A stretch of 64,000 bases of DNA from Streptomyces pactum (GTDB lineage Bacteria; Actinomycetota; Actinomycetes; Streptomycetales; Streptomycetaceae), in assembly GCF_002005225.1 (NCBI RefSeq), contig NZ_CP019724.1:7041001-7105000 (forward strand). The letters are read 5' to 3'. The notes beneath the pieces were generated by a model that saw only the letters and a program-made list of their open reading frames with translations, did no database searches and was not told the DNA's origin. Position 1 is the first letter of the stretch; every line of letters starts with the position of its first letter. This document shows positions 1 to 64,000 of the stretch, one piece after another. The translations under genes were made by a program, and so were the position numbers.

Positions 1-1
1 A

Positions 2-391
2 CTGCCCCAGGTGGACCGCGTCCACCGCACCATCGAGGGCTATCTGCGCTACGCCGAGCAGAACCAGGCCGCCTACCGCACGATCGTCAGCGGCGGAGTC
101 GGTTTCGACGCCGAGGTGCACGCCATCCGGGACGGCGTCCGCGAGGCGATAGTCGTCACCATCGCCGAAGGGGCGTACGGCCGCTCCGACATCGGACAAC
201 TGGCCCGTATGGGGCTGCTCTCCTGGGTGTGCGGCGTCGAGGGCGCCACCCTCGACTGGATCGGCCGTCCCGAACTGCCCCGCGAGACCATGCGCGACCT
301 GCTGGTGAAGTCGCTCGGCGGAACCCTGCGCGCCATCGAGGAGCTGGACCCCGCCTACCCGGCCCCGGCTCCCGCCCGCCGGGACGGCTGA
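2..391 (+). CDS. TetR-family regulator, C-terminal part (cut by window start)
   Basis: The reading frame is open from the first bases of the window and ends with TGA at 389-391, so only the last ~129 residues are seen. They form an all-helical segment (for example YLRYAEQNQAAYRTIVSGG and a Trp-containing helix near WVCGVEGATLDWIG), as in the ligand-binding C-terminal domain of TetR regulators. The DNA-binding N-terminal part lies outside the window. It converges with the chitinase gene across a short hairpin. The family assignment rests on overall resemblance and length only, and the ligand is unknown. Another helical regulator class cannot be excluded without the N-terminus. Confidence 0.6.
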   Translation: MPQVDRVHRTIEGYLRYAEQNQAAYRTIVSGGVGFDAEVHAIRDGVREAIVVTIAEGAYGRSDIGQLARMGLLSWVCGVEGATLDWIGRPELPRETMRDLLVKSLGGTLRAIEELDPAYPAPAPARRDG

Positions 392-417
392 CGGACGAGG
401 GGGCGGAGGCCCGCGCC

Positions 418-435
418 GGCCCCCGCCCGGGGGCC
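418..435. terminator. GC hairpin between convergent genes
   Basis: An inverted repeat with 8-base arms (GGCCCCCG / CGGGGGCC) and a 2-base centre lies between the stop codons of the TetR-type gene and the chitinase gene. There is no T-tract, as is common for Streptomyces terminators. Confidence 0.4.
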
Positions 436-448
436 CCCGTGGCCGTGG

Positions 449-1702
<1,254 letters not shown>

Positions 1703-2058
1703 CGGGTGTCTCCTCGTGGGGGAAGAGGGAAACGCGCGCCGATTGGCATGAACGCGGTAAGGCGCTCGGGCCGTCACCGTAGGAGGACTAGACCAGTGCG
1801 GTCAATGGTTCGGACCATGTTCCCGGCGTGGGGGCCGGATCGGGTCCTGTCGCGGCGGTCGAACATTTCTTGAAGTAAGCGGTCGTTAACTGGTGACTCC
1901 ATGCCTCCAATCGGGCATACTCACAGCGCACAGCCGCTGGTCAGCAGCTTCCGCGACCCGGGAGTGCGAGCATCGGCCAGGCCCGAACGACCCGGCGGAG
2001 CCGCCTCCACCCAAGGCGCACAACCGCCGATGTGCCCGACAGGGAGGAGAGCGTCGAC
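1703..2058. other. Divergent intergenic region chiD / acyl-CoA dehydrogenase
   Basis: A 356-base non-coding gap between divergent genes. The left part holds the chitinase leader and promoter (1776-1817). The right part should hold the promoter of the acyl-CoA dehydrogenase gene; I see no convincing -35/-10 pair there. No small ORF stands out. Confidence 0.7.
1776..1817 (-). promoter_or_regulatory. chiD promoter with two DasR/chitinase-type repeats
   Basis: Read on the minus strand, a -35 box TTGACC (1805-1800) and a -10-like box TACGGT (1781-1776) are separated by 18 bases. The spacer is filled by ACTGGTCTAGTCCTCC (1797-1782), which matches 13 of 16 positions of the DasR site ACTGGTCTAGACCACT. 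A second 12-base copy, TGGTCCGAACCA, sits at 1817-1806, with the two repeats starting 22 bases apart. Paired 12-base direct repeats overlapping the promoter are the known layout of Streptomyces chitinase promoters. Confidence 0.8.
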
Positions 2059-3231
2059 ATGCCCGACCGCGCCCCGCAGCCGGTGGACCGGCAACTGCCC
2101 ACGGACGAGGCACGGGACCTGATCTCGCTCGTCCGCGACATCGCGCAGCGTGAGATCGCCCCGAGCGCGGCCGAGGAGGAGGACGTCGGACGCTTCCCGC
2201 GCGCGGTCTTCACCCTGCTCTCCGACTCCGGCCTGCTCGGCCTGCCCTACGACGCCGAGTACGGCGGCGGCGAGCAGCCGTACGAGGTCTACCTCCAGGT
2301 CCTCGAAGAACTCGCCGCGGCCCGGCTCACCGTCGGTCTCGGCGTCAGCGTGCACACGCTCGCCTCCTACGCGCTCGCCGCCTACGGCACCAAGGAGCAG
2401 CAGATCGAGCATCTGCCCGCGATGCTCGGCGGCGGCCTGCTCGGCGCCTACTGCCTCTCCGAACCCGCCTCCGGCTCGGACGCCGCCTCGCTGCGCACCA
2501 AGGCCGTGCGGGACGGTGACGACTGGGTGCTCACCGGAACCAAGGCGTGGATCACGCACGGCGGCATCGCCGACTTCTACACCGTCATGGCACGCACGGG
2601 GGAGGAGGGGCCGCGCGGGATCACCGCCTTCCTCGTCCCCGGCGACGCCGAGGGGCTGAGCGCCGCGGTGCCCGAGAAGAAGATGGGGCTGAAGGGCTCG
2701 CCCACCGCGCAGGTCCACCTCGACGGCGTACGGGTCTGCGACACCCGGCGCCTGGGGGACGAGGGCCAGGGCTTCGCGATCGCCCTGTCCGCGCTCGACT
2801 CCGGACGGCTCGGTATCGCCGCCTGCGCGATCGGCGTGGCCCAGGCGGCGCTGGACCAAGCGGTGTCCTACGCGGCCGACCGGCGGCAGTTCGGCAAACC
2901 GATCGCCGACTTCCAGGGGCTGCGCTTCATGCTCGCCGACATGGCGACCCAGATCGAGGCCGGCCGCGCGCTGTACCTGACCGCGGCACGGCTGCGCGAC
3001 GCGGGACTGCCCTTCGCCAAGCAGGCCGCCATGGCCAAGCTGCACTGCACCGACACGGCGATGCGGGTGACCACCGACGCCGTGCAGATCCTCGGCGGGT
3101 ACGGCTACACCGCGGACTTCCCGGCCGAGCGGTACATGCGCGAGGCCAAGGTGCTGCAGATCGTCGAGGGCACCAACCAGATCCAGCGGATGGTCATCGC
3201 CCGTCACCTCGCGGGGCCAGAGGGACGCTGA
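2059..3231 (+). CDS. Acyl-CoA dehydrogenase
   Basis: FAD-dependent acyl-CoA dehydrogenase of about 390 residues, the usual family length. It oxidises an acyl-CoA to the 2-enoyl-CoA and passes electrons to ETF. Visible features are the FAD/substrate segment YCLSEPASGSDAAS followed by WVLTGTKAWITHG, the C-terminal helix motif DRRQFGKPIADFQ, and VEGTNQIQRMVIARHL, where the Glu occupies the catalytic-base position of the short-chain type. The ATG at 2059 is preferred over an in-frame ATG at 2032 because AGGGAGGAG lies 9 bases before it. The 3' end overlaps a convergent small gene by 38 bases. No fatty-acid cluster surrounds it, so its substrate chain is unknown. Confidence 0.93.
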   Translation: MPDRAPQPVDRQLPTDEARDLISLVRDIAQREIAPSAAEEEDVGRFPRAVFTLLSDSGLLGLPYDAEYGGGEQPYEVYLQVLEELAAARLTVGLGVSVHTLASYALAAYGTKEQQIEHLPAMLGGGLLGAYCLSEPASGSDAASLRTKAVRDGDDWVLTGTKAWITHGGIADFYTVMARTGEEGPRGITAFLVPGDAEGLSAAVPEKKMGLKGSPTAQVHLDGVRVCDTRRLGDEGQGFAIALSALDSGRLGIAACAIGVAQAALDQAVSYAADRRQFGKPIADFQGLRFMLADMATQIEAGRALYLTAARLRDAGLPFAKQAAMAKLHCTDTAMRVTTDAVQILGGYGYTADFPAERYMREAKVLQIVEGTNQIQRMVIARHLAGPEGR

Positions 3232-3511
3232 AGGCGCCGGTGACGCGGGCGTCGCCCGTGGCGAACAGGTCTCCGGTGGTGAAGAAGTCCCCGGTGGCGA
3301 AGAAGTCCCCGAGCCCGCGCGGAGGCGCCGCGAGCCGGACCCACTCCGGGTCGTGGCGCCCCGGCAGGGTGCGGCCGCGAGCGGCCCAGGCCCGCATCAG
3401 CTCACGGTAGATCGGCGGGTCCGGGACCTGCGGTGCCGGCGGGACCGGTCCCGCCGGCACCGGGACGAACACGCGGCGCCGACGGTCGGTCGCCGAGTAC
3501 GTGGGGGTCAT
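3194..3511 (-). CDS. Small Pro-rich hypothetical protein with C-terminal hexapeptide repeats
   Basis: I do not recognise the family. The protein of 105 residues starts MTPTYSATDRRRRVFVPVP, has a Pro-rich stretch, a central conserved-looking helix (IYRELMRAWAARGRTLPGRHDPEWVRLA), and ends in tandem six-residue repeats (GDFFAT, GDFFTT, GDLFAT, GDARVT). The repeats are encoded by 18-base DNA repeats near 3255-3312. The frame is open further upstream, but that part is low-complexity and looks like chance. The start at 3511 lacks a strong ribosome site, so it may be leaderless. The gene overlaps the 3' end of the convergent acyl-CoA dehydrogenase by 38 bases; repeat expansion may have moved the original stop codon. 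Confidence 0.55.
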   Translation of the reverse strand: MTPTYSATDRRRRVFVPVPAGPVPPAPQVPDPPIYRELMRAWAARGRTLPGRHDPEWVRLAAPPRGLGDFFATGDFFTTGDLFATGDARVTGAFSVPLAPRGDGR

Positions 3512-3762
3512 ACCCGGGCAACGCGGCAAACGCGGACAGGTCACCGGCCCGCGGAATCGAGCGTGAGTTCGCGGGCGTACCCACCGCCGAGTCACCGTTG
3601 CCTGCCGGAACGGACCTGACGTACCGTCGCCGGCCATCGGCCCGACCGGGCCGCACGTGCCGGAACACGCCGACCCGCACCACGGCGGCCTGCCACGGGC
3701 CACGGCGCGGGCGGGTCGGCGGAATCGGGCGGCGTCCCCCGGACGGCGAGTGCCCGGGCGGC

Positions 3763-4200
3763 TCAGGCCGCTTCGCGCCGCATCGTCGGCACACGCATCG
3801 GGCGCGAGCCCGGACCGCCGACGTGGGAGAAGGGCTGGGTCCGCCAGTCGAGGCCCTGGGGGAGCGTCAACAGCAGGGCGGTGTCCTGCTCGTGGGGCTG
3901 GAACGACTCGTCCGCGGGACGCGCCTCGGTGGCCCGGCGGCCGGTGCCGACGCAGACCGAGAGCCCGAACGGGTTCCACGGCGAGGCGCACAGCGCGTGT
4001 TCCGGCAGCACCTCCTCGTCCGCCAGCAGGGCGATGGGCTGCGCGCAGTCCGGGCAGATCACCCGGTACATCTCGAAGGTGTCGTAGGTGTCGAGTTCCT
4101 CGTCGTCGAAGGCGTCGGGTTCGACGCCCTCCGATACGGGCTCGACGACCGGCTGCTGCCGCTTGGGCGTGGTACGTCCAGGGCGCTTAAGACTCTGCAT
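3763..4200 (-). CDS. Conserved hypothetical protein with a CPDC metal-binding-like motif
   Basis: A 145-residue soluble protein that I cannot assign to a function. The start at 4200 has GGGGGAG 7 bases upstream. The N-terminus is basic (MQSLKRPGRTTPKRQQP), followed by an acidic stretch (DAFDDEELDTYDTFEMY) and then ICPDCAQPIALLADEEVLPEHALC, which with its spaced cysteines could bind a metal. The C-terminal half is rich in Pro, Gly and Arg. It sits alone, divergent from the Lrp/AsnC regulator gene across a 268-base gap. Confidence 0.7.
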   Translation of the reverse strand: MQSLKRPGRTTPKRQQPVVEPVSEGVEPDAFDDEELDTYDTFEMYRVICPDCAQPIALLADEEVLPEHALCASPWNPFGLSVCVGTGRRATEARPADESFQPHEQDTALLLTLPQGLDWRTQPFSHVGGPGSRPMRVPTMRREAA

Positions 4201-4454
4201 GGGATTCTCCCCCTCGGGCTGGGTCGTGACGGCACTGCGGCCTCGACCACAGCAAGCACTTCCCGTCCCCAATCCGGGGTAATCACGAGAGGATCACGGA
4301 GACCGTTCGGAAGGTGTGGTCTTCGTCACATGCCGCTCGCAGGTGCCCCGTGCGGCGCATTTGTCCCCGCCCGGACCGCCGGCCGGCTCCCCCTCACATC
4401 ACGAACCGGGCATGACCTGGGCTGCCCAGGTATCCGAGGAGATCAACCGCACTG

Positions 4455-4460
4455 TAGGTT
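4455..4460 (+). promoter_or_regulatory. Possible -10 box for leaderless lrp-type gene
   Basis: TAGGTT lies 8 bases before the chosen ATG at 4469, the geometry of a leaderless transcript. There is no ribosome site before the ATG to contradict this. No clear -35 was found. Confidence 0.4.
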
Positions 4461-4468
4461 CTTGCGCC

Positions 4469-4909
4469 ATGGAGGAGCTGGACCGACGGATCGTGCAGCT
4501 GCTCGTCAAGGACGGGCGGATGAGCTACACAGACCTGGGCAAGGCCACGGGCCTGTCCACGTCGGCCGTGCACCAGCGGGTGCGGCGGCTGGAACAGCGT
4601 GGCGTCGTCCGCGGCTATGCCGCGGTCGTCGACCCGGAGGCCGTCGGACTGCCGATCACCGCCTTCATCTCGGTGAAACCGTTCGACCCCAGCGCCCCCG
4701 ACGACATCGCGGACCGCCTGGCCGGCGTCCCCGAGATCGAGGCCTGCCACAGCGTGGCGGGCGACGAGAACTACATCCTCAAGGTGCGCGTGTCGACCCC
4801 GCACGAACTGGAGGAACTGCTCGCCCGGGTGCGCTCCCTCGCCGGGGTCTCCACGCGGACCACCGTGGTGCTGTCGACGCCCTACGAGTCCCGGCCGCCG
4901 CGGATCTGA
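4469..4909 (+). CDS. Lrp/AsnC-family transcriptional regulator
   Basis: A 146-residue regulator of the Lrp/AsnC family. An N-terminal helix-turn-helix (DRRIVQLLVKDGRMSYTDLG, then STSAVHQRVRRLEQRGVVRGY) is followed by the ligand-binding RAM domain (ITAFISVKP, then IEACHSVAGDENYILKVRV). The intact GDENYILKV segment is typical of amino-acid-sensing members. The ATG at 4469 is preferred because the protein then starts just before the first helix; an earlier in-frame ATG would add about 20 residues with no clear fold. Transcription may be leaderless from TAGGTT. Targets are unknown; it lies between a hypothetical gene and an amidohydrolase, neither an obvious amino-acid gene. Confidence 0.9.
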   Translation: MEELDRRIVQLLVKDGRMSYTDLGKATGLSTSAVHQRVRRLEQRGVVRGYAAVVDPEAVGLPITAFISVKPFDPSAPDDIADRLAGVPEIEACHSVAGDENYILKVRVSTPHELEELLARVRSLAGVSTRTTVVLSTPYESRPPRI

Positions 4910-5015
4910 CCGGCGGCCGCGGCCCCGGCGTCGCGGATCCGGCCGTCGAAGGACGCCCCGACTCCCGCGCGGCGCCGACCTGCGTGCCAAGCCGTCCGCG
5001 TGAGGGGCGAGACTG

Positions 5016-6626
5016 GTGTCCATGAGTGAGCCCACCACCCCGTCCACGACCGTCCTGCTGCGCCGCGGCGAGGTCCACAGTCCCGCCGACCCCTTCGCGA
5101 CCGCCATGGTCGTCGAACGCGGACAGGTCGCCTGGGTCGGCTCCGAGGGCGCCGCGGACGCCTTCGCGGACGGTGTGGACGAGGTGATCGATCTGGACGG
5201 CGCCCTGGTCACCCCGGCGTTCACCGACGCACACGTGCACACCACCTCCACCGGCCTCGCCCTCACCGGCCTGGACCTCTCCGGTGCCCCCACCCGCGAG
5301 GCGGCCCTCGCTCTCGTACGGGACTTCGCCGCGGCGCGCCCGGACGACCGGGTCCTCCTCGGCCACGGCTGGGACGCCTCCCGCTGGCCCGACGGCCTGC
5401 CCCCGACGCGCGCCGAACTGGACGCGGCCACCGGCGGCCGCCCCCTCTACCTCAGCCGTATCGACGTTCACTCGGCCGTCGTCACCACCGTACTGCTCGA
5501 CCTGGCCCCCGCTGGCGTCACCCGCGTCGACGGCCCGCTCACCGCCGCCGCCCACCACGCCGTACGCGCTGCCGCCCTCGGGGCCGTCGCCCCCGCCCAG
5601 CGCACCGAGGCCCAGCGCGCCGCCCTCTCGCACGCCGTCTCGCTGGGCATCGGAACCGTTCACGAGTGCGCAGGGCCGGAGATCTCCTCCGAGGACGATC
5701 TCACCGGCCTGCTCCGGCTGGCGGCCGAGGAGGCCGGGCCGCGCGTGATCGGCTACTGGGCCGAACAGGACGCCGACAAGGCGAGGGAGCTGGGCGCCAT
5801 CGGCGCGGCCGGCGACCTCTTCGTGGACGGCGCCCTCGGCTCGCACACCGCCTGCCTGCATCAGCCGTACGCCGACGCCGACCACACCGGCACCGCCTAT
5901 CTGGACGCCGCCGCCGTCGCCGCGCACGTCGTGGCCTGCACCGAGGCCGGCCTCCAGGCGGGCTTCCACGCCATCGGCGACGCCGCAGTCACCGCCGTGG
6001 TGGAGGGCGTGCGCGCAGCCGTCGACAAGGTCGGCCTCGCCCGCGTCCGCGCCGCCCGCCACCGCGTCGAACACGCCGAGATGCTCACCCCCGAGACCGT
6101 CGCGGCCTTCGCCGAACTGGGCCTGACCGCTTCCGTGCAACCCGCCTTCGACGCGTTGTGGGGCGGCGAGGACGGCATGTACGCCCAGCGCCTGGGTGCC
6201 GGGCGGGCCCGCTCCCTGAACCCCTACGCGGCCCTGCTGCGCGCCGGTGTCCCGCTCGCCTTCGGCTCCGACAGCCCGGTCACGCCCCTCGACCCGTGGG
6301 GTACCGTCCGGGCCGCCGCCTTCCACCGCACGCCGGAGCACCGCGTCTCCGTGCGCGCGGCGTTCACGGCGCACACGCGCGGCGGCTGGCGGGCGATCGG
6401 CCGCGACGACGCCGGCGTCCTGGTGCCGGGCGCGCCCGCCGACTACGCCGTGTGGCGTACCGGCGAGCTCGTGGTCCAGGCCCCCGACGACCGGGTGGCA
6501 CGCTGGTCGACCGACCCGCGCTCGGGCACGCCCGGCCTGCCCGATCTGACTCCGGGCCGGGACCTGCCCGTCTGCCTGCGCACCGTGGTCGGCGGCCGCA
6601 CGGTCTTCGTACGGCCGGGCGAGTGA
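5016..6626 (+). CDS. YtcJ-like metal-dependent amidohydrolase
   Basis: A 536-residue amidohydrolase of the YtcJ/Amidohydro_3 type. The metal-binding HxH is seen in DAHVHTT near residue 70, followed by FVDGALGSHTACL, GFHAIGDAAV, the paired HRVEHAEM and the late Asp in FGSDSPVTPLDPW. A C-terminal beta-sandwich segment ends with GGRTVF. Members hydrolyse N-acyl or imide-like bonds, but substrates are mostly unknown. GTG at 5016 is well spaced from GGGG at 5004-5007; the in-frame ATG at 5022 is the alternative. It is a stand-alone gene with a long gap after it. Confidence 0.88.
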   Translation: MSMSEPTTPSTTVLLRRGEVHSPADPFATAMVVERGQVAWVGSEGAADAFADGVDEVIDLDGALVTPAFTDAHVHTTSTGLALTGLDLSGAPTREAALALVRDFAAARPDDRVLLGHGWDASRWPDGLPPTRAELDAATGGRPLYLSRIDVHSAVVTTVLLDLAPAGVTRVDGPLTAAAHHAVRAAALGAVAPAQRTEAQRAALSHAVSLGIGTVHECAGPEISSEDDLTGLLRLAAEEAGPRVIGYWAEQDADKARELGAIGAAGDLFVDGALGSHTACLHQPYADADHTGTAYLDAAAVAAHVVACTEAGLQAGFHAIGDAAVTAVVEGVRAAVDKVGLARVRAARHRVEHAEMLTPETVAAFAELGLTASVQPAFDALWGGEDGMYAQRLGAGRARSLNPYAALLRAGVPLAFGSDSPVTPLDPWGTVRAAAFHRTPEHRVSVRAAFTAHTRGGWRAIGRDDAGVLVPGAPADYAVWRTGELVVQAPDDRVARWSTDPRSGTPGLPDLTPGRDLPVCLRTVVGGRTVFVRPGE

Positions 6627-7151
6627 TCTCCACGGCCGACGGGGCGATGATCTTCTCCCGGGTACGACCTGCGCGTCCTCGGCCCTGACCTGGGCTTTGG
6701 CACGGAAGCCGCAGGTCGAACGACTGTTGACAGGCGACGGCGGGGGGCCGGTAGGTTCGGCCGAGTCCACCACCGGACGCCCGACCGGGGAATCTTCCGC
6801 GTACGCGTCGCGGCGCCGCTGGGTCAGGGGCGGTGTGCCGCACCGGGGCACCGTCACTGGGAGCCAGGCCCAGCGCTCGCGCCGCGACGAGGGAACGTTC
6901 CGGCCGGTCGGGAGGTGTGACCCGGGTGGGGCCCGGGCGCTCAGTAGACAACGGCCTAGGTCGACCCGCAGCCGGCGGGTCCCGGGTCGGCCCGAAGGGC
7001 GCCGGGCCCCCATCCGCCGTGCAAACGGCTTTAATCGGCCATCCCTACCCCGGTCCTGGGGAAACGACACCACCGTACGGACGTCCCGTCACGTCACCGC
7101 AGGCCGCGGCCATTATGGTGGTCCTCTGCGTACGGACACGAAGGGGCAGCG
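6627..7151 (+). other. 525-base intergenic region upstream of ppm1
   Basis: No convincing protein gene is seen in this gap; open frames here are Arg/Gly-rich and lack starts with ribosome sites. It contains a consensus-like promoter at 6727-6757 pointing to ppm1, about 395 bases before that gene, and a second -10-like TATGGT near 7115-7120 just before ppm1. The stretch could be a long leader or a small RNA locus. Confidence 0.6.
6727..6757 (+). promoter_or_regulatory. Consensus-like HrdB-type promoter
   Basis: TTGACA at 6727-6732 and TAGGTT at 6752-6757 are separated by 19 bases. The -35 box is a perfect match to the vegetative consensus. It points right, into a region without an ORF until ppm1 at 7152. 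Confidence 0.6.
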
Positions 7152-8144
7152 GTGAACGACGGCGACGAGACGCCCGCGGAAGCGGGGCAGGGGAGGCGGT
7201 TCGGCCCCCTGGGTACGGCCTTGGTGATCATTCCGACCTACAACGAGGCGGAGAACATCAAGGCGATCGTCGCGCGCGTGCGTGAGGCGGTCCCCGAGGC
7301 GCACGTTCTGGTCGCCGACGACAACAGCCCCGACGGCACGGGCAAGCTCGCCGACGAGCTGGCCGCCGAGGACGACCATGTCCAGGTCCTGCACCGCAAG
7401 GGCAAGGAGGGCCTGGGTGCCGCCTACCTCGCGGGCTTCCGCTGGGGCCTGGAGCACGGTTACGGCGTGCTGATCGAGATGGACGCCGACGGCTCCCACC
7501 AGCCCGAGGAGCTGCCCCGCCTGCTGACCGCCCTCAAGGGCGCCGACCTGGTGCTGGGCTCCCGCTGGGTGCCCGGCGGCCGGGTGGTGAACTGGCCCAA
7601 GTCCCGCGAGTTCATCTCCCGCGGGGGCAGCATGTACTCGCGCCTCGCGCTGGACCTGCCGCTGCGCGACATCACGGGCGGTTACCGGGCCTTCCGCCGC
7701 GAGACCCTGGAAGGGCTCGGCCTGGACGAGGTGTCCTCGCAGGGCTACTGCTTCCAGGTCGACCTCGCCCGCCGGGCGATCAAGGCGGGCTACCACGTCG
7801 TCGAGGTGCCGATCACGTTCGTCGAGCGGGAACTCGGCGACTCCAAGATGAGCCGCGACATCCTCGTGGAGGCGCTGTGGCGGGTCACCACGTGGGGTGT
7901 GGGGGAGCGGGTCGGCAAGGTCCTGGGCCGGGACAGGCAGCCCGACGGGGCGGCGGGTGGGCCGACCGGCGCGCCCGCCGGAGCCTCGGCGGACGAGCCG
8001 GTGAACGACGCGGACGGGAGGCCGGCCGACACGGTTGCCGCGAAGCCGGCCGACACGACTGCCGCGAAGCCGGCCGACACCGCTGCCGCGAAGCCGGCGG
8101 AACCGGGTGGCAAGTCGGCACAGGCGCCTGACAAGAACGCCTGA
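7152..8144 (+). CDS. ppm1: Polyprenol phosphate mannosyltransferase (GT2)
   Basis: A membrane-associated GT2 enzyme of the dolichol-phosphate-mannose synthase type. It transfers mannose from GDP-mannose to polyprenyl phosphate, making the donor for protein O-mannosylation and other envelope glycosylation. The catalytic domain shows IIPTYNEAENI, VADDNSPDGTG, EMDADGSHQPEELP, GSRWVPGG, DITGGYRAFRRE and GYHVVEVPITFVERELGDSKMS. The GTG at 7152 follows AAGGGG. After residue ~270 there is a Gly/Ala/Pro-rich tail ending in three 8-residue repeats of the form ADTxAAKP, not part of the fold. No membrane domain or acyltransferase is fused, unlike the mycobacterial Ppm1. In S. coelicolor the homologue is needed with Pmt for glycoprotein formation and phage phiC31 infection. 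Confidence 0.9.
   Translation: MNDGDETPAEAGQGRRFGPLGTALVIIPTYNEAENIKAIVARVREAVPEAHVLVADDNSPDGTGKLADELAAEDDHVQVLHRKGKEGLGAAYLAGFRWGLEHGYGVLIEMDADGSHQPEELPRLLTALKGADLVLGSRWVPGGRVVNWPKSREFISRGGSMYSRLALDLPLRDITGGYRAFRRETLEGLGLDEVSSQGYCFQVDLARRAIKAGYHVVEVPITFVERELGDSKMSRDILVEALWRVTTWGVGERVGKVLGRDRQPDGAAGGPTGAPAGASADEPVNDADGRPADTVAAKPADTTAAKPADTAAAKPAEPGGKSAQAPDKNA
8025..8096 (+). repeat. 3 x 24-base in-frame repeat in ppm1
   Basis: Three consecutive 24-base units encode ADTVAAKP, ADTTAAKP and ADTAAAKP at the end of the mannosyltransferase. The period is a multiple of three, so copy number can vary without breaking the frame. Confidence 0.85.
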
Positions 8145-8190
8145 TCGTCCCCTTATGCCGCGCTGAGCCGGGGCCAGGCACACTGGGGGT

Positions 8191-8763
8191 ATGACGACTG
8201 GCGCTCAGACCCCCAGGTCCCCCGCCCGGCCCTCGCGCTCCAGGCTGCGCACGTTCCTGCCGCTGGGCATCGCCGCGTGGCTCGTGCTGGAGATCTGGCT
8301 GCTGACCGTGGTCGCGGGTGCCTCCAGCGGGTTCGTGGTGTTCCTGTTGCTGGTGGGCGGCATCGTCCTGGGATCCGTAGTGATCAAGAGTGCGGGCCGC
8401 CGGGCGTTCCGGAACCTGACGGAGACGCTGCAACAGCAGCAGGCCGGCGTCCTGCCCGAGGCCCGCCCGAACAGCGAGGGCAACGGCCTGATGATGCTGG
8501 GCGGGCTGCTGCTGATACTCCCCGGCCTGGTCTCGGACGCGCTGGGCCTGCTCATGCTGCTGCCCCCGGTCCAGAAGGCCGTGAGCCGCTACGCGGAGCG
8601 GACGGTGGAGCGCAAGCTCCGCGAGGCCGCACCGGGCACCCTGGGCGACGCCTTCCGTCAGGCCCGCATGCACCAGCCGGACGGCAAGGTCGTCCAGGGC
8701 GAGGTCATACGGGACGACCCGGACGACGCACCGCGGGACCCCCGCCCTCCGCTGACGCGCTGA
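8191..8763 (+). CDS. fxsA: FxsA-family membrane protein
   Basis: A 190-residue membrane protein of the FxsA family. In E. coli FxsA relieves exclusion of phage T7 when overproduced, but its normal role is unknown. Two hydrophobic blocks frame the protein: IAAWLVLEIWLLTVVAGASSG with FVVFLLLVGGIVLGSVVI, then GLMMLGGLLLILPGLVSDALGLLMLLPP, with a conserved loop between them. The C-terminus is charged and cytoplasmic-looking. The gene starts 46 bases after ppm1 and probably shares its transcript. A strong hairpin terminator follows. Confidence 0.88.
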   Translation: MTTGAQTPRSPARPSRSRLRTFLPLGIAAWLVLEIWLLTVVAGASSGFVVFLLLVGGIVLGSVVIKSAGRRAFRNLTETLQQQQAGVLPEARPNSEGNGLMMLGGLLLILPGLVSDALGLLMLLPPVQKAVSRYAERTVERKLREAAPGTLGDAFRQARMHQPDGKVVQGEVIRDDPDDAPRDPRPPLTR

Positions 8764-8784
8764 GCTCCGCCGACAGACACAAAA

Positions 8785-8826
8785 ACCGCGGGTGCCGTAC
8801 GTGGAATCACGTACGGCACCCGCGGT
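8785..8826. terminator. Bidirectional terminator fxsA / rbpA
   Basis: A perfect 19-base inverted repeat (8785-8803 and 8808-8826) with loop GAAT. On the minus strand it is followed by a T run, making it a classic intrinsic terminator for rbpA; it also closes the fxsA transcript. Confidence 0.9.
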
Positions 8827-8863
8827 GTTCGGTTGTGCTGTCTGTGCTCTCTACGGGGTCCGG

Positions 8864-9238
8864 CTACGCACTCTTGCGGCTGTCTCGCGGATGTACCGCG
8901 ATGTTCATCGCGCCGGAGCGCAGAACCGCCAGCCGCTCCTCGAGGACCTCTTCGAGTTCCTCGCGGGTGCGCCGCTCCATCAGCATGTCCCAGTGCGTAC
9001 GCGCGGGCTTGGCCTTCTTCTCCTCAGGGCCGTCGCCATCCACCAGGAGTGCCTGGGCCCCGCAGACCTTGCACTCCCACTCCGGCGGGATCTCCGCCTC
9101 GACCGAGAAGGGCATCTCGAATCGATGCCCCTTCTCGCATGCGTACTCCACGGCCTGGCGCGGGGCCAGGTCGATGCCGCGGTCCGTCTCGTAGCTGGTC
9201 ACCACGAGGCGCGTGCCGCGAAGAGCTCGCTCACTCAT
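8864..9238 (-). CDS. rbpA: RNA polymerase-binding protein RbpA
   Basis: The 124-residue actinobacterial transcription factor that binds RNA polymerase and group 1/2 sigma factors and stabilises the open complex at HrdB-type promoters. The start at 9238 has GGGAGG 8 bases upstream. The N-terminal tail MSERALRGTRLVVTSYETD, the core domain with Cys residues (CEKGHRF and ECKVCG), a basic linker (KKAKPARTHWDMLMERR) and the C-terminal sigma-interacting helix EELEEVLEERLAVLR are all in place. A SigR consensus promoter lies 62 bases upstream, as known for S. coelicolor rbpA, linking it to thiol-oxidative stress. Confidence 0.97.
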   Translation of the reverse strand: MSERALRGTRLVVTSYETDRGIDLAPRQAVEYACEKGHRFEMPFSVEAEIPPEWECKVCGAQALLVDGDGPEEKKAKPARTHWDMLMERRTREELEEVLEERLAVLRSGAMNIAVHPRDSRKSA

Positions 9239-9299
9239 GAATCGTGCCTCCCGGGCTTGTCGCCCACAGGACAGGTGTCGCTGTCGTCGTCATCCGGTC

Positions 9300-9325
9300 A
9301 ACGTCCGGGCGGCGGTAAAGATTCC
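9300..9325 (-). promoter_or_regulatory. SigR promoter of rbpA
   Basis: On the minus strand GGAAT (9325-9321) and GTT (9302-9300) are separated by exactly 18 bases, the SigR consensus GGAAT-N18-GTT. It lies 62 bases before the rbpA start. Confidence 0.9.
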
Positions 9326-9516
9326 CGTCCCGACTCCCGTTCCGGGCGTCTGCGTCGCCGTCGCAGTCGCAGCCTTGCAACCAGTGCAGTACCCGCCGAC
9401 GTCCGGTTTGTCACCTCTGCAAACAGATGCGACATAGCGTTTCGGCACCTTTGACGCGCAGTAACGGTACGCCTGGCAGGCCAAACGCGTACACTACAGC
9501 CCTTTCGCGCCGAGTG

Positions 9517-10863
9517 CTAAATCCTTTCGGGTACCGGGTTGCCCGCGTCGCCGATCGCCCGCCGCACCGGGACCCGCGCGAGCAGGGCGAAACCGATGAC
9601 GAAGAAGGCCACCAGCGAGATGATCGCGTCCCGGTAGCTCCCGGTGAGCTGGTAGGTGAGGCCGAACAGCAGCGGCCCGAGCCAGCTCATCCCGCGGTCG
9701 CTCAGCTCGTACGCCGAGAAGTACTCGGCCTCCTTGCCGGGCGGCACCAGGTGGGAGAAAAGCGAGCGGGACAGCGCCTGGCTGCCGCCCAGGACGAGAC
9801 CGATCCCGGCGGCCAGCACGAAGAACCACACCGGCTCGCCGGCCGGCAGGAAGTACCCGGCCGCGAGCGTCACGGTCCAGGCCACCAGCGACCCGAGGAT
9901 CGTGCGCTTCGCCCCGTACGTCCGGGCCAGCCGGCCCAGCGCCAGCGCGCCCGCCACCGCCAGGAGCTGGACCAGCAGGACGGCCACGATGAGCGTGGAC
10001 TGTCCGAGGTCCAGTTCCCTGGAGCCGTACACCGAGGCCTGGGAGATCACCGTCTGGATGCCGTCGTTGTAGACGAGGTACGCCAGCAGGAAGGCCAGCG
10101 TCAAAGGACGGCGCCGCATGTCGCGGACGGTCGCCGCGAGCTGCCGGAACCCGGGCAGGGCGGACTCCCGTGCGGGAGCGCGCCGGTCCCGCAGCCGCCG
10201 TAGCGGGATGAGCGCGAAGGCGCCCCACCACAGACCGGCCGACGCCAGGCAGACACGGACCGCGGCGCTCTCGCTCAGCCCGAAGGAGTCGTGGGCCGTG
10301 TAGAGGATCAGGTTCGCGATCAGCACCAGGGCCCCCGCCGCGTACCCGAAGGCCCAGCCGCGGGAGGAGACCGCGTCGCGTTCCTCGGGCGGGGCGATCT
10401 GCGGCAGGTAGGAGTTGTAGAGCATCATCGCCACCGACTGAGCGGCGTTGGCGACGACCAGGAGCAGACCGCCGAGCAGGTAGCGGTCGCCGTCGAGGAG
10501 GAACATGCAGGTCGTGGCCGCGGCCCCGGTGTACGCGGCGGCGGCCAGCAGCGGCTTCTTGCGGCCCGAGCGGTCGGCCGCGGCCCCCACCAGGGGCATC
10601 ACCAGCACCGCCACGATCACCGACAGCGACACCGAGTACGCGAAGAACGACCCGGCGCGCACGGGTATGCCGAGCGGGTGGACGTATCCCTCCGGGTCCG
10701 CCGCCGACTCGGCGACCGACGTCAGGTAGGGCCCCAGGAACACGGTGAGCACGCTCGTGGAGTAGACGGAGCACGCCCAGTCGTAGAAGTACCAGCCGCG
10801 CTGTTCGCGCCGCCTGCCGTCGGCGCCGTCGGCCGCTTCCGTCCGCAGGGTGTCGGTGCCCAC
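9517..10863 (-). CDS. MFS transporter, UMF1/Atg22-like
   Basis: A 448-residue multi-pass membrane protein with about 12 predicted segments. The start region RGWYFYDWACSVYSTSVLTVFLGPYL and the later NSYLPQIAPPEERDAVSSRGWAFGY are hallmarks of the UMF1/Atg22-like branch of the major facilitator superfamily, thought to export amino acids or small metabolites. The usual MFS loop GAAADRSGRKKPLL follows segment 2. The GTG at 10863 has GAGGG upstream. It follows the glycerophosphodiesterase gene on the same strand, 73 bases after its stop. The substrate is not predictable from sequence. Confidence 0.85.
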   Translation of the reverse strand: MGTDTLRTEAADGADGRRREQRGWYFYDWACSVYSTSVLTVFLGPYLTSVAESAADPEGYVHPLGIPVRAGSFFAYSVSLSVIVAVLVMPLVGAAADRSGRKKPLLAAAAYTGAAATTCMFLLDGDRYLLGGLLLVVANAAQSVAMMLYNSYLPQIAPPEERDAVSSRGWAFGYAAGALVLIANLILYTAHDSFGLSESAAVRVCLASAGLWWGAFALIPLRRLRDRRAPARESALPGFRQLAATVRDMRRRPLTLAFLLAYLVYNDGIQTVISQASVYGSRELDLGQSTLIVAVLLVQLLAVAGALALGRLARTYGAKRTILGSLVAWTVTLAAGYFLPAGEPVWFFVLAAGIGLVLGGSQALSRSLFSHLVPPGKEAEYFSAYELSDRGMSWLGPLLFGLTYQLTGSYRDAIISLVAFFVIGFALLARVPVRRAIGDAGNPVPERI

Positions 10864-10936
10864 CCGTGCCCTCGCTTCCCCGTGAAAGCGCGATCCCGGG
10901 GGCTCGGTCGCGGATCCCGGACGGTCCCGGACCGTC

Positions 10937-11713
10937 TCAGACCCAGACGCCGCGGTCCTCCATGACCCTGCGCAGTGTGTCGATGTGATCGGTCATGATG
11001 CCATCCACTCCCAGGTCCAGGAGCCGGTGCATGCGGTCGGGATCGTTCACCGTCCACACGTGCACCTGGAGCCCGCGCGCGTGGGCGGCGCGCAGGAAGC
11101 GGTGGTCGACCACCTGGATGCCCGACTGGACCTCGGGCACCTGCGCGGCCACCGCCGAGCGGCGCAGCGAGGCCGGGACGCCCCAGGAGCGCAGCCGCAG
11201 ATTGAGGACGCCCCGGGTGCCGTACGAGGTGGCCAGGCGCGGGCCGGCCAGGCGCTGGGCGCGCACGACGCGGGCCTCGGAGAACGAGCCGACGCAGACC
11301 CGGTCCCAGGCGTTCGTCCGGCCGATCAGCTCCAGCAGCGGCAGCAGCGCGGTCTCGGCCTTCACGTCGATGTTCCAGCGCACCTCGGGGAAGGTGTCCA
11401 GCAGCTCCTCGAAGAGCGGCACCGGCTCCTCGCCCGCCACGCGCGCGCGGCGCACCCTCTCCCACGAGAGGTCGGCGATCCGCCCGGCCCCGTCCGTCAT
11501 CCGGTCCAAGGTCGCGTCGTGGAAGGCGACGAGCTTCCCGTCCCGCGTGGCATGGACGTCCGTCTCGATGTAGCGGTAGCCCGCCTCTGCCGCCCGCCGG
11601 AACTGCCGCAGCGTGTTCTCCAGGCCGCCCGCGGCCCCGCCCCGGTGGGCGAAGGCGATCGGGCCGGGATGGTCCAGATAGGGATGGCGGGGGTGGCGTA
11701 TCGGGGTGCTCAC
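10937..11713 (-). CDS. Glycerophosphodiester phosphodiesterase
   Basis: A 258-residue GDPD-family enzyme that hydrolyses glycerophosphodiesters to glycerol-3-phosphate and an alcohol. Motifs seen are AHRGGAAGGLENT (catalytic His), ETDVHATRDGKLVAFHD (metal-binding Glu/Asp and second catalytic His), the late WNIDVKAE and VHVWTVND. No signal peptide is present, so it is cytoplasmic. The start is GTG at 11713, which overlaps the stop of the upstream membrane-protein gene as GTGA, so the two are probably translationally coupled. The frame runs open far upstream, but that part is antisense-like to neighbouring genes. Confidence 0.9.
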   Translation of the reverse strand: MSTPIRHPRHPYLDHPGPIAFAHRGGAAGGLENTLRQFRRAAEAGYRYIETDVHATRDGKLVAFHDATLDRMTDGAGRIADLSWERVRRARVAGEEPVPLFEELLDTFPEVRWNIDVKAETALLPLLELIGRTNAWDRVCVGSFSEARVVRAQRLAGPRLATSYGTRGVLNLRLRSWGVPASLRRSAVAAQVPEVQSGIQVVDHRFLRAAHARGLQVHVWTVNDPDRMHRLLDLGVDGIMTDHIDTLRRVMEDRGVWV

Positions 11714-12372
11714 CGACGCAGTATCGCGCGGCGGGGTTGAGCGGTGGCAACCACCGTGCTGCCGCCGGATGCCGACGGGACGGCGAACACGCGCAGGAAC
11801 ACCTGCGCGAGCGGGCCGATCGTCACGGCGTACAGCAAGGTGCCGACGCCGACCGTGCCGCCGAGGGTGAAGCCCGTGGCCACGACGGTGATCTCGACCG
11901 CCGTGCGCACCAGGCGCACCGAGAGCCCCGTGCGCCGGTTCAGCCCGGTCATCAGGCCGTCGCGCGGGCCCGGACCGAACCGTGCGGCGATGTACAGCCC
12001 GGTCGCCGCCCCGTTCAGGACGATCCCCGCCACCATCATGGCGATGCGCAGCGTCCAGCCGTGGGCGTCGGGCACGACGGCCAGCGTCGCGTCCATCGCG
12101 GCGCCGATCACCAGCACGTTGGAGACCGTGCCGAGGCCCGGGCGCTGGCGCAGCGGGATCCACAGCAGCAGGATCGCCGCGCCCAGCAGGGTCAGCACCA
12201 CGCCCATCGGCAGGCCGGTGCGCTCCGAGAGGCCCTGGTGGAGCACGTTCCACGGCTCCAGACCCAGTCCCGACCTGACCAGGAGCGCCGAACTCGCGCC
12301 GTACAGCACGAGACCGCCGAAGAGCTGTGTCAGTCGCCGCGTGAGATGCCGCTGCCCGGTCTGCCTGGACAA
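11710..12372 (-). CDS. YczE-like integral membrane protein
   Basis: A protein of about 220 residues with 5-6 hydrophobic segments, including LFGGLVLYGASSALLVRSGLG, GVVLTLLGAAILLLWIPL and AMMVAGIVLNGAATGLYIAA. The conserved GLEPWNVLHQGLSERTG and FGPGPRDGLMTGLNRRTG are typical of the YczE/YitT-like family. Its function is unsettled. TTG at 12372 has AGGGGG 6 bases upstream and is preferred; an in-frame ATG at 12414 with a weak site would add 14 residues. It is divergent from a MocR-type regulator, the same pairing as B. subtilis yczE-yczR, and is coupled to the downstream phosphodiesterase gene. Confidence 0.8.
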   Translation of the reverse strand: MSRQTGQRHLTRRLTQLFGGLVLYGASSALLVRSGLGLEPWNVLHQGLSERTGLPMGVVLTLLGAAILLLWIPLRQRPGLGTVSNVLVIGAAMDATLAVVPDAHGWTLRIAMMVAGIVLNGAATGLYIAARFGPGPRDGLMTGLNRRTGLSVRLVRTAVEITVVATGFTLGGTVGVGTLLYAVTIGPLAQVFLRVFAVPSASGGSTVVATAQPRRAILRR

Positions 12373-12473
12373 GTCGTGCCCCCTGTGTGGTGGTAGTGGC
12401 CTGCTGCATGACACCCTGTGGCTTGAGAAGGAGAGCCAACCATGGCCAATTCGGGGAAGGTGGACTGATTTCC

Positions 12474-13973
12474 ATGGCGCAGTGGACCTCTGCTGTGGGG
12501 GCGGGGCAGCTCGCTCGGCTGCTCGGCTCCCAGCAGGACCGTCCGGCCGGGCCCGGCACCCGTCGCCCGCCCGCCTACCGCGCGCTCGCCGACGGCATCC
12601 GGCTGCTGGTGCTCGAGGGACGCGTGCCGGTCGCCGCCCGGCTGCCCGCCGAACGCGAGCTGGCCCTGGCCCTGACCGTCAGCCGCACCACCGTCGCCGC
12701 CGCCTACGAGGCGCTGCGCGCCGAGGGCTTCCTGGAGTCCCGGCGCGGCGCGGGAAGCTGGACCGCGGTGCCGGCCGGGAACCCCCTGCCGGCGCGCGGT
12801 CTGGAGCCGCTGCCGCCCGAGGCCCTCGGCTCGGTGATCGACCTCGGCTGCGCGGCGCTCCCCGCGCCCGAGCCCTGGCTCACCCGGGCCGTGCAGGGCG
12901 CCCTGGAGGAGCTTCCCCCCTACGCGCACACCCACGGCGACTACCCGGCCGGGCTGCCCGCGCTGCGTGCCATGATCGCCGAGCGCTACACCGCGCGCGG
13001 GATCCCGACCATGCCCGAACAGATCATGGTGACCACCGGGGCGATGGGTGCGATCGACGCCATCTGCCACCTCTTCGGGGGGCGCGGCGAGCGCATCGCC
13101 GTCGAGTCGCCCTCGTACGCCAACATCCTGCAGTTGATGCGCGAGGCCGGGGCCCGGCTGGTCCCCGTCGCGATGGCCGAGGGGCTCACCGGCTGGGACG
13201 TGGACCGCTGGCGCCAGGTGCTGCGCGAGTCCGCTCCCCGCATCGCGTACGTCGTCGCCGACTTCCACAACCCCACCGGCGCGCTCGCCGACGAGGACCA
13301 GCGGCGACGGCTGGTGGACGCGGCCCGCTCGGCGGGGACGGTGCTCGTGGCCGACGAGACGATGAGCGAGCTGTGGCTGGACGACGGGGTCGAGATGCCG
13401 CGCCCCGTCTGCGCCTTCGACCCGGCCGGGTCCACGGTGGTCACCGTCGGCTCCGCCAGCAAGGCCTTCTGGGCCGGGATGCGCATCGGCTGGGTGCGGG
13501 CCGCGCCCGACGTGATCCGCAGCCTGGTCGCCGCGCGCGCGTACGCCGACCTGGGCACGCCGGTACTCGAGCAGCTCGCCGTGAACTGGCTGTTCAGTAC
13601 GGGGGGCTGGGAGCAGGCCGTCCAGGTGCGGCGCGAGCAGGCCCGGCGGAACAGGGACGAGCTGGTGGCCGCCGTACGCCGGGAACTGCCCGGCTGGGAG
13701 TTCGAGGTGCCGCGCGGCGGGCTCACCCTGTGGGTGCGGACCGGCGGCCTCTCGGGTTCGCGGCTCGCGGAGGCGGGGGAGCGCGTGGGGGTGCGGGTCC
13801 CGTCGGGGCCGCGCTTCGGGGTCGACGGGGCCTTCGAGGGCTACGTCCGGCTGCCCTTCACCGTCGGTGACGCGGTGGCCGAGGAGGCCGCGACGCGCCT
13901 GGCCGCGGCGGCCCGGCTGGTGGAGAACGGGGCCGCGGGGGGCGGCGAGGCACCGCGGACGTTCGTGGCGTAA
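12474..13973 (+). CDS. MocR-family (YczR-type) regulator with aminotransferase-like domain
   Basis: A 499-residue GntR/MocR fusion. The N-terminal winged helix covers about residues 20-95 (AYRALADGIRLLVLEGRVPV, then LPAERELALALTVSRTTVAAAYEAL). A fold-type I aminotransferase domain follows, with the PLP-binding lysine in SASKAFWAGMRIGW, the preceding DFHNPTGAL, and the Asp of VLVADETMSEL. Such proteins are usually regulators rather than enzymes. It is divergent from the YczE-like gene across about 100 bases, where TGGCC-like motifs recur (near 12402, 12423 and 12444) and may be operators; the MocR-YczE pair is a recognised subfamily. ATG at 12474 puts the protein start shortly before the winged helix. 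Confidence 0.88.
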   Translation: MAQWTSAVGAGQLARLLGSQQDRPAGPGTRRPPAYRALADGIRLLVLEGRVPVAARLPAERELALALTVSRTTVAAAYEALRAEGFLESRRGAGSWTAVPAGNPLPARGLEPLPPEALGSVIDLGCAALPAPEPWLTRAVQGALEELPPYAHTHGDYPAGLPALRAMIAERYTARGIPTMPEQIMVTTGAMGAIDAICHLFGGRGERIAVESPSYANILQLMREAGARLVPVAMAEGLTGWDVDRWRQVLRESAPRIAYVVADFHNPTGALADEDQRRRLVDAARSAGTVLVADETMSELWLDDGVEMPRPVCAFDPAGSTVVTVGSASKAFWAGMRIGWVRAAPDVIRSLVAARAYADLGTPVLEQLAVNWLFSTGGWEQAVQVRREQARRNRDELVAAVRRELPGWEFEVPRGGLTLWVRTGGLSGSRLAEAGERVGVRVPSGPRFGVDGAFEGYVRLPFTVGDAVAEEAATRLAAAARLVENGAAGGGEAPRTFVA

Positions 13974-14026
13974 CGGGGGGAGGGGGTGGGCGGATCGCCT
14001 CTGCGTCCCTTCCGGGAGGCGGCACC

Positions 14027-14114
14027 CTGACGACCGCCCAGGAGGTGGCGATCTGACGACCGCGCAGGAGGTGGCGATCTGACGACCGCGCAGGAGGTGG
14101 CGATCTGACGACCG
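14027..14114 (+). repeat. 26-base tandem repeat, three full copies
   Basis: Units at 14027-14052, 14053-14078 and 14079-14104 share CTGACGACCGCGCAGGAGGT followed by GGCGAT (the first copy differs by one base). A partial fourth copy ends near 14114. The period is not a multiple of three and it lies in the gap after the MocR gene. Confidence 0.9.
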
Positions 14115-14132
14115 GCGCTTCGGCGGGCGGCG

Positions 14133-14192
14133 CCGGGCACGGGGGCGGCCCGGGCGCCGGATCATGGCGGCCCGGGCCGTTCCCGTGCCCGG
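14133..14192. terminator. Long hairpin between convergent mocR and sffA
   Basis: Arms of 23 bases (14133-14155 and 14170-14192) match except for two positions that can pair as G-U in RNA; the loop is 14 bases. It sits between the MocR gene and the sffA stop, so it probably terminates from one or both sides. Confidence 0.75.
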
Positions 14193-14235
14193 TGGGCGCG
14201 GGACGCGCGCCGGACCGGGGTCGGACCGGCGTTCG

Positions 14236-16068
14236 TCAGGAGGTCTCGGCCGCCACCGCCTTGGCGGGAACCGTCTCCGGCGTGGCCGGCTCCACCGCGG
14301 TCACCTCCCGCGCCGCCGTTTCCACCGGGACCGGCGTCGCCTCCACGGCGACCCGCGTCGGCTCGGCCGAGGGAGGCGTCGGATCGGCCCCGACCGGCAT
14401 CGACTCGGCCGAGACCGGCGCCGCCCCGGCCGCGGCCGGTGTCGGTTCGGCGTCCGCCTGCGGCCGCTCCGGTTCTGGTTCGTCCTCGACGTCCTTCTTC
14501 TCGAAGACCTTCCTCCCGGCCTCCTCCTCCGCCACGGGCACCTGCTCTCCGTCCGCCGGTGTCGTGCGCGGCGGGAGCAGGTCGAGCACGGCCTTCCGGT
14601 GGGCGTCGCTCGTCGCGTCGTCGTAGGGGTCCGGCGTGGCCGGGACCTGGAGGCGGTGCACCGGTCCGGTGCCCAGGCGGGCGTATCCCCGGCCGGGCGG
14701 CACCTGCTCCACGGGCGTGGTGTGCGGGGGGACGCCGAGCACCGTCGCCAGCTCGTCCGCCGTGGCCGGGCCGAGGACGACCCGCGCGCGCGTGTGCTGC
14801 CGTACGGCGTCGCTGAGGCTGTCCAGGGCGTCCAGTTGGTCGGCGACGACCACCGTCACGTTCGCGGCGCGGCCGTGCCGCAGGGGGACCTGGAGCAGGG
14901 ACTGCGGGTCCTTGCGGCCGTCCGCGGCGGCCAGGTGCGCGAACGCGCTCGGCCGGTCCAGGAAGACCCACAGCGGCCGCTTGGTGTCGTCAGGCGCCGG
15001 CCGGCCCTCCTGACGGGCCCGGTTGACGGAGATCAGCCGGCGTTCCGTCTCGGCCGCGGCCCACTCCAGGCTGGTCAGCGCCCCGGTGAGGCCGCACTCG
15101 ACGGCCAGGACGCCGTCCCGGCCGACCAGGCAGGCGTACTCGCCGGTGCCGCCGCCGTCGACGATCAGCAGGTCGCCGTGGCGCAGTGCCTGGAGCGCGA
15201 CCGAGCGCAGCAGGGTGGACGTGCCGGTACCGGGCTGCCCCAGGACCAGCAGGTGGGGCTCGGTCGAGCGGATGCCGGTACGCCAGACGACCGGGGGCAC
15301 GTCGCGCCGCTCCGCGCCGTGGGTGAGCGGGAGGGTGCGCTGGACCCGGGTCGGGTCGGTGAAGCCGAGGACGGTCTCACCGGGCGCCGTCACGAAGCGC
15401 TGTGCGGCGATGTCGGTGGGGAGTGCCGGGAGTACGTCGACGGAGAGGTGGTTGGCCTCTTCGTCCCAGGTGAAGCGGTACTCCCGGCCCCGGCCGGACT
15501 TGGCGGTGAGCAGGTGCTCGATCCGGGCCCGGGCCTCGGCCTCCCCGTCGGTGAAGTACGCGGGGTAGCGGATCACCAGGTGGGCGAAGCGGCCGGTGCC
15601 GTCGAACTCGTACGCGGGGAACGCCTTCTCCCACGTGCCGCCGTGGACGTACAGGGGTTCCGGGTCCTCCGTGATCGAGAAGTACGGGACCAGCGCCTCG
15701 TAGAGCGACTGCAGACGCGTGGTCCGGGAGCCGTCGGGACCCTCCGGCTCCGCCGGGGTGCGGTCCCTGCCCTGCCAGGCTGCCGCCGCCATCAGGGCGA
15801 TGACGGCGAGCAGTGGGCCGTACGGCACGAGGGCCACGACCAGGACCACCGAGGCCACCAGGAACAGCAGCGCGCCGCGCCGGTCCTTGGGGGTCTCGGA
15901 CCATCTGCGCCGCGCGGCCGCGGCCAGGCGGCGCAGACCGCGGGCGATCGTGATCAGCGGCTGGAGGACGTCGGTGGCACTGTCGGCCGCCGTCCGGGCC
16001 AGCTCCCGGCTCCGGGCGAGCTGTGCGCCGCCGTTGCTCAGAATGCGGGGGAGGGGCCGCCGGGCCAC
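14236..16068 (-). CDS. sffA: SffA, FtsK/SpoIIIE-like sporulation protein
   Basis: A 610-residue protein. An N-terminal segment is followed by two close membrane spans (ALLFLVASVVLVVALVPYG, LLAVIALMAAAAW), a central domain, and an ATPase-like domain with LGQPGTGTSTLLRS near residue 283 and LLIVDGGGTG. The C-terminal ~130 residues are a Pro/Ala/Glu/Thr-rich tail. In S. coelicolor the smeA-sffA operon is sporulation-specific; SmeA localises SffA to sporulation septa and the pair affects spore chromosome segregation and septation. GTG at 16068 follows AGGAGG. The P-loop position normally held by Lys is Thr here (GTGTST rather than GxGKS), so canonical ATP hydrolysis is doubtful. smeA lies 51 bases upstream on the same strand. 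Confidence 0.85.
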   Translation of the reverse strand: MARRPLPRILSNGGAQLARSRELARTAADSATDVLQPLITIARGLRRLAAAARRRWSETPKDRRGALLFLVASVVLVVALVPYGPLLAVIALMAAAAWQGRDRTPAEPEGPDGSRTTRLQSLYEALVPYFSITEDPEPLYVHGGTWEKAFPAYEFDGTGRFAHLVIRYPAYFTDGEAEARARIEHLLTAKSGRGREYRFTWDEEANHLSVDVLPALPTDIAAQRFVTAPGETVLGFTDPTRVQRTLPLTHGAERRDVPPVVWRTGIRSTEPHLLVLGQPGTGTSTLLRSVALQALRHGDLLIVDGGGTGEYACLVGRDGVLAVECGLTGALTSLEWAAAETERRLISVNRARQEGRPAPDDTKRPLWVFLDRPSAFAHLAAADGRKDPQSLLQVPLRHGRAANVTVVVADQLDALDSLSDAVRQHTRARVVLGPATADELATVLGVPPHTTPVEQVPPGRGYARLGTGPVHRLQVPATPDPYDDATSDAHRKAVLDLLPPRTTPADGEQVPVAEEEAGRKVFEKKDVEDEPEPERPQADAEPTPAAAGAAPVSAESMPVGADPTPPSAEPTRVAVEATPVPVETAAREVTAVEPATPETVPAKAVAAETS

Positions 16069-16119
16069 TGCTGCCTCCTGGAGTGCGTACGTGCGGATGT
16101 CGGGCGGGGAGAGCGGGCT

Positions 16120-16314
16120 TCAGAACTTGATTCCGCTGAGGAGGCCCGCCAGGCTCTCGCCGCCCGCCTTGATGCTCGGGGCGATGGCCGTACTCGCCAG
16201 GTAGAAGCCGAACAGGACCGCGACCAGCGCGTGCGAGGCCTTGAGGCCGTCCTTGCGGAAGAAGATGAAGACGACGATGCCGAGCAGGACCACGCCTGAG
16301 ATCGAGAGGATCAT
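16120..16314 (-). CDS. smeA: SmeA, small sporulation membrane protein
   Basis: A 64-residue protein, almost all membrane: a first span ILSISGVVLLGIVVFIFF, a short basic loop RKDGLKAS, and a second span ALVAVLFGFYLASTAIAP. The start at 16314 has AGGAG 7 bases upstream. Size, topology and position directly before the sffA homologue match S. coelicolor SmeA, which recruits SffA to sporulation septa. Expression is expected only in sporulating aerial hyphae. The upstream 16315-16430 region is unusually A/T-rich for this genome (for example ATAAAAGG and GAATTTTCG), consistent with a regulated promoter, but I could not assign a sigma factor. Confidence 0.85.
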   Translation of the reverse strand: MILSISGVVLLGIVVFIFFRKDGLKASHALVAVLFGFYLASTAIAPSIKAGGESLAGLLSGIKF

Positions 16315-16613
16315 GTGAATTCTCCTGGTTCGCGGGGACAGTCACCATGAGTACTTCCAGGCTCACAGCATGTATCCATACGATAAAAGGTGCAAATGGG
16401 GGAATTTTCGTCGAATTACCCCACGCGGCGGAGTAGTCCTTGGGCCGGTTGAGCACGGCTGTTGCGCCCTGCCGGGTCGGTGCTGATCTTTACCTCGGGC
16501 ACCTCGGCTCATGTGCGGCGCGAGCCAGTACCCTGGCGATTCACTCGCACGGCCGCACCGCTCGCGGTCGTGCGCACAGTCCCCGGTATTCGTAGTGAGA
16601 GGTGGTCCGGCCG

Positions 16614-17006
16614 ATGAGTGAAGCCCCCGACCCGGAGGTCGTGGAGCTGGCGACCAAGATCTTCGATCTGGCCCGGCAGGGCCGGACCGAGGAACTGGTG
16701 GCGTATGTGGACGCCGGGGTCCCCGCCAATCTCACCAACGACCGCGGCGACTCCCTCGTCATGCTCGCCGCCTACCACGGCCACGCGGAAGCGGTGCGCG
16801 CGCTGCTGGCCCGTGGCGCCGAGGTCGACCGCGTCAACGACCGGGGTCAGACGCCGCTCGCCGGTGCCGCCTTCAAGGGTGAAACGGAAGTGACCAGGGC
16901 GCTTCTGGAGGCGGGCGCGGATCCGACCGCCGGTACGCCGTCGGCCGTCGACACGGCGCGGATGTTCGCCCGGACAGAGCTGCTGGAGCTGTTCGGCGCC
17001 CAGTGA
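16614..17006 (+). CDS. Ankyrin-repeat protein
   Basis: A 130-residue protein built of about three ankyrin repeats: LTNDRGDSLVMLAAYHGHAEAVRALLARGAEVD, then VNDRGQTPLAGAAFKGETEVTRALLEAGADP, with a degenerate first and last unit. Ankyrin repeats mediate protein-protein contacts, and there is no enzymatic domain. ATG at 16614 gives MSEAPDPEVVELATKIFDLARQG; the frame is open back to a GTG at 16602. It is divergent from smeA across 299 bases. Small single-domain ankyrin proteins occur next to catalase genes in some bacteria, but no such partner is seen here. Confidence 0.85.
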   Translation: MSEAPDPEVVELATKIFDLARQGRTEELVAYVDAGVPANLTNDRGDSLVMLAAYHGHAEAVRALLARGAEVDRVNDRGQTPLAGAAFKGETEVTRALLEAGADPTAGTPSAVDTARMFARTELLELFGAQ

Positions 17007-17015
17007 CCGGACGCC

Positions 17016-17035
17016 GACCCGGATGGTTCCGGGTC
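17016..17035 (+). terminator. Hairpin after ankyrin gene
   Basis: A perfect inverted repeat with 8-base arms GACCCGGA / TCCGGGTC and loop TGGT lies 9 bases after the stop codon. No T-tract follows. Confidence 0.5.
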
Positions 17036-17339
17036 TGCTCCACACGTTCTGACCAGGGAAAATACGAATAGCGGGGGAGGCGGTACCAGGCCGCCGAAAT
17101 TTCGGTCGCGGCAGATGTGACCGCCGGGTCATCATGACGACGTGGTTCACGGACGTGATGGCTGGGCAGGTGTTGCCGCACCGCGCGGGCCGTGACACGG
17201 CCCGCAAGGGCCACCGACGAGAGGCAGAGGAACATGGTCTTCAGCAAGCAAGAGACGGCGGGCGCTTCGACGTGTTGGCGCACGGCCAGGTAACGCGTGC
17301 TCCCCGGTTGCGTCGACGCTTGATGTGAGGCTGTTTCCC
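17036..17339 (+). other. Leader region of the HEAT-like gene
   Basis: A non-coding region upstream of the HEAT-like gene. It contains TGACC-GCCG-GGTCA (17118-17131), a possible operator. A GC hairpin at 17185-17205 (GCGGGCCGTG and its complement around one base) follows, then a 19-codon ORF with a good ribosome site. No clear -35/-10 pair was found. Confidence 0.5.
17234..17293 (+). CDS. Possible 19-residue leader peptide
   Basis: The reading frame ATG at 17234 to TAA at 17291-17293 encodes MVFSKQETAGASTCWRTAR. A purine-rich site GAGGCAGAGG ends 3 bases before it. It lies 46 bases before the HEAT-like gene and just after a GC hairpin. The Cys-Trp-Arg-rich end recalls regulatory uORFs, but I know no named family for it. 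Translation is unproven. Confidence 0.35.
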   Translation: MVFSKQETAGASTCWRTAR

Positions 17340-18758
17340 ATGTTCGATCCGGTCATAGCGCCCAGCGGTACGCTGCTCGGCCTGCTTCAGCGGGGTCGCG
17401 GCGACGGCACGCTGCATGCGCTCACCGCTCCGCGCGCCGAAGCGCTCGCGGCACTGAACCACTGCGTGCTGCACGACCCCCGCCACGACTGGCAGGTCGA
17501 GAACCGCTCCCTCTACTACGCCCGCCTCTACCTCGATCTCAACGGCGAGCTGGACGCGATCGAGGCCCACCTCTTCGACCCCGAGGACGTCCTGGACGCC
17601 GACGAGTCACGCACCGGGCTGGCCCTCGCCGTCCTCGGCCACCTCGCCTCCTACGGCAGGCTGGACGCGCTGCGGTTGTTGCGCAGGTACGCCGCCCACG
17701 GCGTCAACTGGGCGTGGGCCCTGGACGAGCTGGCGCTGCGCGACGACGACGCCGGTCTGCGCGCGCTCGCCGCGCCCGTGCTGGCGCGCTTCCCGCACAA
17801 TGCCGAGGGCGACGCCGAGCTGGCCGTCGCCGTGCGGGACGCCTTCGAACCCCGGCCCTGGCGGCTGTGGGCCGACGATCCGCGCGAATCGATCGCCACG
17901 CGCGTGCGCGCCGCTCACGAGACGGGCAGCTTCGACCGCTGGCAGCGGCAGATGAGCCCCACCGGACCGCGCCCGGGCTGGAGCGTCCGGGCCGTGTTCG
18001 AGTGGGCCCAGCAGGGCGTCGAGCGCGGCGCCGCGCTCCATGTGCCCGCCGCCCGGTGCCTCACGGCCGTCGCCGGCCCGGAGGACCGCCCCGAGATCGT
18101 CGAGGCCGCCCGGTCCGGCGACGAGGGCGCCCGATGTACCGCCCTGCGCTATCTCGCCGACGGCAACGACCCGGAGGCCCTCGGCCTGATCGAGGGCGCC
18201 GTGACCAACGGCTCGACGCCGGTCGTGGAGGCCGCCGTCGCCGCCTTCGAGCGGCTGCGCAGCCTCGCCGCCGTCGACCTGGCACGCCGCTGGGTGCACC
18301 GGCCCGACGCCCTCGGCGCCGCCGCCGGGCGCGTACTCGCCTGCCGGGGCGGGACCAAGGACCGCGACCTCGTCCTCGCCGCGCTGCGGGAGGCGGTACG
18401 GGGTGAAGGCCCCGACGCGCCGACCCTGTGGACCCTCGTCGACGGCACCGGCCGGCTCGGCATCGTCTGCGCCGCACCCGTACTGCGCCACATCTACCGC
18501 GAGACCGCCTCCTCCCACCTGCGCGGGCGGGCCGCCCGCGCGCTGGCCGCCACCGACCCGTCCTTCGCCGCGGGGTTCGCCATCGAGTGCCTGTGGGACT
18601 GCGAGGAGACCACCCGCGAACTCGCCGCCCGCCACGCGGAGACCGGCGACAACCGCGTCGTCGAACGACTGCGCCGGCTCGCCGCCGATCCGGCCGAGGA
18701 GGACGAGGTCCAGACGGCCGTACGCAGCCGCTTCGGACCGGACGCGCCCGCCGTGTGA
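17340..18758 (+). CDS. HEAT/PBS-lyase-like helical repeat protein
   Basis: A 472-residue all-helical protein. The C-terminal two thirds consist of HEAT-like repeats such as ARCLTAVAGPEDRPEIVEAA, GARCTALRYLADGNDPEALG and VVEAAVAAFERLRSLAAVDLA, a scaffold type used for protein contacts. The N-terminal part (MFDPVIAPSGTLLGLLQRGR) looks conserved and unlike the repeats. The ATG at 17340 is 9 bases after GTGAGG. No signal peptide or membrane span is present. It is on its own transcript, possibly behind a 19-codon leader ORF. Its partner and process are unknown. Confidence 0.8.
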   Translation: MFDPVIAPSGTLLGLLQRGRGDGTLHALTAPRAEALAALNHCVLHDPRHDWQVENRSLYYARLYLDLNGELDAIEAHLFDPEDVLDADESRTGLALAVLGHLASYGRLDALRLLRRYAAHGVNWAWALDELALRDDDAGLRALAAPVLARFPHNAEGDAELAVAVRDAFEPRPWRLWADDPRESIATRVRAAHETGSFDRWQRQMSPTGPRPGWSVRAVFEWAQQGVERGAALHVPAARCLTAVAGPEDRPEIVEAARSGDEGARCTALRYLADGNDPEALGLIEGAVTNGSTPVVEAAVAAFERLRSLAAVDLARRWVHRPDALGAAAGRVLACRGGTKDRDLVLAALREAVRGEGPDAPTLWTLVDGTGRLGIVCAAPVLRHIYRETASSHLRGRAARALAATDPSFAAGFAIECLWDCEETTRELAARHAETGDNRVVERLRRLAADPAEEDEVQTAVRSRFGPDAPAV

Positions 18759-19423
18759 GCGGGCGGGGCCGGCCTCGAGCAGGAGCGGGGACGGCTGCGA
18801 GGACGGGGGAGACGGCTGCGAGGACGGGCAGGGACGGCTTGGAAGGCGGAGGAGACGGCCAGGGCGGGCAGGTCGGCTCGCGGGCGCTCGAGCGTGAGCG
18901 GCGGGAGGGGGCCGTACGGTCGCGGGCTCGTGTCCGGCCCATGTGAGGCGGACCCGACGTGGTCTTCGGCGCGAGCCGCCGCCCCGCTTAGGCCGTCCGC
19001 GCGCCAGGCTCTCGCCCACGAGGCCGTCCGCTCGGGATGCCGCGGGGCCGCCGGCCGTCCGCGCGTGAGGCCGCGGGGCCGCCGGCCGTCCGGTCTCGTG
19101 CACTGGCCCGGCCCGGCCCGGGCGTCGCTCCACCGGTCCGCCGGGCCCGGTCCCCGCGTGCGGGCGGCCCCCGCCCGAGCGGGCGTCGTCGCTGCGGGTC
19201 GCCGGGCGCCGTTCCGCGGGGCGCCGGATGCCGTCCTCGCGTGCCGCCAGGTGTCTTCCCCTTGTGCGTCCGCCCGGCGGGTGAACGACGGATGGCCCGC
19301 GGGTACGGCGGGCGTGGCCGCGGTCTGCCCCGCTCGGGCGGGCAGGGCAACGCTCATGGGACGTTCCTCGACCGGAAAGATCGACGTTGACGCGAGCACG
19401 TCCGGTTCGGCGACAACACCGGC
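18759..19423. other. 665-base gap without a convincing gene
   Basis: Open frames here on both strands are Arg/Pro/Gly-rich and lack good starts, so I see no supported gene. The stretch is repetitive: GACGGCTGCGAGGACGGG occurs twice near 18788 and 18809, and a 23-base sequence is repeated at 19039 and 19070. A TTGACG near 19385 could be the -35 of the downstream glycosyltransferase operon, but its -10 is weak. Confidence 0.55.
19039..19092 (+). repeat. Two copies of a 23-base sequence, period 31
   Basis: The identical 23 bases beginning GCCGCGGGGCCGCCGGCC occur at 19039-19061 and 19070-19092. Confidence 0.85.
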
Positions 19424-20551
19424 ATGCGTGTCGTCATCGTGACCGAATCCTTTCCCCCTGATGTGAACGGCGTCGCCCACTGCGCGCTCCAGACCGCCCG
19501 GCACCTCGTCGACCGCGGTCACGACTGCGTCGTCGTCGCCCCGGCCCCCGCTCCCGGCAACGGGGCGGACGCCTCCGCCCCGTGCCCCCTCGTCCGGATT
19601 CCCTCCCTCCCGCTCCCCGGCTACCCCCAGGTCCGCGTCGCTCTCCCCAGCCGGCGCGTGGCCGCCGCGATCGCCGACCACCGTGCCGACCTCGTCCACC
19701 TGGCCGGCCCCTTCGTCCTGGGCGTGCGGGGCATGGCCGCCGCCGCCAGGCTCGGTGTCCCCGCCGTCGCCGTCTACCAGACCGACCTCGCCGGATACGC
19801 CCGTACGTACATGGGGGCGGGCGAGGCGGCGGCCTGGCGGCGCATCCGTTCCGTGCACTCCGCCGCCGACCTCACCCTCGCCCCGTCCGGTGCGGCTCTG
19901 CGCGACCTCCGGGCGCACGGCGTGCCCCGGGTCGGCCTGTGGCCGCGCGGGGTGGACACCGTCCGCTTCCGGCCCGACCGGCGCGACGAGGCACTGCGCC
20001 GCGAACTCGCCCCGCACGGGGAGCTGATCGTCGGCTACGTCGGGCGGCTCGCCCCCGAAAAGCAGGTGGAGCTGCTCGCCGGTGTCTGCGGCCTGGACGG
20101 CGTGCGCGTCGTGGTGGTCGGCGACGGACCCAGCCGGCCCGGCCTGGAGCAGGCACTGCCCGGCGCGGTCTTCCTCGGCCGCCGTACGGGCGACGACCTC
20201 GCCCGGGTCTTCGCCTCACTGGACGTCTTCGCGCACACCGGCCCCTTCGAGACGTTCTGCCAGACCGTGCAGGAGGCCATGGCGAGCGGTGTGCCCGTCG
20301 TCGCGCCCGCCGCGGGCGGTCCGCTGGACCTCGTGGCCGACGGCCGCACCGGGCTGCTCGTGCCACCGCGCGACGCCGCCGCCGTACGGGACGCGGTGTG
20401 GTCGCTGACCGCCGACCCCGCGCTGCGGGCCGCGTACGGGGCGGCCGGGCGGGCGGCCGTCGAGGGGCGTACCTGGGCTGCCGTCGGCGACCGGCTGATC
20501 GGTCACTACACGGACGTCCTCACCTCGCGGAAGGCGGTGATGGCGGCATGA
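19424..20551 (+). CDS. GT4 glycosyltransferase, mannosyltransferase-like
   Basis: A 375-residue GT-B fold glycosyltransferase of family 4. The N-terminal acceptor half shows TESFPPDVNGVAHCALQTARHL and HLAGPFVLGVRG; the C-terminal nucleotide-sugar half shows GYVGRLAPEKQVELL, VVVVGDGPSRPGLE and the family Glu motif in GPFETFCQTVQEAMASGVPVV. Overall it resembles the actinobacterial MgtA/PimB type, GDP-mannose-dependent alpha-mannosyltransferases acting on glycolipids. It is the first gene of a coupled set: its TGA overlaps the next start as ATGA. It probably acts at the cytoplasmic face of the membrane. Donor and acceptor are inferred only. Confidence 0.88.
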   Translation: MRVVIVTESFPPDVNGVAHCALQTARHLVDRGHDCVVVAPAPAPGNGADASAPCPLVRIPSLPLPGYPQVRVALPSRRVAAAIADHRADLVHLAGPFVLGVRGMAAAARLGVPAVAVYQTDLAGYARTYMGAGEAAAWRRIRSVHSAADLTLAPSGAALRDLRAHGVPRVGLWPRGVDTVRFRPDRRDEALRRELAPHGELIVGYVGRLAPEKQVELLAGVCGLDGVRVVVVGDGPSRPGLEQALPGAVFLGRRTGDDLARVFASLDVFAHTGPFETFCQTVQEAMASGVPVVAPAAGGPLDLVADGRTGLLVPPRDAAAVRDAVWSLTADPALRAAYGAAGRAAVEGRTWAAVGDRLIGHYTDVLTSRKAVMAA

Positions 20552-21708
20552 GCGGCGCGCTGCGGATCGTCCGGCTCGCCAACTTCGTCGCACCCGCGTC
20601 CGGCGGCCTGCGCACCGCGCTGCGCGAGCTGGGCAAGGGCTTCCGGGCGGCCGGACACGACCCGGTCCTCGTCGTCCCCGGCGAGTACGCCGACGACCGG
20701 GAGACCGAACAGGGCCGGGTGATCACCCTGCCGGGGCCGTTGCTGCCGGGCACCGGCGGCTACCGCGTCCTGACCGGCAAGCGACGCGTGGCCGCACTGC
20801 TGGAGGAGCTGGCGCCCGACCGGCTGGAGGTCTCCGACCGCACCACGCTGCGCTGGACCGGCAAGTGGGCCCGGCGGGCCAGGGTCCCCGCCGTGATGGT
20901 CTCCCACGAGACCACCGACGGTGTGCTGCGCACCTGGGGTCTGCCCGAGCGGACCGCCCTGCGCACCGCCGACGCCCTCAACATCCGTACGGCGCACACC
21001 TACGCGCGCGTGGTGTGCACCACGGAGTTCGCCGAGCGCGAGTTCGTCCGTGTCGGAGCCCGCAACGTCGTACGGGCGCCCCTCGGCGTCGATCTGACCG
21101 GGCGACACCCGGCGCTGCGCGATCCCGGGCTGCGCGCCCGGCACGCGCGCGTGGACGAGACGCTTCTCGTGATGTGCTCCCGGCTGTCCGTGGAGAAACG
21201 GCCCGGTACGGCGCTCGACGCGCTGGCGGCGCTGCGTCGGCGCGGGGAGCGGGCGGTGCTGGTGGTGGCCGGGGACGGGCCGTTGCGCCCGCGGCTCGAA
21301 CAGAGGGCGCGGGTGCGCGGGCTGCCGGTGACCTTCCTCGGCCACGTCGCCGACCGCGGGCTGCTCGGCGCGCTCCAGGCGTCCGCCGACGTGTGTCTGG
21401 CCCCCGGGCCGGCCGAGACCTTCGGGCTGGCCGCGCTTGAGGCGATGGCCTGCGGCACGCCCGTGGTGGCCAGCGCGTCCTCCGCGCTGCCGGAGGTGAT
21501 CGGCGCCGCCGGGGCCGTCGCCGCCGACCACGGGGAGGCCTTCGCGGACGCGGTGGACCTCCTTCTCGGCCGCCGGGAGGCGGACCGGCGGGAGGCGGCA
21601 CGCGCGCGTGCCGAGTGTTTCGGCTGGGACGCGGCGGTCGAGGCGTTCCTGGCCGCGCACGACGCGACGGCCCCCACGCGTCCCGTCCTGCCGGAGACGG
21701 TCTCATGA
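20548..21708 (+). CDS. GT4 glycosyltransferase, second of pair
   Basis: A 386-residue family 4 glycosyltransferase. The glycine-rich N-terminal loop is FVAPASGGLRTALRELGKGF; the C-terminal half has SRLSVEKRPGTALDAL, VVAGDGPLRPRLEQRA and APGPAETFGLAALEAMACGTPVV with the conserved Glu pair. The start ATG at 20548 overlaps the previous stop (ATGA), and its own stop overlaps the SGNH gene start in the same way. The pair plus an esterase-type gene suggests assembly and trimming of a mannosylated envelope glycolipid, which is inference. Confidence 0.87.
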   Translation: MSGALRIVRLANFVAPASGGLRTALRELGKGFRAAGHDPVLVVPGEYADDRETEQGRVITLPGPLLPGTGGYRVLTGKRRVAALLEELAPDRLEVSDRTTLRWTGKWARRARVPAVMVSHETTDGVLRTWGLPERTALRTADALNIRTAHTYARVVCTTEFAEREFVRVGARNVVRAPLGVDLTGRHPALRDPGLRARHARVDETLLVMCSRLSVEKRPGTALDALAALRRRGERAVLVVAGDGPLRPRLEQRARVRGLPVTFLGHVADRGLLGALQASADVCLAPGPAETFGLAALEAMACGTPVVASASSALPEVIGAAGAVAADHGEAFADAVDLLLGRREADRREAARARAECFGWDAAVEAFLAAHDATAPTRPVLPETVS

Positions 21709-22530
21709 GACGCGTCCGGTTCGTGGCCCTCGGCGACTCGCTCACCGAAGGCGTGGGAGACCCGGTGGGTGACGGATGGCGCGGCTGGGCCGCGCTGCTC
21801 GCCGCCGGGCTCGCCGAGTTCACCAACCTCGCCCTCGGCGGGGCGCAGACCCGTGACGTGGCCGAGCGGCAACTGCCCGCGGCTCTCGCCCTGCGCCCCG
21901 ACGCCGCGTCCGTCGTCGTCGCGTCAACGACACCCTGCGCCGCACCTTCGACCTTGGCGCCGTCGCCGCCCGGCTCGACACGGTGTACGCCGCGTCGAGG
22001 GCCGGGGCGCGCTGCTGCTCACGGCGCGTCTGCCGGACCCCGGGGCGATGCTCGGGCTGCCGGATGTGCCGGCCCGCCCGCTGGCCCGGCGGCAACGGGG
22101 GGTCAACGCCGTGGTGCACGCCCTGTCCGACCGTTACGGGGCCGTGCACCTGCACGCGAGCGAGGGCGACTGGATCCCGGACCGCGCCATGTGGAGCGCC
22201 GACCGGCTGCACCCCGGCGAGCGGGGCCACCGGCAACTGGCGCTGCGTTGCCACGGCTCGCTCGCCGAGCGCGGCGACGTCACCGGGCCCGCGCCCTCGC
22301 CCGAGAACGAGTTCCCCGCGCCCAGCAGGTCGGCGAGCCTGCGGTGGCTGGCCACGGCAGGCACCGGCTGGGTGGCCCGGCGCTGCACCGACCTGCTGCC
22401 CCAACTGCTGGCGTTGGCCGCCGACGAACTGCGGCACCGCGCGCGCGGGAGGAGCGCCCGGCTCGACCTGCGCACCTCCGCCGCGATCTCCGCCGCGCTG
22501 TCGGCGACGGAGCGACCCGAGGTGGCGTGA
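21705..22530 (+). pseudogene. SGNH/GDSL hydrolase broken by two frameshifts
   Basis: The gene starts ATG at 21705 (ATGA overlap with the preceding stop) and encodes FVALGDSLTEGVGDP, the catalytic Ser block. At about 21920 one base is missing: the frame should continue VVVVGVNDTLRRTFD but GGCGTC is reduced to GCGTC, removing the Gly of the GxND block. The correct middle piece then runs to about 21992, where a second single base appears lost (GCGGTC to GCGTC). The C-terminal part continues in the third frame, LLLTARLPDPGAMLGL to the catalytic SADRLHPGERGH. Reassembled, it would be a full-length ~275-residue lipase/esterase-like enzyme. Either it is a pseudogene or the assembly has two G-dropout errors. 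Confidence 0.8.
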
Positions 22531-22587
22531 CCGGCGGCGCGAAAGCGCGAGCCGGTACGGCCGCGTGTCCCAGGCCGAACGGACTGC

Positions 22588-22643
22588 GGAGCACGGACGG
22601 TGCAGCCCGGACCGTGGAGCACGGACGGTAAAGCCCGGACCGC
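22588..22643 (+). repeat. Two tandem copies of a 28-base unit
   Basis: Units at 22588-22615 and 22616-22643 share GGAGCACGGACGGT and AGCCCGGACCG, differing at three positions. They lie between the SGNH pseudogene and pxpC, a 284-base gap otherwise without a supported gene. Confidence 0.8.
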
Positions 22644-22814
22644 GGAGTGCGGCCCCCAAGTACCCACGTGGCCACCTCCCCGTGGTCGTACGGTGTAGGT
22701 GCTCGCGCACGTCGGCACGTCGGCACGCCGGCATGCGGGCCGCCGACCTCGGCGTCGGGCACCCGGCGTACGCGGCACGGCGGCGTCCGTGTTCGCATGG
22801 GCCGTACGGCGGTG

Positions 22815-23684
22815 TCAGCGCCTGCGTACGGCCACGAAACGCACCGGTGTCCCGGGTGCCGCCTGGGCCGCCGCCGGGAGGTCGGCGGTGCGGACCACAC
22901 CGATCACCGGGTAGCCGCCGGTCGTCGGATGGTCGGCCAGGAACACGACCGGTCTGCCGTCGGGCGGCACCTGAACCGCGCCCAGCACCATCCCCTCACT
23001 GGGGAGTTCGCCGGAGCGGGCGCGTTGCAGTGCCGGTCCGTCCACGCGCAGTCCGATGCGGTTGCTCGCGGACGACACCCGGTACGCGCGCGAGGTGAAC
23101 GTCCGTACCGCCTCCGGCGTGAACCAGTCGGCGCGCGGGCCCGGCGTCACCCGCAGGACCAGCTCCGACGGAGGCGCCGGCTGCGGGGCGACGTCCACGC
23201 GCGCGTGCCGCCCGCGCGGTCGCCCCAGGGGCAGCACCACGCCGTCGGCGAGGGGCGGTGGGCCGAGGCCGGACAGCAGGTCGGTGGAGCGGCTGCCGAG
23301 GACCGGCTCGACGAGGATGCCGCCGGAGACGGCCACATAGCTGCGGACGCCGGAGTCGGCCGCTCCGACGTTCAGCAGGGCGCCGGCCGGCACACCGACC
23401 GGCGCCCCCCAGGGCACCGGCCGTCCGTCCACCGTCACCGGGCAGGGGGCGCCGCCGACCGCCACCGCCACCGCGCACCGCGGCCGCAGGGCGCAGCCGG
23501 TGAGCGTGGTCTCCAGGACCGCGGCGTCGGGCGGGCAGCCGACCAGCCGGAGGACCAGCGCCGCCGCGGGCGCGTCGAGCGCGCCGGAGCGGGGGACGCC
23601 GAGGTGCGCGTGGCCGGGCCGGCCCCGGTCCTGGACGGTGGTCAGGGCCCCGGCCCGGACGACGGCGAGCGCACGGTCCGTCAT
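22815..23684 (-). CDS. pxpC: 5-oxoprolinase subunit C
   Basis: A 289-residue PxpC/KipA-type subunit of the ATP-dependent prokaryotic 5-oxoprolinase, which opens 5-oxoproline to glutamate. The conserved start LAVVRAGALTTVQDRGRPGHAHLGVPRSGALD and VAVSGGILVEPVLGSRSTDLLSGLGG-like segment are diagnostic. ATG at 23684 overlaps the pxpB stop as ATGA and has AGGGGGG upstream. It is the last gene of a minus-strand operon running from the MFS permease. With PxpA and PxpB it should form one enzyme. Confidence 0.93.
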   Translation of the reverse strand: MTDRALAVVRAGALTTVQDRGRPGHAHLGVPRSGALDAPAAALVLRLVGCPPDAAVLETTLTGCALRPRCAVAVAVGGAPCPVTVDGRPVPWGAPVGVPAGALLNVGAADSGVRSYVAVSGGILVEPVLGSRSTDLLSGLGPPPLADGVVLPLGRPRGRHARVDVAPQPAPPSELVLRVTPGPRADWFTPEAVRTFTSRAYRVSSASNRIGLRVDGPALQRARSGELPSEGMVLGAVQVPPDGRPVVFLADHPTTGGYPVIGVVRTADLPAAAQAAPGTPVRFVAVRRR

Positions 23685-24319
23685 GGACCCCCCTGATGCC
23701 CGCACCGGGGTCCGCGCGGGACGAACCGCACGCGCGTGCCGGGCGACAGCAGCGCCGCGGGAACGCGCGTGTGGTCCCACAGCACGGCGTCCGTGCTGCC
23801 GATCAACTGCCAGCCGCCCGGCGACGAGCGCGGGTACACGCCGGTGTACGGACCCGCCAGTGCCACCGAACCGGCCGGTACCGCCGTGCGCGGGGTGTCC
23901 CGGCGCGGGACGTCGTAGCGCGCGGGCAGACCGGTGAGGTACCCGAATCCGGGCGCGAACCCGCAGAAGGCGACGTGGAACTCGGTACCCGCGTGGACGC
24001 GGCCCACCTCGTCCTCCGCCACCCCCCAGTGCGCGGCGACATCAGCCAGGTCCGGACCGTCGTAGCGGACCGGGATCTCGACGACGCGACCCGCGCGCGG
24101 GGCAGCGGGCGGCACGTCGGCGGCGGCCAGTTCCGAGGCCGGCCGGGCCGGGTCGGCGAGGCCGTCGAGGAGGACGGTGCGGGCCGCCGGGACGATCTCC
24201 CGGGCCACGAGCGTGCCCTCCGCGCGGCGCCGCAGCAGATCCGCGTGCAGTGCCTCGGCCTCCTCGCCCGAGGAGACCTCGACGAGCAGGGCGTCGTCAC
24301 CGACCGGCAGGACGTTCAT
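23681..24319 (-). CDS. pxpB: 5-oxoprolinase subunit B
   Basis: A 212-residue PxpB/KipI-type protein. It begins MNVLPVGDDALLVEVSSGEEA and carries the conserved HVAFCGFAPGFGYLTGLP and AGSVALAGPYTGVYPRSSPGGWQLIG. The start at 24319 overlaps the pxpA stop (ATGA), and its stop overlaps the pxpC start, so the three subunits are translationally coupled. KipI-type proteins were first described as kinase inhibitors in Bacillus, but the A-B-C order marks 5-oxoprolinase. Confidence 0.93.
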   Translation of the reverse strand: MNVLPVGDDALLVEVSSGEEAEALHADLLRRRAEGTLVAREIVPAARTVLLDGLADPARPASELAAADVPPAAPRAGRVVEIPVRYDGPDLADVAAHWGVAEDEVGRVHAGTEFHVAFCGFAPGFGYLTGLPARYDVPRRDTPRTAVPAGSVALAGPYTGVYPRSSPGGWQLIGSTDAVLWDHTRVPAALLSPGTRVRFVPRGPRCGHQGGP

Positions 24320-25074
24320 GCGAAGGCCTCCACGCGGACGCCCGACGCCGCCAGCCGCTTGTGGATCCGGCGGGCCAGTTCCACCGCGCCGGACGTGTCG
24401 CCGTGCACGCACAGGGAGCGGGCCCGGACCTCGACACGCGCCCCGGAGAGCGCGGTGACCGTGCCGGAGACGGCCAGGCCAACCGAGCGCTCCACGACGG
24501 CGTCCGGGTCGGCGACCACGGAGCCCTCCCGGCCGCGCGGCACCAGTGTGCCCTCGTCGGTGTAGGCGCGGTCGGCGAACGCCTCGGTGACGACCGGCAG
24601 CCCGGCCCGGCCGGCCAGTTCCAGCACGCGTGAGCCGGGCAGCCCGAGCACGGGCAGCGCACCGCCCGCGAGGAGCACACCGTCGACGACCGCCGCGGCC
24701 TGCTCCTCGTCCCGCACCACCCGGTTGTACAGGGCACCGTGCGGTTTGACGTACGCCACGCGTGTGCCGGCCGCGCGCGCGAACACCTCCAGGGCGCCGA
24801 TCTGGTAGGCCACCTCGGCCGCCAGCTCGGCGGGCGGCACGTCCATCGCGCGCCGCCCGAAACCGGCCAGGTCCCGGTAGGAGACCTGGGCGCCGACCGT
24901 CACACCCCGCTGGGCCGCCAGCTCGCACACCCGTCGCATGGTGGCCGGGTCCCCGGCATGGAACCCGCACGCCACGTTGGCGCTGGTGACGACCGTGAGC
25001 AGGCCCTCGTCGTCGGTGAGGCGCCAGCGGCCGAAACCCTCGCCGAGGTCGGCGTTGAGGTCGATCGAGGTCAT
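24316..25074 (-). CDS. pxpA: 5-oxoprolinase subunit A (LamB/YcsF family)
   Basis: A 252-residue LamB/YcsF-family protein, the catalytic TIM-barrel-like subunit of prokaryotic 5-oxoprolinase. Conserved segments are IDLNADLGEGFGRW, SANVACGFHAGDP, GAQVSYRDLAGFGRR, YVKPHGALYN and SLCVHGDT. It is followed by pxpB with an ATGA overlap and preceded by the D-glutamate-cyclase-like gene 45 bases away. Together these genes should return 5-oxoproline, a cyclised glutamate, to glutamate. Confidence 0.95.
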   Translation of the reverse strand: MTSIDLNADLGEGFGRWRLTDDEGLLTVVTSANVACGFHAGDPATMRRVCELAAQRGVTVGAQVSYRDLAGFGRRAMDVPPAELAAEVAYQIGALEVFARAAGTRVAYVKPHGALYNRVVRDEEQAAAVVDGVLLAGGALPVLGLPGSRVLELAGRAGLPVVTEAFADRAYTDEGTLVPRGREGSVVADPDAVVERSVGLAVSGTVTALSGARVEVRARSLCVHGDTSGAVELARRIHKRLAASGVRVEAFA

Positions 25075-25119
25075 GTCTCCAGTGTCTCCGGTCTCCGGTG
25101 TGTGTCGGGGCGTCCCGGG

Positions 25120-25953
25120 TCAGAGGACGCGGTACTGCTCGTCCCGTGCGTCGGTGACGAACATCTGCCCCGGCGCGTGGGTGAGGGCGAAGGGCGGGCG
25201 CGAGGTCATGACCGCTGCCTGCGGGGTCACGCCGCAGGCCCAGAACACCGGGATGTCGTCCGGCTCGCCGTCCACCGGGTCGCCGAAGTCCGGGCGGCCG
25301 GGGTCGTCGATGCCGAGCGCCGACGGATCGCCGCAGTGCACCGGGCTCCCGTGCACCGCCGGGAGCAGGCTGGTCTCGCGGATCGCCGCCGACAGGTGAG
25401 CGGGCGGCACCGGGCGCATGGACACCACCATCGGCCCGTGCAGCCGTCCGGCCGGACGGCACTGCCGCGTGGTGACGTACATCGGGACGTTGCGCCCCTG
25501 CTCGACGTGGCGGATCGGGACGCCCGCCGCGGTCAGCGCCCACTCGAAGGTGAAGCTGCAGCCGATCAGGAACGACACCAGGTCGTCCCGCCAGTGCGCG
25601 CGTACGTCCGTCGGCTCGTCCACCAGCTCGCCGTCCCGCCACACCCGGTAGCGCGGCAGATCGGTGCGCAGGTCGGCGCCGTCGGCGAGCGCGGTGGTCC
25701 AGGACCCGGCGTCCGTGACGTCGAGGACCGGGCAGGGCTTCGGGTTGCGGGCGCAGAACAACAGCATGTCGTAGGCCCAGTCGGCGGGCACCGAGATCAG
25801 GTTGGCCTGGGTGTGGCCGGCCGCGATCCCGGCCGTGGGGCCGGACAACCCCTCCCGGAAGCGGGAGCGGGCCGTTTTCGGGCTCCACGCGCGCGCGTGC
25901 TCGTCGGCGAGAGCGATGGGACGGTCCTCGGGCACGGGATGCGAGTGCTTCAC
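25120..25953 (-). CDS. D-glutamate cyclase-like / DUF1445 putative hydro-lyase
   Basis: A 277-residue protein of the YcsI/DUF1445 family. Conserved segments include [57 protein letters not shown] and FWACGVTPQ. The mammalian relative converts D-glutamate to 5-oxo-D-proline; bacterial members are annotated only as putative hydro-lyases. Its place between a permease and pxpABC fits a D-glutamate or oxoproline route. The start is GTG at 25953, overlapping the permease stop as GTGA. Which direction or substrate is used cannot be read from the sequence. Confidence 0.85.
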
Positions 25954-27272
25954 GCCAGTTCCCTTCCGCGTGTCTCCGGCAGCCCCAGCAGCGCCAGCGC
26001 CGCGATGCCGTAACCGATGGCGCCGAAGACCAGCGCGCCGCCCACACCCCAGCTATCGGTCAGGAAGCCGACCGTGGTGGGGAAGACGGCGCCCACGGCG
26101 CGTCCGGTGTTGTACGTGAAGCCCTGGCCGGCACCGCGCACGGCCGTGGGGTACAGCTCGCTCAGGTACGAACCGAAGCCGCTGAAGATCGCCGACATGC
26201 AGAAGCCGAGCGGGAAACCGAGCACCAGGAGCAGGGTGTTGGCGCCGCTCGGGATGTTCGCGTACGCCAGGATGCAGAGCGCCGACAGCAGCGCGAAGAG
26301 CCAGATGTTGCGCTTGCGGCCGAGCCGGTCGGTGAGGTGGCCGCCGGTGAGGTAGCCGATGAAGGCGCCCGAGATCAGGAAGGTCAGATAGCCGCCGGTG
26401 CCGACGACCGACAGGTCGCGTTCGTCCTTCAGATAGGTCGGCACCCAGGTGGCGAGGGTGTAGTAGCCGCCCTGGACGCCGGTGGAGAGCAGGCTCGCGA
26501 AGAGCGTGACGCGCAGCAGGCCCGGGGTGCCCGCGGTGCCCGGCTTGAAGATCGCCGCGAACGAGCCCTTCCCGGCGCCCTTCTCGCGGGCCTCGGCGGC
26601 TTTGGGCGCGTCGTGGACGCTGCGCCGCACCCAGACGACGAGCAGCGCGGGCAGCGCGCCGGTCCAGAACATGACGCGCCAGGCCAGATCGTCTCCGACG
26701 AGCGAGAACACCAGCGTGTACACGACCACGGCGAGGGCCCAGCCCACGGCCCAGGAGCTCTGGACCGCACCGAGCGTGCGACCGCGGTTCTTGGCGCTCG
26801 CGTACTCGGCGACCAGGATCGCGCCGACCGCCCACTCGCCGCCGAAGCCGAGGCCCTGCAGGGCACGGAAGACCAGCAGCGTCTCGTAGTTGGGTGCGAA
26901 ACCGCAGGCCACCGTGAACACGGCGTAGGTGATCACGGTGAGCAGCAGCGCCTTGACCCGGCCGACGCGGTCCGCCAGAACGCCCGCGAGCGCGCCACCG
27001 ACCGCCGAGACCACCAGAGTGACCGTGGTGAGCAGGCCCGTCTGGCCGCTGTCCAGGCCGAAGTACGCGGCCAGCGCGACCATCGTCAGCGGGAGTGTGA
27101 AGTAGTCGTACGAGTCGAGCGCGTAGCCGCCGAACGCGCCGCCGAAGGCGCGGCGCCCGCGCGGGCCGAGGGCGCGCAGCCAGCCGAACGGGCCGTCGTC
27201 CGAGGGGTGTTCACCCGCGTGGGGAGGACGGGTTCGCGTGGGCGGGGCCTGCGGCGGAGGGGTTGTGCTCAT
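25950..27272 (-). CDS. MFS transporter of the aromatic-acid/sialate (MHS-like) type
   Basis: A 440-residue permease with 12 predicted spans. The [18 protein letters not shown] start, the loop [14 protein letters not shown], and [30 protein letters not shown] after span 4 place it among carboxylate-importing MFS members (NanT/metabolite:H+ symporter-like). The N-terminal 30 residues are Pro-rich and cytoplasmic. ATG at 27272 begins the operon that continues into the DUF1445 gene and pxpABC, so it probably imports 5-oxoproline, D-glutamate or a related acid. The divergent GntR gene and the palindrome at 27385-27403 indicate local control. Confidence 0.88.
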
Positions 27273-27384
27273 GGTGCACCTCGCAGTGGGAGGACGGAGG
27301 GTGCTTGTCGACTGAGCCGTGCGGTGCGGTGTGGCGGCGCGGTGAGCGGAGCGGCCGTTGCGTCGTCACCTGTGGGCACCGTAG

Positions 27385-27403
27385 GGGATCGTTCAACGAT
27401 CCC
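27385..27403. promoter_or_regulatory. GntR (FCD-type) operator
   Basis: A perfect 19-base palindrome GGGATCGTT-C-AACGATCCC lies between the divergent permease and GntR genes. Its core TCGTTCAACGA fits the TnGTnnnACnA operator pattern of FadR-type GntR regulators. Confidence 0.8.
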
Positions 27404-27451
27404 TCAATACCCCTGTTGTTTCGTTCTGATATATGCGGTTGAATTCCGGGC

Positions 27452-28147
27452 ATGGCAGAGCAGTTGACGGGACTGGCCGACGACCGTGCCCTCCTCGGGC
27501 GCACCAGCACCGCCGAGCGGGTCTCGGACATCCTCAGGAGCCGGATCGCCGAGGGCTACTTCCCACCCGGGACCCGCCTGTCGGAGGACAGCATCGGCGG
27601 TGCGCTCGGCGTCTCCCGCAACACGCTGCGCGAGTCGTTCCGGCTGCTCACCCACGAACGCCTGCTCGTCCACGAACTGAACCGGGGCGTCTTCGTCCGC
27701 GTCCTGACCGTCGAGGACGTCGAGGACATCTACCGCACCCGCGCCCTCGTCGAATGCGCCGTCGTCCGGGGCCTCGGAGAGCCGCCGTACGACCTGGAAG
27801 GACTCGCCGGGGCCGTGGAGGACGGGCGGCGGGCGGCCCGCGAAGGTGACTGGAAAGGTGTGGGTACCGCCAACATCCACTTCCACCGGGAACTGGTCGC
27901 CCTCGCCGGCAGCGAACGCACCGACGAGCTGATGCGCAGCGTCTTCGCCGAACTGCGCCTCGCCTTCCACGTCGTGGACGACCCGAGGTGTCTGCACGAG
28001 CCGTACATCGCGCGGAACGCCGACATCCTCGCCGCCCTGGAGACCGGCGAGCGGAAGGCGGCGGAGCGGCTGCTCGCGGTCTACCTCGAGAACTCGCTGA
28101 AGCGGATCGTGGAGGTCTACCTGCGGCGGGTCGGGGACGAGGGATAG
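27452..28147 (+). CDS. GntR-family regulator, FCD subfamily
   Basis: A 231-residue regulator. The winged helix spans about residues 18-85 (STAERVSDILRSRIAEGYFPPGTRLSED, then LGVSRNTLRESFRLL). The FCD ligand-binding domain follows, with the metal-coordinating pattern seen in NIHFHRELVALAGSER and the later ARNADILAALETGE. Such regulators sense organic acids. It is transcribed away from the permease-pxp operon with a perfect palindromic operator between them, so it very probably controls that operon and itself. The chosen ATG at 27452 has no strong ribosome site; a GATATA-like -10 about 20 bases upstream would leave a very short leader. Confidence 0.92.
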   Translation: MAEQLTGLADDRALLGRTSTAERVSDILRSRIAEGYFPPGTRLSEDSIGGALGVSRNTLRESFRLLTHERLLVHELNRGVFVRVLTVEDVEDIYRTRALVECAVVRGLGEPPYDLEGLAGAVEDGRRAAREGDWKGVGTANIHFHRELVALAGSERTDELMRSVFAELRLAFHVVDDPRCLHEPYIARNADILAALETGERKAAERLLAVYLENSLKRIVEVYLRRVGDEG

Positions 28148-28232
28148 GCCCGGCAGGTCCCGCCGCGGGCCGGACCGCGAACCGGCGCGCGGCACCGGCG
28201 GAGCCTGTCGCGTCGGGGTGCGTCTGCGTCGT

Positions 28233-28263
28233 TTGGGCCGTTGTCAGACCGAGGACCTAGTCT
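28233..28263 (+). promoter_or_regulatory. Promoter of the SMC-like operon (leaderless)
   Basis: TTGGGC (28233-28238) and TAGTCT (28258-28263) are 19 bases apart. The GTG start at 28271 lies 7 bases after the -10, which implies a leaderless transcript. Confidence 0.5.
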
Positions 28264-28270
28264 GTGCACC

Positions 28271-29797
28271 GTGACTTCGCCTGCATCGACGGACAGCGTT
28301 CCGCCCCAGCTCAGCGCGGGGCCGCGCCCTGCCCCGGGCCCGGCCGCCGACGAGGGACTGGCGCGGCGGCTGCGCGCGCTCGCCTGCACGGCGCCGCTGC
28401 ACGACCTCGACGCGCGCAAGGCCAACCTCGCGGGTGAGTACTCGGTCTACGGCATGGCGGAGGTCGCCCTCGCCGCCATCGACCTCGTCACGCTGAACAT
28501 GGACTTCGACACGGGCGCCGACCACGACCAGATAGTGGCCCGGCTGGTCCCGCGCGTCGCCGCCCAGGCCCCGGCGCGGCCCGCCGCCGAGCACGAGCGG
28601 GTGGCCCGCTGGGTCCTGGAGAACCTGATCAACGTCGGCAGCGTCGACCGCGGCTTCCGCGCGGTGTACGGCACCTTCGGGCCGGACGGCACCTACGTGC
28701 GCCGCGACTACGACTTCAAGCTCCTCGAAGAGGTGCCCGGCCCCGGCGGCACCGTCTACCTGCGCACCACGGACGAGGCGGTCAACGTCCTCGTCGGCGC
28801 CCTGGACACCGACGTCACCAGCGCCCAGATCGCCGCCGAGGTCAAGCTGGAGGTGCTGATCAGCCGCGGCCGCCTCGCCGACGCCCAGCTCGCCGCCGAA
28901 CAGGCTCGGTACCGGACCGTGCAGTACTCGGAGACCCTGCGCAGGGCCCTCGACGCCACCCGGCGCAACGTCCGCGCGGTGGACTGGCTCAGCGCCGTGC
29001 CCGACATGATCGCCGAGGCGCTGGACCACGTCGCCGACCGGTACCGCCACGAGAACGCCATCCTCACCAACATCCGCAAGGCGCGCGACGAGTCCGAGGA
29101 CCTCGAGCACAAGCGCCGCGCGGCCGAGCTGGTCGACATCGTCAAGGACTGCATCCGCCGCCACACCCAGCTCCAGTCCCGGCTCCTGGAGGCGGGCCCG
29201 CTCTTCCGCGCCGAACAGGACCGGCAGGCCTTCGCCACCCCCCTGACGACCTCGGGCCTGGACCTGTACGGCCACCTCGTCGCCCCCGTCCTGCCGTTGC
29301 CCCTGGAGCGGGCGCTGCGTGTCACCGACGCCTTCTTCGCGCGGGGCACCGGTCTGCGTACGCCCGTCTCCGTCCGGGTCGGCGACCTCGTCGACATACT
29401 GCTGACCCCGCCGGTGGAGCGGGAGCACCTGGGCGCCGAGATGCCGGAGCCCGACCTGATCGCCACCCCGGACGACAGCCGCTTCAGCGAGGAGCAGCTC
29501 GCGGCGGCCATGGAGCTGCTCGACCTGCCGCACGACGCCCCGCGCCGGCTTTCCGGGCTGCTGGCCGACGCCCGTGCCAGGGACGCTGAGCTCCCGTACC
29601 TCGTGGCCCTGCTGGCCGTCCACGCGGCCAGCCCGCCGGTCGGCACCGCCTACCGGCAGGGCGAGCCGAAGCTGCTGTTCGCCGTGGACGACGGCACCGA
29701 GCTGGACGACCCCGAGTTCGGCGGCGCCGACCTCATCGTCGGCACGGCACTGCTGGACGCGGCCGGGATGGCCGCGGACCGCACGGAGGCGGCATGA
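28271..29797 (+). CDS. SMC-complex accessory protein, kleisin (MukF/JetA)-like
   Basis: A 508-residue soluble protein with no signal peptide. By position, size and helical content it corresponds to the kleisin-type first subunit of MukBEF/MksBEF or Wadjet (JetA) systems. An N-terminal helical region that could be a winged helix (EYSVYGMAEVALAAIDLVTLN) is followed by a middle with YVRRDYDFKLLEEV and TDEAVNVLVGALDTDVTSAQIAAEVKLEVL. Next come long charged helices (ALDHVADRYRHENAILTNIRKARDESEDL). The start is GTG at 28271, 7 bases after a -10 box. Its TGA overlaps the next ATG. I did not find a decisive motif, so the kleisin assignment is inference from context. Confidence 0.6.
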   Translation: MTSPASTDSVPPQLSAGPRPAPGPAADEGLARRLRALACTAPLHDLDARKANLAGEYSVYGMAEVALAAIDLVTLNMDFDTGADHDQIVARLVPRVAAQAPARPAAEHERVARWVLENLINVGSVDRGFRAVYGTFGPDGTYVRRDYDFKLLEEVPGPGGTVYLRTTDEAVNVLVGALDTDVTSAQIAAEVKLEVLISRGRLADAQLAAEQARYRTVQYSETLRRALDATRRNVRAVDWLSAVPDMIAEALDHVADRYRHENAILTNIRKARDESEDLEHKRRAAELVDIVKDCIRRHTQLQSRLLEAGPLFRAEQDRQAFATPLTTSGLDLYGHLVAPVLPLPLERALRVTDAFFARGTGLRTPVSVRVGDLVDILLTPPVEREHLGAEMPEPDLIATPDDSRFSEEQLAAAMELLDLPHDAPRRLSGLLADARARDAELPYLVALLAVHAASPPVGTAYRQGEPKLLFAVDDGTELDDPEFGGADLIVGTALLDAAGMAADRTEAA

Positions 29798-29925
29798 GCG
29801 ACCACCCCACGCACCGGCGTCGGGACCGGCACGGCGAGCACGAGCACCAGCAGCGCGAGCACCCCCAACGACAGCCGCAACAGCAGCAGCAACAGCGCCA
29901 GCACAGCGAGGAGTACCGACCGTGA
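29794..29925 (+). CDS. 43-residue Gln/His/Arg-rich peptide inside the SMC-like operon
   Basis: A short frame from ATG 29794 to TGA 29923-29925 encodes a peptide beginning MSDHPTHRRRDRHGEHEHQQ. It contains a run of six Gln and ends HSEEYRP. It overlaps the preceding stop by ATGA and the next start by GTGA, filling the space between the two genes exactly. Such perfect coupling at both ends argues for translation. It is highly basic and of low complexity, and I recognise no family. It could instead be a spacer that only relays ribosomes. Confidence 0.5.
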   Translation: MSDHPTHRRRDRHGEHEHQQREHPQRQPQQQQQQRQHSEEYRP

Positions 29926-30803
29926 CCGAGCACGTCGACCGGAGCGAACCGGAGGCGGGTGCCGTGCCGGCCACCGCGGCCGTCACGCCCGCCGACGCCG
30001 CCGACGCGGCGCGGCTCGTCGCCTTCGGCCTCCAGCCCAAACTGCTGCCCGCGCGTGACCAGGAGTACGCCGACCTGCTGCGCCGCTACCGCGAGGACCC
30101 GCCCTTCGCCCGGCTCGCCGACGCCGTGGCGGCCGGCCTCGGGCTGGTCGTCCTCGAGGTGTCCCCGCGCGCGGGGATGGCCGTGACCGCCGCCGAGGAC
30201 TCGGTGTTCGCCGTCCGCATGGGCGACTACGCGCGGCGTGCCGCCACCGACTCCGGCGACCGCTTCCTGCACGGCCTCGCGCACCTCGCCGTCGCCGCCA
30301 TGGCCTACCCGCGCCCCGAGGACCTCGCCGACGACGGCTACATCGGCCGCGTCACGGTCAACGGCGTGGACGCCTTCGTCCGCCAGGCCTGCCGGAAACT
30401 CGAGGAGCGGGCGGAGCGGCAGGGGGAGAACACGGACCCGGCCACCGACGCCCCGGGCCTGGAGGCCGCCTGGCGGATCTGGGCCCGGCGCAGCTCGACC
30501 GGCGCCACCAAGGACGCGCGTAGACTCCCCGGCTCCACCACCGGCATCGTCGGCAAGGCCGCCGCCTTCCTCACCGAGTCCGGCTTCCTCCAGCGCACCG
30601 GCGACGACAACGGCGGTACGTACCGCACCACGGCCCGCTACCAGCTCCAGGTGCGCGACATGGCGGGCAGCGCCGCCATGGCCGAGCTGCTGGACCTGGG
30701 TGTCGTCCCGGTGACCGACGGCACGGCGACGCTGCTGCCCGCCGAGGACACGGAGGACCTGGATCTGGTGGCCGACGCCGGACTGCCGTTCCACGCCTCC
30801 TGA
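29922..30803 (+). CDS. SMC-complex accessory protein, KITE (MukE/JetB)-like
   Basis: A 293-residue protein starting with GTG at 29922, overlapping the stop of the 43-residue ORF. After an acidic, Ala-rich N-terminus it has a helical region (LLRRYREDPPFARLADAVAAGLG), a beta segment (LVVLEVSPRAGMAVTAAEDSVFAV), helices around FLHGLAHLAVAAMAYP, and a C-terminal winged-helix-like part ending GTYRTTARYQLQVRDMAG. That layout and its place directly before the SMC-like ATPase match the MukE/MksE/JetB role, bridging kleisin and DNA. Sequence similarity to a named family is not certain. Confidence 0.55.
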   Translation: MTEHVDRSEPEAGAVPATAAVTPADAADAARLVAFGLQPKLLPARDQEYADLLRRYREDPPFARLADAVAAGLGLVVLEVSPRAGMAVTAAEDSVFAVRMGDYARRAATDSGDRFLHGLAHLAVAAMAYPRPEDLADDGYIGRVTVNGVDAFVRQACRKLEERAERQGENTDPATDAPGLEAAWRIWARRSSTGATKDARRLPGSTTGIVGKAAAFLTESGFLQRTGDDNGGTYRTTARYQLQVRDMAGSAAMAELLDLGVVPVTDGTATLLPAEDTEDLDLVADAGLPFHAS

Positions 30804-30852
30804 CATCGCCCCCCCCGCACCCCCGCTTCACGAAGACTTACGAGAGTCCGCC

Positions 30853-33800
30853 ATGTACGAGCTGTCCCGGGTCCGCCTCTACTCCATCGGACCCGCCGGT
30901 GCGCGATACGCCGACACCGTGCTTGACCTGCGCGGTGTGGGCGAGCCCGTGCCCGACCCCGCGCCCACGCAGGCGGAGTTCTTCGAGGAGGAGCCCGTCG
31001 GCCCGCCGCGCCGGCCCGCACCCGCCGGCGTGCTCTTCCTGGAGAACGGCGGTGGCAAGTCCGTGCTGCTCAAGCTGATCTTCTCGGTGATGCTGCCGGG
31101 TCACCGCAACACCCTGGGTGGCGCCAGTTCCGGCGTGCTGCGCAAGTTCCTGCTCGCCGACGACTGCGGACACGTGGCGCTGGAGTGGCAGCACGTCCAG
31201 ACCGGAGAGTGCGTCGTCGTCGGCAAGGCCAGCGAGTGGCGCGGGCGCCAGGTCTCGGGCGACCCGCGGAAGTTCGCCGAGGCCTGGTACTCGTTCCGGC
31301 CCGGTCCCGGACTGACGCTGGACAACCTGCCCGTCGCCGAGGCCACCGCCGTACGCCCGCCCGTCGAGGGCGTCTCCGGCGCCCAGGGACGGCGGCGCAC
31401 CATGAAGGGCTTCCGGGACGCCATCACCGAGGCCGGGAAGGCCTACCCGCACCTCGAGGTGCACTGGGAGGAGATCCACGACCGCTGGATCGAGCACCTC
31501 GGCGACCTCGGCCTCGACCCGGAACTCTTCCGCTACCAGCGCGAGATGAACGCCGACGAGGGCGAGGCCGCCGGCCTCTTCGCGGTCAAGAAGGACTCCG
31601 ACTTCACCGACCTGCTGCTGCGCGCCGTCACCGACACCCGCGACACCGACGGACTCGCCGACCTGGTCGGCGGCTTCGGCAACAAGCTGGGCCGGCGCGC
31701 CGAGCTGATCGCCGAACGCGACTTCACCGCCGGGTCCGTGGACCTTCTCGGCCGGATCGTCGAGGCCACCGACGCCCGCACGCGCGCCCGCGACATCCAC
31801 ACCGCCGCCGAGCGCCGGACCAGGAGCCTGGCGCGCCGGCTCTCCTCGCGCGGAACCCAGGAACGGGGCCGGGCCGGCGACCTCGCCCAGCGGGTCACCG
31901 CCGCCGCCTACGCCGTCACGCACGCCGAGTCCGCGCGGGACCGCAGCTCCCTCATCGCCGCCGAACTCGCCTACCGGCACGCCTCGCTGGCCCTGACCGG
32001 GGCCGAGAAGGCCGCCGCCGCGCAGAAGCGCGAACTCGCCGACGCGCGCACCCTGCACTCCGCCTGGCAGGCCGCCGAGGCGGTCCTGCGGCACCGCGCC
32101 GCCGCCGACCGCGTCGCCCGCGTGTCCGCCGCCATCCAGGAGGCCGAACGGGACGCCGCCCCCGCACTCGCCGCCCGCGCCAAGGCCGCCGTCGACCTCG
32201 TCCGCGCCCTGCACGCGGCGGCCGGGAAGGCCGAACACCACGCCAACGAGGAGGAGGAGCGGTCCGCCGCCCTCCAAGAGGTCAGCGACGCCGCCCACCG
32301 GGACTCCACCACCGCGGCCACCGAGGCGCAGCGCGCCCGCAGCGAGGCCGGGCATCTGCGCCAGCGCCTCACCGAGGTCGAACAGGAGACCGCCGAGGCG
32401 GTCCGCGCCGGCTGGCTCGACGACAGCGCGCCCGACGCCGACCCCGCCCGTGCCGCCCTCGCGGCCAGCGACGCCGAGAAGACGACCGTGGCGGCCTGGG
32501 ACACCGCCCGAGAGGCGGCACGCCGGGCCACGGAGCACGCGCGTGAGGCCGCCGCCGCGGAGAGCCGCGCAGAACTGACGGCGGCCCGCGCGGCGGACGC
32601 CGCCACCGCGGCCGAGCGCGCCCACGAGGCCGAGCACCGCACGGCCCGGGCCCTGACGGCCGAGGAACGGCTCGCCGAACTGCTCGGCCTGGACGCCGGG
32701 ACCCGCCCGGGCATCCCCCAGCCCCGCCGGGACGCGGACCGTGGCGACCGGGCATCCGCGCCGCCCAGCGCACCGGAGGGCGCGCTGACCCCCGAGGAGC
32801 TCGACCGCTTCGCCGACGAGCTGGGCGGGCTGCTCGAGGACACCGTCTCCTCAGCCGAACGCCAGCTCTTCGAGCTGCGCACCGCCGCCGCCGACGACTC
32901 CCGCATCCTCGGCGCGCTCGGCGACGGCGGACTGCTGCCGCCCGGCCCGGACGTGCTGGCCACCGTGGAGTTCCTCGGCGAGCACGGCATCCCCGCCCTG
33001 CCCGGCTGGCGCTACCTCGCGCAGGCCGTCGACCCCGCCGACCACGCGCGCGTGCTGGCCGCGCGGCCCGAGCTGGTCGACGGCGTGATCATCACCGACC
33101 CCGACTCGCACACCCGCGCCCGCGACGTCCTCGGCGACGCGGCCCTGCTGCCGCGCTCCGCCGTCGCCGTCGGCACGGCCGCCGCCCTGCTCGCGCCGAC
33201 CCCGGCGCCGGACTCCGACACCGGGGACGTCTTCCTCGTACCGCCGAACCCCGCCATGCACGACGAGCACGCCGCCGACGAGGAGCGGCACGCGCTGCGC
33301 GCGCGGGCGACGGAGCGGGACGAGGAGATCCGCGCCCTCGCCGCCCGGCTCGGCAAGGACCGGGAGCTGGCGGCCCGGCTCTCCTCCTGGCGCGCCGGCT
33401 GCCCCGCCGGACGCCTCGCCGAACTGGCGCGGACCGCCGAGGAGGTGCGCTCCTTCGCCGAGGAGACCGAGGCCGAGCTGACCGAGGCGCGCACCGTGCG
33501 GGCCGAGGCCGACGAGAGTGCCGCCGAGGCCGTACGGATGCGGGACGAGCGGCAGGAGGCCGCGCAGAAGGCCCGCCGCGCCGCCGACGCCCTCGCCGGA
33601 CTCGCCTTCCGGCTGCGCGAGCGCGCCGGCTGGCAGGTCAGGCTCCGCGAACTGGCCGACGAGGGCGCCGAGGCCGAGGCCCGCGCCCAGGCTTGCCTGG
33701 AGCGGGCCCGCGCCGCCGACGAGGACCGCCGCGCCGCCCAGCGGGCCGCCGACGACGCCCGACGCACCGCCCGCACACTGCGCGCCGAGCGCTCCGAGAT

Positions 33801-35520
33801 CGCCGGCGCCCCCGACGACGTACCGCAGGACGCGCCGGACGACGGCACGAGCGCGCCGAAGACGTCCCTGCCCGCCCTCCGCGAGGCCTACCGTGCGGCC
33901 TCCCAGCTCTACGAGAAGGTCGGCGTCGGCGCCGACCTGCGGGCCGAACAGGCCCGCGCGGAGAGCGACGAGAGCGCGGCCCGCGCCGAACTGGACCGGC
34001 TCAGCAACAAGGTGCGCACCAGGGCCGGGCAACTGCTGGAGTCGCCCGACGGCTCCGACGGACCGTCCCGGCAGGCCGCCGCCGCCCGCGCCGAGGAACT
34101 GGTGCAGCTCCTGGAGACCCGCATGTCGAGCGCGAGCGAACAGCTCGGCCGGCTGCGCGGCGAGGCCGAACGGCTCGCGCCCGAGGACGGCGACGCCCAC
34201 ACCGAACTCCCCGAGGAGCTCCTCCCGCGCGACGCCGAACACGCCCAGACCCTGCTGCGCACGGCGACCGCCGAACTCGCCGCCCGCAACGAGGCACTGA
34301 GGCAGGCCCGCGAGGCCCACGCCGAACTGCTCGACGCGCACCGGGCCGCCGAGGACGCGGCCGGCGGGTTCGACGAGGTCGCCGCCATGCTCCGCGACCT
34401 GCTGCGCGAGCAAGCGCCCGACGAGGAGCGGGAGGAGTCCGAGCCCTATCCGGGCGGTCTGGAGGAGGCCCGGCAGTCCGCCGCCGAGGCCCGCCGCTCG
34501 CTGCGCGGCTGCGCCGCCGACCTGTCCTCCGCCGAGGCCGCCGTGCGCGAGGCGAGCGACGTCCTCGTCCGGCACGCCAACTCCACCCGCTACGAGCAGG
34601 TGCGCACCCCGGCCCGCCAGCAGATCCGCGAGCTGCCAGCCTCCGCGCTGCCCGAGCACGCGGGCAAGTGGGCGGACGCCTTCGCGCCCCGCCTCCGTGT
34701 CCTGACCGACGAACTGGCCCAGTTGGAACGCAACCGCGACTCGATCGTGGACCGGCTGCGCGGCCTGGTCGAGTCGGCCCTCGCCACGCTCCGCTCCGCC
34801 CAGCGCCTCTCCCGGCTGCCGGAGGGCCTCGGTGAGTGGTCGGGGCAGGAGTTCCTGCGCATCCGCTTCGAGGAACCCGACCAGGCAACACTCACCGAGC
34901 GGCTCGGCGAGGTCGTCGACGAGGCCACCCGGGCCGCCGTGAAGAAGAACTCCGACCTGCGCCGCGACGGCATGTCCCTGCTGCTGCGCGGCGTCGCCGC
35001 CGCCCTTCAGCCCAAGGGCGTCGCCGTCGAGATCCTCAAGCCCGACGCCGTACTGCGCGCCGAGCGCGTCCCCGTCGGCCAGATGGGTGACGTCTTCTCC
35101 GGTGGCCAGCTCCTCACCGCGGCCATCGCCCTGTACTGCACGATGGCCGCGCTCCGAAGCAACGACCGGGGCCGCGACCGGCACCGGCACGCAGGCACCC
35201 TGTTCCTCGACAACCCCATCGGCCGTGCCAACGCCACCTACCTGCTGGAGCTCCAGCGCGCGGTGTCCGACGCGCTCGGCGTCCAGCTCCTCTACACCAC
35301 CGGCCTGTTCGACACGACGGCGCTGGCCGAGTTCCCGCTGGTGATCCGGCTGCGCAACGACGCCGACCTCAGGGCCGGTCTCAAGTACATCAGCGTGGAG
35401 GAGCACCTGAGGCCGGGACTGCCCCAGCCGGCCCCGGCCGGTGACGGCGCAGGCGAGACGGTGCACAGCGAGATCACGGCGACCCGGATGTTCAGACGGC
35501 CCACCCAGTCACCCGCCTAG
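30853..35520 (+). CDS. Giant SMC-like ATPase (MukB/MksB/JetC-like)
   Basis: A 1555-residue protein with split ATPase heads joined by long coiled coils. The N-terminal head carries the Walker A FLENGGGKSVLLKLI (Lys 69). Residues ~300-600 and ~810-1250 are Ala/Glu/Arg heptad-rich helices; a globular, hinge-like block lies at ~645-805. The C-terminal head shows the ABC signature VFSGGQLL (~1415) and the Walker B TLFLDNPIGRAN (~1453), where Asn replaces the usual catalytic Glu. This is the condensin-like motor of the operon, expected to act on DNA with the two smaller subunits. It is larger than typical MukB or JetC. No JetD-type nuclease gene follows. The 3' end overlaps a convergent oxygenase gene by 12 bases. 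Confidence 0.8.
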   Translation: MYELSRVRLYSIGPAGARYADTVLDLRGVGEPVPDPAPTQAEFFEEEPVGPPRRPAPAGVLFLENGGGKSVLLKLIFSVMLPGHRNTLGGASSGVLRKFLLADDCGHVALEWQHVQTGECVVVGKASEWRGRQVSGDPRKFAEAWYSFRPGPGLTLDNLPVAEATAVRPPVEGVSGAQGRRRTMKGFRDAITEAGKAYPHLEVHWEEIHDRWIEHLGDLGLDPELFRYQREMNADEGEAAGLFAVKKDSDFTDLLLRAVTDTRDTDGLADLVGGFGNKLGRRAELIAERDFTAGSVDLLGRIVEATDARTRARDIHTAAERRTRSLARRLSSRGTQERGRAGDLAQRVTAAAYAVTHAESARDRSSLIAAELAYRHASLALTGAEKAAAAQKRELADARTLHSAWQAAEAVLRHRAAADRVARVSAAIQEAERDAAPALAARAKAAVDLVRALHAAAGKAEHHANEEEERSAALQEVSDAAHRDSTTAATEAQRARSEAGHLRQRLTEVEQETAEAVRAGWLDDSAPDADPARAALAASDAEKTTVAAWDTAREAARRATEHAREAAAAESRAELTAARAADAATAAERAHEAEHRTARALTAEERLAELLGLDAGTRPGIPQPRRDADRGDRASAPPSAPEGALTPEELDRFADELGGLLEDTVSSAERQLFELRTAAADDSRILGALGDGGLLPPGPDVLATVEFLGEHGIPALPGWRYLAQAVDPADHARVLAARPELVDGVIITDPDSHTRARDVLGDAALLPRSAVAVGTAAALLAPTPAPDSDTGDVFLVPPNPAMHDEHAADEERHALRARATERDEEIRALAARLGKDRELAARLSSWRAGCPAGRLAELARTAEEVRSFAEETEAELTEARTVRAEADESAAEAVRMRDERQEAAQKARRAADALAGLAFRLRERAGWQVRLRELADEGAEAEARAQACLERARAADEDRRAAQRAADDARRTARTLRAERSEIAGAPDDVPQDAPDDGTSAPKTSLPALREAYRAASQLYEKVGVGADLRAEQARAESDESAARAELDRLSNKVRTRAGQLLESPDGSDGPSRQAAAARAEELVQLLETRMSSASEQLGRLRGEAERLAPEDGDAHTELPEELLPRDAEHAQTLLRTATAELAARNEALRQAREAHAELLDAHRAAEDAAGGFDEVAAMLRDLLREQAPDEEREESEPYPGGLEEARQSAAEARRSLRGCAADLSSAEAAVREASDVLVRHANSTRYEQVRTPARQQIRELPASALPEHAGKWADAFAPRLRVLTDELAQLERNRDSIVDRLRGLVESALATLRSAQRLSRLPEGLGEWSGQEFLRIRFEEPDQATLTERLGEVVDEATRAAVKKNSDLRRDGMSLLLRGVAAALQPKGVAVEILKPDAVLRAERVPVGQMGDVFSGGQLLTAAIALYCTMAALRSNDRGRDRHRHAGTLFLDNPIGRANATYLLELQRAVSDALGVQLLYTTGLFDTTALAEFPLVIRLRNDADLRAGLKYISVEEHLRPGLPQPAPAGDGAGETVHSEITATRMFRRPTQSPA

Positions 35521-36657
35521 CCCGGCCCCGCCGCCGGGGCCGGCGAGCCGTTCCAGCAGCCACTCGTGGAAGATCCCGATGTGGTGCTCGGTCGGCACGA
35601 GGACCCCGCCCGCACGGTAGGCCCGCGACGCCATGGCGGGCTGGGTCCGCTCGCACGCCTCGAAGTCCTGCGTGTTGACCCGGTGGAACAGCTCGACCGA
35701 CTTCGACAGGTCGGCCCCGGACGCCACGACCTCGGGTGCGTACAGCCAGTCGCACTCGACGACCGTGCGGTCCTCGGCGAGCGGGAACATGCGGTGCAGG
35801 ATCACGTGGTCGGGCACGAGGTTGACGAAGACCGTCGGCTTGACGGTGACGGCGTAGTAGCGGCGGTCCTGGTCCTGAGACACCTCGGGCAGCCTGCCGA
35901 GGCCCTCGCTGCCGTCGACCGTGAAGCCCCGCACCTCCTCGCCGAACTCGGCGCCGTGGCCCACGTAGTACTGGGCCGCGTAGCCGTCGGCGAACTCCGG
36001 CAGCACGTCGGTGAGTTCGGGGTGGATGGTGGCGCAGTGGTAGCACTCCATGAAGTTTTCGACGATCAGCTTCCAGTTCGCCCGCACGTCGTACCTGACG
36101 CGCCGCCCGAGCGCCAGGTTCTCCGTCCCGTACCGCTCGATCGCGGCCGGGTCTCCGAGCCGTTCGACGACCGCGCCCCGCACCGTCTCCTCGAAGGAGG
36201 GCGGCGCCTCGGCCAGGCACACCCAGGCGTAGCCGAGCCACTCGCGCAGGGCCACCCCGACCAGGCCGTACGCCGAACGGTCGACGTCCGGCATCCGCGT
36301 CAGGCCGGGCGCGGCGACCAGCCTGCCGTCGAGGTCGTACGTCCACGCGTGGTACGGACACTGGAGGCTGCGGCGCACCTCGCCGGAGTCCGCCACACAG
36401 AGCCGGGCTCCGCGGTGCCGGCAGATGTTGAGGAAGGCGCGCAGCTCACCCGCGCGGTTACGCGTGATGACGACGCTCTCGCTCCCGACCTGCACGGTGC
36501 GGAAGGCGCCGGGCCGGTCCAGGTCGGCGCCGCGGACGGCACAGAACCACATCGACTCGAAGACGTGCCGCTGTTCCTGACGGAAGACCTCCGGGTCGGT
36601 GTAGTAATGGCCCGGCAGGGTCGCGATGAGGCTGGGGGACAGGGGAGTCGTCGTCAC
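35509..36657 (-). CDS. Rieske non-heme iron oxygenase (GbcA-like)
   Basis: A 382-residue oxygenase alpha subunit. The Rieske [2Fe-2S] ligands are Cys79, His81, Cys100 and His103 ([10 protein letters not shown] and [10 protein letters not shown]). The mononuclear iron site includes His207 and His212 in [15 protein letters not shown]. The length and the sarcosine-oxidase neighbour match glycine betaine monooxygenase GbcA, which removes a methyl group as formaldehyde; carnitine- or stachydrine-type substrates are alternatives. The start is GTG at 36657 behind GAGGAG, overlapping the sarcosine-oxidase stop as GTGA. Electrons probably come from the ferredoxin and reductase encoded divergently at 42.9-44.5 kb. 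Confidence 0.88.
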
Positions 36658-37859
36658 GTGCGTGCTCCTCGGGCGGGCGCGGCGGCGGTGGGGGTCCCCC
36701 CGCTCGGGCGGAGCCGAGGGTGGGGGCGGGCAGGGTCGAACAGACCGATGGGGTGGGCGGTGGCGCCGGTCAGGGCCAGGTCGGCGAGGATCTCGCCCAC
36801 GACGGGCGTGAACTTGAAGCCGTGCCCGGAGAAGCCGCAGGCCACGGTCACCGAGCCGGGGTGCGCGGGGTGCCGCGCGATGACGAAGTGCTCGTCCGGC
36901 GTGGTGGTGTACATACAGGTCGCGGCCTTGAGGAAGGTCCCGGGCAGGTCCGGGACACGGCCGGACATGTGCGCGGCCATCGCCTCCACCTCGTGGTCGT
37001 GCACGGTCCGGTCGATGGTCTCCGGGGTGGTGGCCCGCCCCTTGCGGAAGAAGGCGACCTTGGCACCGTGATCGGGACCGTCGATGGCCGGGAAGCCGTA
37101 GACCTGGACGCCGGCCGCGTCCTCCCAGACGTAGATCGGCTGGTTGGCGGGGAGGAAGGGCCGGGTGCCGTTCCTCGGCTGGAACCAGTACATGACCTGC
37201 CGCTCGACCGTGAAGGGCACCCCCAGGTCCGTCAGCAGCCGCGGTGCCCAGGCGCCCGGGCAGACGACCAGTTGGGAGGCGGTGTAGGTGTTCTCGGCGG
37301 TGTGCACCCGCACGCCGTCCCGGTACGGCTCCCACCGTGTCATCGGCTCGTCGAAGTGCAGGTCGGCGTCCTGCCGGGTGGCGAGCTGGAGGTGGGCCGC
37401 GACCGTGTTCTCGGGGCGCAGGAGACCGGCCTTGGCCTCGTGGAGCGCGACCTCGTCGTCCGCCGGCGTGAGCGTCGGGAAACGGCGGCGGATCTCCCTG
37501 GCGTCCAGGATCTCGTGCGGCAGGTCCCACTCGCGTGCCGAGCGCAGCGAGCCGGAGACGGTCCACGAGTCGGGCCGGCCGACCATCACCCCGCCGCAGA
37601 GCAGGGCGATGTCCCGGCCGGTGGCCCGCTCCAGGTCCTCGTACAGCTCGTAGGCCCGCAGGAGGAGAGGTACGTACGCCGGGTCCTCGAAGTACGACTG
37701 CCGGGTGACCCGGGAGCCGCCGTGGCTGGAGCCCCGGTTGTGCACCGGGCCGAACTTCTCCAGACCAAGTACGCGGGCGCCCCGCGCGGACAGATGGTGG
37801 ACGGCGGCGCTGCCCATGCCGCCGAGCCCGATGACGATCACGTCGTAGGTGGGGGACAT
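36654..37859 (-). CDS. Monomeric sarcosine oxidase / N-methyl amino acid oxidase
   Basis: A 401-residue flavoprotein of the MSOX/SolA type. The dinucleotide fold is [52 protein letters not shown] and the C-terminal [18 protein letters not shown] are family hallmarks. It oxidises N-methyl amino acids such as sarcosine to the amine plus formaldehyde and hydrogen peroxide. ATG at 37859 has AGGAGG upstream. The monomeric form is used here rather than the four-subunit SoxBDAG. It is coupled to the Rieske gene downstream and follows the GcvT-fusion dehydrogenase gene by 11 bases. Confidence 0.9.
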
Positions 37860-37870
37860 CGGAGCGCCTC

Positions 37871-41424
<3,554 letters not shown>

Positions 41425-41440
41425 GGCAAGCTCCTCTGCT

Positions 41441-41480
41441 GTTGCGCATGGCACGATGGGTTGCGCTATGGGGAACATAG
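41441..41480 (-). promoter_or_regulatory. Candidate IclR operators before the demethylation operon
   Basis: Two GTTGCGC-type elements (GTTGCGCATGG at 41441-41451 and GTTGCGCTATGG at 41460-41471) are followed by CTATG-GGGAA-CATAG (41466-41480), a 5-5-5 inverted repeat. A near-identical GTTGCGCATAGCG occurs in the promoter gap between iclR and the ferredoxin gene. Confidence 0.5.
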
Positions 41481-41660
41481 TGGGAATGCCGTCGAGTGGC
41501 CGTCAAGAGGTGCGGGTTAACCCTTGGCAAAAGGGCCGGGGGCGGTCTCGGGGCCGAATCCCGCCGGACGCACCACGGCGCGGAACCGGAGGAATTCCTT
41601 CGGATTCCCGGCCCCGCGCCGTCGGTCCACTCCCGCTCCGTCGAGTCCTGCGCGTCCCGC

Positions 41661-41745
41661 CCGTCGTGCCTCCGTCGTGCCCGTCGTGCCCGTCGTGCCT
41701 CCGTCGTGCCCGTCGTGCCCGTCGTGCCCGTCGTGCCCGTCGTGC
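41661..41745 (+). repeat. Nine copies of a 9-base repeat (CCGTCGTGC)
   Basis: Nine perfect CCGTCGTGC units occur between 41661 and 41745, with two CT dinucleotide interruptions. Related degenerate units (CCGTCTGTGC) continue to about 41800. Confidence 0.9.
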
Positions 41746-41857
41746 CGGGACTGTGCGTCCGTCGCGTCCCGTGCCGTCTGTGCCGTCTGTGCCCGTGCCG
41801 TCCGCTGCGCCTTCTGGGCCGCCCGGGTCGTCCCGGGCCGCGCCGCCCGGCGCCGGT

Positions 41858-42679
41858 TCAGCAGCCGTAGCCCATACGGCGGGACAGCTCGACCCCCGCC
41901 GCCAGTGCGCGCTTCGCCAGGTCCGGCAGCCGGTCCGGCGTCAGCCGGTACACCGGTCCCGAGACGCTGATCGAGGCGATCACCTTGCCGTCGTGGGAAC
42001 GGACGGGTGCCGCCACGGCCGCGAGCCCGATCTCCAGCTCCTCCTGCGTGATCGCGTAGCCCTGCTCGGCCACGGTCTCCAACTCGCCGCGCAGCATCGC
42101 CGCGCCGGTGACGGTGCGCTCGGTGAACCGGTGCAGCGGACGGGCCAGCAGGCCCTCGCGCAGAGTGGTCGGCAGGTGGGCGAGGAGCACCTTGCCGCTG
42201 GCGGTGGCGTGCAGCGGAGTGCGCCGGCCGAGCCAGTTCTGCGCCGTCACGGAGGCGGTGCCTCGGGCCTGCATGACGTTGACCGCCGCGTCGTCGTCCA
42301 GCACCGCGATGTTCGACGTCTCGCCGAGCTCGTCGGCGAGTTCGCGGCAGACGGGCACGCCCTCCTGCGAGATGTCCAGACGCACTGCCGCCGCCCCCGC
42401 GAGGCGCAGTACACCGGCACCCAGGTAGTACTTGCCGCGCTCCTTCTCCTGGGCCACCAGACCGCGGTTCTCCAGGACGCCGAGCAGCCGGAAGGCGGTG
42501 GACTTGTGCACGTCCAGCTCGTCGGCGATCTCGGTGACGCCCGCCTCCCCGTGCCGGGCGAGGATCTCCAGCACGCTCACGGCGCGGTCCACGGACTGCA
42601 CGCTGCCGGCCGCCGCTCTGCCCTGCTTGTTCTCCACGCGTTCCCCACCCTGGTCGGGCTGCTTCTGTGTGCGGGTCAT
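41858..42679 (-). CDS. IclR-family transcriptional regulator
   Basis: A 273-residue IclR-type regulator. The winged helix is SVDRAVSVLEILARHGEAGVTEIADELDVHKSTAFRLLGVLENRGLV; the C-terminal ligand domain includes LHATASGKVLLAHLP and GYAITQEELEIGLAAVAAPV. It lies between the demethylation operon (same strand, downstream) and the divergent ferredoxin/reductase genes, and repeated GTTGCGCAT motifs in both promoter regions make it the likely regulator of all of them. ATG at 42679 is used; a GTG at 42637 behind GGGG would remove 14 residues. Confidence 0.9.
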   Translation of the reverse strand: MTRTQKQPDQGGERVENKQGRAAAGSVQSVDRAVSVLEILARHGEAGVTEIADELDVHKSTAFRLLGVLENRGLVAQEKERGKYYLGAGVLRLAGAAAVRLDISQEGVPVCRELADELGETSNIAVLDDDAAVNVMQARGTASVTAQNWLGRRTPLHATASGKVLLAHLPTTLREGLLARPLHRFTERTVTGAAMLRGELETVAEQGYAITQEELEIGLAAVAAPVRSHDGKVIASISVSGPVYRLTPDRLPDLAKRALAAGVELSRRMGYGC

Positions 42680-42762
42680 GGCTCAACTCTCACTGCCTGG
42701 CGGCCCCGTTCGGACCGCATCTGCGGGAAGCCCTTGACGCCACGGGCGCCCGCCCGGATTCT

Positions 42763-42807
42763 GTTGCGCATAGCGCTCTCCAGTGCGCCATGTGAAACAT
42801 CATGTTA
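42763..42807. promoter_or_regulatory. Candidate IclR operator between iclR and the ferredoxin gene
   Basis: GTTGCGCATAGCG (42763-42775) repeats the element found before the demethylation operon. A nearby AACATCATGTT palindrome (42797-42807) is a second candidate. Confidence 0.45.
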
Positions 42808-42885
42808 CCGAAGCGTCCGGATCCCGGAAGGGTACGCGTTCCCGCACCAGTCGGGACATGCGTTCCGGACCGAGAGGGGGAGCCC

Positions 42886-43209
42886 ATGATTCCCGTCTGC
42901 CGCCTCGAAGACCTCCCCAAGGGCGGGTCCACCCGTGTCGGGACGAGTCCGCCGATCGCCGTCTTCCACACCGACGACGGTGACCTCTACGCCATCGACG
43001 ACACGTGCAGCCACCAGGACGCCTCTCTTTCCGAGGGCTGGCTGGAGGGCTGCCTGGTCGAATGCCCGCTGCACGCCGCGTCGTTCGACCTCCGGACAGG
43101 CCGGCCGACCTGCCTCCCGGCCCGCAGGCCCGTACGCACCCACCGCGTCAGCGTCCACGAGGGTGTCGTGCACGTCCATCTCGCCGCGGAGGAGGGGAGC
43201 GCCGCATGA
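42886..43209 (+). CDS. Rieske-type [2Fe-2S] ferredoxin
   Basis: A 107-residue ferredoxin. The cluster ligands are in TCSHQDASLSEG and ECPLHAASFDL, the Rieske CxH...CxxH pattern. It begins with MIPVCRLEDLPKGG at ATG 42886, right after GAGAGGGGGAG. It is coupled (ATGA) to a ferredoxin reductase and divergent from iclR. Rieske ferredoxins of this type shuttle electrons to Rieske oxygenases, here most likely the GbcA-like enzyme at 35.5-36.7 kb. Confidence 0.9.
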   Translation: MIPVCRLEDLPKGGSTRVGTSPPIAVFHTDDGDLYAIDDTCSHQDASLSEGWLEGCLVECPLHAASFDLRTGRPTCLPARRPVRTHRVSVHEGVVHVHLAAEEGSAA

Positions 43210-44453
43210 GGACCGTGACGGTCGTCGGCGCCTCGCTCTCCGGTCTCTACGCCGCCCGGGAACTGCGCGCCCAGGGGTTCGACGGCCGACTGGTGATCGT
43301 CGGCGAGGAACCTCACCGGCCCTACGACCGCCCTCCCCTCTCCAAGGACTTCCTCACCGGCCGGGCCGGCGAGGACCGACTGGCGCTCACCGACGCCGAG
43401 GAGACCGCCGGCCTGGACGCCGAGTGGCTGCTCGGCGTCCGTGCCCGCGGCCTGGACGCCCGCGGCCGCACCGTGCTGCTCGACGACGGCCGCGCGGTGT
43501 CCACCGACGGCGTCGTCGTCGCCACCGGCGCCTCGGCCCGGCACCTCCCCGGCGACGGCCTGGCCGGCGTCCACACCCTGCGCACCCTGGACGACGCCCG
43601 CGCCCTGCGGGCGGAACTCACCCGCGGCCCGCGCAGGGTCGTCGTGATCGGCGGCGGCTTCATCGGTGCGGAGACGGCCTCCTCGTGTGCCGCCCTCGGT
43701 CACACCGTCACCGTCGTCGAGGCCGCTCCGCTGCCGCTCGTGCCCCAACTCGGCACCGAGATGGCCGCCGTGTGCGCCACGCTGCACCGCCGCGAGGGTG
43801 CCGAACTCGTCACCGGTGCGTCCGTGGCAGCCCTGCGCGGCACGGGCGTCGTCACCGCGGTGACACTCTCCGACGGCCGCTCCCTGCCCGCGGACGTGGT
43901 GATCGTCGGCATCGGCGCCACGCCCAGCACAGCCTGGCTGGCGGGGTCGGCGCTGGTGCTGAACGACGGCGTTGTCTGTGACGACGGCTGTGTGACGTCC
44001 CTGCCCCAGGTGGTCGCCGCCGGTGACGTGGCCCGCGTCGGGGGCACGCGCGCGGAACACTGGACCTCCGCCACGGAGCAGCCCCGGGTGGCCGTGACCA
44101 ACCTGCTCGCCGGGCGGACCGTGGAGTACGCGAGGACGCTGCCGTACTTCTGGTCCGACCAGTACGGCGCCCGCCTCCAGTTCGCCGGCCGGCGCCGGGA
44201 GGGAGACACCGTCCGCATCGTCGAGGGCGAGACCGCCGACGGCGTACCGGCCGACGACGGCTTCCTCGCCCGCTACGAACGGGACGGACGTACGACCGCG
44301 GTGCTCTCCGTGGACCGCCCACGCGCCTTCATGCGGGCCCGACGCGAACTCGCCCGCGAGACCGAGCGGACGTGGCCGACGGACGGCCCGGCGCGGCCGG
44401 CGGGTGATCGGGACCGGACGGCGGGTGACCGGGTGCGGCCGGCGGTGCTGTGA
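43206..44453 (+). CDS. FAD-dependent ferredoxin reductase
   Basis: A 415-residue pyridine nucleotide-disulfide oxidoreductase of the ferredoxin-reductase type. FAD binding is by TVVGASLSGLYAARELRAQG, NAD(P)H binding by VVVIGGGFIGAETASSCAALGHTV, with RPYDRPPLSKDFLTG and the late VVAAGDVARV. It passes electrons from NAD(P)H to the ferredoxin encoded immediately upstream; the two overlap as ATGA. The C-terminal ~40 residues beyond the fold are Arg/Asp-rich repeats (DRDRTAGDRVRPA). In Pseudomonas the betaine oxygenase uses a single fused reductase (GbcB), so this two-protein chain is a variation. Confidence 0.92.
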   Translation: MRTVTVVGASLSGLYAARELRAQGFDGRLVIVGEEPHRPYDRPPLSKDFLTGRAGEDRLALTDAEETAGLDAEWLLGVRARGLDARGRTVLLDDGRAVSTDGVVVATGASARHLPGDGLAGVHTLRTLDDARALRAELTRGPRRVVVIGGGFIGAETASSCAALGHTVTVVEAAPLPLVPQLGTEMAAVCATLHRREGAELVTGASVAALRGTGVVTAVTLSDGRSLPADVVIVGIGATPSTAWLAGSALVLNDGVVCDDGCVTSLPQVVAAGDVARVGGTRAEHWTSATEQPRVAVTNLLAGRTVEYARTLPYFWSDQYGARLQFAGRRREGDTVRIVEGETADGVPADDGFLARYERDGRTTAVLSVDRPRAFMRARRELARETERTWPTDGPARPAGDRDRTAGDRVRPAVL

Positions 44454-44505
44454 ACCGTGGCCCCAGTCGGCGCCCGACCACTCAGCCGGCCAGGCACCCG
44501 GCCAC

Positions 44506-45087
44506 TCAGGAGTGCGACAACTGTCCCGCGCCGCCCCGCCGGCGTATCCGCTCCCGGCTCCGTTCCGCGGACCGGGCCTGCCGCCTGGCCCGGCGACGCT
44601 CGCGTCGCATCGCCCGCGCGGTGCTGCTCGGCATCGACACCACGCCGTGCCGCTGGTTCCAGACCTGTCGTGTCACCCAGACGTCCAGCACGCCCCACGT
44701 CGCCACCACCGTGCCCGCCACGCTGCCGATCACCATGGGGAACGCCAGCCAGGATCCCGCCATCGTGCACAGGAAGGCCACCATCGCCAGGATCAGCGTC
44801 ACGGCGACGACGAGGACCGCTCGCACGGCCGCCGTACGCACCGGATCCGGGAGCCGACGCCGCCGGGCGGGCTCCTCCGTCCACAACGGCCGGTAGGCCG
44901 ACTGCCGCTCCCGCGCTTCCTGCCGCTCTCGCGCTTCCTGCCGGGCCGACCGCTCCGGCCGCTCCCGCGCCGACGACTCCGGCCCGGCCGCCGGAATGTC
45001 GCGATCCGGCGCTTCGGAGGCCGAGTCGGCCCTCAACCCGGCCGCACAGCCGTCCTCGGGCGCCCTGCGCCGCTCCGCCGTGCCCAT
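44506..45087 (-). CDS. Hypothetical membrane protein with charged tails
   Basis: A protein of about 193 residues. The N-terminal half is charged with repeated ARQEARERQEARERQ; the middle has two spans (VRAVLVVAVTLILAMVAFLCTMAG, FPMVIGSVAGTVVATWGVLDVWVTRQV); the C-terminus is strongly basic (RRERRRARRQARSAERSRERIRRRG). I do not recognise a family. ATG at 45087 is 10 bases after GGAG; ATG 45093 is an alternative. It is convergent with the ferredoxin reductase gene and divergent from the conservon. Confidence 0.65.
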   Translation of the reverse strand: MGTAERRRAPEDGCAAGLRADSASEAPDRDIPAAGPESSARERPERSARQEARERQEARERQSAYRPLWTEEPARRRRLPDPVRTAAVRAVLVVAVTLILAMVAFLCTMAGSWLAFPMVIGSVAGTVVATWGVLDVWVTRQVWNQRHGVVSMPSSTARAMRRERRRARRQARSAERSRERIRRRGGAGQLSHS

Positions 45088-45515
45088 CAACATGTCACTC
45101 CCCACCGCCAGCAGACAGCTCGCCCGTGCCCCAAGACACGGCTCCCCTCTGGCTGCCCGGCTTGCGCTGCTTTACGCCGCCCAGGGGCGGGATGCGGCTC
45201 CTGTGGCCGATTCCGCCTCCATTTCCCGTAGTGAAGTACGAACGACGGGCCCTCAAGATTCCCGGAAATCCCGCACAGCCGAAAAAATTCGGCCAATCCG
45301 TCCGCCACGCCGGTTGGACGCTCCTCCCCGCTCGCCGCCGGATCCCGGGAGGCAATCTCCCGCAATGGCCGGACAACTGACCATCGCCTGCCGCCGCTGC
45401 GGAGGCTCGGCCTCCGGACGGCTCTTCGAGTTGCCTGCGCGTGAGTAGTAGGCTCGCGCCGTTTGTTGACGTACATGTGTGCCCCTTGCTGGTGGGGGTC
45501 GAGCTGGGGGAGGCC
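45088..45515. other. Intergenic region before the conservon
   Basis: About 430 bases between the divergent membrane-protein gene and cvnA. It holds a possible 27-codon ORF (45365-45448) and, near its end, TTCGAG (45425-45430) and TAGGCT (45449-45454) 18 bases apart, a weak candidate promoter for cvnA. An AAAAAATTC patch near 45284 is A/T-rich. Confidence 0.5.
45365..45448 (+). CDS. Possible 27-residue CxxC microprotein
   Basis: ATG 45365 to TAG 45446-45448 encodes MAGQLTIACRRCGGSASGRL followed by FELPARE. It holds a CRRC pair. GGGAGG lies about 12 bases upstream within a small GGGAG/CTCCC hairpin. It ends 67 bases before cvnA. It may be chance. Confidence 0.25.
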   Translation: MAGQLTIACRRCGGSASGRLFELPARE

Positions 45516-48482
45516 ATGCGCTTTCGCGGGAAGTCGATCCGCCGGAAGATCGTGGCGCTGCTTCTCGTGCCGCTGGTCTCCCTGACCGCGATCTGGGCCT
45601 TCGCCACGGTCCTCACGGGACGCGAGGCGGGCCGGCTGTTCAGCGTCTCGACCGTGGTCGAGGAGATCGGCTACCCGGTCGAGGACACCGTCCGCGTGCT
45701 CCAGCAGGAGCGCCGCCAGACCCTCGTCCACCTCGCCGACCCGCGCGCCTCCGACGGGCTCGCCGCACTGGAGCGCAGCCGCACCGCCACCGACGAGGCC
45801 CTCGCCGAGATCCGCCGCAACGCCGCGGACGCCGACGTACGCGACGCGCTGGACCAGGCCGAGGAAGAGCGGCTCACCGCCGTACTGGACGCCTTCGACG
45901 GCATCGGCTCGCTGCGCCGCAGCGTCGAGGACGGCACCGTCGACCGCGCGCAGGCGCTCGGCCTCTACAACCGCCTGGTCGACCCCTGCCACGAACTGCT
46001 CGCCAACCTCCACGTGGTCGACGACGTGAGCCTGGACAAGCAGTACCGCGCCCTCGTCAACGTCTCCCGCGCCCGCGAACTGCTCTCCCGCGAGGACGCC
46101 CTCCTCGGCTCCGCCCTGGTCACCGGCCGGCTCACCCGCGGCGAGATACGGGACGTCTCCGACCTCGTGGCCCAGCGCACCATGATGTACGACATCAACC
46201 TCCCGCTGTTGCCCGCCGCCGAACGCGGGCGCTACCAGCGCTTCTGGAAGAACGCCGCCAGCGCCCCCCTGCGGGTCGCCGAGGAGGCGGCCGTCGCCGG
46301 CGAGGCCGGCCCGCCCCGCGGCGTCACCGCCAAGAGCTGGGACACCGCCGCCGGAAGCGTGCTCGACGAACTCGGTGCCCTGGACGACGACGCCGCCGAC
46401 CGCTACCAGGACCGCGTCGACCCGGTCGCGACGAACACCATCGCCAAGGTGGTGGTCGCCGGTGCCCTGGGCCTGATCGCGCTGCTGTTCTCCCTCTTCC
46501 TGTCCGTACGCGTCGGCCGCTCCCTCATCCGCGACCTCAAACAGCTACGCCTGGAGGCCCACGAGGCGTCCGGTGTCCGCCTGCCCAGCGTGATGCGCCG
46601 CCTGTCGGCGGGCGAACAGGTGGACGTGGAGACCGAGGTGCCGCGCCTGGAGTACGACAAGAACGAGATGGGCGAGGTCGGCCAGGCCCTCAACACCCTG
46701 CAGCGCGCCGCCGTGGAAGCCGCCGTCAAGCAGGCCGAACTCCGGGCCGGCGTCTCCGAGGTGTTCGTCAACCTCGCCCGCCGCAGCCAGGTGCTGCTGC
46801 ACAAGCAGCTCACCCTGCTCGACACCATGGAGCGCCGTACCGAGGACACCGAGGAACTGGCCGACCTGTTCCGCCTCGACCACCTGACCACCCGTATGCG
46901 CCGGCACGCCGAGGGCCTGGTCATCCTCTCCGGCGCCGCACCGTCCAGGCAGTGGCGCAAGCCGGTCCAGCTCATGGACGTGGTGCGTGCCGCCGTCGCC
47001 GAGGTCGAGGACTACGAGCGCATCGAGGTCCGCCGGCTGCCCCGCGTCGCCGTCACCGGACCGGCCGTCGCCGACCTCACCCACCTCGTGGCCGAACTCC
47101 TGGAGAACGCGACGGTGTTCTCGCCGCCGCACACCGCCGTGCAGGTCCTCGGCGAGCGCGTCGCCAACGGCTTCACCCTGGAGATTCACGACCGCGGCCT
47201 CGGCATGGCGGCCGACGCCCTCCTCGACGCCAACCTCCGGCTCGCCGAGACCCCCGAGTTCGAGCTGTCCGACACCGACCGGCTCGGCCTCTTCGTCGTC
47301 AGCCGGCTCGCCCAGCGGCAGAACGTCCGGGTGTCCCTCCAGCCTTCCCCCTACGGCGGCACCACCGCGGTCGTCTTCGTCCCGGACGCGCTGCTCACGG
47401 ACGACGCCCCGGACACCAACGGCGTCGGCTTCCGCCTCGACCGTCCCCAGCACGTCAAGGAGAAGGAGCGGGAGGAGAGCCGCCGTTCCGCTCTCACCCA
47501 TGTGCCGGCACGGATGCCGGGCCGCCCGGCACCGCTGCTGGACGGGCCGGTCGAACTCGAGGCGCCGGTCGACCTGGACGCCCTCGACGACCTGCCGGGT
47601 GGCCTCGGCGACGAGGAAGGCGAACGGAGCGGCCTGTTCCGCCCGCGCCGCTCCCTCGTGGCCGCTGACGACGACCAGGAGGTCCGTCGCGCCGAACGGC
47701 GGCGTCAGGAGTCCGGCCGCCAGGGGGAGTCGCTCCAGGGCGAGGACCACCAGGCGGACCCGCCGGTCGCGCTGCCTCTGCGTCGGACCCCCAAGCTGGT
47801 CAGTTCACACGGGCGTCCGGTCCCGGAACGGGGCGCCCGGAACACCGCGGACGAGGAGCCTTCGGCCGCCGACCGCACGGGGGGCGGGACGGACGCGCAG
47901 TCACGGTCCGCCGAGCCGCCCGCACTGCCCAGCCGACGTCGACGCGAGGAACGAGTCGACGCCGGTGCCGACAGCCGTGGCGACGCCCGCGCCGAGCACC
48001 GTGCCGAGGGCCGCGCTCAGGGCCCTGCCGGGGGCCGTACCACCGGCCGCGCGGAGGGCCGCCGTGCCGACGGTGGTGACGGAGACCGCGCGGAGCCCGA
48101 AGCACTGCCGTCGCTCCCCGCCCGCCGCCGCGGCGCGTCCCCCAACCGCGGGAACGGCACCTCCGGCAACGGCACGGACCGCGGGCGGGACGCCGGCCAC
48201 ACCCCCGGGCCCGCCCCGGACACCTCCGAACCCGGCACGGGCGCGCTGCCCCGGCGCGTACGACAGGCCAACCTGGCCCCCCAGCTCAGGCAGAGCCCCG
48301 AACCACCCGCCGAGGACCGCTCCGACCCCGCCGACCGAGACGCCGAGGAAGTACGCAGCCGGATGGCGTCGCTCCAGCGCGGCTGGCAGCGCGGCCGCAA
48401 GGAGAACGCCGCAGGCGACGGCGTCCCCGGCGATACAGCTCCACAAGCACCACGAGGAACGACTAAGGGGGACGGTCGATGA
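45516..48482 (+). CDS. cvnA: Conservon sensor histidine kinase-like protein CvnA
   Basis: A 988-residue membrane sensor. A first span (IVALLLVPLVSLTAIWAFATVLTG) and a second near residue ~315 (VVVAGALGLIALLFSLFLSV) flank an extracellular nitrate-sensor-like helical domain. A HAMP-like linker, a helical segment (RAGVSEVFVNLARRSQVLLHKQLTLLD) and a GHKL ATPase follow, with HLVAELLENATVFSPPHTAV and EIHDRGLGM. The C-terminal ~330 residues are Arg/Pro/Glu-rich and disordered. CvnA proteins assemble with CvnB-D at the membrane in a GTPase-based signalling complex. ATG at 45516 follows GGGGGAGG. It is the first gene of cvnABCD, coupled to cvnB by ATGA. Confidence 0.9.
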   Translation: MRFRGKSIRRKIVALLLVPLVSLTAIWAFATVLTGREAGRLFSVSTVVEEIGYPVEDTVRVLQQERRQTLVHLADPRASDGLAALERSRTATDEALAEIRRNAADADVRDALDQAEEERLTAVLDAFDGIGSLRRSVEDGTVDRAQALGLYNRLVDPCHELLANLHVVDDVSLDKQYRALVNVSRARELLSREDALLGSALVTGRLTRGEIRDVSDLVAQRTMMYDINLPLLPAAERGRYQRFWKNAASAPLRVAEEAAVAGEAGPPRGVTAKSWDTAAGSVLDELGALDDDAADRYQDRVDPVATNTIAKVVVAGALGLIALLFSLFLSVRVGRSLIRDLKQLRLEAHEASGVRLPSVMRRLSAGEQVDVETEVPRLEYDKNEMGEVGQALNTLQRAAVEAAVKQAELRAGVSEVFVNLARRSQVLLHKQLTLLDTMERRTEDTEELADLFRLDHLTTRMRRHAEGLVILSGAAPSRQWRKPVQLMDVVRAAVAEVEDYERIEVRRLPRVAVTGPAVADLTHLVAELLENATVFSPPHTAVQVLGERVANGFTLEIHDRGLGMAADALLDANLRLAETPEFELSDTDRLGLFVVSRLAQRQNVRVSLQPSPYGGTTAVVFVPDALLTDDAPDTNGVGFRLDRPQHVKEKEREESRRSALTHVPARMPGRPAPLLDGPVELEAPVDLDALDDLPGGLGDEEGERSGLFRPRRSLVAADDDQEVRRAERRRQESGRQGESLQGEDHQADPPVALPLRRTPKLVSSHGRPVPERGARNTADEEPSAADRTGGGTDAQSRSAEPPALPSRRRREERVDAGADSRGDARAEHRAEGRAQGPAGGRTTGRAEGRRADGGDGDRAEPEALPSLPARRRGASPNRGNGTSGNGTDRGRDAGHTPGPAPDTSEPGTGALPRRVRQANLAPQLRQSPEPPAEDRSDPADRDAEEVRSRMASLQRGWQRGRKENAAGDGVPGDTAPQAPRGTTKGDGR

Positions 48483-48913
48483 CCGCACCGAAGACGACCG
48501 GCCACACCGCGACCAGGTCCGGGGAGCTCAACTGGCTCCTCGACGACCTGGTGGACCGTGTCGCGAGCATCCGCAAGGCGGTCGTCCTGTCCGGCGACGG
48601 CCTGGCGACCGGGTCATCCAAGGACCTGACCAGGGAGGACAGCGAACACCTGGCCGCCGTGGCATCCGGTTTCCACAGCCTCGCCAAGGGCGTGGGCCGT
48701 CACTTCGAGGCGGGCAGCGTCCGGCAGACCGTCGTCGAACTCGACGACGCCTTCCTGTTCGTCACGGCCGCCGGAGACGGCAGTTGCCTGGCCGTACTGT
48801 CGGACGCCGACTCCGACGTCGGCCAGGTCGCCTACGAGATGACCCTCCTCGTCAAGCGGGTCGGCGTGCACCTGGGCACCGCCCCGCGCACCGATCTGCC
48901 TTCGGGTGGGTAA
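48479..48913 (+). CDS. cvnB: Roadblock/LC7 protein CvnB
   Basis: A 144-residue roadblock/LC7-domain protein of a conservon. The domain runs LNWLLDDLVDRVASIRKAVVLSGDGL, then EHLAAVASGFHSLAKGVG and VVELDDAFLFVTAAGDGSCLAVL, ending with DVGQVAYEMTLLVKRVGVHLG. Roadblock proteins bind small GTPases, here CvnD. The start overlaps the cvnA stop (ATGA). Confidence 0.95.
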   Translation: MTAPKTTGHTATRSGELNWLLDDLVDRVASIRKAVVLSGDGLATGSSKDLTREDSEHLAAVASGFHSLAKGVGRHFEAGSVRQTVVELDDAFLFVTAAGDGSCLAVLSDADSDVGQVAYEMTLLVKRVGVHLGTAPRTDLPSGG

Positions 48914-48923
48914 GCGGGATGAC

Positions 48924-49319
48924 ATGAGCGCAGACGGTCAGGGAAGAAACCACTGGTTCGACGACGAGGCCGGCCCCGTCGTCCGTCCGTACGCCATGAC
49001 GCGCGGCCGCACCACCAGCGCGGCCCAGCACCGCCTCGACCTGATCGCGGTGGTCGTCACGGAACCCCACGCGGACGATCCGGAGGCGGACGTCACGCTC
49101 GGCCCGGAGCACGTGGACATCGTCGAACTCTGCCGGGACACCCCCCAGTCGGTCGCCGAACTCGCCGCCGAGCTCGACCTGCCCATCGGGGTCGTGCGGG
49201 TCCTGGTAGGAGACCTGGTGGACGTCGAACTCGTCCACGTGAACCGGCCCGTCCCCCCGGCCGAACTGCCGGACGAGAACATATTGCGCGACGTGATCAG
49301 CGGACTGAGGGCACTGTGA
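48924..49319 (+). CDS. cvnC: DUF742 protein CvnC
   Basis: A 131-residue DUF742 protein. It has the winged-helix-like VDIVELCRDTPQSVAELAAELDLPIGVVRVLVGDLVDVELVHV and the N-terminal DEAGPVVRPYAMTRGRT typical of conservon third genes. ATG at 48924 is used; a GTG at 48906 overlapping the cvnB stop is possible. It is followed by a 106-base gap containing a tandem repeat before cvnD. Confidence 0.93.
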   Translation: MSADGQGRNHWFDDEAGPVVRPYAMTRGRTTSAAQHRLDLIAVVVTEPHADDPEADVTLGPEHVDIVELCRDTPQSVAELAAELDLPIGVVRVLVGDLVDVELVHVNRPVPPAELPDENILRDVISGLRAL

Positions 49320-49342
49320 ACCGGCCTCCGGGCATGACAAGC

Positions 49343-49408
49343 GGCACGAGAAGCAGCGTGGCAAGTGGCACGAGAAGCAGCGTGGCAAGTGGCACGGCAA
49401 GTGGCACG
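49343..49408 (+). repeat. 24-base tandem repeat between cvnC and cvnD
   Basis: Two perfect copies of a 24-base unit (GGCACGAGAAGCAGCGTGGC plus AAGT) at 49343-49366 and 49367-49390 are followed by shortened GGCACGGCAAGT and GGCACG copies. They separate cvnC from the cvnD ribosome site. Confidence 0.9.
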
Positions 49409-49425
49409 TTAAGGAGAAGAGATCG

Positions 49426-50031
49426 ATGATCTTCGGGCGTTCTCAGCGCGGCAAGCCGCCGGTCGAGCCCGTCACGCTAAAGATCCTGGTGGCCGGCGGC
49501 TTCGGCGTCGGCAAGACCACCCTCGTCGGCGCGGTGAGCGAGATCAGACCGCTGCGTACCGAGGAACTGCTCACCGAGGCCGGGCGGCCGGTCGACGACC
49601 TCAGCGGTGTGGAGGGCAAGCACACCACCACGGTGGCCATGGACTTCGGGCGGATCACACTGCGCGAGGACCTGGTGCTGTACCTTTTCGGCACCCCCGG
49701 CCAGGAGCGGTTCTGGTTCATGTGGGACGAACTCTCCGAGGGCGCGCTCGGAGCCGTCGTCCTGGCCGACACCCGCCGCCTGGAGGACTGCTTCGCCGCC
49801 GTCGACTACTTCGAGCGCCGCTCCATACCGTTCCTGGTCGGCGTCAACTGCTTCGAGGGATCGGCCCGCTACCCCGCGGACACCGTCCGCCAGGCCCTCG
49901 ACCTCGACGCCGAGGTGCCCCTGGTGGTGTGCGACGCCCGTGACCGGGAGTCGGTCAAGGAGGTACTCATCGGCGTGGTCCAGCACGCCATGGCCCAGGC
50001 GGCGGACCGCCGCAAGGCCGTCACCACCTGA
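49426..50031 (+). CDS. cvnD: Conservon small GTPase CvnD
   Basis: A 201-residue Ras-like GTPase of the MglA/CvnD type. The P-loop is LVAGGFGVGKTTLVGAVSE; TTTVAMDFGRI is the switch region, followed by LFGTPGQERFWFMWDELSEGALGAVVLADTRR and the base-recognition region VNCFEG. It acts with CvnA-C at the membrane as a signalling switch. ATG at 49426 follows AAGGAG. No P450 (cvnE) gene follows; the next gene is convergent glpK. Confidence 0.95.
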   Translation: MIFGRSQRGKPPVEPVTLKILVAGGFGVGKTTLVGAVSEIRPLRTEELLTEAGRPVDDLSGVEGKHTTTVAMDFGRITLREDLVLYLFGTPGQERFWFMWDELSEGALGAVVLADTRRLEDCFAAVDYFERRSIPFLVGVNCFEGSARYPADTVRQALDLDAEVPLVVCDARDRESVKEVLIGVVQHAMAQAADRRKAVTT

Positions 50032-50032
50032 C

Positions 50033-50078
50033 GGCTCGGGGCACGGAAGCGACACCCGCGCGCGCGTGCCCCCGAGCC
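50033..50078. terminator. Bidirectional hairpin cvnD / glpK
   Basis: GGCTCGGGGCACG (50033-50045) pairs with CGTGCCCCCGAGCC (50065-50078) with one bulged base. It sits between the convergent stops of cvnD and glpK. Confidence 0.7.
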
Positions 50079-50088
50079 TGCCCGGCGC

Positions 50089-51615
50089 CTATCCGTCGCC
50101 GTCGCCGTCCTCCATCCAGCCGAAGCTCTTCTCCACCGCCTTGCGCCAGTTGCGGTACTCACGGTCCCGTACCGACGCCTCCATGGCGGGCGCCCACTCG
50201 ACGTCCCGCTGCCAGTGCGTCTTGAGTTCGTCGAGGCCCTGCCACACGCCGGTGGCCAGTCCGGCCGCGTACGCCGCACCCAGGCAGGTCGTCTCGGAGA
50301 CCCGGGGCCGGATCACCGGTACGCCCAGCACGTCCGCCTGGTGCTGCATCAGCAGATCGTTCTTGGTCATGCCGCCGTCGACCTTCAGGGTCGTGATGCG
50401 CACCCCGGAGTCCTGGTACATGGCGTCCACGACCTCACGCGTCTGCCAGCTCGTCGCCTCCAGCACCGCGCGCGCGAGATGAGCTCTGGTGACGTATCGG
50501 GTGAGCCCGGTGACGACACCCCGCGCGTCCGACCGCCAGTACGGCGCGAACAGCCCGGAGAAGGCGGGCACGATGTACGCGCCCCCGTTGTCCGCCACGC
50601 TCGCCGCCAACGGCTCGATCTCCTCGGCGCTGCGGATGATGCCGAGCTGGTCGCGGAGCCACTGCACCAGCGCCCCCGTGATGGCGATCGACCCCTCCAG
50701 GCAATAGACGGGCGCCTCGTCACCGATCTTGTAACCCATGGTGGTCAGCAGCCCGCTCTTCGACGGTACCGGCCGCTCGCCGGTGTTGAGCAGCAGGAAA
50801 CTGCCCGTGCCGTACGTGTTCTTCGCCGTGCCCACGTCGTAGCAGGCCTGTCCGAACACGGCCGCCTGCTGGTCACCCAGGGCGGAGGCCACCGGCACCC
50901 CGGCGAGCTGGCCGACGGCGGTGCCGTACACCTCGGCGGAGGACCTGATCTCGGGGAGCACGGCCTCGGGGATGTTCATCGCCGACAGGACCGACGGGGC
51001 CCACTGAAGGGACCGGAGGTCCATCAGCATGGTGCGCCCGGCGTTGGTCACGTCGGTGACGTGCCGCCCGCCGTCGGTGCCGCCGGTGAGATTCCAGATC
51101 AGCCAGGAGTCGATGGTGCCGAACGCGATCTCACCACGCTCGGCGCGGGCCCTGAGACCGGGCACGTTGTCGAGCAGCCAGGCCACCTTGGGCCCGGAGA
51201 AGTAGCTGGCCAGCGGCAGTCCGGTCTGCTCGCGGAAACGGTCCTGCCCGTCCGCGCCGCCCAACTGGCGGCACAGCGCGGAGGTACGGGTGTCCTGCCA
51301 CACGATGGCGTTGTGCACCGGCTTGCCGGTCGCCCGGTCCCACAGGACCGTCGTCTCGCGCTGGTTGGTGATGCCCAGTGCGCTGAGCCGGTCGGCGCGC
51401 AGCCCGGCCCTGGCGAGCGCCCCGGCGACCACGGCCTGCACCTTGGACCAGATCTCGGTGGCGTCGTGTTCCACCCAGCCGGGCTTGGGAAAGATCTGAC
51501 GGTGCTCGCGCTGGTCGACGGCGACGACAGCGCCGTCCTGGTCGAAGATGATGCAGCGGCTCGAGGTGGTGCCCTGGTCGATTGCGGCGACGTACTTCGT
51601 GGAGTGGTCCGTCAT
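50089..51615 (-). CDS. glpK: Glycerol kinase
   Basis: A 508-residue FGGY kinase that phosphorylates glycerol to glycerol-3-phosphate. Diagnostic segments are [16 protein letters not shown] (ATP site), [30 protein letters not shown] (glycerol site), [14 protein letters not shown] and [15 protein letters not shown] at 51615 follows AGGAG. It lies downstream of the glycerol channel gene, with 112 bases between. No glpD or GylR-type regulator is adjacent, unlike the main Streptomyces gyl operon, so this may be a second copy. Confidence 0.96.
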
Positions 51616-51727
51616 GGCTACTCCTTGGGGCTGGGTTCAGAGGGCTGCGGGGACGACTGCGGAGACGGCTGAGAAGGGCGGCTGCGGAGACGGCTGTGGA
51701 GTCGACGGCTTGGGCGGGCCGGCTGTT

Positions 51728-52477
51728 TCAGAAGGCCACGTTGTAGATGAGCCCGGCGAGCGCTCCGCCGATCAGCGGGCCGACCACCGGGACCCAGGCG
51801 TAACCCCAGTCCGAGGTGCCCTTGTTCGGGATCGGCAGGAAGGTGTGCACGATGCGCGGGCCGAGGTCACGGGTGGGGTTGATCGCATAGCCGGTAGGCC
51901 CGCCGAGGGAGAGGCCGATACCGACGACGAGCAGCGACACGATCAGCACCAGCGTCCCCGACTCGCCGAGTCCCTCGGTCAGTCCGAAGGCGAGGATCGG
52001 CAGGACGAGCCCGACGGTCGCGATGATCTCGGTGACCAGGTTGGCGACCGGGTGCCGGATCTCCGGGATGGTCGAAAAGATCCCGAGTGTCGGGACCGGC
52101 TCGTCCGCCGTGCCCTCGGTGGTGCCGGTCTTGCGGACGTTCGCCTGGAACTGGGCGAAGTACGTGAGGTAGCACAGGACGGCACCGATCATCGCGCCGA
52201 CGAACTGCCCCAGCACATAGACCCAGACCTTGTCCCACTCGCCGGTGTCGACGGCGATCCCCAGGGTGACGGCGGGATTGAGATGCCCGCCGGAGAGCGG
52301 GGCAGCGGTGTACGCACCCGCCAGGACACCGAACCCCCAGCCGAACGCGATCACCACCCAGCCCGACGCCCGGGCCTTGCTGTACCTCAGAGTCACGGCG
52401 GCGCAGACCCCCGCGCCGAAGAGGATGAGGATCGCGGTACCGATGATCTCGCCGACGAAGATGTCTCCGTTGCTCAT
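51728..52477 (-). CDS. glpF: Glycerol uptake channel (aquaglyceroporin)
   Basis: A 249-residue MIP-family channel for glycerol entry. Six spans are visible. The first pore motif is [12 protein letters not shown]; the second is [12 protein letters not shown], with NPT in place of NPA but the glycerol-type Asp-Arg retained. ATG at 52477 has GGAG upstream. It is the first gene of the glpF-glpK pair; about 1.16 kb of gene-poor DNA precedes it and should contain its promoter. Confidence 0.94.
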
Positions 52478-53634
52478 GGCGGCTCCTAGGCCCTGGCCCG
52501 GGACGATCGGTCCCGGTCCTCCCGTGCGGGGTGCGTCTCCCCCGGGCGACCTCCGCCGAGGGGGCGTGAGTGACGAGCGTGCCGTAGCAGCCGAACCGCC
52601 TGTGGGGGAGTGGGCCTCGAAGCACAGGAGAGCCCGCGCGACGCAGTACCGGAATACGCCGAGATGTACGGCGATGTCGACTGACACCGGAAGTGTTCAC
52701 CGGCACCAAGGGAGCGTCAAGGTGGCCGACCGCAACGGTTCCCGACCCGCCGGACAACCATCGGCCTTCACGGCACCGCCGAGGCCGTACGGTCACCGAC
52801 CGCTGCGGCACCGCCGACGCGGTTCAGCGACCGTCCTTCACGGCACCACTGGTGCGGGGACAGCCACGGACCGCTGCGGCACAGCGAGCACCGGCCGACG
52901 ACTGCTGCCGAGCGGCGTCCACGCGAACACGGTCCACGCGAACACGATCCACGCGAACGTGCACTATGCGCACCCGCACCACGCGCGCGTGCACCCGACG
53001 TATCCCCGCGCGACAGGTCTGCCCACCCCGGTCTTTGGCGTGTCGCACTCCGGCACTCTCCGGGGGACTCGCCGCCAGCGGCCATCGACGCCCGAACGTC
53101 GCGACACCCGACCGAGCGCACGGCTGCACCACGCGCGGGTGCCTCGTACCGCGTAGCCACTCGGAGGTTTCTCCCGGTGCGCGCCCGTCTGGACCCAGGC
53201 ACCTGCCCTCGGACGGCCACGCGCGCACGCGCCGGCCCCGTCCCGCACCGACGGGCCCCGCGCGGCACCGCCTCACCACGACGCGCGTCTACGCGGCGTC
53301 GTCCCGCACGCCAACCTGCCCCCTCGGAAGCCCTCTCTCCGCGCGACCCGGCGGGAGCCGAGCCCATCCGCGGACGACCCAGCGACCCAGCGACCGAGTG
53401 ACCTCTCGGCCCAGCGCCCACGCCGTCCCCACACCGCCCTGCCCTGTGCCGTCTCACCACCACGCGCGCGAGCCCAACGAGCCACGCCCTTACTGAGCGC
53501 CTGCCCGGCGCCGCTCATTCCACGTTGGACGCCCTTGTCCAGAAACGGACACCGGCCCGCCCGGCCCGCCCAGCCCGCCCGACGCGCCCGGCCCGCCCGA
53601 CGCGCCCACCGGCCTGGTCGACGACGGCCGCACG
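52478..53634. other. 1.16-kb gene-poor, repeat-rich region
   Basis: I see no supported gene here. Open frames on both strands are Arg/Thr/His/Pro-rich without good starts. Repeats are common: a 15-base triplet at 52918-52962, a duplicated pattern around CCTTCACGGCACC and ACCGCTGCGGCAC (52760-52890), and GCCCGCCCG arrays near 53557-53620. The end next to 52477 should hold the glpF promoter and leader. Confidence 0.55.
52918..52962 (+). repeat. 3 x 15-base tandem repeat
   Basis: Three units beginning TCCACGCGAAC at 52918, 52933 and 52948; the first two differ at the last base and the third in its last four bases. Confidence 0.85.
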
Positions 53635-55296
53635 TCAGCCATCGGCCCCGCCGAGGCGCCCACCGCGCCCCGCCGTCGCCGTCGCCGTCGTCCGGTCCGA
53701 GCCGCGCCGGACCTCGTGCCCCGGCGCCCCCGCCCGACCCAGCACCCAACTCGCCCCGCGCAGCGCCTTCGCGGCCTGCTTCAGAGGAGCCAGACAGGCC
53801 GCCGCCTGCCGGTGGTCCGCCACACTGCCCGGTGGACACAGGACCGTCGCCAGCGACAGCGTCACCGGCCGCCCGCCGGCCGACCACGGCACGTCCAGCA
53901 CGGAGGCGGCCAGCCCATCCAGCCCTTCCGGTTCGGTGAGCACCAGGAAGTCGTCACCCCCGATGTGGCCCACGCGCGTGGATCCCGCCGCCGTCTGCGA
54001 CAGGGCCCGCCCGACCGCCCGGATCAGCTCGTCGCCCGCCGCGAATCCGGCCCCGTCGTTGACCTGCTTGAAGTGATCCACGTCGAGCCAGCTCAGCGCG
54101 AACGCCCGCCCGTCCGCGATCCGCCGGTCCACCTCACCCGTGATCGCGTCCGAACCGGGCAGCCTGGTCAGCGGATTGAGCCCGGCCGCCTCCTCCACCC
54201 GGCTCTCGGCCAGCGCCCGCACAAGATCCGCGAGCCGTACGACGCCCACGCACCGCCCGTACGCGTCGACCACGGCCACGTCGTCCGACGTACGGCCCCG
54301 GCCGCCGACGGCCACCACGTCCAGCACCTCCCAGGCCGTCGCGTCGACGCCCACCGTCCGGGGCGGGTCGCTCAGCTTCGCGGCGGGCCGGTCGGCGTAC
54401 AGGGCGTGCCCGTAGCGCCCCGACATCGACAACAGGAAGCGGGAGCGGTGCACCGACCGCACGGGTACCCCGTTCCGGTCCACGAGCAGCACCCCGGAAA
54501 CGTCCGGCGACCCGGTGAGCAGTGCCCGCACCTGACCGGCGGACGCGGTCGCGGGCAGCAGGGCGGCCGGCCGCACGAACTGCCGTACCGACGGCCCCGA
54601 ACGCGGCGCGGGCACGACGCCGGGGGAGCCGGGCGGGACATACACGTCCGCCGCGGGCAGCCGCGCGGGTGGCGCGAACAACTCGCCCTGCGCCAACTGC
54701 GCCCCGGCCGCCCGCGCGGCAGCGCACTGCGACTCCGTCTCCACGCCCTCGACGGACAGCAGCGCCCCCAGCTCGTCGCACAGCACCCGCATCGCCCGCA
54801 CGGCCGCCGGCCGTGCCAGCAGCGACGCGTCGAGCTTCACCAGCTCCGGCGCCAGATCCGTCAGCAGCCGCAGCGGCGCGTCCCCGTCACCGACCCCGTC
54901 CGCACAGATCCGGAACCCCTGGCCGCGCAAGACGCTCGCCGCCTCCAGCAGCGCCTGCCGGGGCACATGCGTGTACGGCGGACAGACGTCGACCGTCACT
55001 TCCCACGGCAGCCGCCCCGCCTGACGTACGGCGTCGTGGAGTCCCTGGAGGCCGCCCAGGTCGGCGAGCGTGCCCGCGAACACGTTGACGTGCAGCGGCA
55101 GCAGCGTCTCCTTGCGCACCGCCGCGCGGAACGCCGCCACCGCCAGATGGCCGTCGATCTCGGGGTCGCGGCGCGCCTCGGCCAGGACATCGCCGGTCTC
55201 CGGGCGGGCGAGTATCTCCAGCGCCGCGACCCCGCCGGTCATCAGGTTGACCACCGGTTGGAAGGCGAAGCGGAGAGTATCCGTCCAGGAGCGCAC
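53635..55296 (-). CDS. EAL-CBS-GGDEF protein with degenerate c-di-GMP motifs
   Basis: A 553-residue soluble protein. The N-terminal EAL-type domain (FQPVVNLMTGGVAALEILAR) has EIL for EAL. It keeps VKLD and VEGVETESQ but lacks the DDFG metal motif (ADGVG instead). A CBS pair spans about residues 240-370, and the C-terminal GGDEF domain reads HIGGDDFLVL, with LSWLDVDHFKQVND before it. S. coelicolor SCO1397 has the same layout. It may bind rather than turn over c-di-GMP, with the CBS domains sensing nucleotides. GTG at 55296 has a weak ribosome site. The C-terminal ~30 residues are Gly/Arg-rich. It is divergent from the dipeptidase gene. Confidence 0.88.
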   Translation of the reverse strand: MRSWTDTLRFAFQPVVNLMTGGVAALEILARPETGDVLAEARRDPEIDGHLAVAAFRAAVRKETLLPLHVNVFAGTLADLGGLQGLHDAVRQAGRLPWEVTVDVCPPYTHVPRQALLEAASVLRGQGFRICADGVGDGDAPLRLLTDLAPELVKLDASLLARPAAVRAMRVLCDELGALLSVEGVETESQCAAARAAGAQLAQGELFAPPARLPAADVYVPPGSPGVVPAPRSGPSVRQFVRPAALLPATASAGQVRALLTGSPDVSGVLLVDRNGVPVRSVHRSRFLLSMSGRYGHALYADRPAAKLSDPPRTVGVDATAWEVLDVVAVGGRGRTSDDVAVVDAYGRCVGVVRLADLVRALAESRVEEAAGLNPLTRLPGSDAITGEVDRRIADGRAFALSWLDVDHFKQVNDGAGFAAGDELIRAVGRALSQTAAGSTRVGHIGGDDFLVLTEPEGLDGLAASVLDVPWSAGGRPVTLSLATVLCPPGSVADHRQAAACLAPLKQAAKALRGASWVLGRAGAPGHEVRRGSDRTTATATAGRGGRLGGADG

Positions 55297-55445
55297 GGGA
55301 GCAGAATGGCGCCGCGCGCACCCACCCGGGCCCAGTTCACGCGACGTTCACGCAGGATTCCGACGCGCTCCCGAAGCGCACGGACGGCGAGTCGTCGGCC
55401 CGCCCACTTCCCCCGCGGAGCCCACTCCTGATAGATGCAGGGAAC

Positions 55446-56255
55446 ATGACACGACTCTCCACCACGCTCCGCGGCCTGGTCACCACCTTCGCGGCCCTGC
55501 TCGCCGTCACGGCCGTCCCCGCCACCGCCCAGGCCAAGCCGGGGCCAAGGGCCCCGGAGGACTTCGTGGCCCTGAGAAGCGTCTCTCCGACGATCATCCA
55601 GGAGATGCGCTATACCACCCCGCACAACTTCGTCGGCGAGCGCATCGACGGCTACCGGCAACCCCTGTGCATCCTCAGCCGCCCCGCCGCCGAAGCCCTG
55701 CACCGGGCACAGACCCGGCTGCTGCGCCAGGGCTACTCCCTGAAGGTGTACGACTGCTACCGGCCGCAGCGCGCCGTCGACCACTTCGTCCGCTGGGCCG
55801 AAGACCTCGACGACCAGAGGATGAAGGCCGAGTTCTACCCGGAGATCGACAAGACCCGCCTCTTCGCGGACGGCTACATCGCCGGGAAGTCCGGCCACAG
55901 CCGCGGCTCCACCGTGGACCTGACACTGGTGAGGCTCCCGGCGAAGCCCACCCGGCCGTACCACCCCGGGCAGCCCCTGGTGCCCTGCTTCGCTCCCCAG
56001 GACGAGCGCTTCCCCGACAACTCCGTCGACATGGGCACCGGCTACGACTGCTTCGACACCCGCTCCCACACCCTCGACCCCCGTATCCAGGGCCCCCAAC
56101 GAGCCAACCGGCTGCTGCTCAAGAACACCCTTGAGGACGTCGGCCTGGTGAACCTCCCCGAGGAGTGGTGGCACTTCACCTACAAGCCCGAGCCCTACCC
56201 GGACACCTACTTCGACTTCCCCGTCTCCGCGAAGTCGCTTGCCGGCCGCCGCTGA
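55446..56255 (+). CDS. Secreted VanX-type D-Ala-D-Ala dipeptidase
   Basis: A 269-residue zinc dipeptidase of the DdpX/VanX family. A signal peptide (LVTTFAALLAVTAVPATAQA) precedes the catalytic domain. The metal site shows SGHSRGSTVDLTL (His and Asp ligands) and EEWWHFTY (catalytic Glu and His), with YDCYRPQRAVDHF before them. It cleaves D-Ala-D-Ala outside the membrane, in wall turnover rather than classical VanX resistance, which is cytoplasmic and sits with VanHA; no vanHA genes are nearby. The start at 55446 follows AGGGAAC. Confidence 0.92.
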   Translation: MTRLSTTLRGLVTTFAALLAVTAVPATAQAKPGPRAPEDFVALRSVSPTIIQEMRYTTPHNFVGERIDGYRQPLCILSRPAAEALHRAQTRLLRQGYSLKVYDCYRPQRAVDHFVRWAEDLDDQRMKAEFYPEIDKTRLFADGYIAGKSGHSRGSTVDLTLVRLPAKPTRPYHPGQPLVPCFAPQDERFPDNSVDMGTGYDCFDTRSHTLDPRIQGPQRANRLLLKNTLEDVGLVNLPEEWWHFTYKPEPYPDTYFDFPVSAKSLAGRR

Positions 56256-56302
56256 GCCGCCCGCCGGAGCCGCCCCTTCCGCGATCGGATACAGTCCGCC
56301 GC

Positions 56303-56839
56303 GTGTCCGAAACCGAAACCTCCGTTCCCAACTCCGCACCGGACTCCCACTGTTCGAGCTGCGGAACGCCCTACGGAGAGGGCGTCTCCGGCTGGCCCCG
56401 CACCTGCCCCGCGTGCGGCACCGCGGCCTACCGCAACCCGCTGCCGGTCGCGGTCGCCCTCCAGCCCGTGTACGACACCCAGGGCACCGCCCTGGTCGTC
56501 GTCACCCGCACCGTGTCCCCCGCGCGCGGGGGCGTCGCACTGCCCGGCGGCTACGTCGACGACCGGGAGGACTGGCGGCAGGCCGTCGTCCGTGAACTCA
56601 AGGAGGAGACGGGCATCGACGCCGCGAGCCGCGACGTACGGCTCGCCGACGCCATGAGCTCGCCCGACGGCCACCTGCTGCTCTTCGGCCTCCTCCCCGA
56701 GCGGTCCGCCGAGGGTTTCCCGCCGTCCACCGCCACGGACGAGACCGAGGGATGGCACCTCCTTCGCAGGGCGGAGGAACTCGCCTTCCCCCTCCACACC
56801 CGGGCCGTGCGGGCCTGGTTCGAGGGCCGCTACATCTGA
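56303..56839 (+). CDS. Nudix hydrolase with N-terminal zinc ribbon
   Basis: A 178-residue protein. A zinc ribbon (CSSCGTPYGEG and CPACGTAAYRNP) precedes a Nudix domain with the complete box GGYVDDREDWRQAVVREL followed by KEETGI. Zinc-ribbon Nudix proteins of this type resemble NudC-like NADH pyrophosphatases, but the NudC SQPWPFPxS motif is absent, so the substrate is open. GTG at 56303 lies 7 bases after TACAGT (56290-56295), which suggests a leaderless transcript. The 3' end overlaps the convergent GH31 gene by 10 bases. Confidence 0.88.
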   Translation: MSETETSVPNSAPDSHCSSCGTPYGEGVSGWPRTCPACGTAAYRNPLPVAVALQPVYDTQGTALVVVTRTVSPARGGVALPGGYVDDREDWRQAVVRELKEETGIDAASRDVRLADAMSSPDGHLLLFGLLPERSAEGFPPSTATDETEGWHLLRRAEELAFPLHTRAVRAWFEGRYI

Positions 56840-59202
56840 TCCGAGCGCTCCACGAGCCCGCGTACGTGGACCGGGCGGGACGGCTCGCCCACGCCGTCCT
56901 CGCCCTCCCGTTCCACGACCACCCGTCCCCCCACCCAACGCGAGACGTACCGCTCGATCTCCGGTTCCACCCAGCCGTCGCCCGCGTCCGGCACGACCAG
57001 GCCACCGCCGGTCCGCCCCCGCGCGGGCGCCCACACCTCCAGTGCCGGCCCGCCGTCCTCCCCACGCACCGGAAGCACGGCTCCTGCGCGTGCGAACACC
57101 GGAATCCGTGCCAGAGGGGCATCGACGAGAACCTGCGCCGGCCCGTCGTACGCCCGCTCCGTGACCACGTCGTACCAGCGTCCGCGCGGCAACCGCACCG
57201 CCCGCCGGTCCGCCCCAGGGGCCAGCACCGGAGCCACCAGCAGACAGTCGCCCAGCAGGAAGGCGTCCTCGCAGTCCCGCAACACCCGCTCCTCCGGCGT
57301 CGACCACCACAGCGGACGCACATACGGCGCACCCGTACGCCGGGTCAGATGCGCCAGCGTCACGAAGTAGGGCAGCAGCCGCCGCCGTTCGACGAGCGCC
57401 ACGCGCGCGTGCTCCAGCACCTCGGCACCGAACTCCCACGGCTCCCCGAGTCCCGGCCGCGCGTGCGTGCGGAACAGCGGAAGATAGGCAGCCAGTTGCA
57501 ACCACCGTAGATACAGCTCCGGTGGCGGACTCCCGCCGGCCCCGCCCACATCCGGCCCCGCATACGGCACCCCGCACAGCCCGAGCCCCAACACCAGCGA
57601 CAGCGACGCCCGCAGCCCGGGCCAGCCCGTGGCGACGTTCCCGGACCACGTGCCGCCGTAACGCTGCATGCCGGCCCACCCGGAGTGCGAGAAGACGAAC
57701 GGCCGCTTTTCGGGCGCCAGAGTCCGCACCCCCTCGTACCCGGCGCGGGCCATGCACAGCGCGTACACGTTGTGCGCCTCCCGGTGGTCGCCGCCCCGCC
57801 CCTCCAGAGAGTGCCGAGCCGAACGCGGCAGCGTCGACTCCCCGAACGCGGCGAACGAGGTGGGCTCGTCCAGGTCGTGCCAGAACCCCGCGAACCCCTG
57901 CCCCAGCCGCTCCTCGTAGAACCCGCCCCACCACTTCCGCACACGCGCGTGTGTGAAGTCCGGGAAGACCACCTCCCCGGGCCGCCCGACCCCCCGTGCC
58001 ACCGGCCCCGAGGCCTCCCGCACGAACACGTCCCCGCTCGTCCCGCCGTCGTACACGGCGTTGCCGGGCGCGACCGGAACCGCGGGACCGACGACGGACA
58101 CCAGCCGGATCCCATCCCGCCGCAGTTCCTCGGCGAGGACGGGCAGCTTCGGGAACCGTTCCTCGTCCACGGTGAACACCTGATGGCCGTCGAGGTGGCC
58201 GACGTCCAGGTGAACGGCGTCGAGCGGCAGATCGCGCTCCCGATAGTCGGTGACTGTCCGCCGCACCTCCTGCTCGTCGCGAGGACCCGACGGCGCGTGA
58301 TGGTGACCGAGCGCCCACGCCGGCGGCACAGCGGGCGCCCCGGTCAGCGAGGCCCAGGCGAGCAGCACGCGCGCGGGGGTGCCCACCGTCACCCAGCACC
58401 GCAGCGGACCGCCGTCCATCCGCAGCACACTCCGCCCGAGCCGGTCGTGCCCCGATCCCGCTCCCTCCTCGCCCTCCCGCAACGTCACCGTGCCGTCCCA
58501 CGAACTGTCGTGGAAAACCAGATGCGTCCCCGCGTCGGCCACCACGAGCTGCACCGGCATCGTCACCGACAACGGGTCCTCACCCGGAGCGAACGGCAAA
58601 CCGGGACCGGTGTTCCACAGCCGGTACGAGCCCTCTTGAAGCCGAGGACCCGCGGCCCGCCCGCCGAGTCCGAAGAACCGGGCGTCCGCCGCGACCTCCG
58701 ACCGCTGCGTCCAGCGCGCCGGACCGCCGCCGACCGGCTCCCACCAGCGAGGCGGCAGCTCACGGCGCAGCACCACGCCCCCGGGCGTACGAACCTCGAT
58801 CGCGCCGTGCCGGGAGACCGCCACCGTCGCCCGCTCGGCCACCACCCGCCAGCCGCCGTCCTTGTCCGGCTCCAGCACCGCCCGCGGATCCGGCTGCGGA
58901 CAGCGGCCGGACAACGCGTAGGACGGCTCCGGGCCGGCCCCGTCCCACCCCCAGAACACGGCCCCGTTCACGGCGACGAGGATGCGCAGCTCCGAACGGC
59001 TGAACCGGACGACACCGCCCCCGGGCCCGGGTTCCACCTCCTGCATGGGCCCCGGCACCCGCGCGCGCTCCGCACCCCGCGGCGGCAGCCCCACGGCGTC
59101 GGCCCGCCGCCTGCGCCATGCCGCCCGTACGGTAAGCAACCCCTGCGCCGCCCTCGCAGAACCGACCGCTTTCATCGAACGCACCAGGTCACGACCGTCC
59201 AT
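56830..59202 (-). CDS. GH31 family alpha-glycosidase
   Basis: A 790-residue glycoside hydrolase of family 31. The N-terminal beta domain includes FFGLGGRAAGPRLQEGSYRLWNTGPG; the barrel has PPAWALGHHHAPSG, LDAVHLDVGHLDG, the nucleophile region FAGFWHDLDEPTSF, RPFVFSHSGWAGMQRYGGTWSGN and GPDVGGAGG. The C-terminal beta domains follow. Activity is likely alpha-glucosidase or a related alpha-glycosidase; no signal peptide is visible, so it works inside the cell. ATG at 59202 has AGGG 8 bases upstream and is preferred over the GTG at 59211. Confidence 0.9.
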   Translation of the reverse strand: MDGRDLVRSMKAVGSARAAQGLLTVRAAWRRRRADAVGLPPRGAERARVPGPMQEVEPGPGGGVVRFSRSELRILVAVNGAVFWGWDGAGPEPSYALSGRCPQPDPRAVLEPDKDGGWRVVAERATVAVSRHGAIEVRTPGGVVLRRELPPRWWEPVGGGPARWTQRSEVAADARFFGLGGRAAGPRLQEGSYRLWNTGPGLPFAPGEDPLSVTMPVQLVVADAGTHLVFHDSSWDGTVTLREGEEGAGSGHDRLGRSVLRMDGGPLRCWVTVGTPARVLLAWASLTGAPAVPPAWALGHHHAPSGPRDEQEVRRTVTDYRERDLPLDAVHLDVGHLDGHQVFTVDEERFPKLPVLAEELRRDGIRLVSVVGPAVPVAPGNAVYDGGTSGDVFVREASGPVARGVGRPGEVVFPDFTHARVRKWWGGFYEERLGQGFAGFWHDLDEPTSFAAFGESTLPRSARHSLEGRGGDHREAHNVYALCMARAGYEGVRTLAPEKRPFVFSHSGWAGMQRYGGTWSGNVATGWPGLRASLSLVLGLGLCGVPYAGPDVGGAGGSPPPELYLRWLQLAAYLPLFRTHARPGLGEPWEFGAEVLEHARVALVERRRLLPYFVTLAHLTRRTGAPYVRPLWWSTPEERVLRDCEDAFLLGDCLLVAPVLAPGADRRAVRLPRGRWYDVVTERAYDGPAQVLVDAPLARIPVFARAGAVLPVRGEDGGPALEVWAPARGRTGGGLVVPDAGDGWVEPEIERYVSRWVGGRVVVEREGEDGVGEPSRPVHVRGLVERSDQM

Positions 59203-59414
59203 GTTGCTCACCCTGCCATCGACGACCTCCCGCGCGGGCGTCGTTCAACTGCCGTTCACCCGTGACGGGACCACATCTTCACGACACCGACTATGTGGGG
59301 CGCGCCCTGGTGCAGAAGTCGATCACGTGGCATCGTCCGTGTCAGCCGCGTCACGCGCACACCCCAGCCCGTGCGCGGAGGACGCACACGACGCGCACAG
59401 TCCGGGAGCCGCCC

Positions 59415-61391
59415 ATGTCGACCGTGAACCCCCAGCCGCTCTGGCAGCCAGATGCACAGCGCATCGCCCAGGCACGGATCACCAGGTTCCAGACCTGGGC
59501 CGCCGAGCACCACGGCGCCCCCGCCGAGGGCGGATACGCCGCCCTGCACCGCTGGTCCGTCGACGAGCCGGAAACCTTCTGGAAAGCCGTCACGGAATGG
59601 TTCGACGTACGTTTCTCGACCCCCTACTCGCGCGTGCTGGGCGACCGCTCCATGCCCGGCGCCCAGTGGTTCCCCGGCGCCACGCTCAACTACGCCGAGC
59701 ACGCCCTGCGCGCGGCTGCCACCCGGGCGGACGAACCGGCCCTCCTGTACGTCGATGAGACCCACGAGCCCAGCCCCGTCACCTGGACCGAGCTGCGCCG
59801 CCAGGTCGGCTCGCTCGCCGCCGAACTGCGCGCCCTCGGCGTACGCCCCGGCGACCGGGTCAGCGGCTACCTCCCGAACATCCCGCAGGCGGTGGTCGCC
59901 CTCCTCGCCACCGCCGCCGTGGGCGGCGTCTGGACATCCTGCGCCCCCGACTTCGGCGCACGCAGTGTCCTGGACCGCTTCCAGCAGGTCGAGCCCGTCG
60001 TCCTGTTCACCGTCGACGGCTACCGCTACGGCGGCAAGGAACACGACCGCCGCGACACCGTCGCCGAACTGCGCCGCGAACTGCCCACCCTGCGCGCCGT
60101 CATCCACATCCCGCTCCTCGGCACCGAGGCCCCCGAGGGCGCGCTGGAATGGGAGACGCTGACGTCCGCCGACACGGACCCCGTCTTCGAGCAGGTGCCC
60201 TTCGACCACCCCCTGTGGGTGCTCTACTCCTCCGGCACCACCGGCCTGCCCAAGGCCATCGTCCAGTCCCAGGGCGGCATCCTGGTCGAGCACCTCAAAC
60301 AGCTCGGCCTGCACTGCGACCTCGGCCCCGAGGAACGCTTCTTCTGGTACACGTCGACCGGCTGGATGATGTGGAACTTCCTCGTCTCCGGCCTGCTCAC
60401 CGGCACCACGATCGTCCTCTACGACGGCAGCCCCGGCTACCCGGACACCGGCGCCCAGTGGGGCATCGCCGAACGCACCGGGGCCACCCTGTTCGGTACC
60501 TCCGCCGCCTACGTCATGGCCTGCCGCAAGGCCGGCGTCCACCCCGCCCGCGACCACGACCTCTCCCGGGTCCAGTGCGTCGCCACCACGGGCTCGCCGT
60601 TGCCGCCCGACGGGTTCCGCTGGCTGCACGACGAGTTCGCGGAGAGCGGGGCGGACCTGTGGATCGCCTCCGTCAGCGGCGGCACCGACGTGTGCTCCTG
60701 TTTCGCGGGCGCCGTCCCCACGCTCCCGGTGTACATCGGCGAACTCCAGGCCCCCGGCCTGGGAACGGACCTGCGGTCCTGGGACCCGAACGGCGAGCCC
60801 CTGACCGACGAGGTGGGCGAGCTGGTGGTCACCAACCCCATGCCGTCCATGCCGATCCGCTTCTGGAACGATCCCGACGGCAGCCGCTACCGTGACAGCT
60901 ACTTCGACATCTACCCCGGCGTATGGCGGCACGGCGACTGGATCACCCTCACCTCCCGCGGGTCCGTCGTCATCCACGGCCGCTCCGACTCCACCCTCAA
61001 CCGGCAGGGCGTCCGCATGGGCTCGGCCGACATCTACGAGGCCGTAGAGCGCCTGCCGGAGATCAAAGAATCCCTCGTCATCGGCGTCGAGCAGCCGGAC
61101 GGCGGCTACTGGATGCCCCTGTTCGTGCACCTGGCACCCGGAGCCGTCCTCGACGAGACCCTCCTGGCCCACATCAAACAGACCATCCGCGAACAGCTCT
61201 CCCCACGCCACGTCCCCGACGAGGTCATCGAAGTGCCCGGCGTCCCGCACACCCTGACCGGCAAGCGCATCGAGGTCCCGATCAAGCGACTCCTGCAGGG
61301 CACCCCGCTGGAGAAGGCCGTCAACCCGGGCTCCATCGACAACCTCGACCTGCTCCACTTCTACGAGGACCTCGCCCGCAAACGCACCTGA
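59415..61391 (+). CDS. Acetoacetyl-CoA synthetase
   Basis: A 658-residue adenylate-forming enzyme that activates acetoacetate to acetoacetyl-CoA. The AMP-binding signature is YSSGTTGLPKAIVQSQGG. GWMMWNFLVSGLLTG, the core HGRSDSTLNRQGVRMGSADIY, and the C-terminal LTGKRIEVPIKRLLQG with the catalytic Lys place it with acetoacetate-CoA ligases rather than acetyl-CoA synthetases. ATG at 59415 follows GGGAG; upstream in-frame sequence is low-complexity. It supplies acetoacetyl-CoA from ketone bodies to central metabolism or polyketide and isoprenoid pools. It stands alone and ends with a hairpin. Confidence 0.94.
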   Translation: MSTVNPQPLWQPDAQRIAQARITRFQTWAAEHHGAPAEGGYAALHRWSVDEPETFWKAVTEWFDVRFSTPYSRVLGDRSMPGAQWFPGATLNYAEHALRAAATRADEPALLYVDETHEPSPVTWTELRRQVGSLAAELRALGVRPGDRVSGYLPNIPQAVVALLATAAVGGVWTSCAPDFGARSVLDRFQQVEPVVLFTVDGYRYGGKEHDRRDTVAELRRELPTLRAVIHIPLLGTEAPEGALEWETLTSADTDPVFEQVPFDHPLWVLYSSGTTGLPKAIVQSQGGILVEHLKQLGLHCDLGPEERFFWYTSTGWMMWNFLVSGLLTGTTIVLYDGSPGYPDTGAQWGIAERTGATLFGTSAAYVMACRKAGVHPARDHDLSRVQCVATTGSPLPPDGFRWLHDEFAESGADLWIASVSGGTDVCSCFAGAVPTLPVYIGELQAPGLGTDLRSWDPNGEPLTDEVGELVVTNPMPSMPIRFWNDPDGSRYRDSYFDIYPGVWRHGDWITLTSRGSVVIHGRSDSTLNRQGVRMGSADIYEAVERLPEIKESLVIGVEQPDGGYWMPLFVHLAPGAVLDETLLAHIKQTIREQLSPRHVPDEVIEVPGVPHTLTGKRIEVPIKRLLQGTPLEKAVNPGSIDNLDLLHFYEDLARKRT

Positions 61392-61404
61392 CCTGGCCCT
61401 CGAC

Positions 61405-61434
61405 GAGCCGGCCGCCCCGAACGGCGGCCGGCTC
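61405..61434 (+). terminator. Hairpin after acetoacetyl-CoA synthetase
   Basis: A perfect 12-base inverted repeat (GAGCCGGCCGCC, loop CCGAAC) starts 13 bases after the stop codon. No T-tract follows. Confidence 0.7.
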
Positions 61435-61513
61435 CCGGCGCCCGCCCCGCCGCCGCTGTCAGTGCCACCGGTTACTTTGAGTGAGCATTGATCGACTGCG
61501 CACAGGGGGAAAC

Positions 61514-62404
61514 ATGGCGCACACCGACCAGACCACGCGACACGTCCTGCGCCGGGAAATCGCCGGCACCATCGGACTGCTCACCGACGAACACGACTTC
61601 CGCGCCATGCGGCGCTACCGAACCTTCGCCTTCGACGACCACGCCGCCTATCTCCAGCAAGTGGAAGCCCTCCTCAGGGCACGCGCGTCACAGGGCACCC
61701 ACACCACGGTCGCCCTCTTCGACCCGGAGGAGTACGCCGACTTCTGCTCCGCCGCCGGCCTCGAGCCCGACGCACTCGCCAGCCGCACGCGGTTCACCGC
61801 CGAACTCGCCGCCGGCGGACCCACCGTCCCGTACGAGGGCCAGCCCCTCGCCGACCTCCTCCCGGCCCTCGTCGACGAGGCCGTCCGCCAGGCCACCTGG
61901 GAGTACGCGTCCAGCCTGCTCGCCCGCCTCGGCAACTGCGCCACCTGCGGCGAGGACCTCGGCCGAGCAGCGTTCACGCGGGCCACGCGCCTCCTCCTCC
62001 GGATCCTCGAAACAGCCCCACCGGGCGACCGGCACCTGGTCTGCAGCGTCTCGGGCACCCCGGAACCCCTCGTCTCCGTCCTGCACGCTGACGAGGACGT
62101 CGACGCCACCCCGCACCTCGACGAGGCCGAGGCCCTGGAATTCACCAGTGTCCTCGCCCTCGGCCTGGTCACCCACAGCCCCGGCGGCCTCGTCATGCGC
62201 GTCAGCGCCCCGGGCAGGGCCGACCGCATCCACGGCTGGCGCCTGCGGGGATACGGCCTGGAACCTCTCACCGCCGGTGAGGTCTTCGACGCCTACTGCA
62301 CCGACGCCGAGTCGGGCGACCTCATCTCCCCGGAATCCAACGTCGACTACTGCGCGCCGCCCGACCTCGGAGAGGACCACCTGCCACCGGGACACCACCA
62401 CTGA
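61514..62404 (+). CDS. Conserved hypothetical protein
   Basis: A 296-residue acidic, soluble protein. I recognise no domain. Notable parts are the N-terminal RREIAGTIGLLTDEHDFRAMRRYRTFAFDDHAAYLQQVEALLRARASQG, a CATCGEDL Cys pair near residue 147, and a Glu/Asp-rich C-terminus ending HHH. ATG at 61514 follows CAGGGGG. It lies between acetoacetyl-CoA synthetase and the convergent ptsI. In S. coelicolor a hypothetical gene occupies the same place (SCO1392, from memory). Confidence 0.75.
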   Translation: MAHTDQTTRHVLRREIAGTIGLLTDEHDFRAMRRYRTFAFDDHAAYLQQVEALLRARASQGTHTTVALFDPEEYADFCSAAGLEPDALASRTRFTAELAAGGPTVPYEGQPLADLLPALVDEAVRQATWEYASSLLARLGNCATCGEDLGRAAFTRATRLLLRILETAPPGDRHLVCSVSGTPEPLVSVLHADEDVDATPHLDEAEALEFTSVLALGLVTHSPGGLVMRVSAPGRADRIHGWRLRGYGLEPLTAGEVFDAYCTDAESGDLISPESNVDYCAPPDLGEDHLPPGHHH

Positions 62405-62408
62405 ACGC

Positions 62409-62446
62409 GTGCGGGGCGCCCCACCCGAAGGTGGAACGCCCCGCAC
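62409..62446. terminator. Bidirectional terminator before ptsI end
   Basis: GTGCGGGGCG (62409-62418) pairs with CGCCCCGCAC (62437-62446), with an inner CCACC/GGTGG stem closing on CGAA. It lies between the convergent stops of the hypothetical gene and ptsI. Confidence 0.8.
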
Positions 62447-62476
62447 CACAACGACAGGCGGCAGCCCCGCCCCGGC

Positions 62477-64000
62477 CTACTCGCCGGACAGCACCGCCTG
62501 AGCGGCGTTCCGCGCCTCCTCGGCGCTGTCCGCCGCCCGGGCGGCCGCCGCGGCACGCTCGCACTGCGCCAGCGTGAACTTCGCCAGCGTCGCCCGGACA
62601 TAGGGAAGCGACGCCGCGCCCATGGAGAGGGAAGTGACACCCAGACCGGTCAGCACACACGCCAGCAGTGGGTCCGAGGCGGCCTCACCGCAGACACCAC
62701 AGCTCTTGCCTTCGGCCTTCGCCGCCTCGGCGGACAGCGCGACCAGGTCGAGCAGCGCCGGCTGCCACGGGTCCTGCAGCCGGGAGACCGCGCCCACCTG
62801 ACGGTCGGCGGCGAAGGTGTACTGCGCGAGGTCGTTCGTCCCCAGCGACAGGAACTCGACCTCCTGCAGCACCGAGCGTGCCCGCAGTGCGGCTGACGGA
62901 ATCTCCACCATCGCGCCGAACTTCGCCCGCAGCCCGGCAGCCCGGCACGCGTCCGCGAACGCCTTGGCATCGGCCCGGTCCGCCACCATCGGGGCCATCA
63001 CCTCGAGGTAGACCGGCAGCCCCTCCGACGCCTTCGCCAGCGCCGTTAGCTGCGTGCGCAGCACGTCCGGGTGGTCGAGCAGAGTCCGCAGCCCGCGCAC
63101 GCCCAGCGCCGGGTTCGGCTCCTCGCCCGGGGTCAGGAAGTCCAGCGGCTTGTCCGCACCCGCGTCCAGCACCCGCACCACGACCCGGCCCTCGGGGAAC
63201 GCCTCCAGCACCTGCCGGTAGGCGGCGACCTGCTTCTCCTCCGACGGCGCGTTCGCGCTGTCGTCGAGGAAGAGGAACTCGGTACGGAACAGACCGACGC
63301 CCTCCGCCCCGGCCTGGACCGCCGCGGGCACGTCCGCGGGACCCCCGATGTTCGCGAGCAGCGGCACCTTGTGACCGTCCGAGGTCGCACCCGGTCCCGT
63401 CGACGCGGCCAGCGCCGCCTTGCGCTCGGCGGCCTCCGCCTCCAGCCGCCCCTTCTGCTCCTCGCTTGGGTTCACGAAGATCTCGCCGGTGCTGCCGTCC
63501 ACGGCGACGACCGTGCCCTCGGGCAGCTCACCGGCGCCCGGGAGCGCCACTACGGCCGGTACGCCGAGCGCCCGCGCGAGAATAGCGCTGTGGCTGGTGG
63601 GCCCGCCCTCCTCGGTGACGAAGCCGAGAACCAGCGTCGGGTCCAGCAGCGCCGTGTCGGCGGGCGCCAGGTCCCGCGCGATGAGAACGTACGGCTCGTC
63701 GCTGTCCGGAACGCCCGGCATCGGAACCCCGAGCAGACGGGCGACGATACGATTCCGCACGTCGTCGAGATCGGCCACGCGGCCGGCCAGGTACTCACCC
63801 GCACCGGCCAGCAGGGCGCGATACGCGGCGAACGCGTCGTACACCGCGCGCTCGGCCGTGCTGCCGACGGCGATCCGCCGCTCCACGTCGGCCATCAGCT
63901 CGGGGTCCTGGGCCATCATGGCCTGAGCCTCGAGCACCGCCTGGGCCTCGCCTCCAGCCAGATTGCCGCGCGCCATCAGATCGGCCGCCACAGCCTCCAC
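62477..64000 (-). CDS. ptsI: PTS enzyme I, 3' part (cut by window end)
   Basis: Phosphoenolpyruvate-protein phosphotransferase, the first enzyme of the sugar PTS, which transfers phosphate from PEP to HPr. The last 507 residues are seen. The phosphorylated His is in EEGGPTSHSAILAR; PEP-binding and catalytic segments are VGLFRTEFLFLDD, ADKPLDFLTPGEEPNPALGVRGLR, FGAMVEIPSAAL, FLSLGTNDLAQYTFAADR and SCGVCGEAASDP. Full-length enzyme I is about 556 residues, so roughly 50 N-terminal residues lie beyond 64000. In Streptomyces it serves N-acetylglucosamine and fructose uptake, which ties in with chitin use. Confidence 0.97.
   Translation of the reverse strand: MEAVAADLMARGNLAGGEAQAVLEAQAMMAQDPELMADVERRIAVGSTAERAVYDAFAAYRALLAGAGEYLAGRVADLDDVRNRIVARLLGVPMPGVPDSDEPYVLIARDLAPADTALLDPTLVLGFVTEEGGPTSHSAILARALGVPAVVALPGAGELPEGTVVAVDGSTGEIFVNPSEEQKGRLEAEAAERKAALAASTGPGATSDGHKVPLLANIGGPADVPAAVQAGAEGVGLFRTEFLFLDDSANAPSEEKQVAAYRQVLEAFPEGRVVVRVLDAGADKPLDFLTPGEEPNPALGVRGLRTLLDHPDVLRTQLTALAKASEGLPVYLEVMAPMVADRADAKAFADACRAAGLRAKFGAMVEIPSAALRARSVLQEVEFLSLGTNDLAQYTFAADRQVGAVSRLQDPWQPALLDLVALSAEAAKAEGKSCGVCGEAASDPLLACVLTGLGVTSLSMGAASLPYVRATLAKFTLAQCERAAAAARAADSAEEARNAAQAVLSGE

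Follow-up and report, generated by a model that had tools for sequence, protein, structure and literature searches.

The window analysed here, a stretch of 64,000 nucleotides of the Streptomyces pactum chromosome, carries an operon that encodes the JetABC core of a type III Wadjet system but no JetD nuclease. Sequence comparison places it in a group of close JetD-less copies from Streptomycetaceae, to which JetD-less copies from Frankiaceae are related, and likewise places a second, mostly JetD-less lineage in the Amycolatopsis group. The best reading of the operon, which we hold to be somewhat probable, is a domesticated, nuclease-free loop extruder that would act on the chromosome and derive from a JetABCD defence ancestor. 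The operon lacks the nuclease, yet its family occurs in almost all related genomes examined; this suggests the conversion of a defence system into a second machine for organising the chromosome.

The genes all lie on the plus strand and are tightly packed, as a sequence-only reading had described them (frames of 508, 43, 293 and 1555 aa), and their coordinates and sizes were borne out. The first, a jetA-like gene in the kleisin position (28271..29797, 508 aa, GTG start), matches the PADLOC JetA3 model PDLC00567 over residues 24-506 (E=3.1e-186, 618 bits). The last, encoding a jetC-like SMC ATPase (30853..35520, 1555 aa), is matched by several JetC3 models, including PDLC00588 (E=0) and PDLC00589 (8e-241 across residues 1-1548), with a JetC3 score of 1415 bits, and it contains a Walker A motif ENGGGKS at residue 64, a signature motif FSGGQ at 1415 and a Walker B motif LFLDNP at 1450. 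With matches far beyond chance, JetA and JetC belong to the type III Wadjet JetABC core. Between them lies a jetB-like gene in the KITE position (29922..30803, 293 aa, GTG start), whose product is matched by no model in PADLOC or NCBIfam and by none above the cut-off in Pfam. PADLOC silence does not discriminate here, since JetB of the JetD-containing operon L009 is equally silent. Compared with the product of gene two in JetD-containing JetABCD operons, the window JetB shows 31-54% identity, and its assignment would follow from position and from orthology with the JetB slot of these complete operons; its homologues, among the best 120 of 1230, are mostly named 'hypothetical protein'. The gene order is kleisin-KITE-SMC without a nuclease, kleisin and KITE being named by position, and of the JetABC/MukFEB-like assignment first made from the letters, JetA, JetC and the lack of JetD are confirmed by profile searches while JetB stands through orthology. 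With Escherichia coli MukBEF the operon has in common the F-E-B gene order and the SMC-type ATPase; hhalign comparisons of JetA with the single E. coli MukF and of JetB with the single E. coli MukE gave no significant match, nor did PDB sequence searches with JetA, JetB and JetC. The company of the ATPase gene, on which the assignment had been staked, was found at 127 of 127 loci, each matching JetA, JetB and JetC; as these loci were selected through JetA, a JetC occurring alone would escape this check.

The 43-codon frame that joins jetA to jetB (29794..29925, plus strand, with 4-base overlaps ATGA and GTGA) had been counted as a member of the operon, a claim that did not survive comparison with relatives. 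It has no Pfam match and no conserved counterpart in 25 relatives, of which nine begin jetB at a start overlapping the jetA stop, 11 have unrelated short frames of 20-82 codons and five have none. This variable junction rules out the peptide as a conserved subunit and leaves the frame as a non-conserved spacer. On the other side of jetC, the convergent gene (35509..37566, minus strand) is indeed a Rieske ring-hydroxylating oxygenase, as had been proposed (Pfam Ring_hydroxyl_A 6.9e-49, Rieske 2.4e-19), and it occupies the place held by jetD in complete type III operons.

The lack of an adjacent JetD-type gene was upheld. No JetD was detected in the 12 kb downstream of the window jetC (JetD profile, six frames, E<=10), and the whole genome, a single 8.55-Mb contig, gave no match to the PADLOC JetD3 model or to the Pfam JetD_C profile. 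The JetD3 search is the stronger of the two, because JetD_C missed one of three JetD3 proteins tried. In a control set of 14 genomes JetD_C matched in Corynebacterium glutamicum alone and the PADLOC models for JetA3, JetD3 and JetD2 were silent throughout; JetD3 does match at accessory operons. Elsewhere in the genome, where a JetD/DUF2220-like gene had been thought possible, the single find is a DUF2399/JetD2-type protein (G000:C1:1028849-1030120), the sole one in the genome and 6 Mb from the operon. The corresponding 665-aa frame (8856-10853 of locus L188, approximately G000:C1 1028855-1030852, minus strand) encodes an N-terminal JetC2 fragment followed by JetD2, and it is probably the remnant of a type II Wadjet system. 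Scans of three neighbouring genes identified a UvrD-type helicase, a methylase and an AAA protein. A gene resembling a contractile-injection sheath, named by reading the sequence, also lies near it.

The region downstream of jetC was scanned in six frames at 127 loci, including the window, with a JetD profile built from 19 JetDs. There were 21 matches at 106 bits or more, 19 of them being the profile-building sequences, while 103 loci gave nothing at E<=10 with at least 2.6 kb examined at each, and three were too short to score. A nuclease hidden in another frame or on the other strand downstream is thereby excluded at the 103 JetD-less loci. Five of these are second fetches of a contig already represented, and the 98 distinct loci come from Streptomycetaceae (38, including the window), Frankiaceae (10) and Pseudonocardiaceae (50). 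Because the loci were picked via JetA, they do not sample the family at random. The scoring left out 17 loci that have JetA but lack a usable jetC frame, as well as L120 and L124 and the short loci with JetA alone (L001-L006, L030-L058).

The family is present almost throughout the genus. Counting the genome of the window, JetA3 was found in 147 of 150 Streptomyces genomes, and the three negative assemblies are G050 (82% complete), G073 (98%, 1140 contigs) and G079 (78%). Within Streptomycetaceae it was found in 61/61 genomes and 17/17 genera; in a sample of the class it was found in 52 of 345 genomes and 6 of 126 genera, which are Streptomycetaceae, Frankiaceae and one weak match elsewhere. 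JetA3 occurs in 19 of 35 Frankiaceae genomes and, in any JetD state, in 49 of 150 genomes from the family to which an Amycolatopsis genome belongs; the match in genome G121 is weak (1e-30). Since JetA3 scores alone do not separate core from accessory copies, the figures of 147 and 61 denote genomes with any JetA3; indeed, the single JetA3 match of one Streptomycetaceae genome (G494) is an accessory JetD-containing copy (L087).

Strong JetD3 matches (at least 150 bits) are found in 11 of the 150 genomes of the genus, with weak ones (20-32 bits) in 10 more. All 11 contain at least two JetA3 matches each, and in every one JetD follows a divergent second copy whose JetA is 26-53% identical to that of the window (accessory copies L007, L009, L011, L013, L015, L017, L019 and L099-L102). 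The core copies recovered from eight of these genomes have a JetA 87-94% identical to the window's and no adjoining JetD, the contig of one (L016) stopping inside jetC, and eight genomes keep the core copy alongside complete JetABCD. Seven of the accessory copies (L007, L009, L011, L013, L015, L017 and L019) have their gene order and their JetA3 and JetC3 families in common with the window, as well as FSGGQ and LDNP in the six scanned (all but L017); of these six, L007 and L009 did not match the Walker A pattern, and L011, L013, L015 and L019 did. The window differs from them in having no JetD and in its JetA, which is 36-53% identical to theirs; the nearest JetD-containing copies (L072, L123, L130 and L148) reach 60-63%. 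While the window family is near-fixed in Streptomycetaceae, JetD-containing type III Wadjet is patchy. In one genome (G090) a JetD-containing type III operon (L101) lies at most 17 kb from one chromosome end, and a second JetD match (G090:C1:9222617-9223438) lies about 16 kb from the opposite end.

Among 21 Pseudonocardiaceae genomes, JetD3 is strong in three and weak in three. One of the strong matches lies at the jetABC locus, namely in Amycolatopsis rifamycinica (L173), where JetD3 at 15671-16753 overlaps the end of jetC; the others lie elsewhere in genomes G537 and G557, each of which also has a JetD-less locus (L125 and L185, respectively). A near sister of the A. rifamycinica locus, L151, has no JetD3 at the corresponding place.

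The history of the nuclease was traced on a bootstrapped JetA tree of 55 rows. The core rows of Streptomycetaceae (17) and those of Frankiaceae (10) each group together with 100% bootstrap, and the union of these groups has a support of 87/78; 24 of the 27 rows are scorable for JetD, L060, L061 and L117 stopping inside jetC or too close behind it, and 24 of 24 are JetD-less. In the second lineage, which comprises Amycolatopsis, Prauserella, Haloechinothrix and others, most copies lack JetD; it also holds the JetD-containing accessory copies L013, L019 and L069 together with A. rifamycinica L173. The tree needs four JetD changes, with or without the unscorable L060, L061 and L117, and the branches starred in it force at least three; in 200 bootstrap trees the JetD-less rows never formed one side of a single branch. 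The tree cannot tell gain of JetD from loss, and long JetD-containing branches leave its deeper joins unsure. Our reading is that JetD was probably lost separately at least twice, with two or three losses and either retention or regain in A. rifamycinica.

Selection on jetABC is purifying. In five ortholog pairs, dN/dS by NG86 is 0.07-0.15 for JetA, 0.11-0.16 for JetB and 0.15-0.19 for JetC, and YN00 gives 0.03-0.05 for JetC in five pairs. In addition, ENGGGKS, FSGGQ and the LDNP Walker B are all kept in 102 of 102 JetD-less jetC frames of more than 1300 aa, the window included, while among 19 JetD-containing jetC frames nine have all three motifs and 10, mostly distant copies, deviate in at least one. 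Loss of the catalytic glutamate (Walker B D-N) was considered as a special trait of JetC and set aside, as most scanned JetD-containing copies share LDNP. A short or broken jetC frame, possibly an assembly error, was met in the JetD-less L064, L071 and L089 and in the JetD-containing L017. A decayed surface for contact with JetD was sought through conserved columns in the JetD-less Streptomycetaceae copy and was not found: of the columns conserved in 12 JetD-containing copies, that copy has lost 1 of 97 in JetA, 0 of 43 in JetB and 3 of 142 in JetC. With starts that are approximate, JetC measures about 1515-1750 aa in Streptomycetaceae, 1560-1910 in the Frankiaceae core and 1470-1510 in the Amycolatopsis group; for most JetD-containing copies the range is 1460-1530. 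Some Frankiaceae JetD-less proteins (L110 and L114, for example) thus extend up to several hundred residues beyond most JetD-containing copies, again with approximate starts.

MukBEF and Wadjet complexes load on DNA and extrude loops in an ATP-driven manner. By family resemblance, dimers of JetC with a JetA kleisin and a JetB KITE would likewise draw on ATP for loading onto DNA and for loop extrusion, and without JetD they would be unable to cut the DNA. A further and less certain step, by analogy with MksBEF, is that a JetABCD defence ancestor may have become a housekeeping chromosome organiser beside Smc-ScpAB. Of the two functions offered by the sequence-only reading, a chromosomal condensin and a defence system that recruits a distant nuclease, the former is favoured by the near-fixation in Streptomycetaceae, the family grouping in the JetA tree and the apparent repeated loss of the nuclease, and the latter is weakened by 82 of 150 genomes that have JetA3 without a JetD2 match or a strong JetD3, the two JetD types searched in the genus. 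Domestication is also supported by the confinement of strong JetD3 matches in the genus to the side of divergent copies, the intact motifs and the low dN/dS, and by the Haloechinothrix locus L177, where jetABC sits between whiA and gap. Several findings count against it: the operon lies in the outer chromosome, with some 1.48 Mb between it and one of the ends; JetA3 is patchy beyond Streptomycetaceae; A. rifamycinica has JetD after jetC, two Pseudonocardiaceae genomes have JetD3 elsewhere, and G494 has the accessory copy alone; no sequence similarity to MukE or MukF could be detected; and the columns conserved in JetD-containing copies are almost completely retained.

The main alternative, which is tentative and which we find rather doubtful, is that JetABC would still be a defence system, sensing small circular DNA by extruding it in full and restricting it through compaction or silencing. 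The analogy is with Smc5/6, which in eukaryotes restricts extrachromosomal DNA by compaction or silencing. Speaking against it is the near-fixation across Streptomycetaceae, which to our knowledge is unusual for a defence system in a whole family, and so do the eight genomes that retain the core copy alongside complete JetABCD. In its favour, the core copy barely differs from JetD-containing copies at the positions conserved in the latter, plasmids are the target of a relative, the MksBEFG of C. glutamicum (PMC7083940), and the locus lies toward a chromosome end, as Wadjet systems in Streptomyces tend to do (PMC10482375). Smc5/6 is also named in connection with anti-viral immunity (PMC10586767).

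It is improbable that the complex works with a nuclease in trans, recruiting JetD2, JetD3 from a different copy or some other Toprim nuclease encoded elsewhere, and as a general rule such recruitment is unlikely. The JetD2-type protein of this genome, the undecayed positions conserved in JetD-containing copies and the strong JetD3 found away from a JetD-less locus in two Pseudonocardiaceae genomes would fit it, whereas only 64 of 150 genomes have a JetD2 match, fragments counted, and 147 of the 150 have JetA3. The 82 genomes with neither JetD2 nor strong JetD3 point the same way; six of them have a weak match to the JetD3 model (21-32 bits). Moreover, the type II JetC fragment at the N terminus of the JetD2 of this genome points to another system. 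Finally, a decaying and functionless remnant of a lost defence system is scarcely credible, as the missing nuclease gene and the broken jetC frames of L064, L071 and L089 (possibly assembly errors) are set against a dN/dS of 0.07-0.19, intact ATPase motifs and JetA3 in nearly all genomes of the genus.

Chromosome organisation, the function preferred here, has been shown for the Pseudomonas aeruginosa MksBEF, which acts in chromosome segregation and is used beside SMC (PMC7485682); the window operon is likened to it by analogy. The text of PMC7485682 names no nuclease (the terms MksG and nuclease occur 0 times each). The authors of PMC7083940 set the C. glutamicum MksBEFG, which acts on plasmids, against P. 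aeruginosa MksBEF, which acts on the chromosome. C. glutamicum MksBEFG, classed as type I Wadjet (PMC12287153), and Mycobacterium smegmatis EptABCD are four-subunit relatives from the same superfamily and phylum (PMC10123090, PMC12287153) that keep MksG/JetD and act on plasmids, unlike the window operon, which has no JetD. SMC is present in Streptomyces (PMC8410768, PMC13121528). The complex of the window would be additional to Smc-ScpAB, in contrast to MukBEF.

MukBEF replaces Smc-ScpAB. For Streptomyces in general we propose, on a judgement that is evenly poised, an unrecognised second condensin that would have arisen by nuclease loss from a type III Wadjet and would operate on a linear chromosome beside Smc-ScpAB, such domestication having taken place at least twice in Actinomycetota. 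If true, repeated domestication would be direct evidence for a route from plasmid defence to chromosome organisation, and the Streptomyces field would gain a candidate second SMC complex. The apparent separate losses, at least two, make the proposed step from defence to organiser testable, and nuclease-carrying and nuclease-free type III cores co-occur in one genus. The review PMC10586767 treats as unresolved where Wadjet came from and how it relates to other SMC complexes, and its authors speculate that MukBEF and MksBEF have a past as defence systems. In the literature searched, as far as the texts were available, no JetD-less type III system and no second SMC complex in Streptomyces were found described.

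At 15 of 30 Streptomycetaceae loci examined, the five genes downstream include a NIT-domain sensor kinase and/or a small partner gene (the NIT domain being assigned by Pfam on one kinase), and neither is within the five downstream genes of the window locus. In Pseudonocardiaceae, where 21 loci were examined, the five upstream genes include a whiA-cluster gene at 10 loci and the five downstream genes a gap-cluster gene at nine. As for the window itself, two pieces about 6 kb apart, 33735-34473 (739 bp, an internal segment of jetC) and 40822-41489 (668 bp), have 100% identical copies elsewhere in the chromosome. These copies abut directly in both terminal inverted repeats (L103 12920-14325; L104) and share one base at the join, a junction that looks like fragments captured by end joining or like an artefact of assembly.
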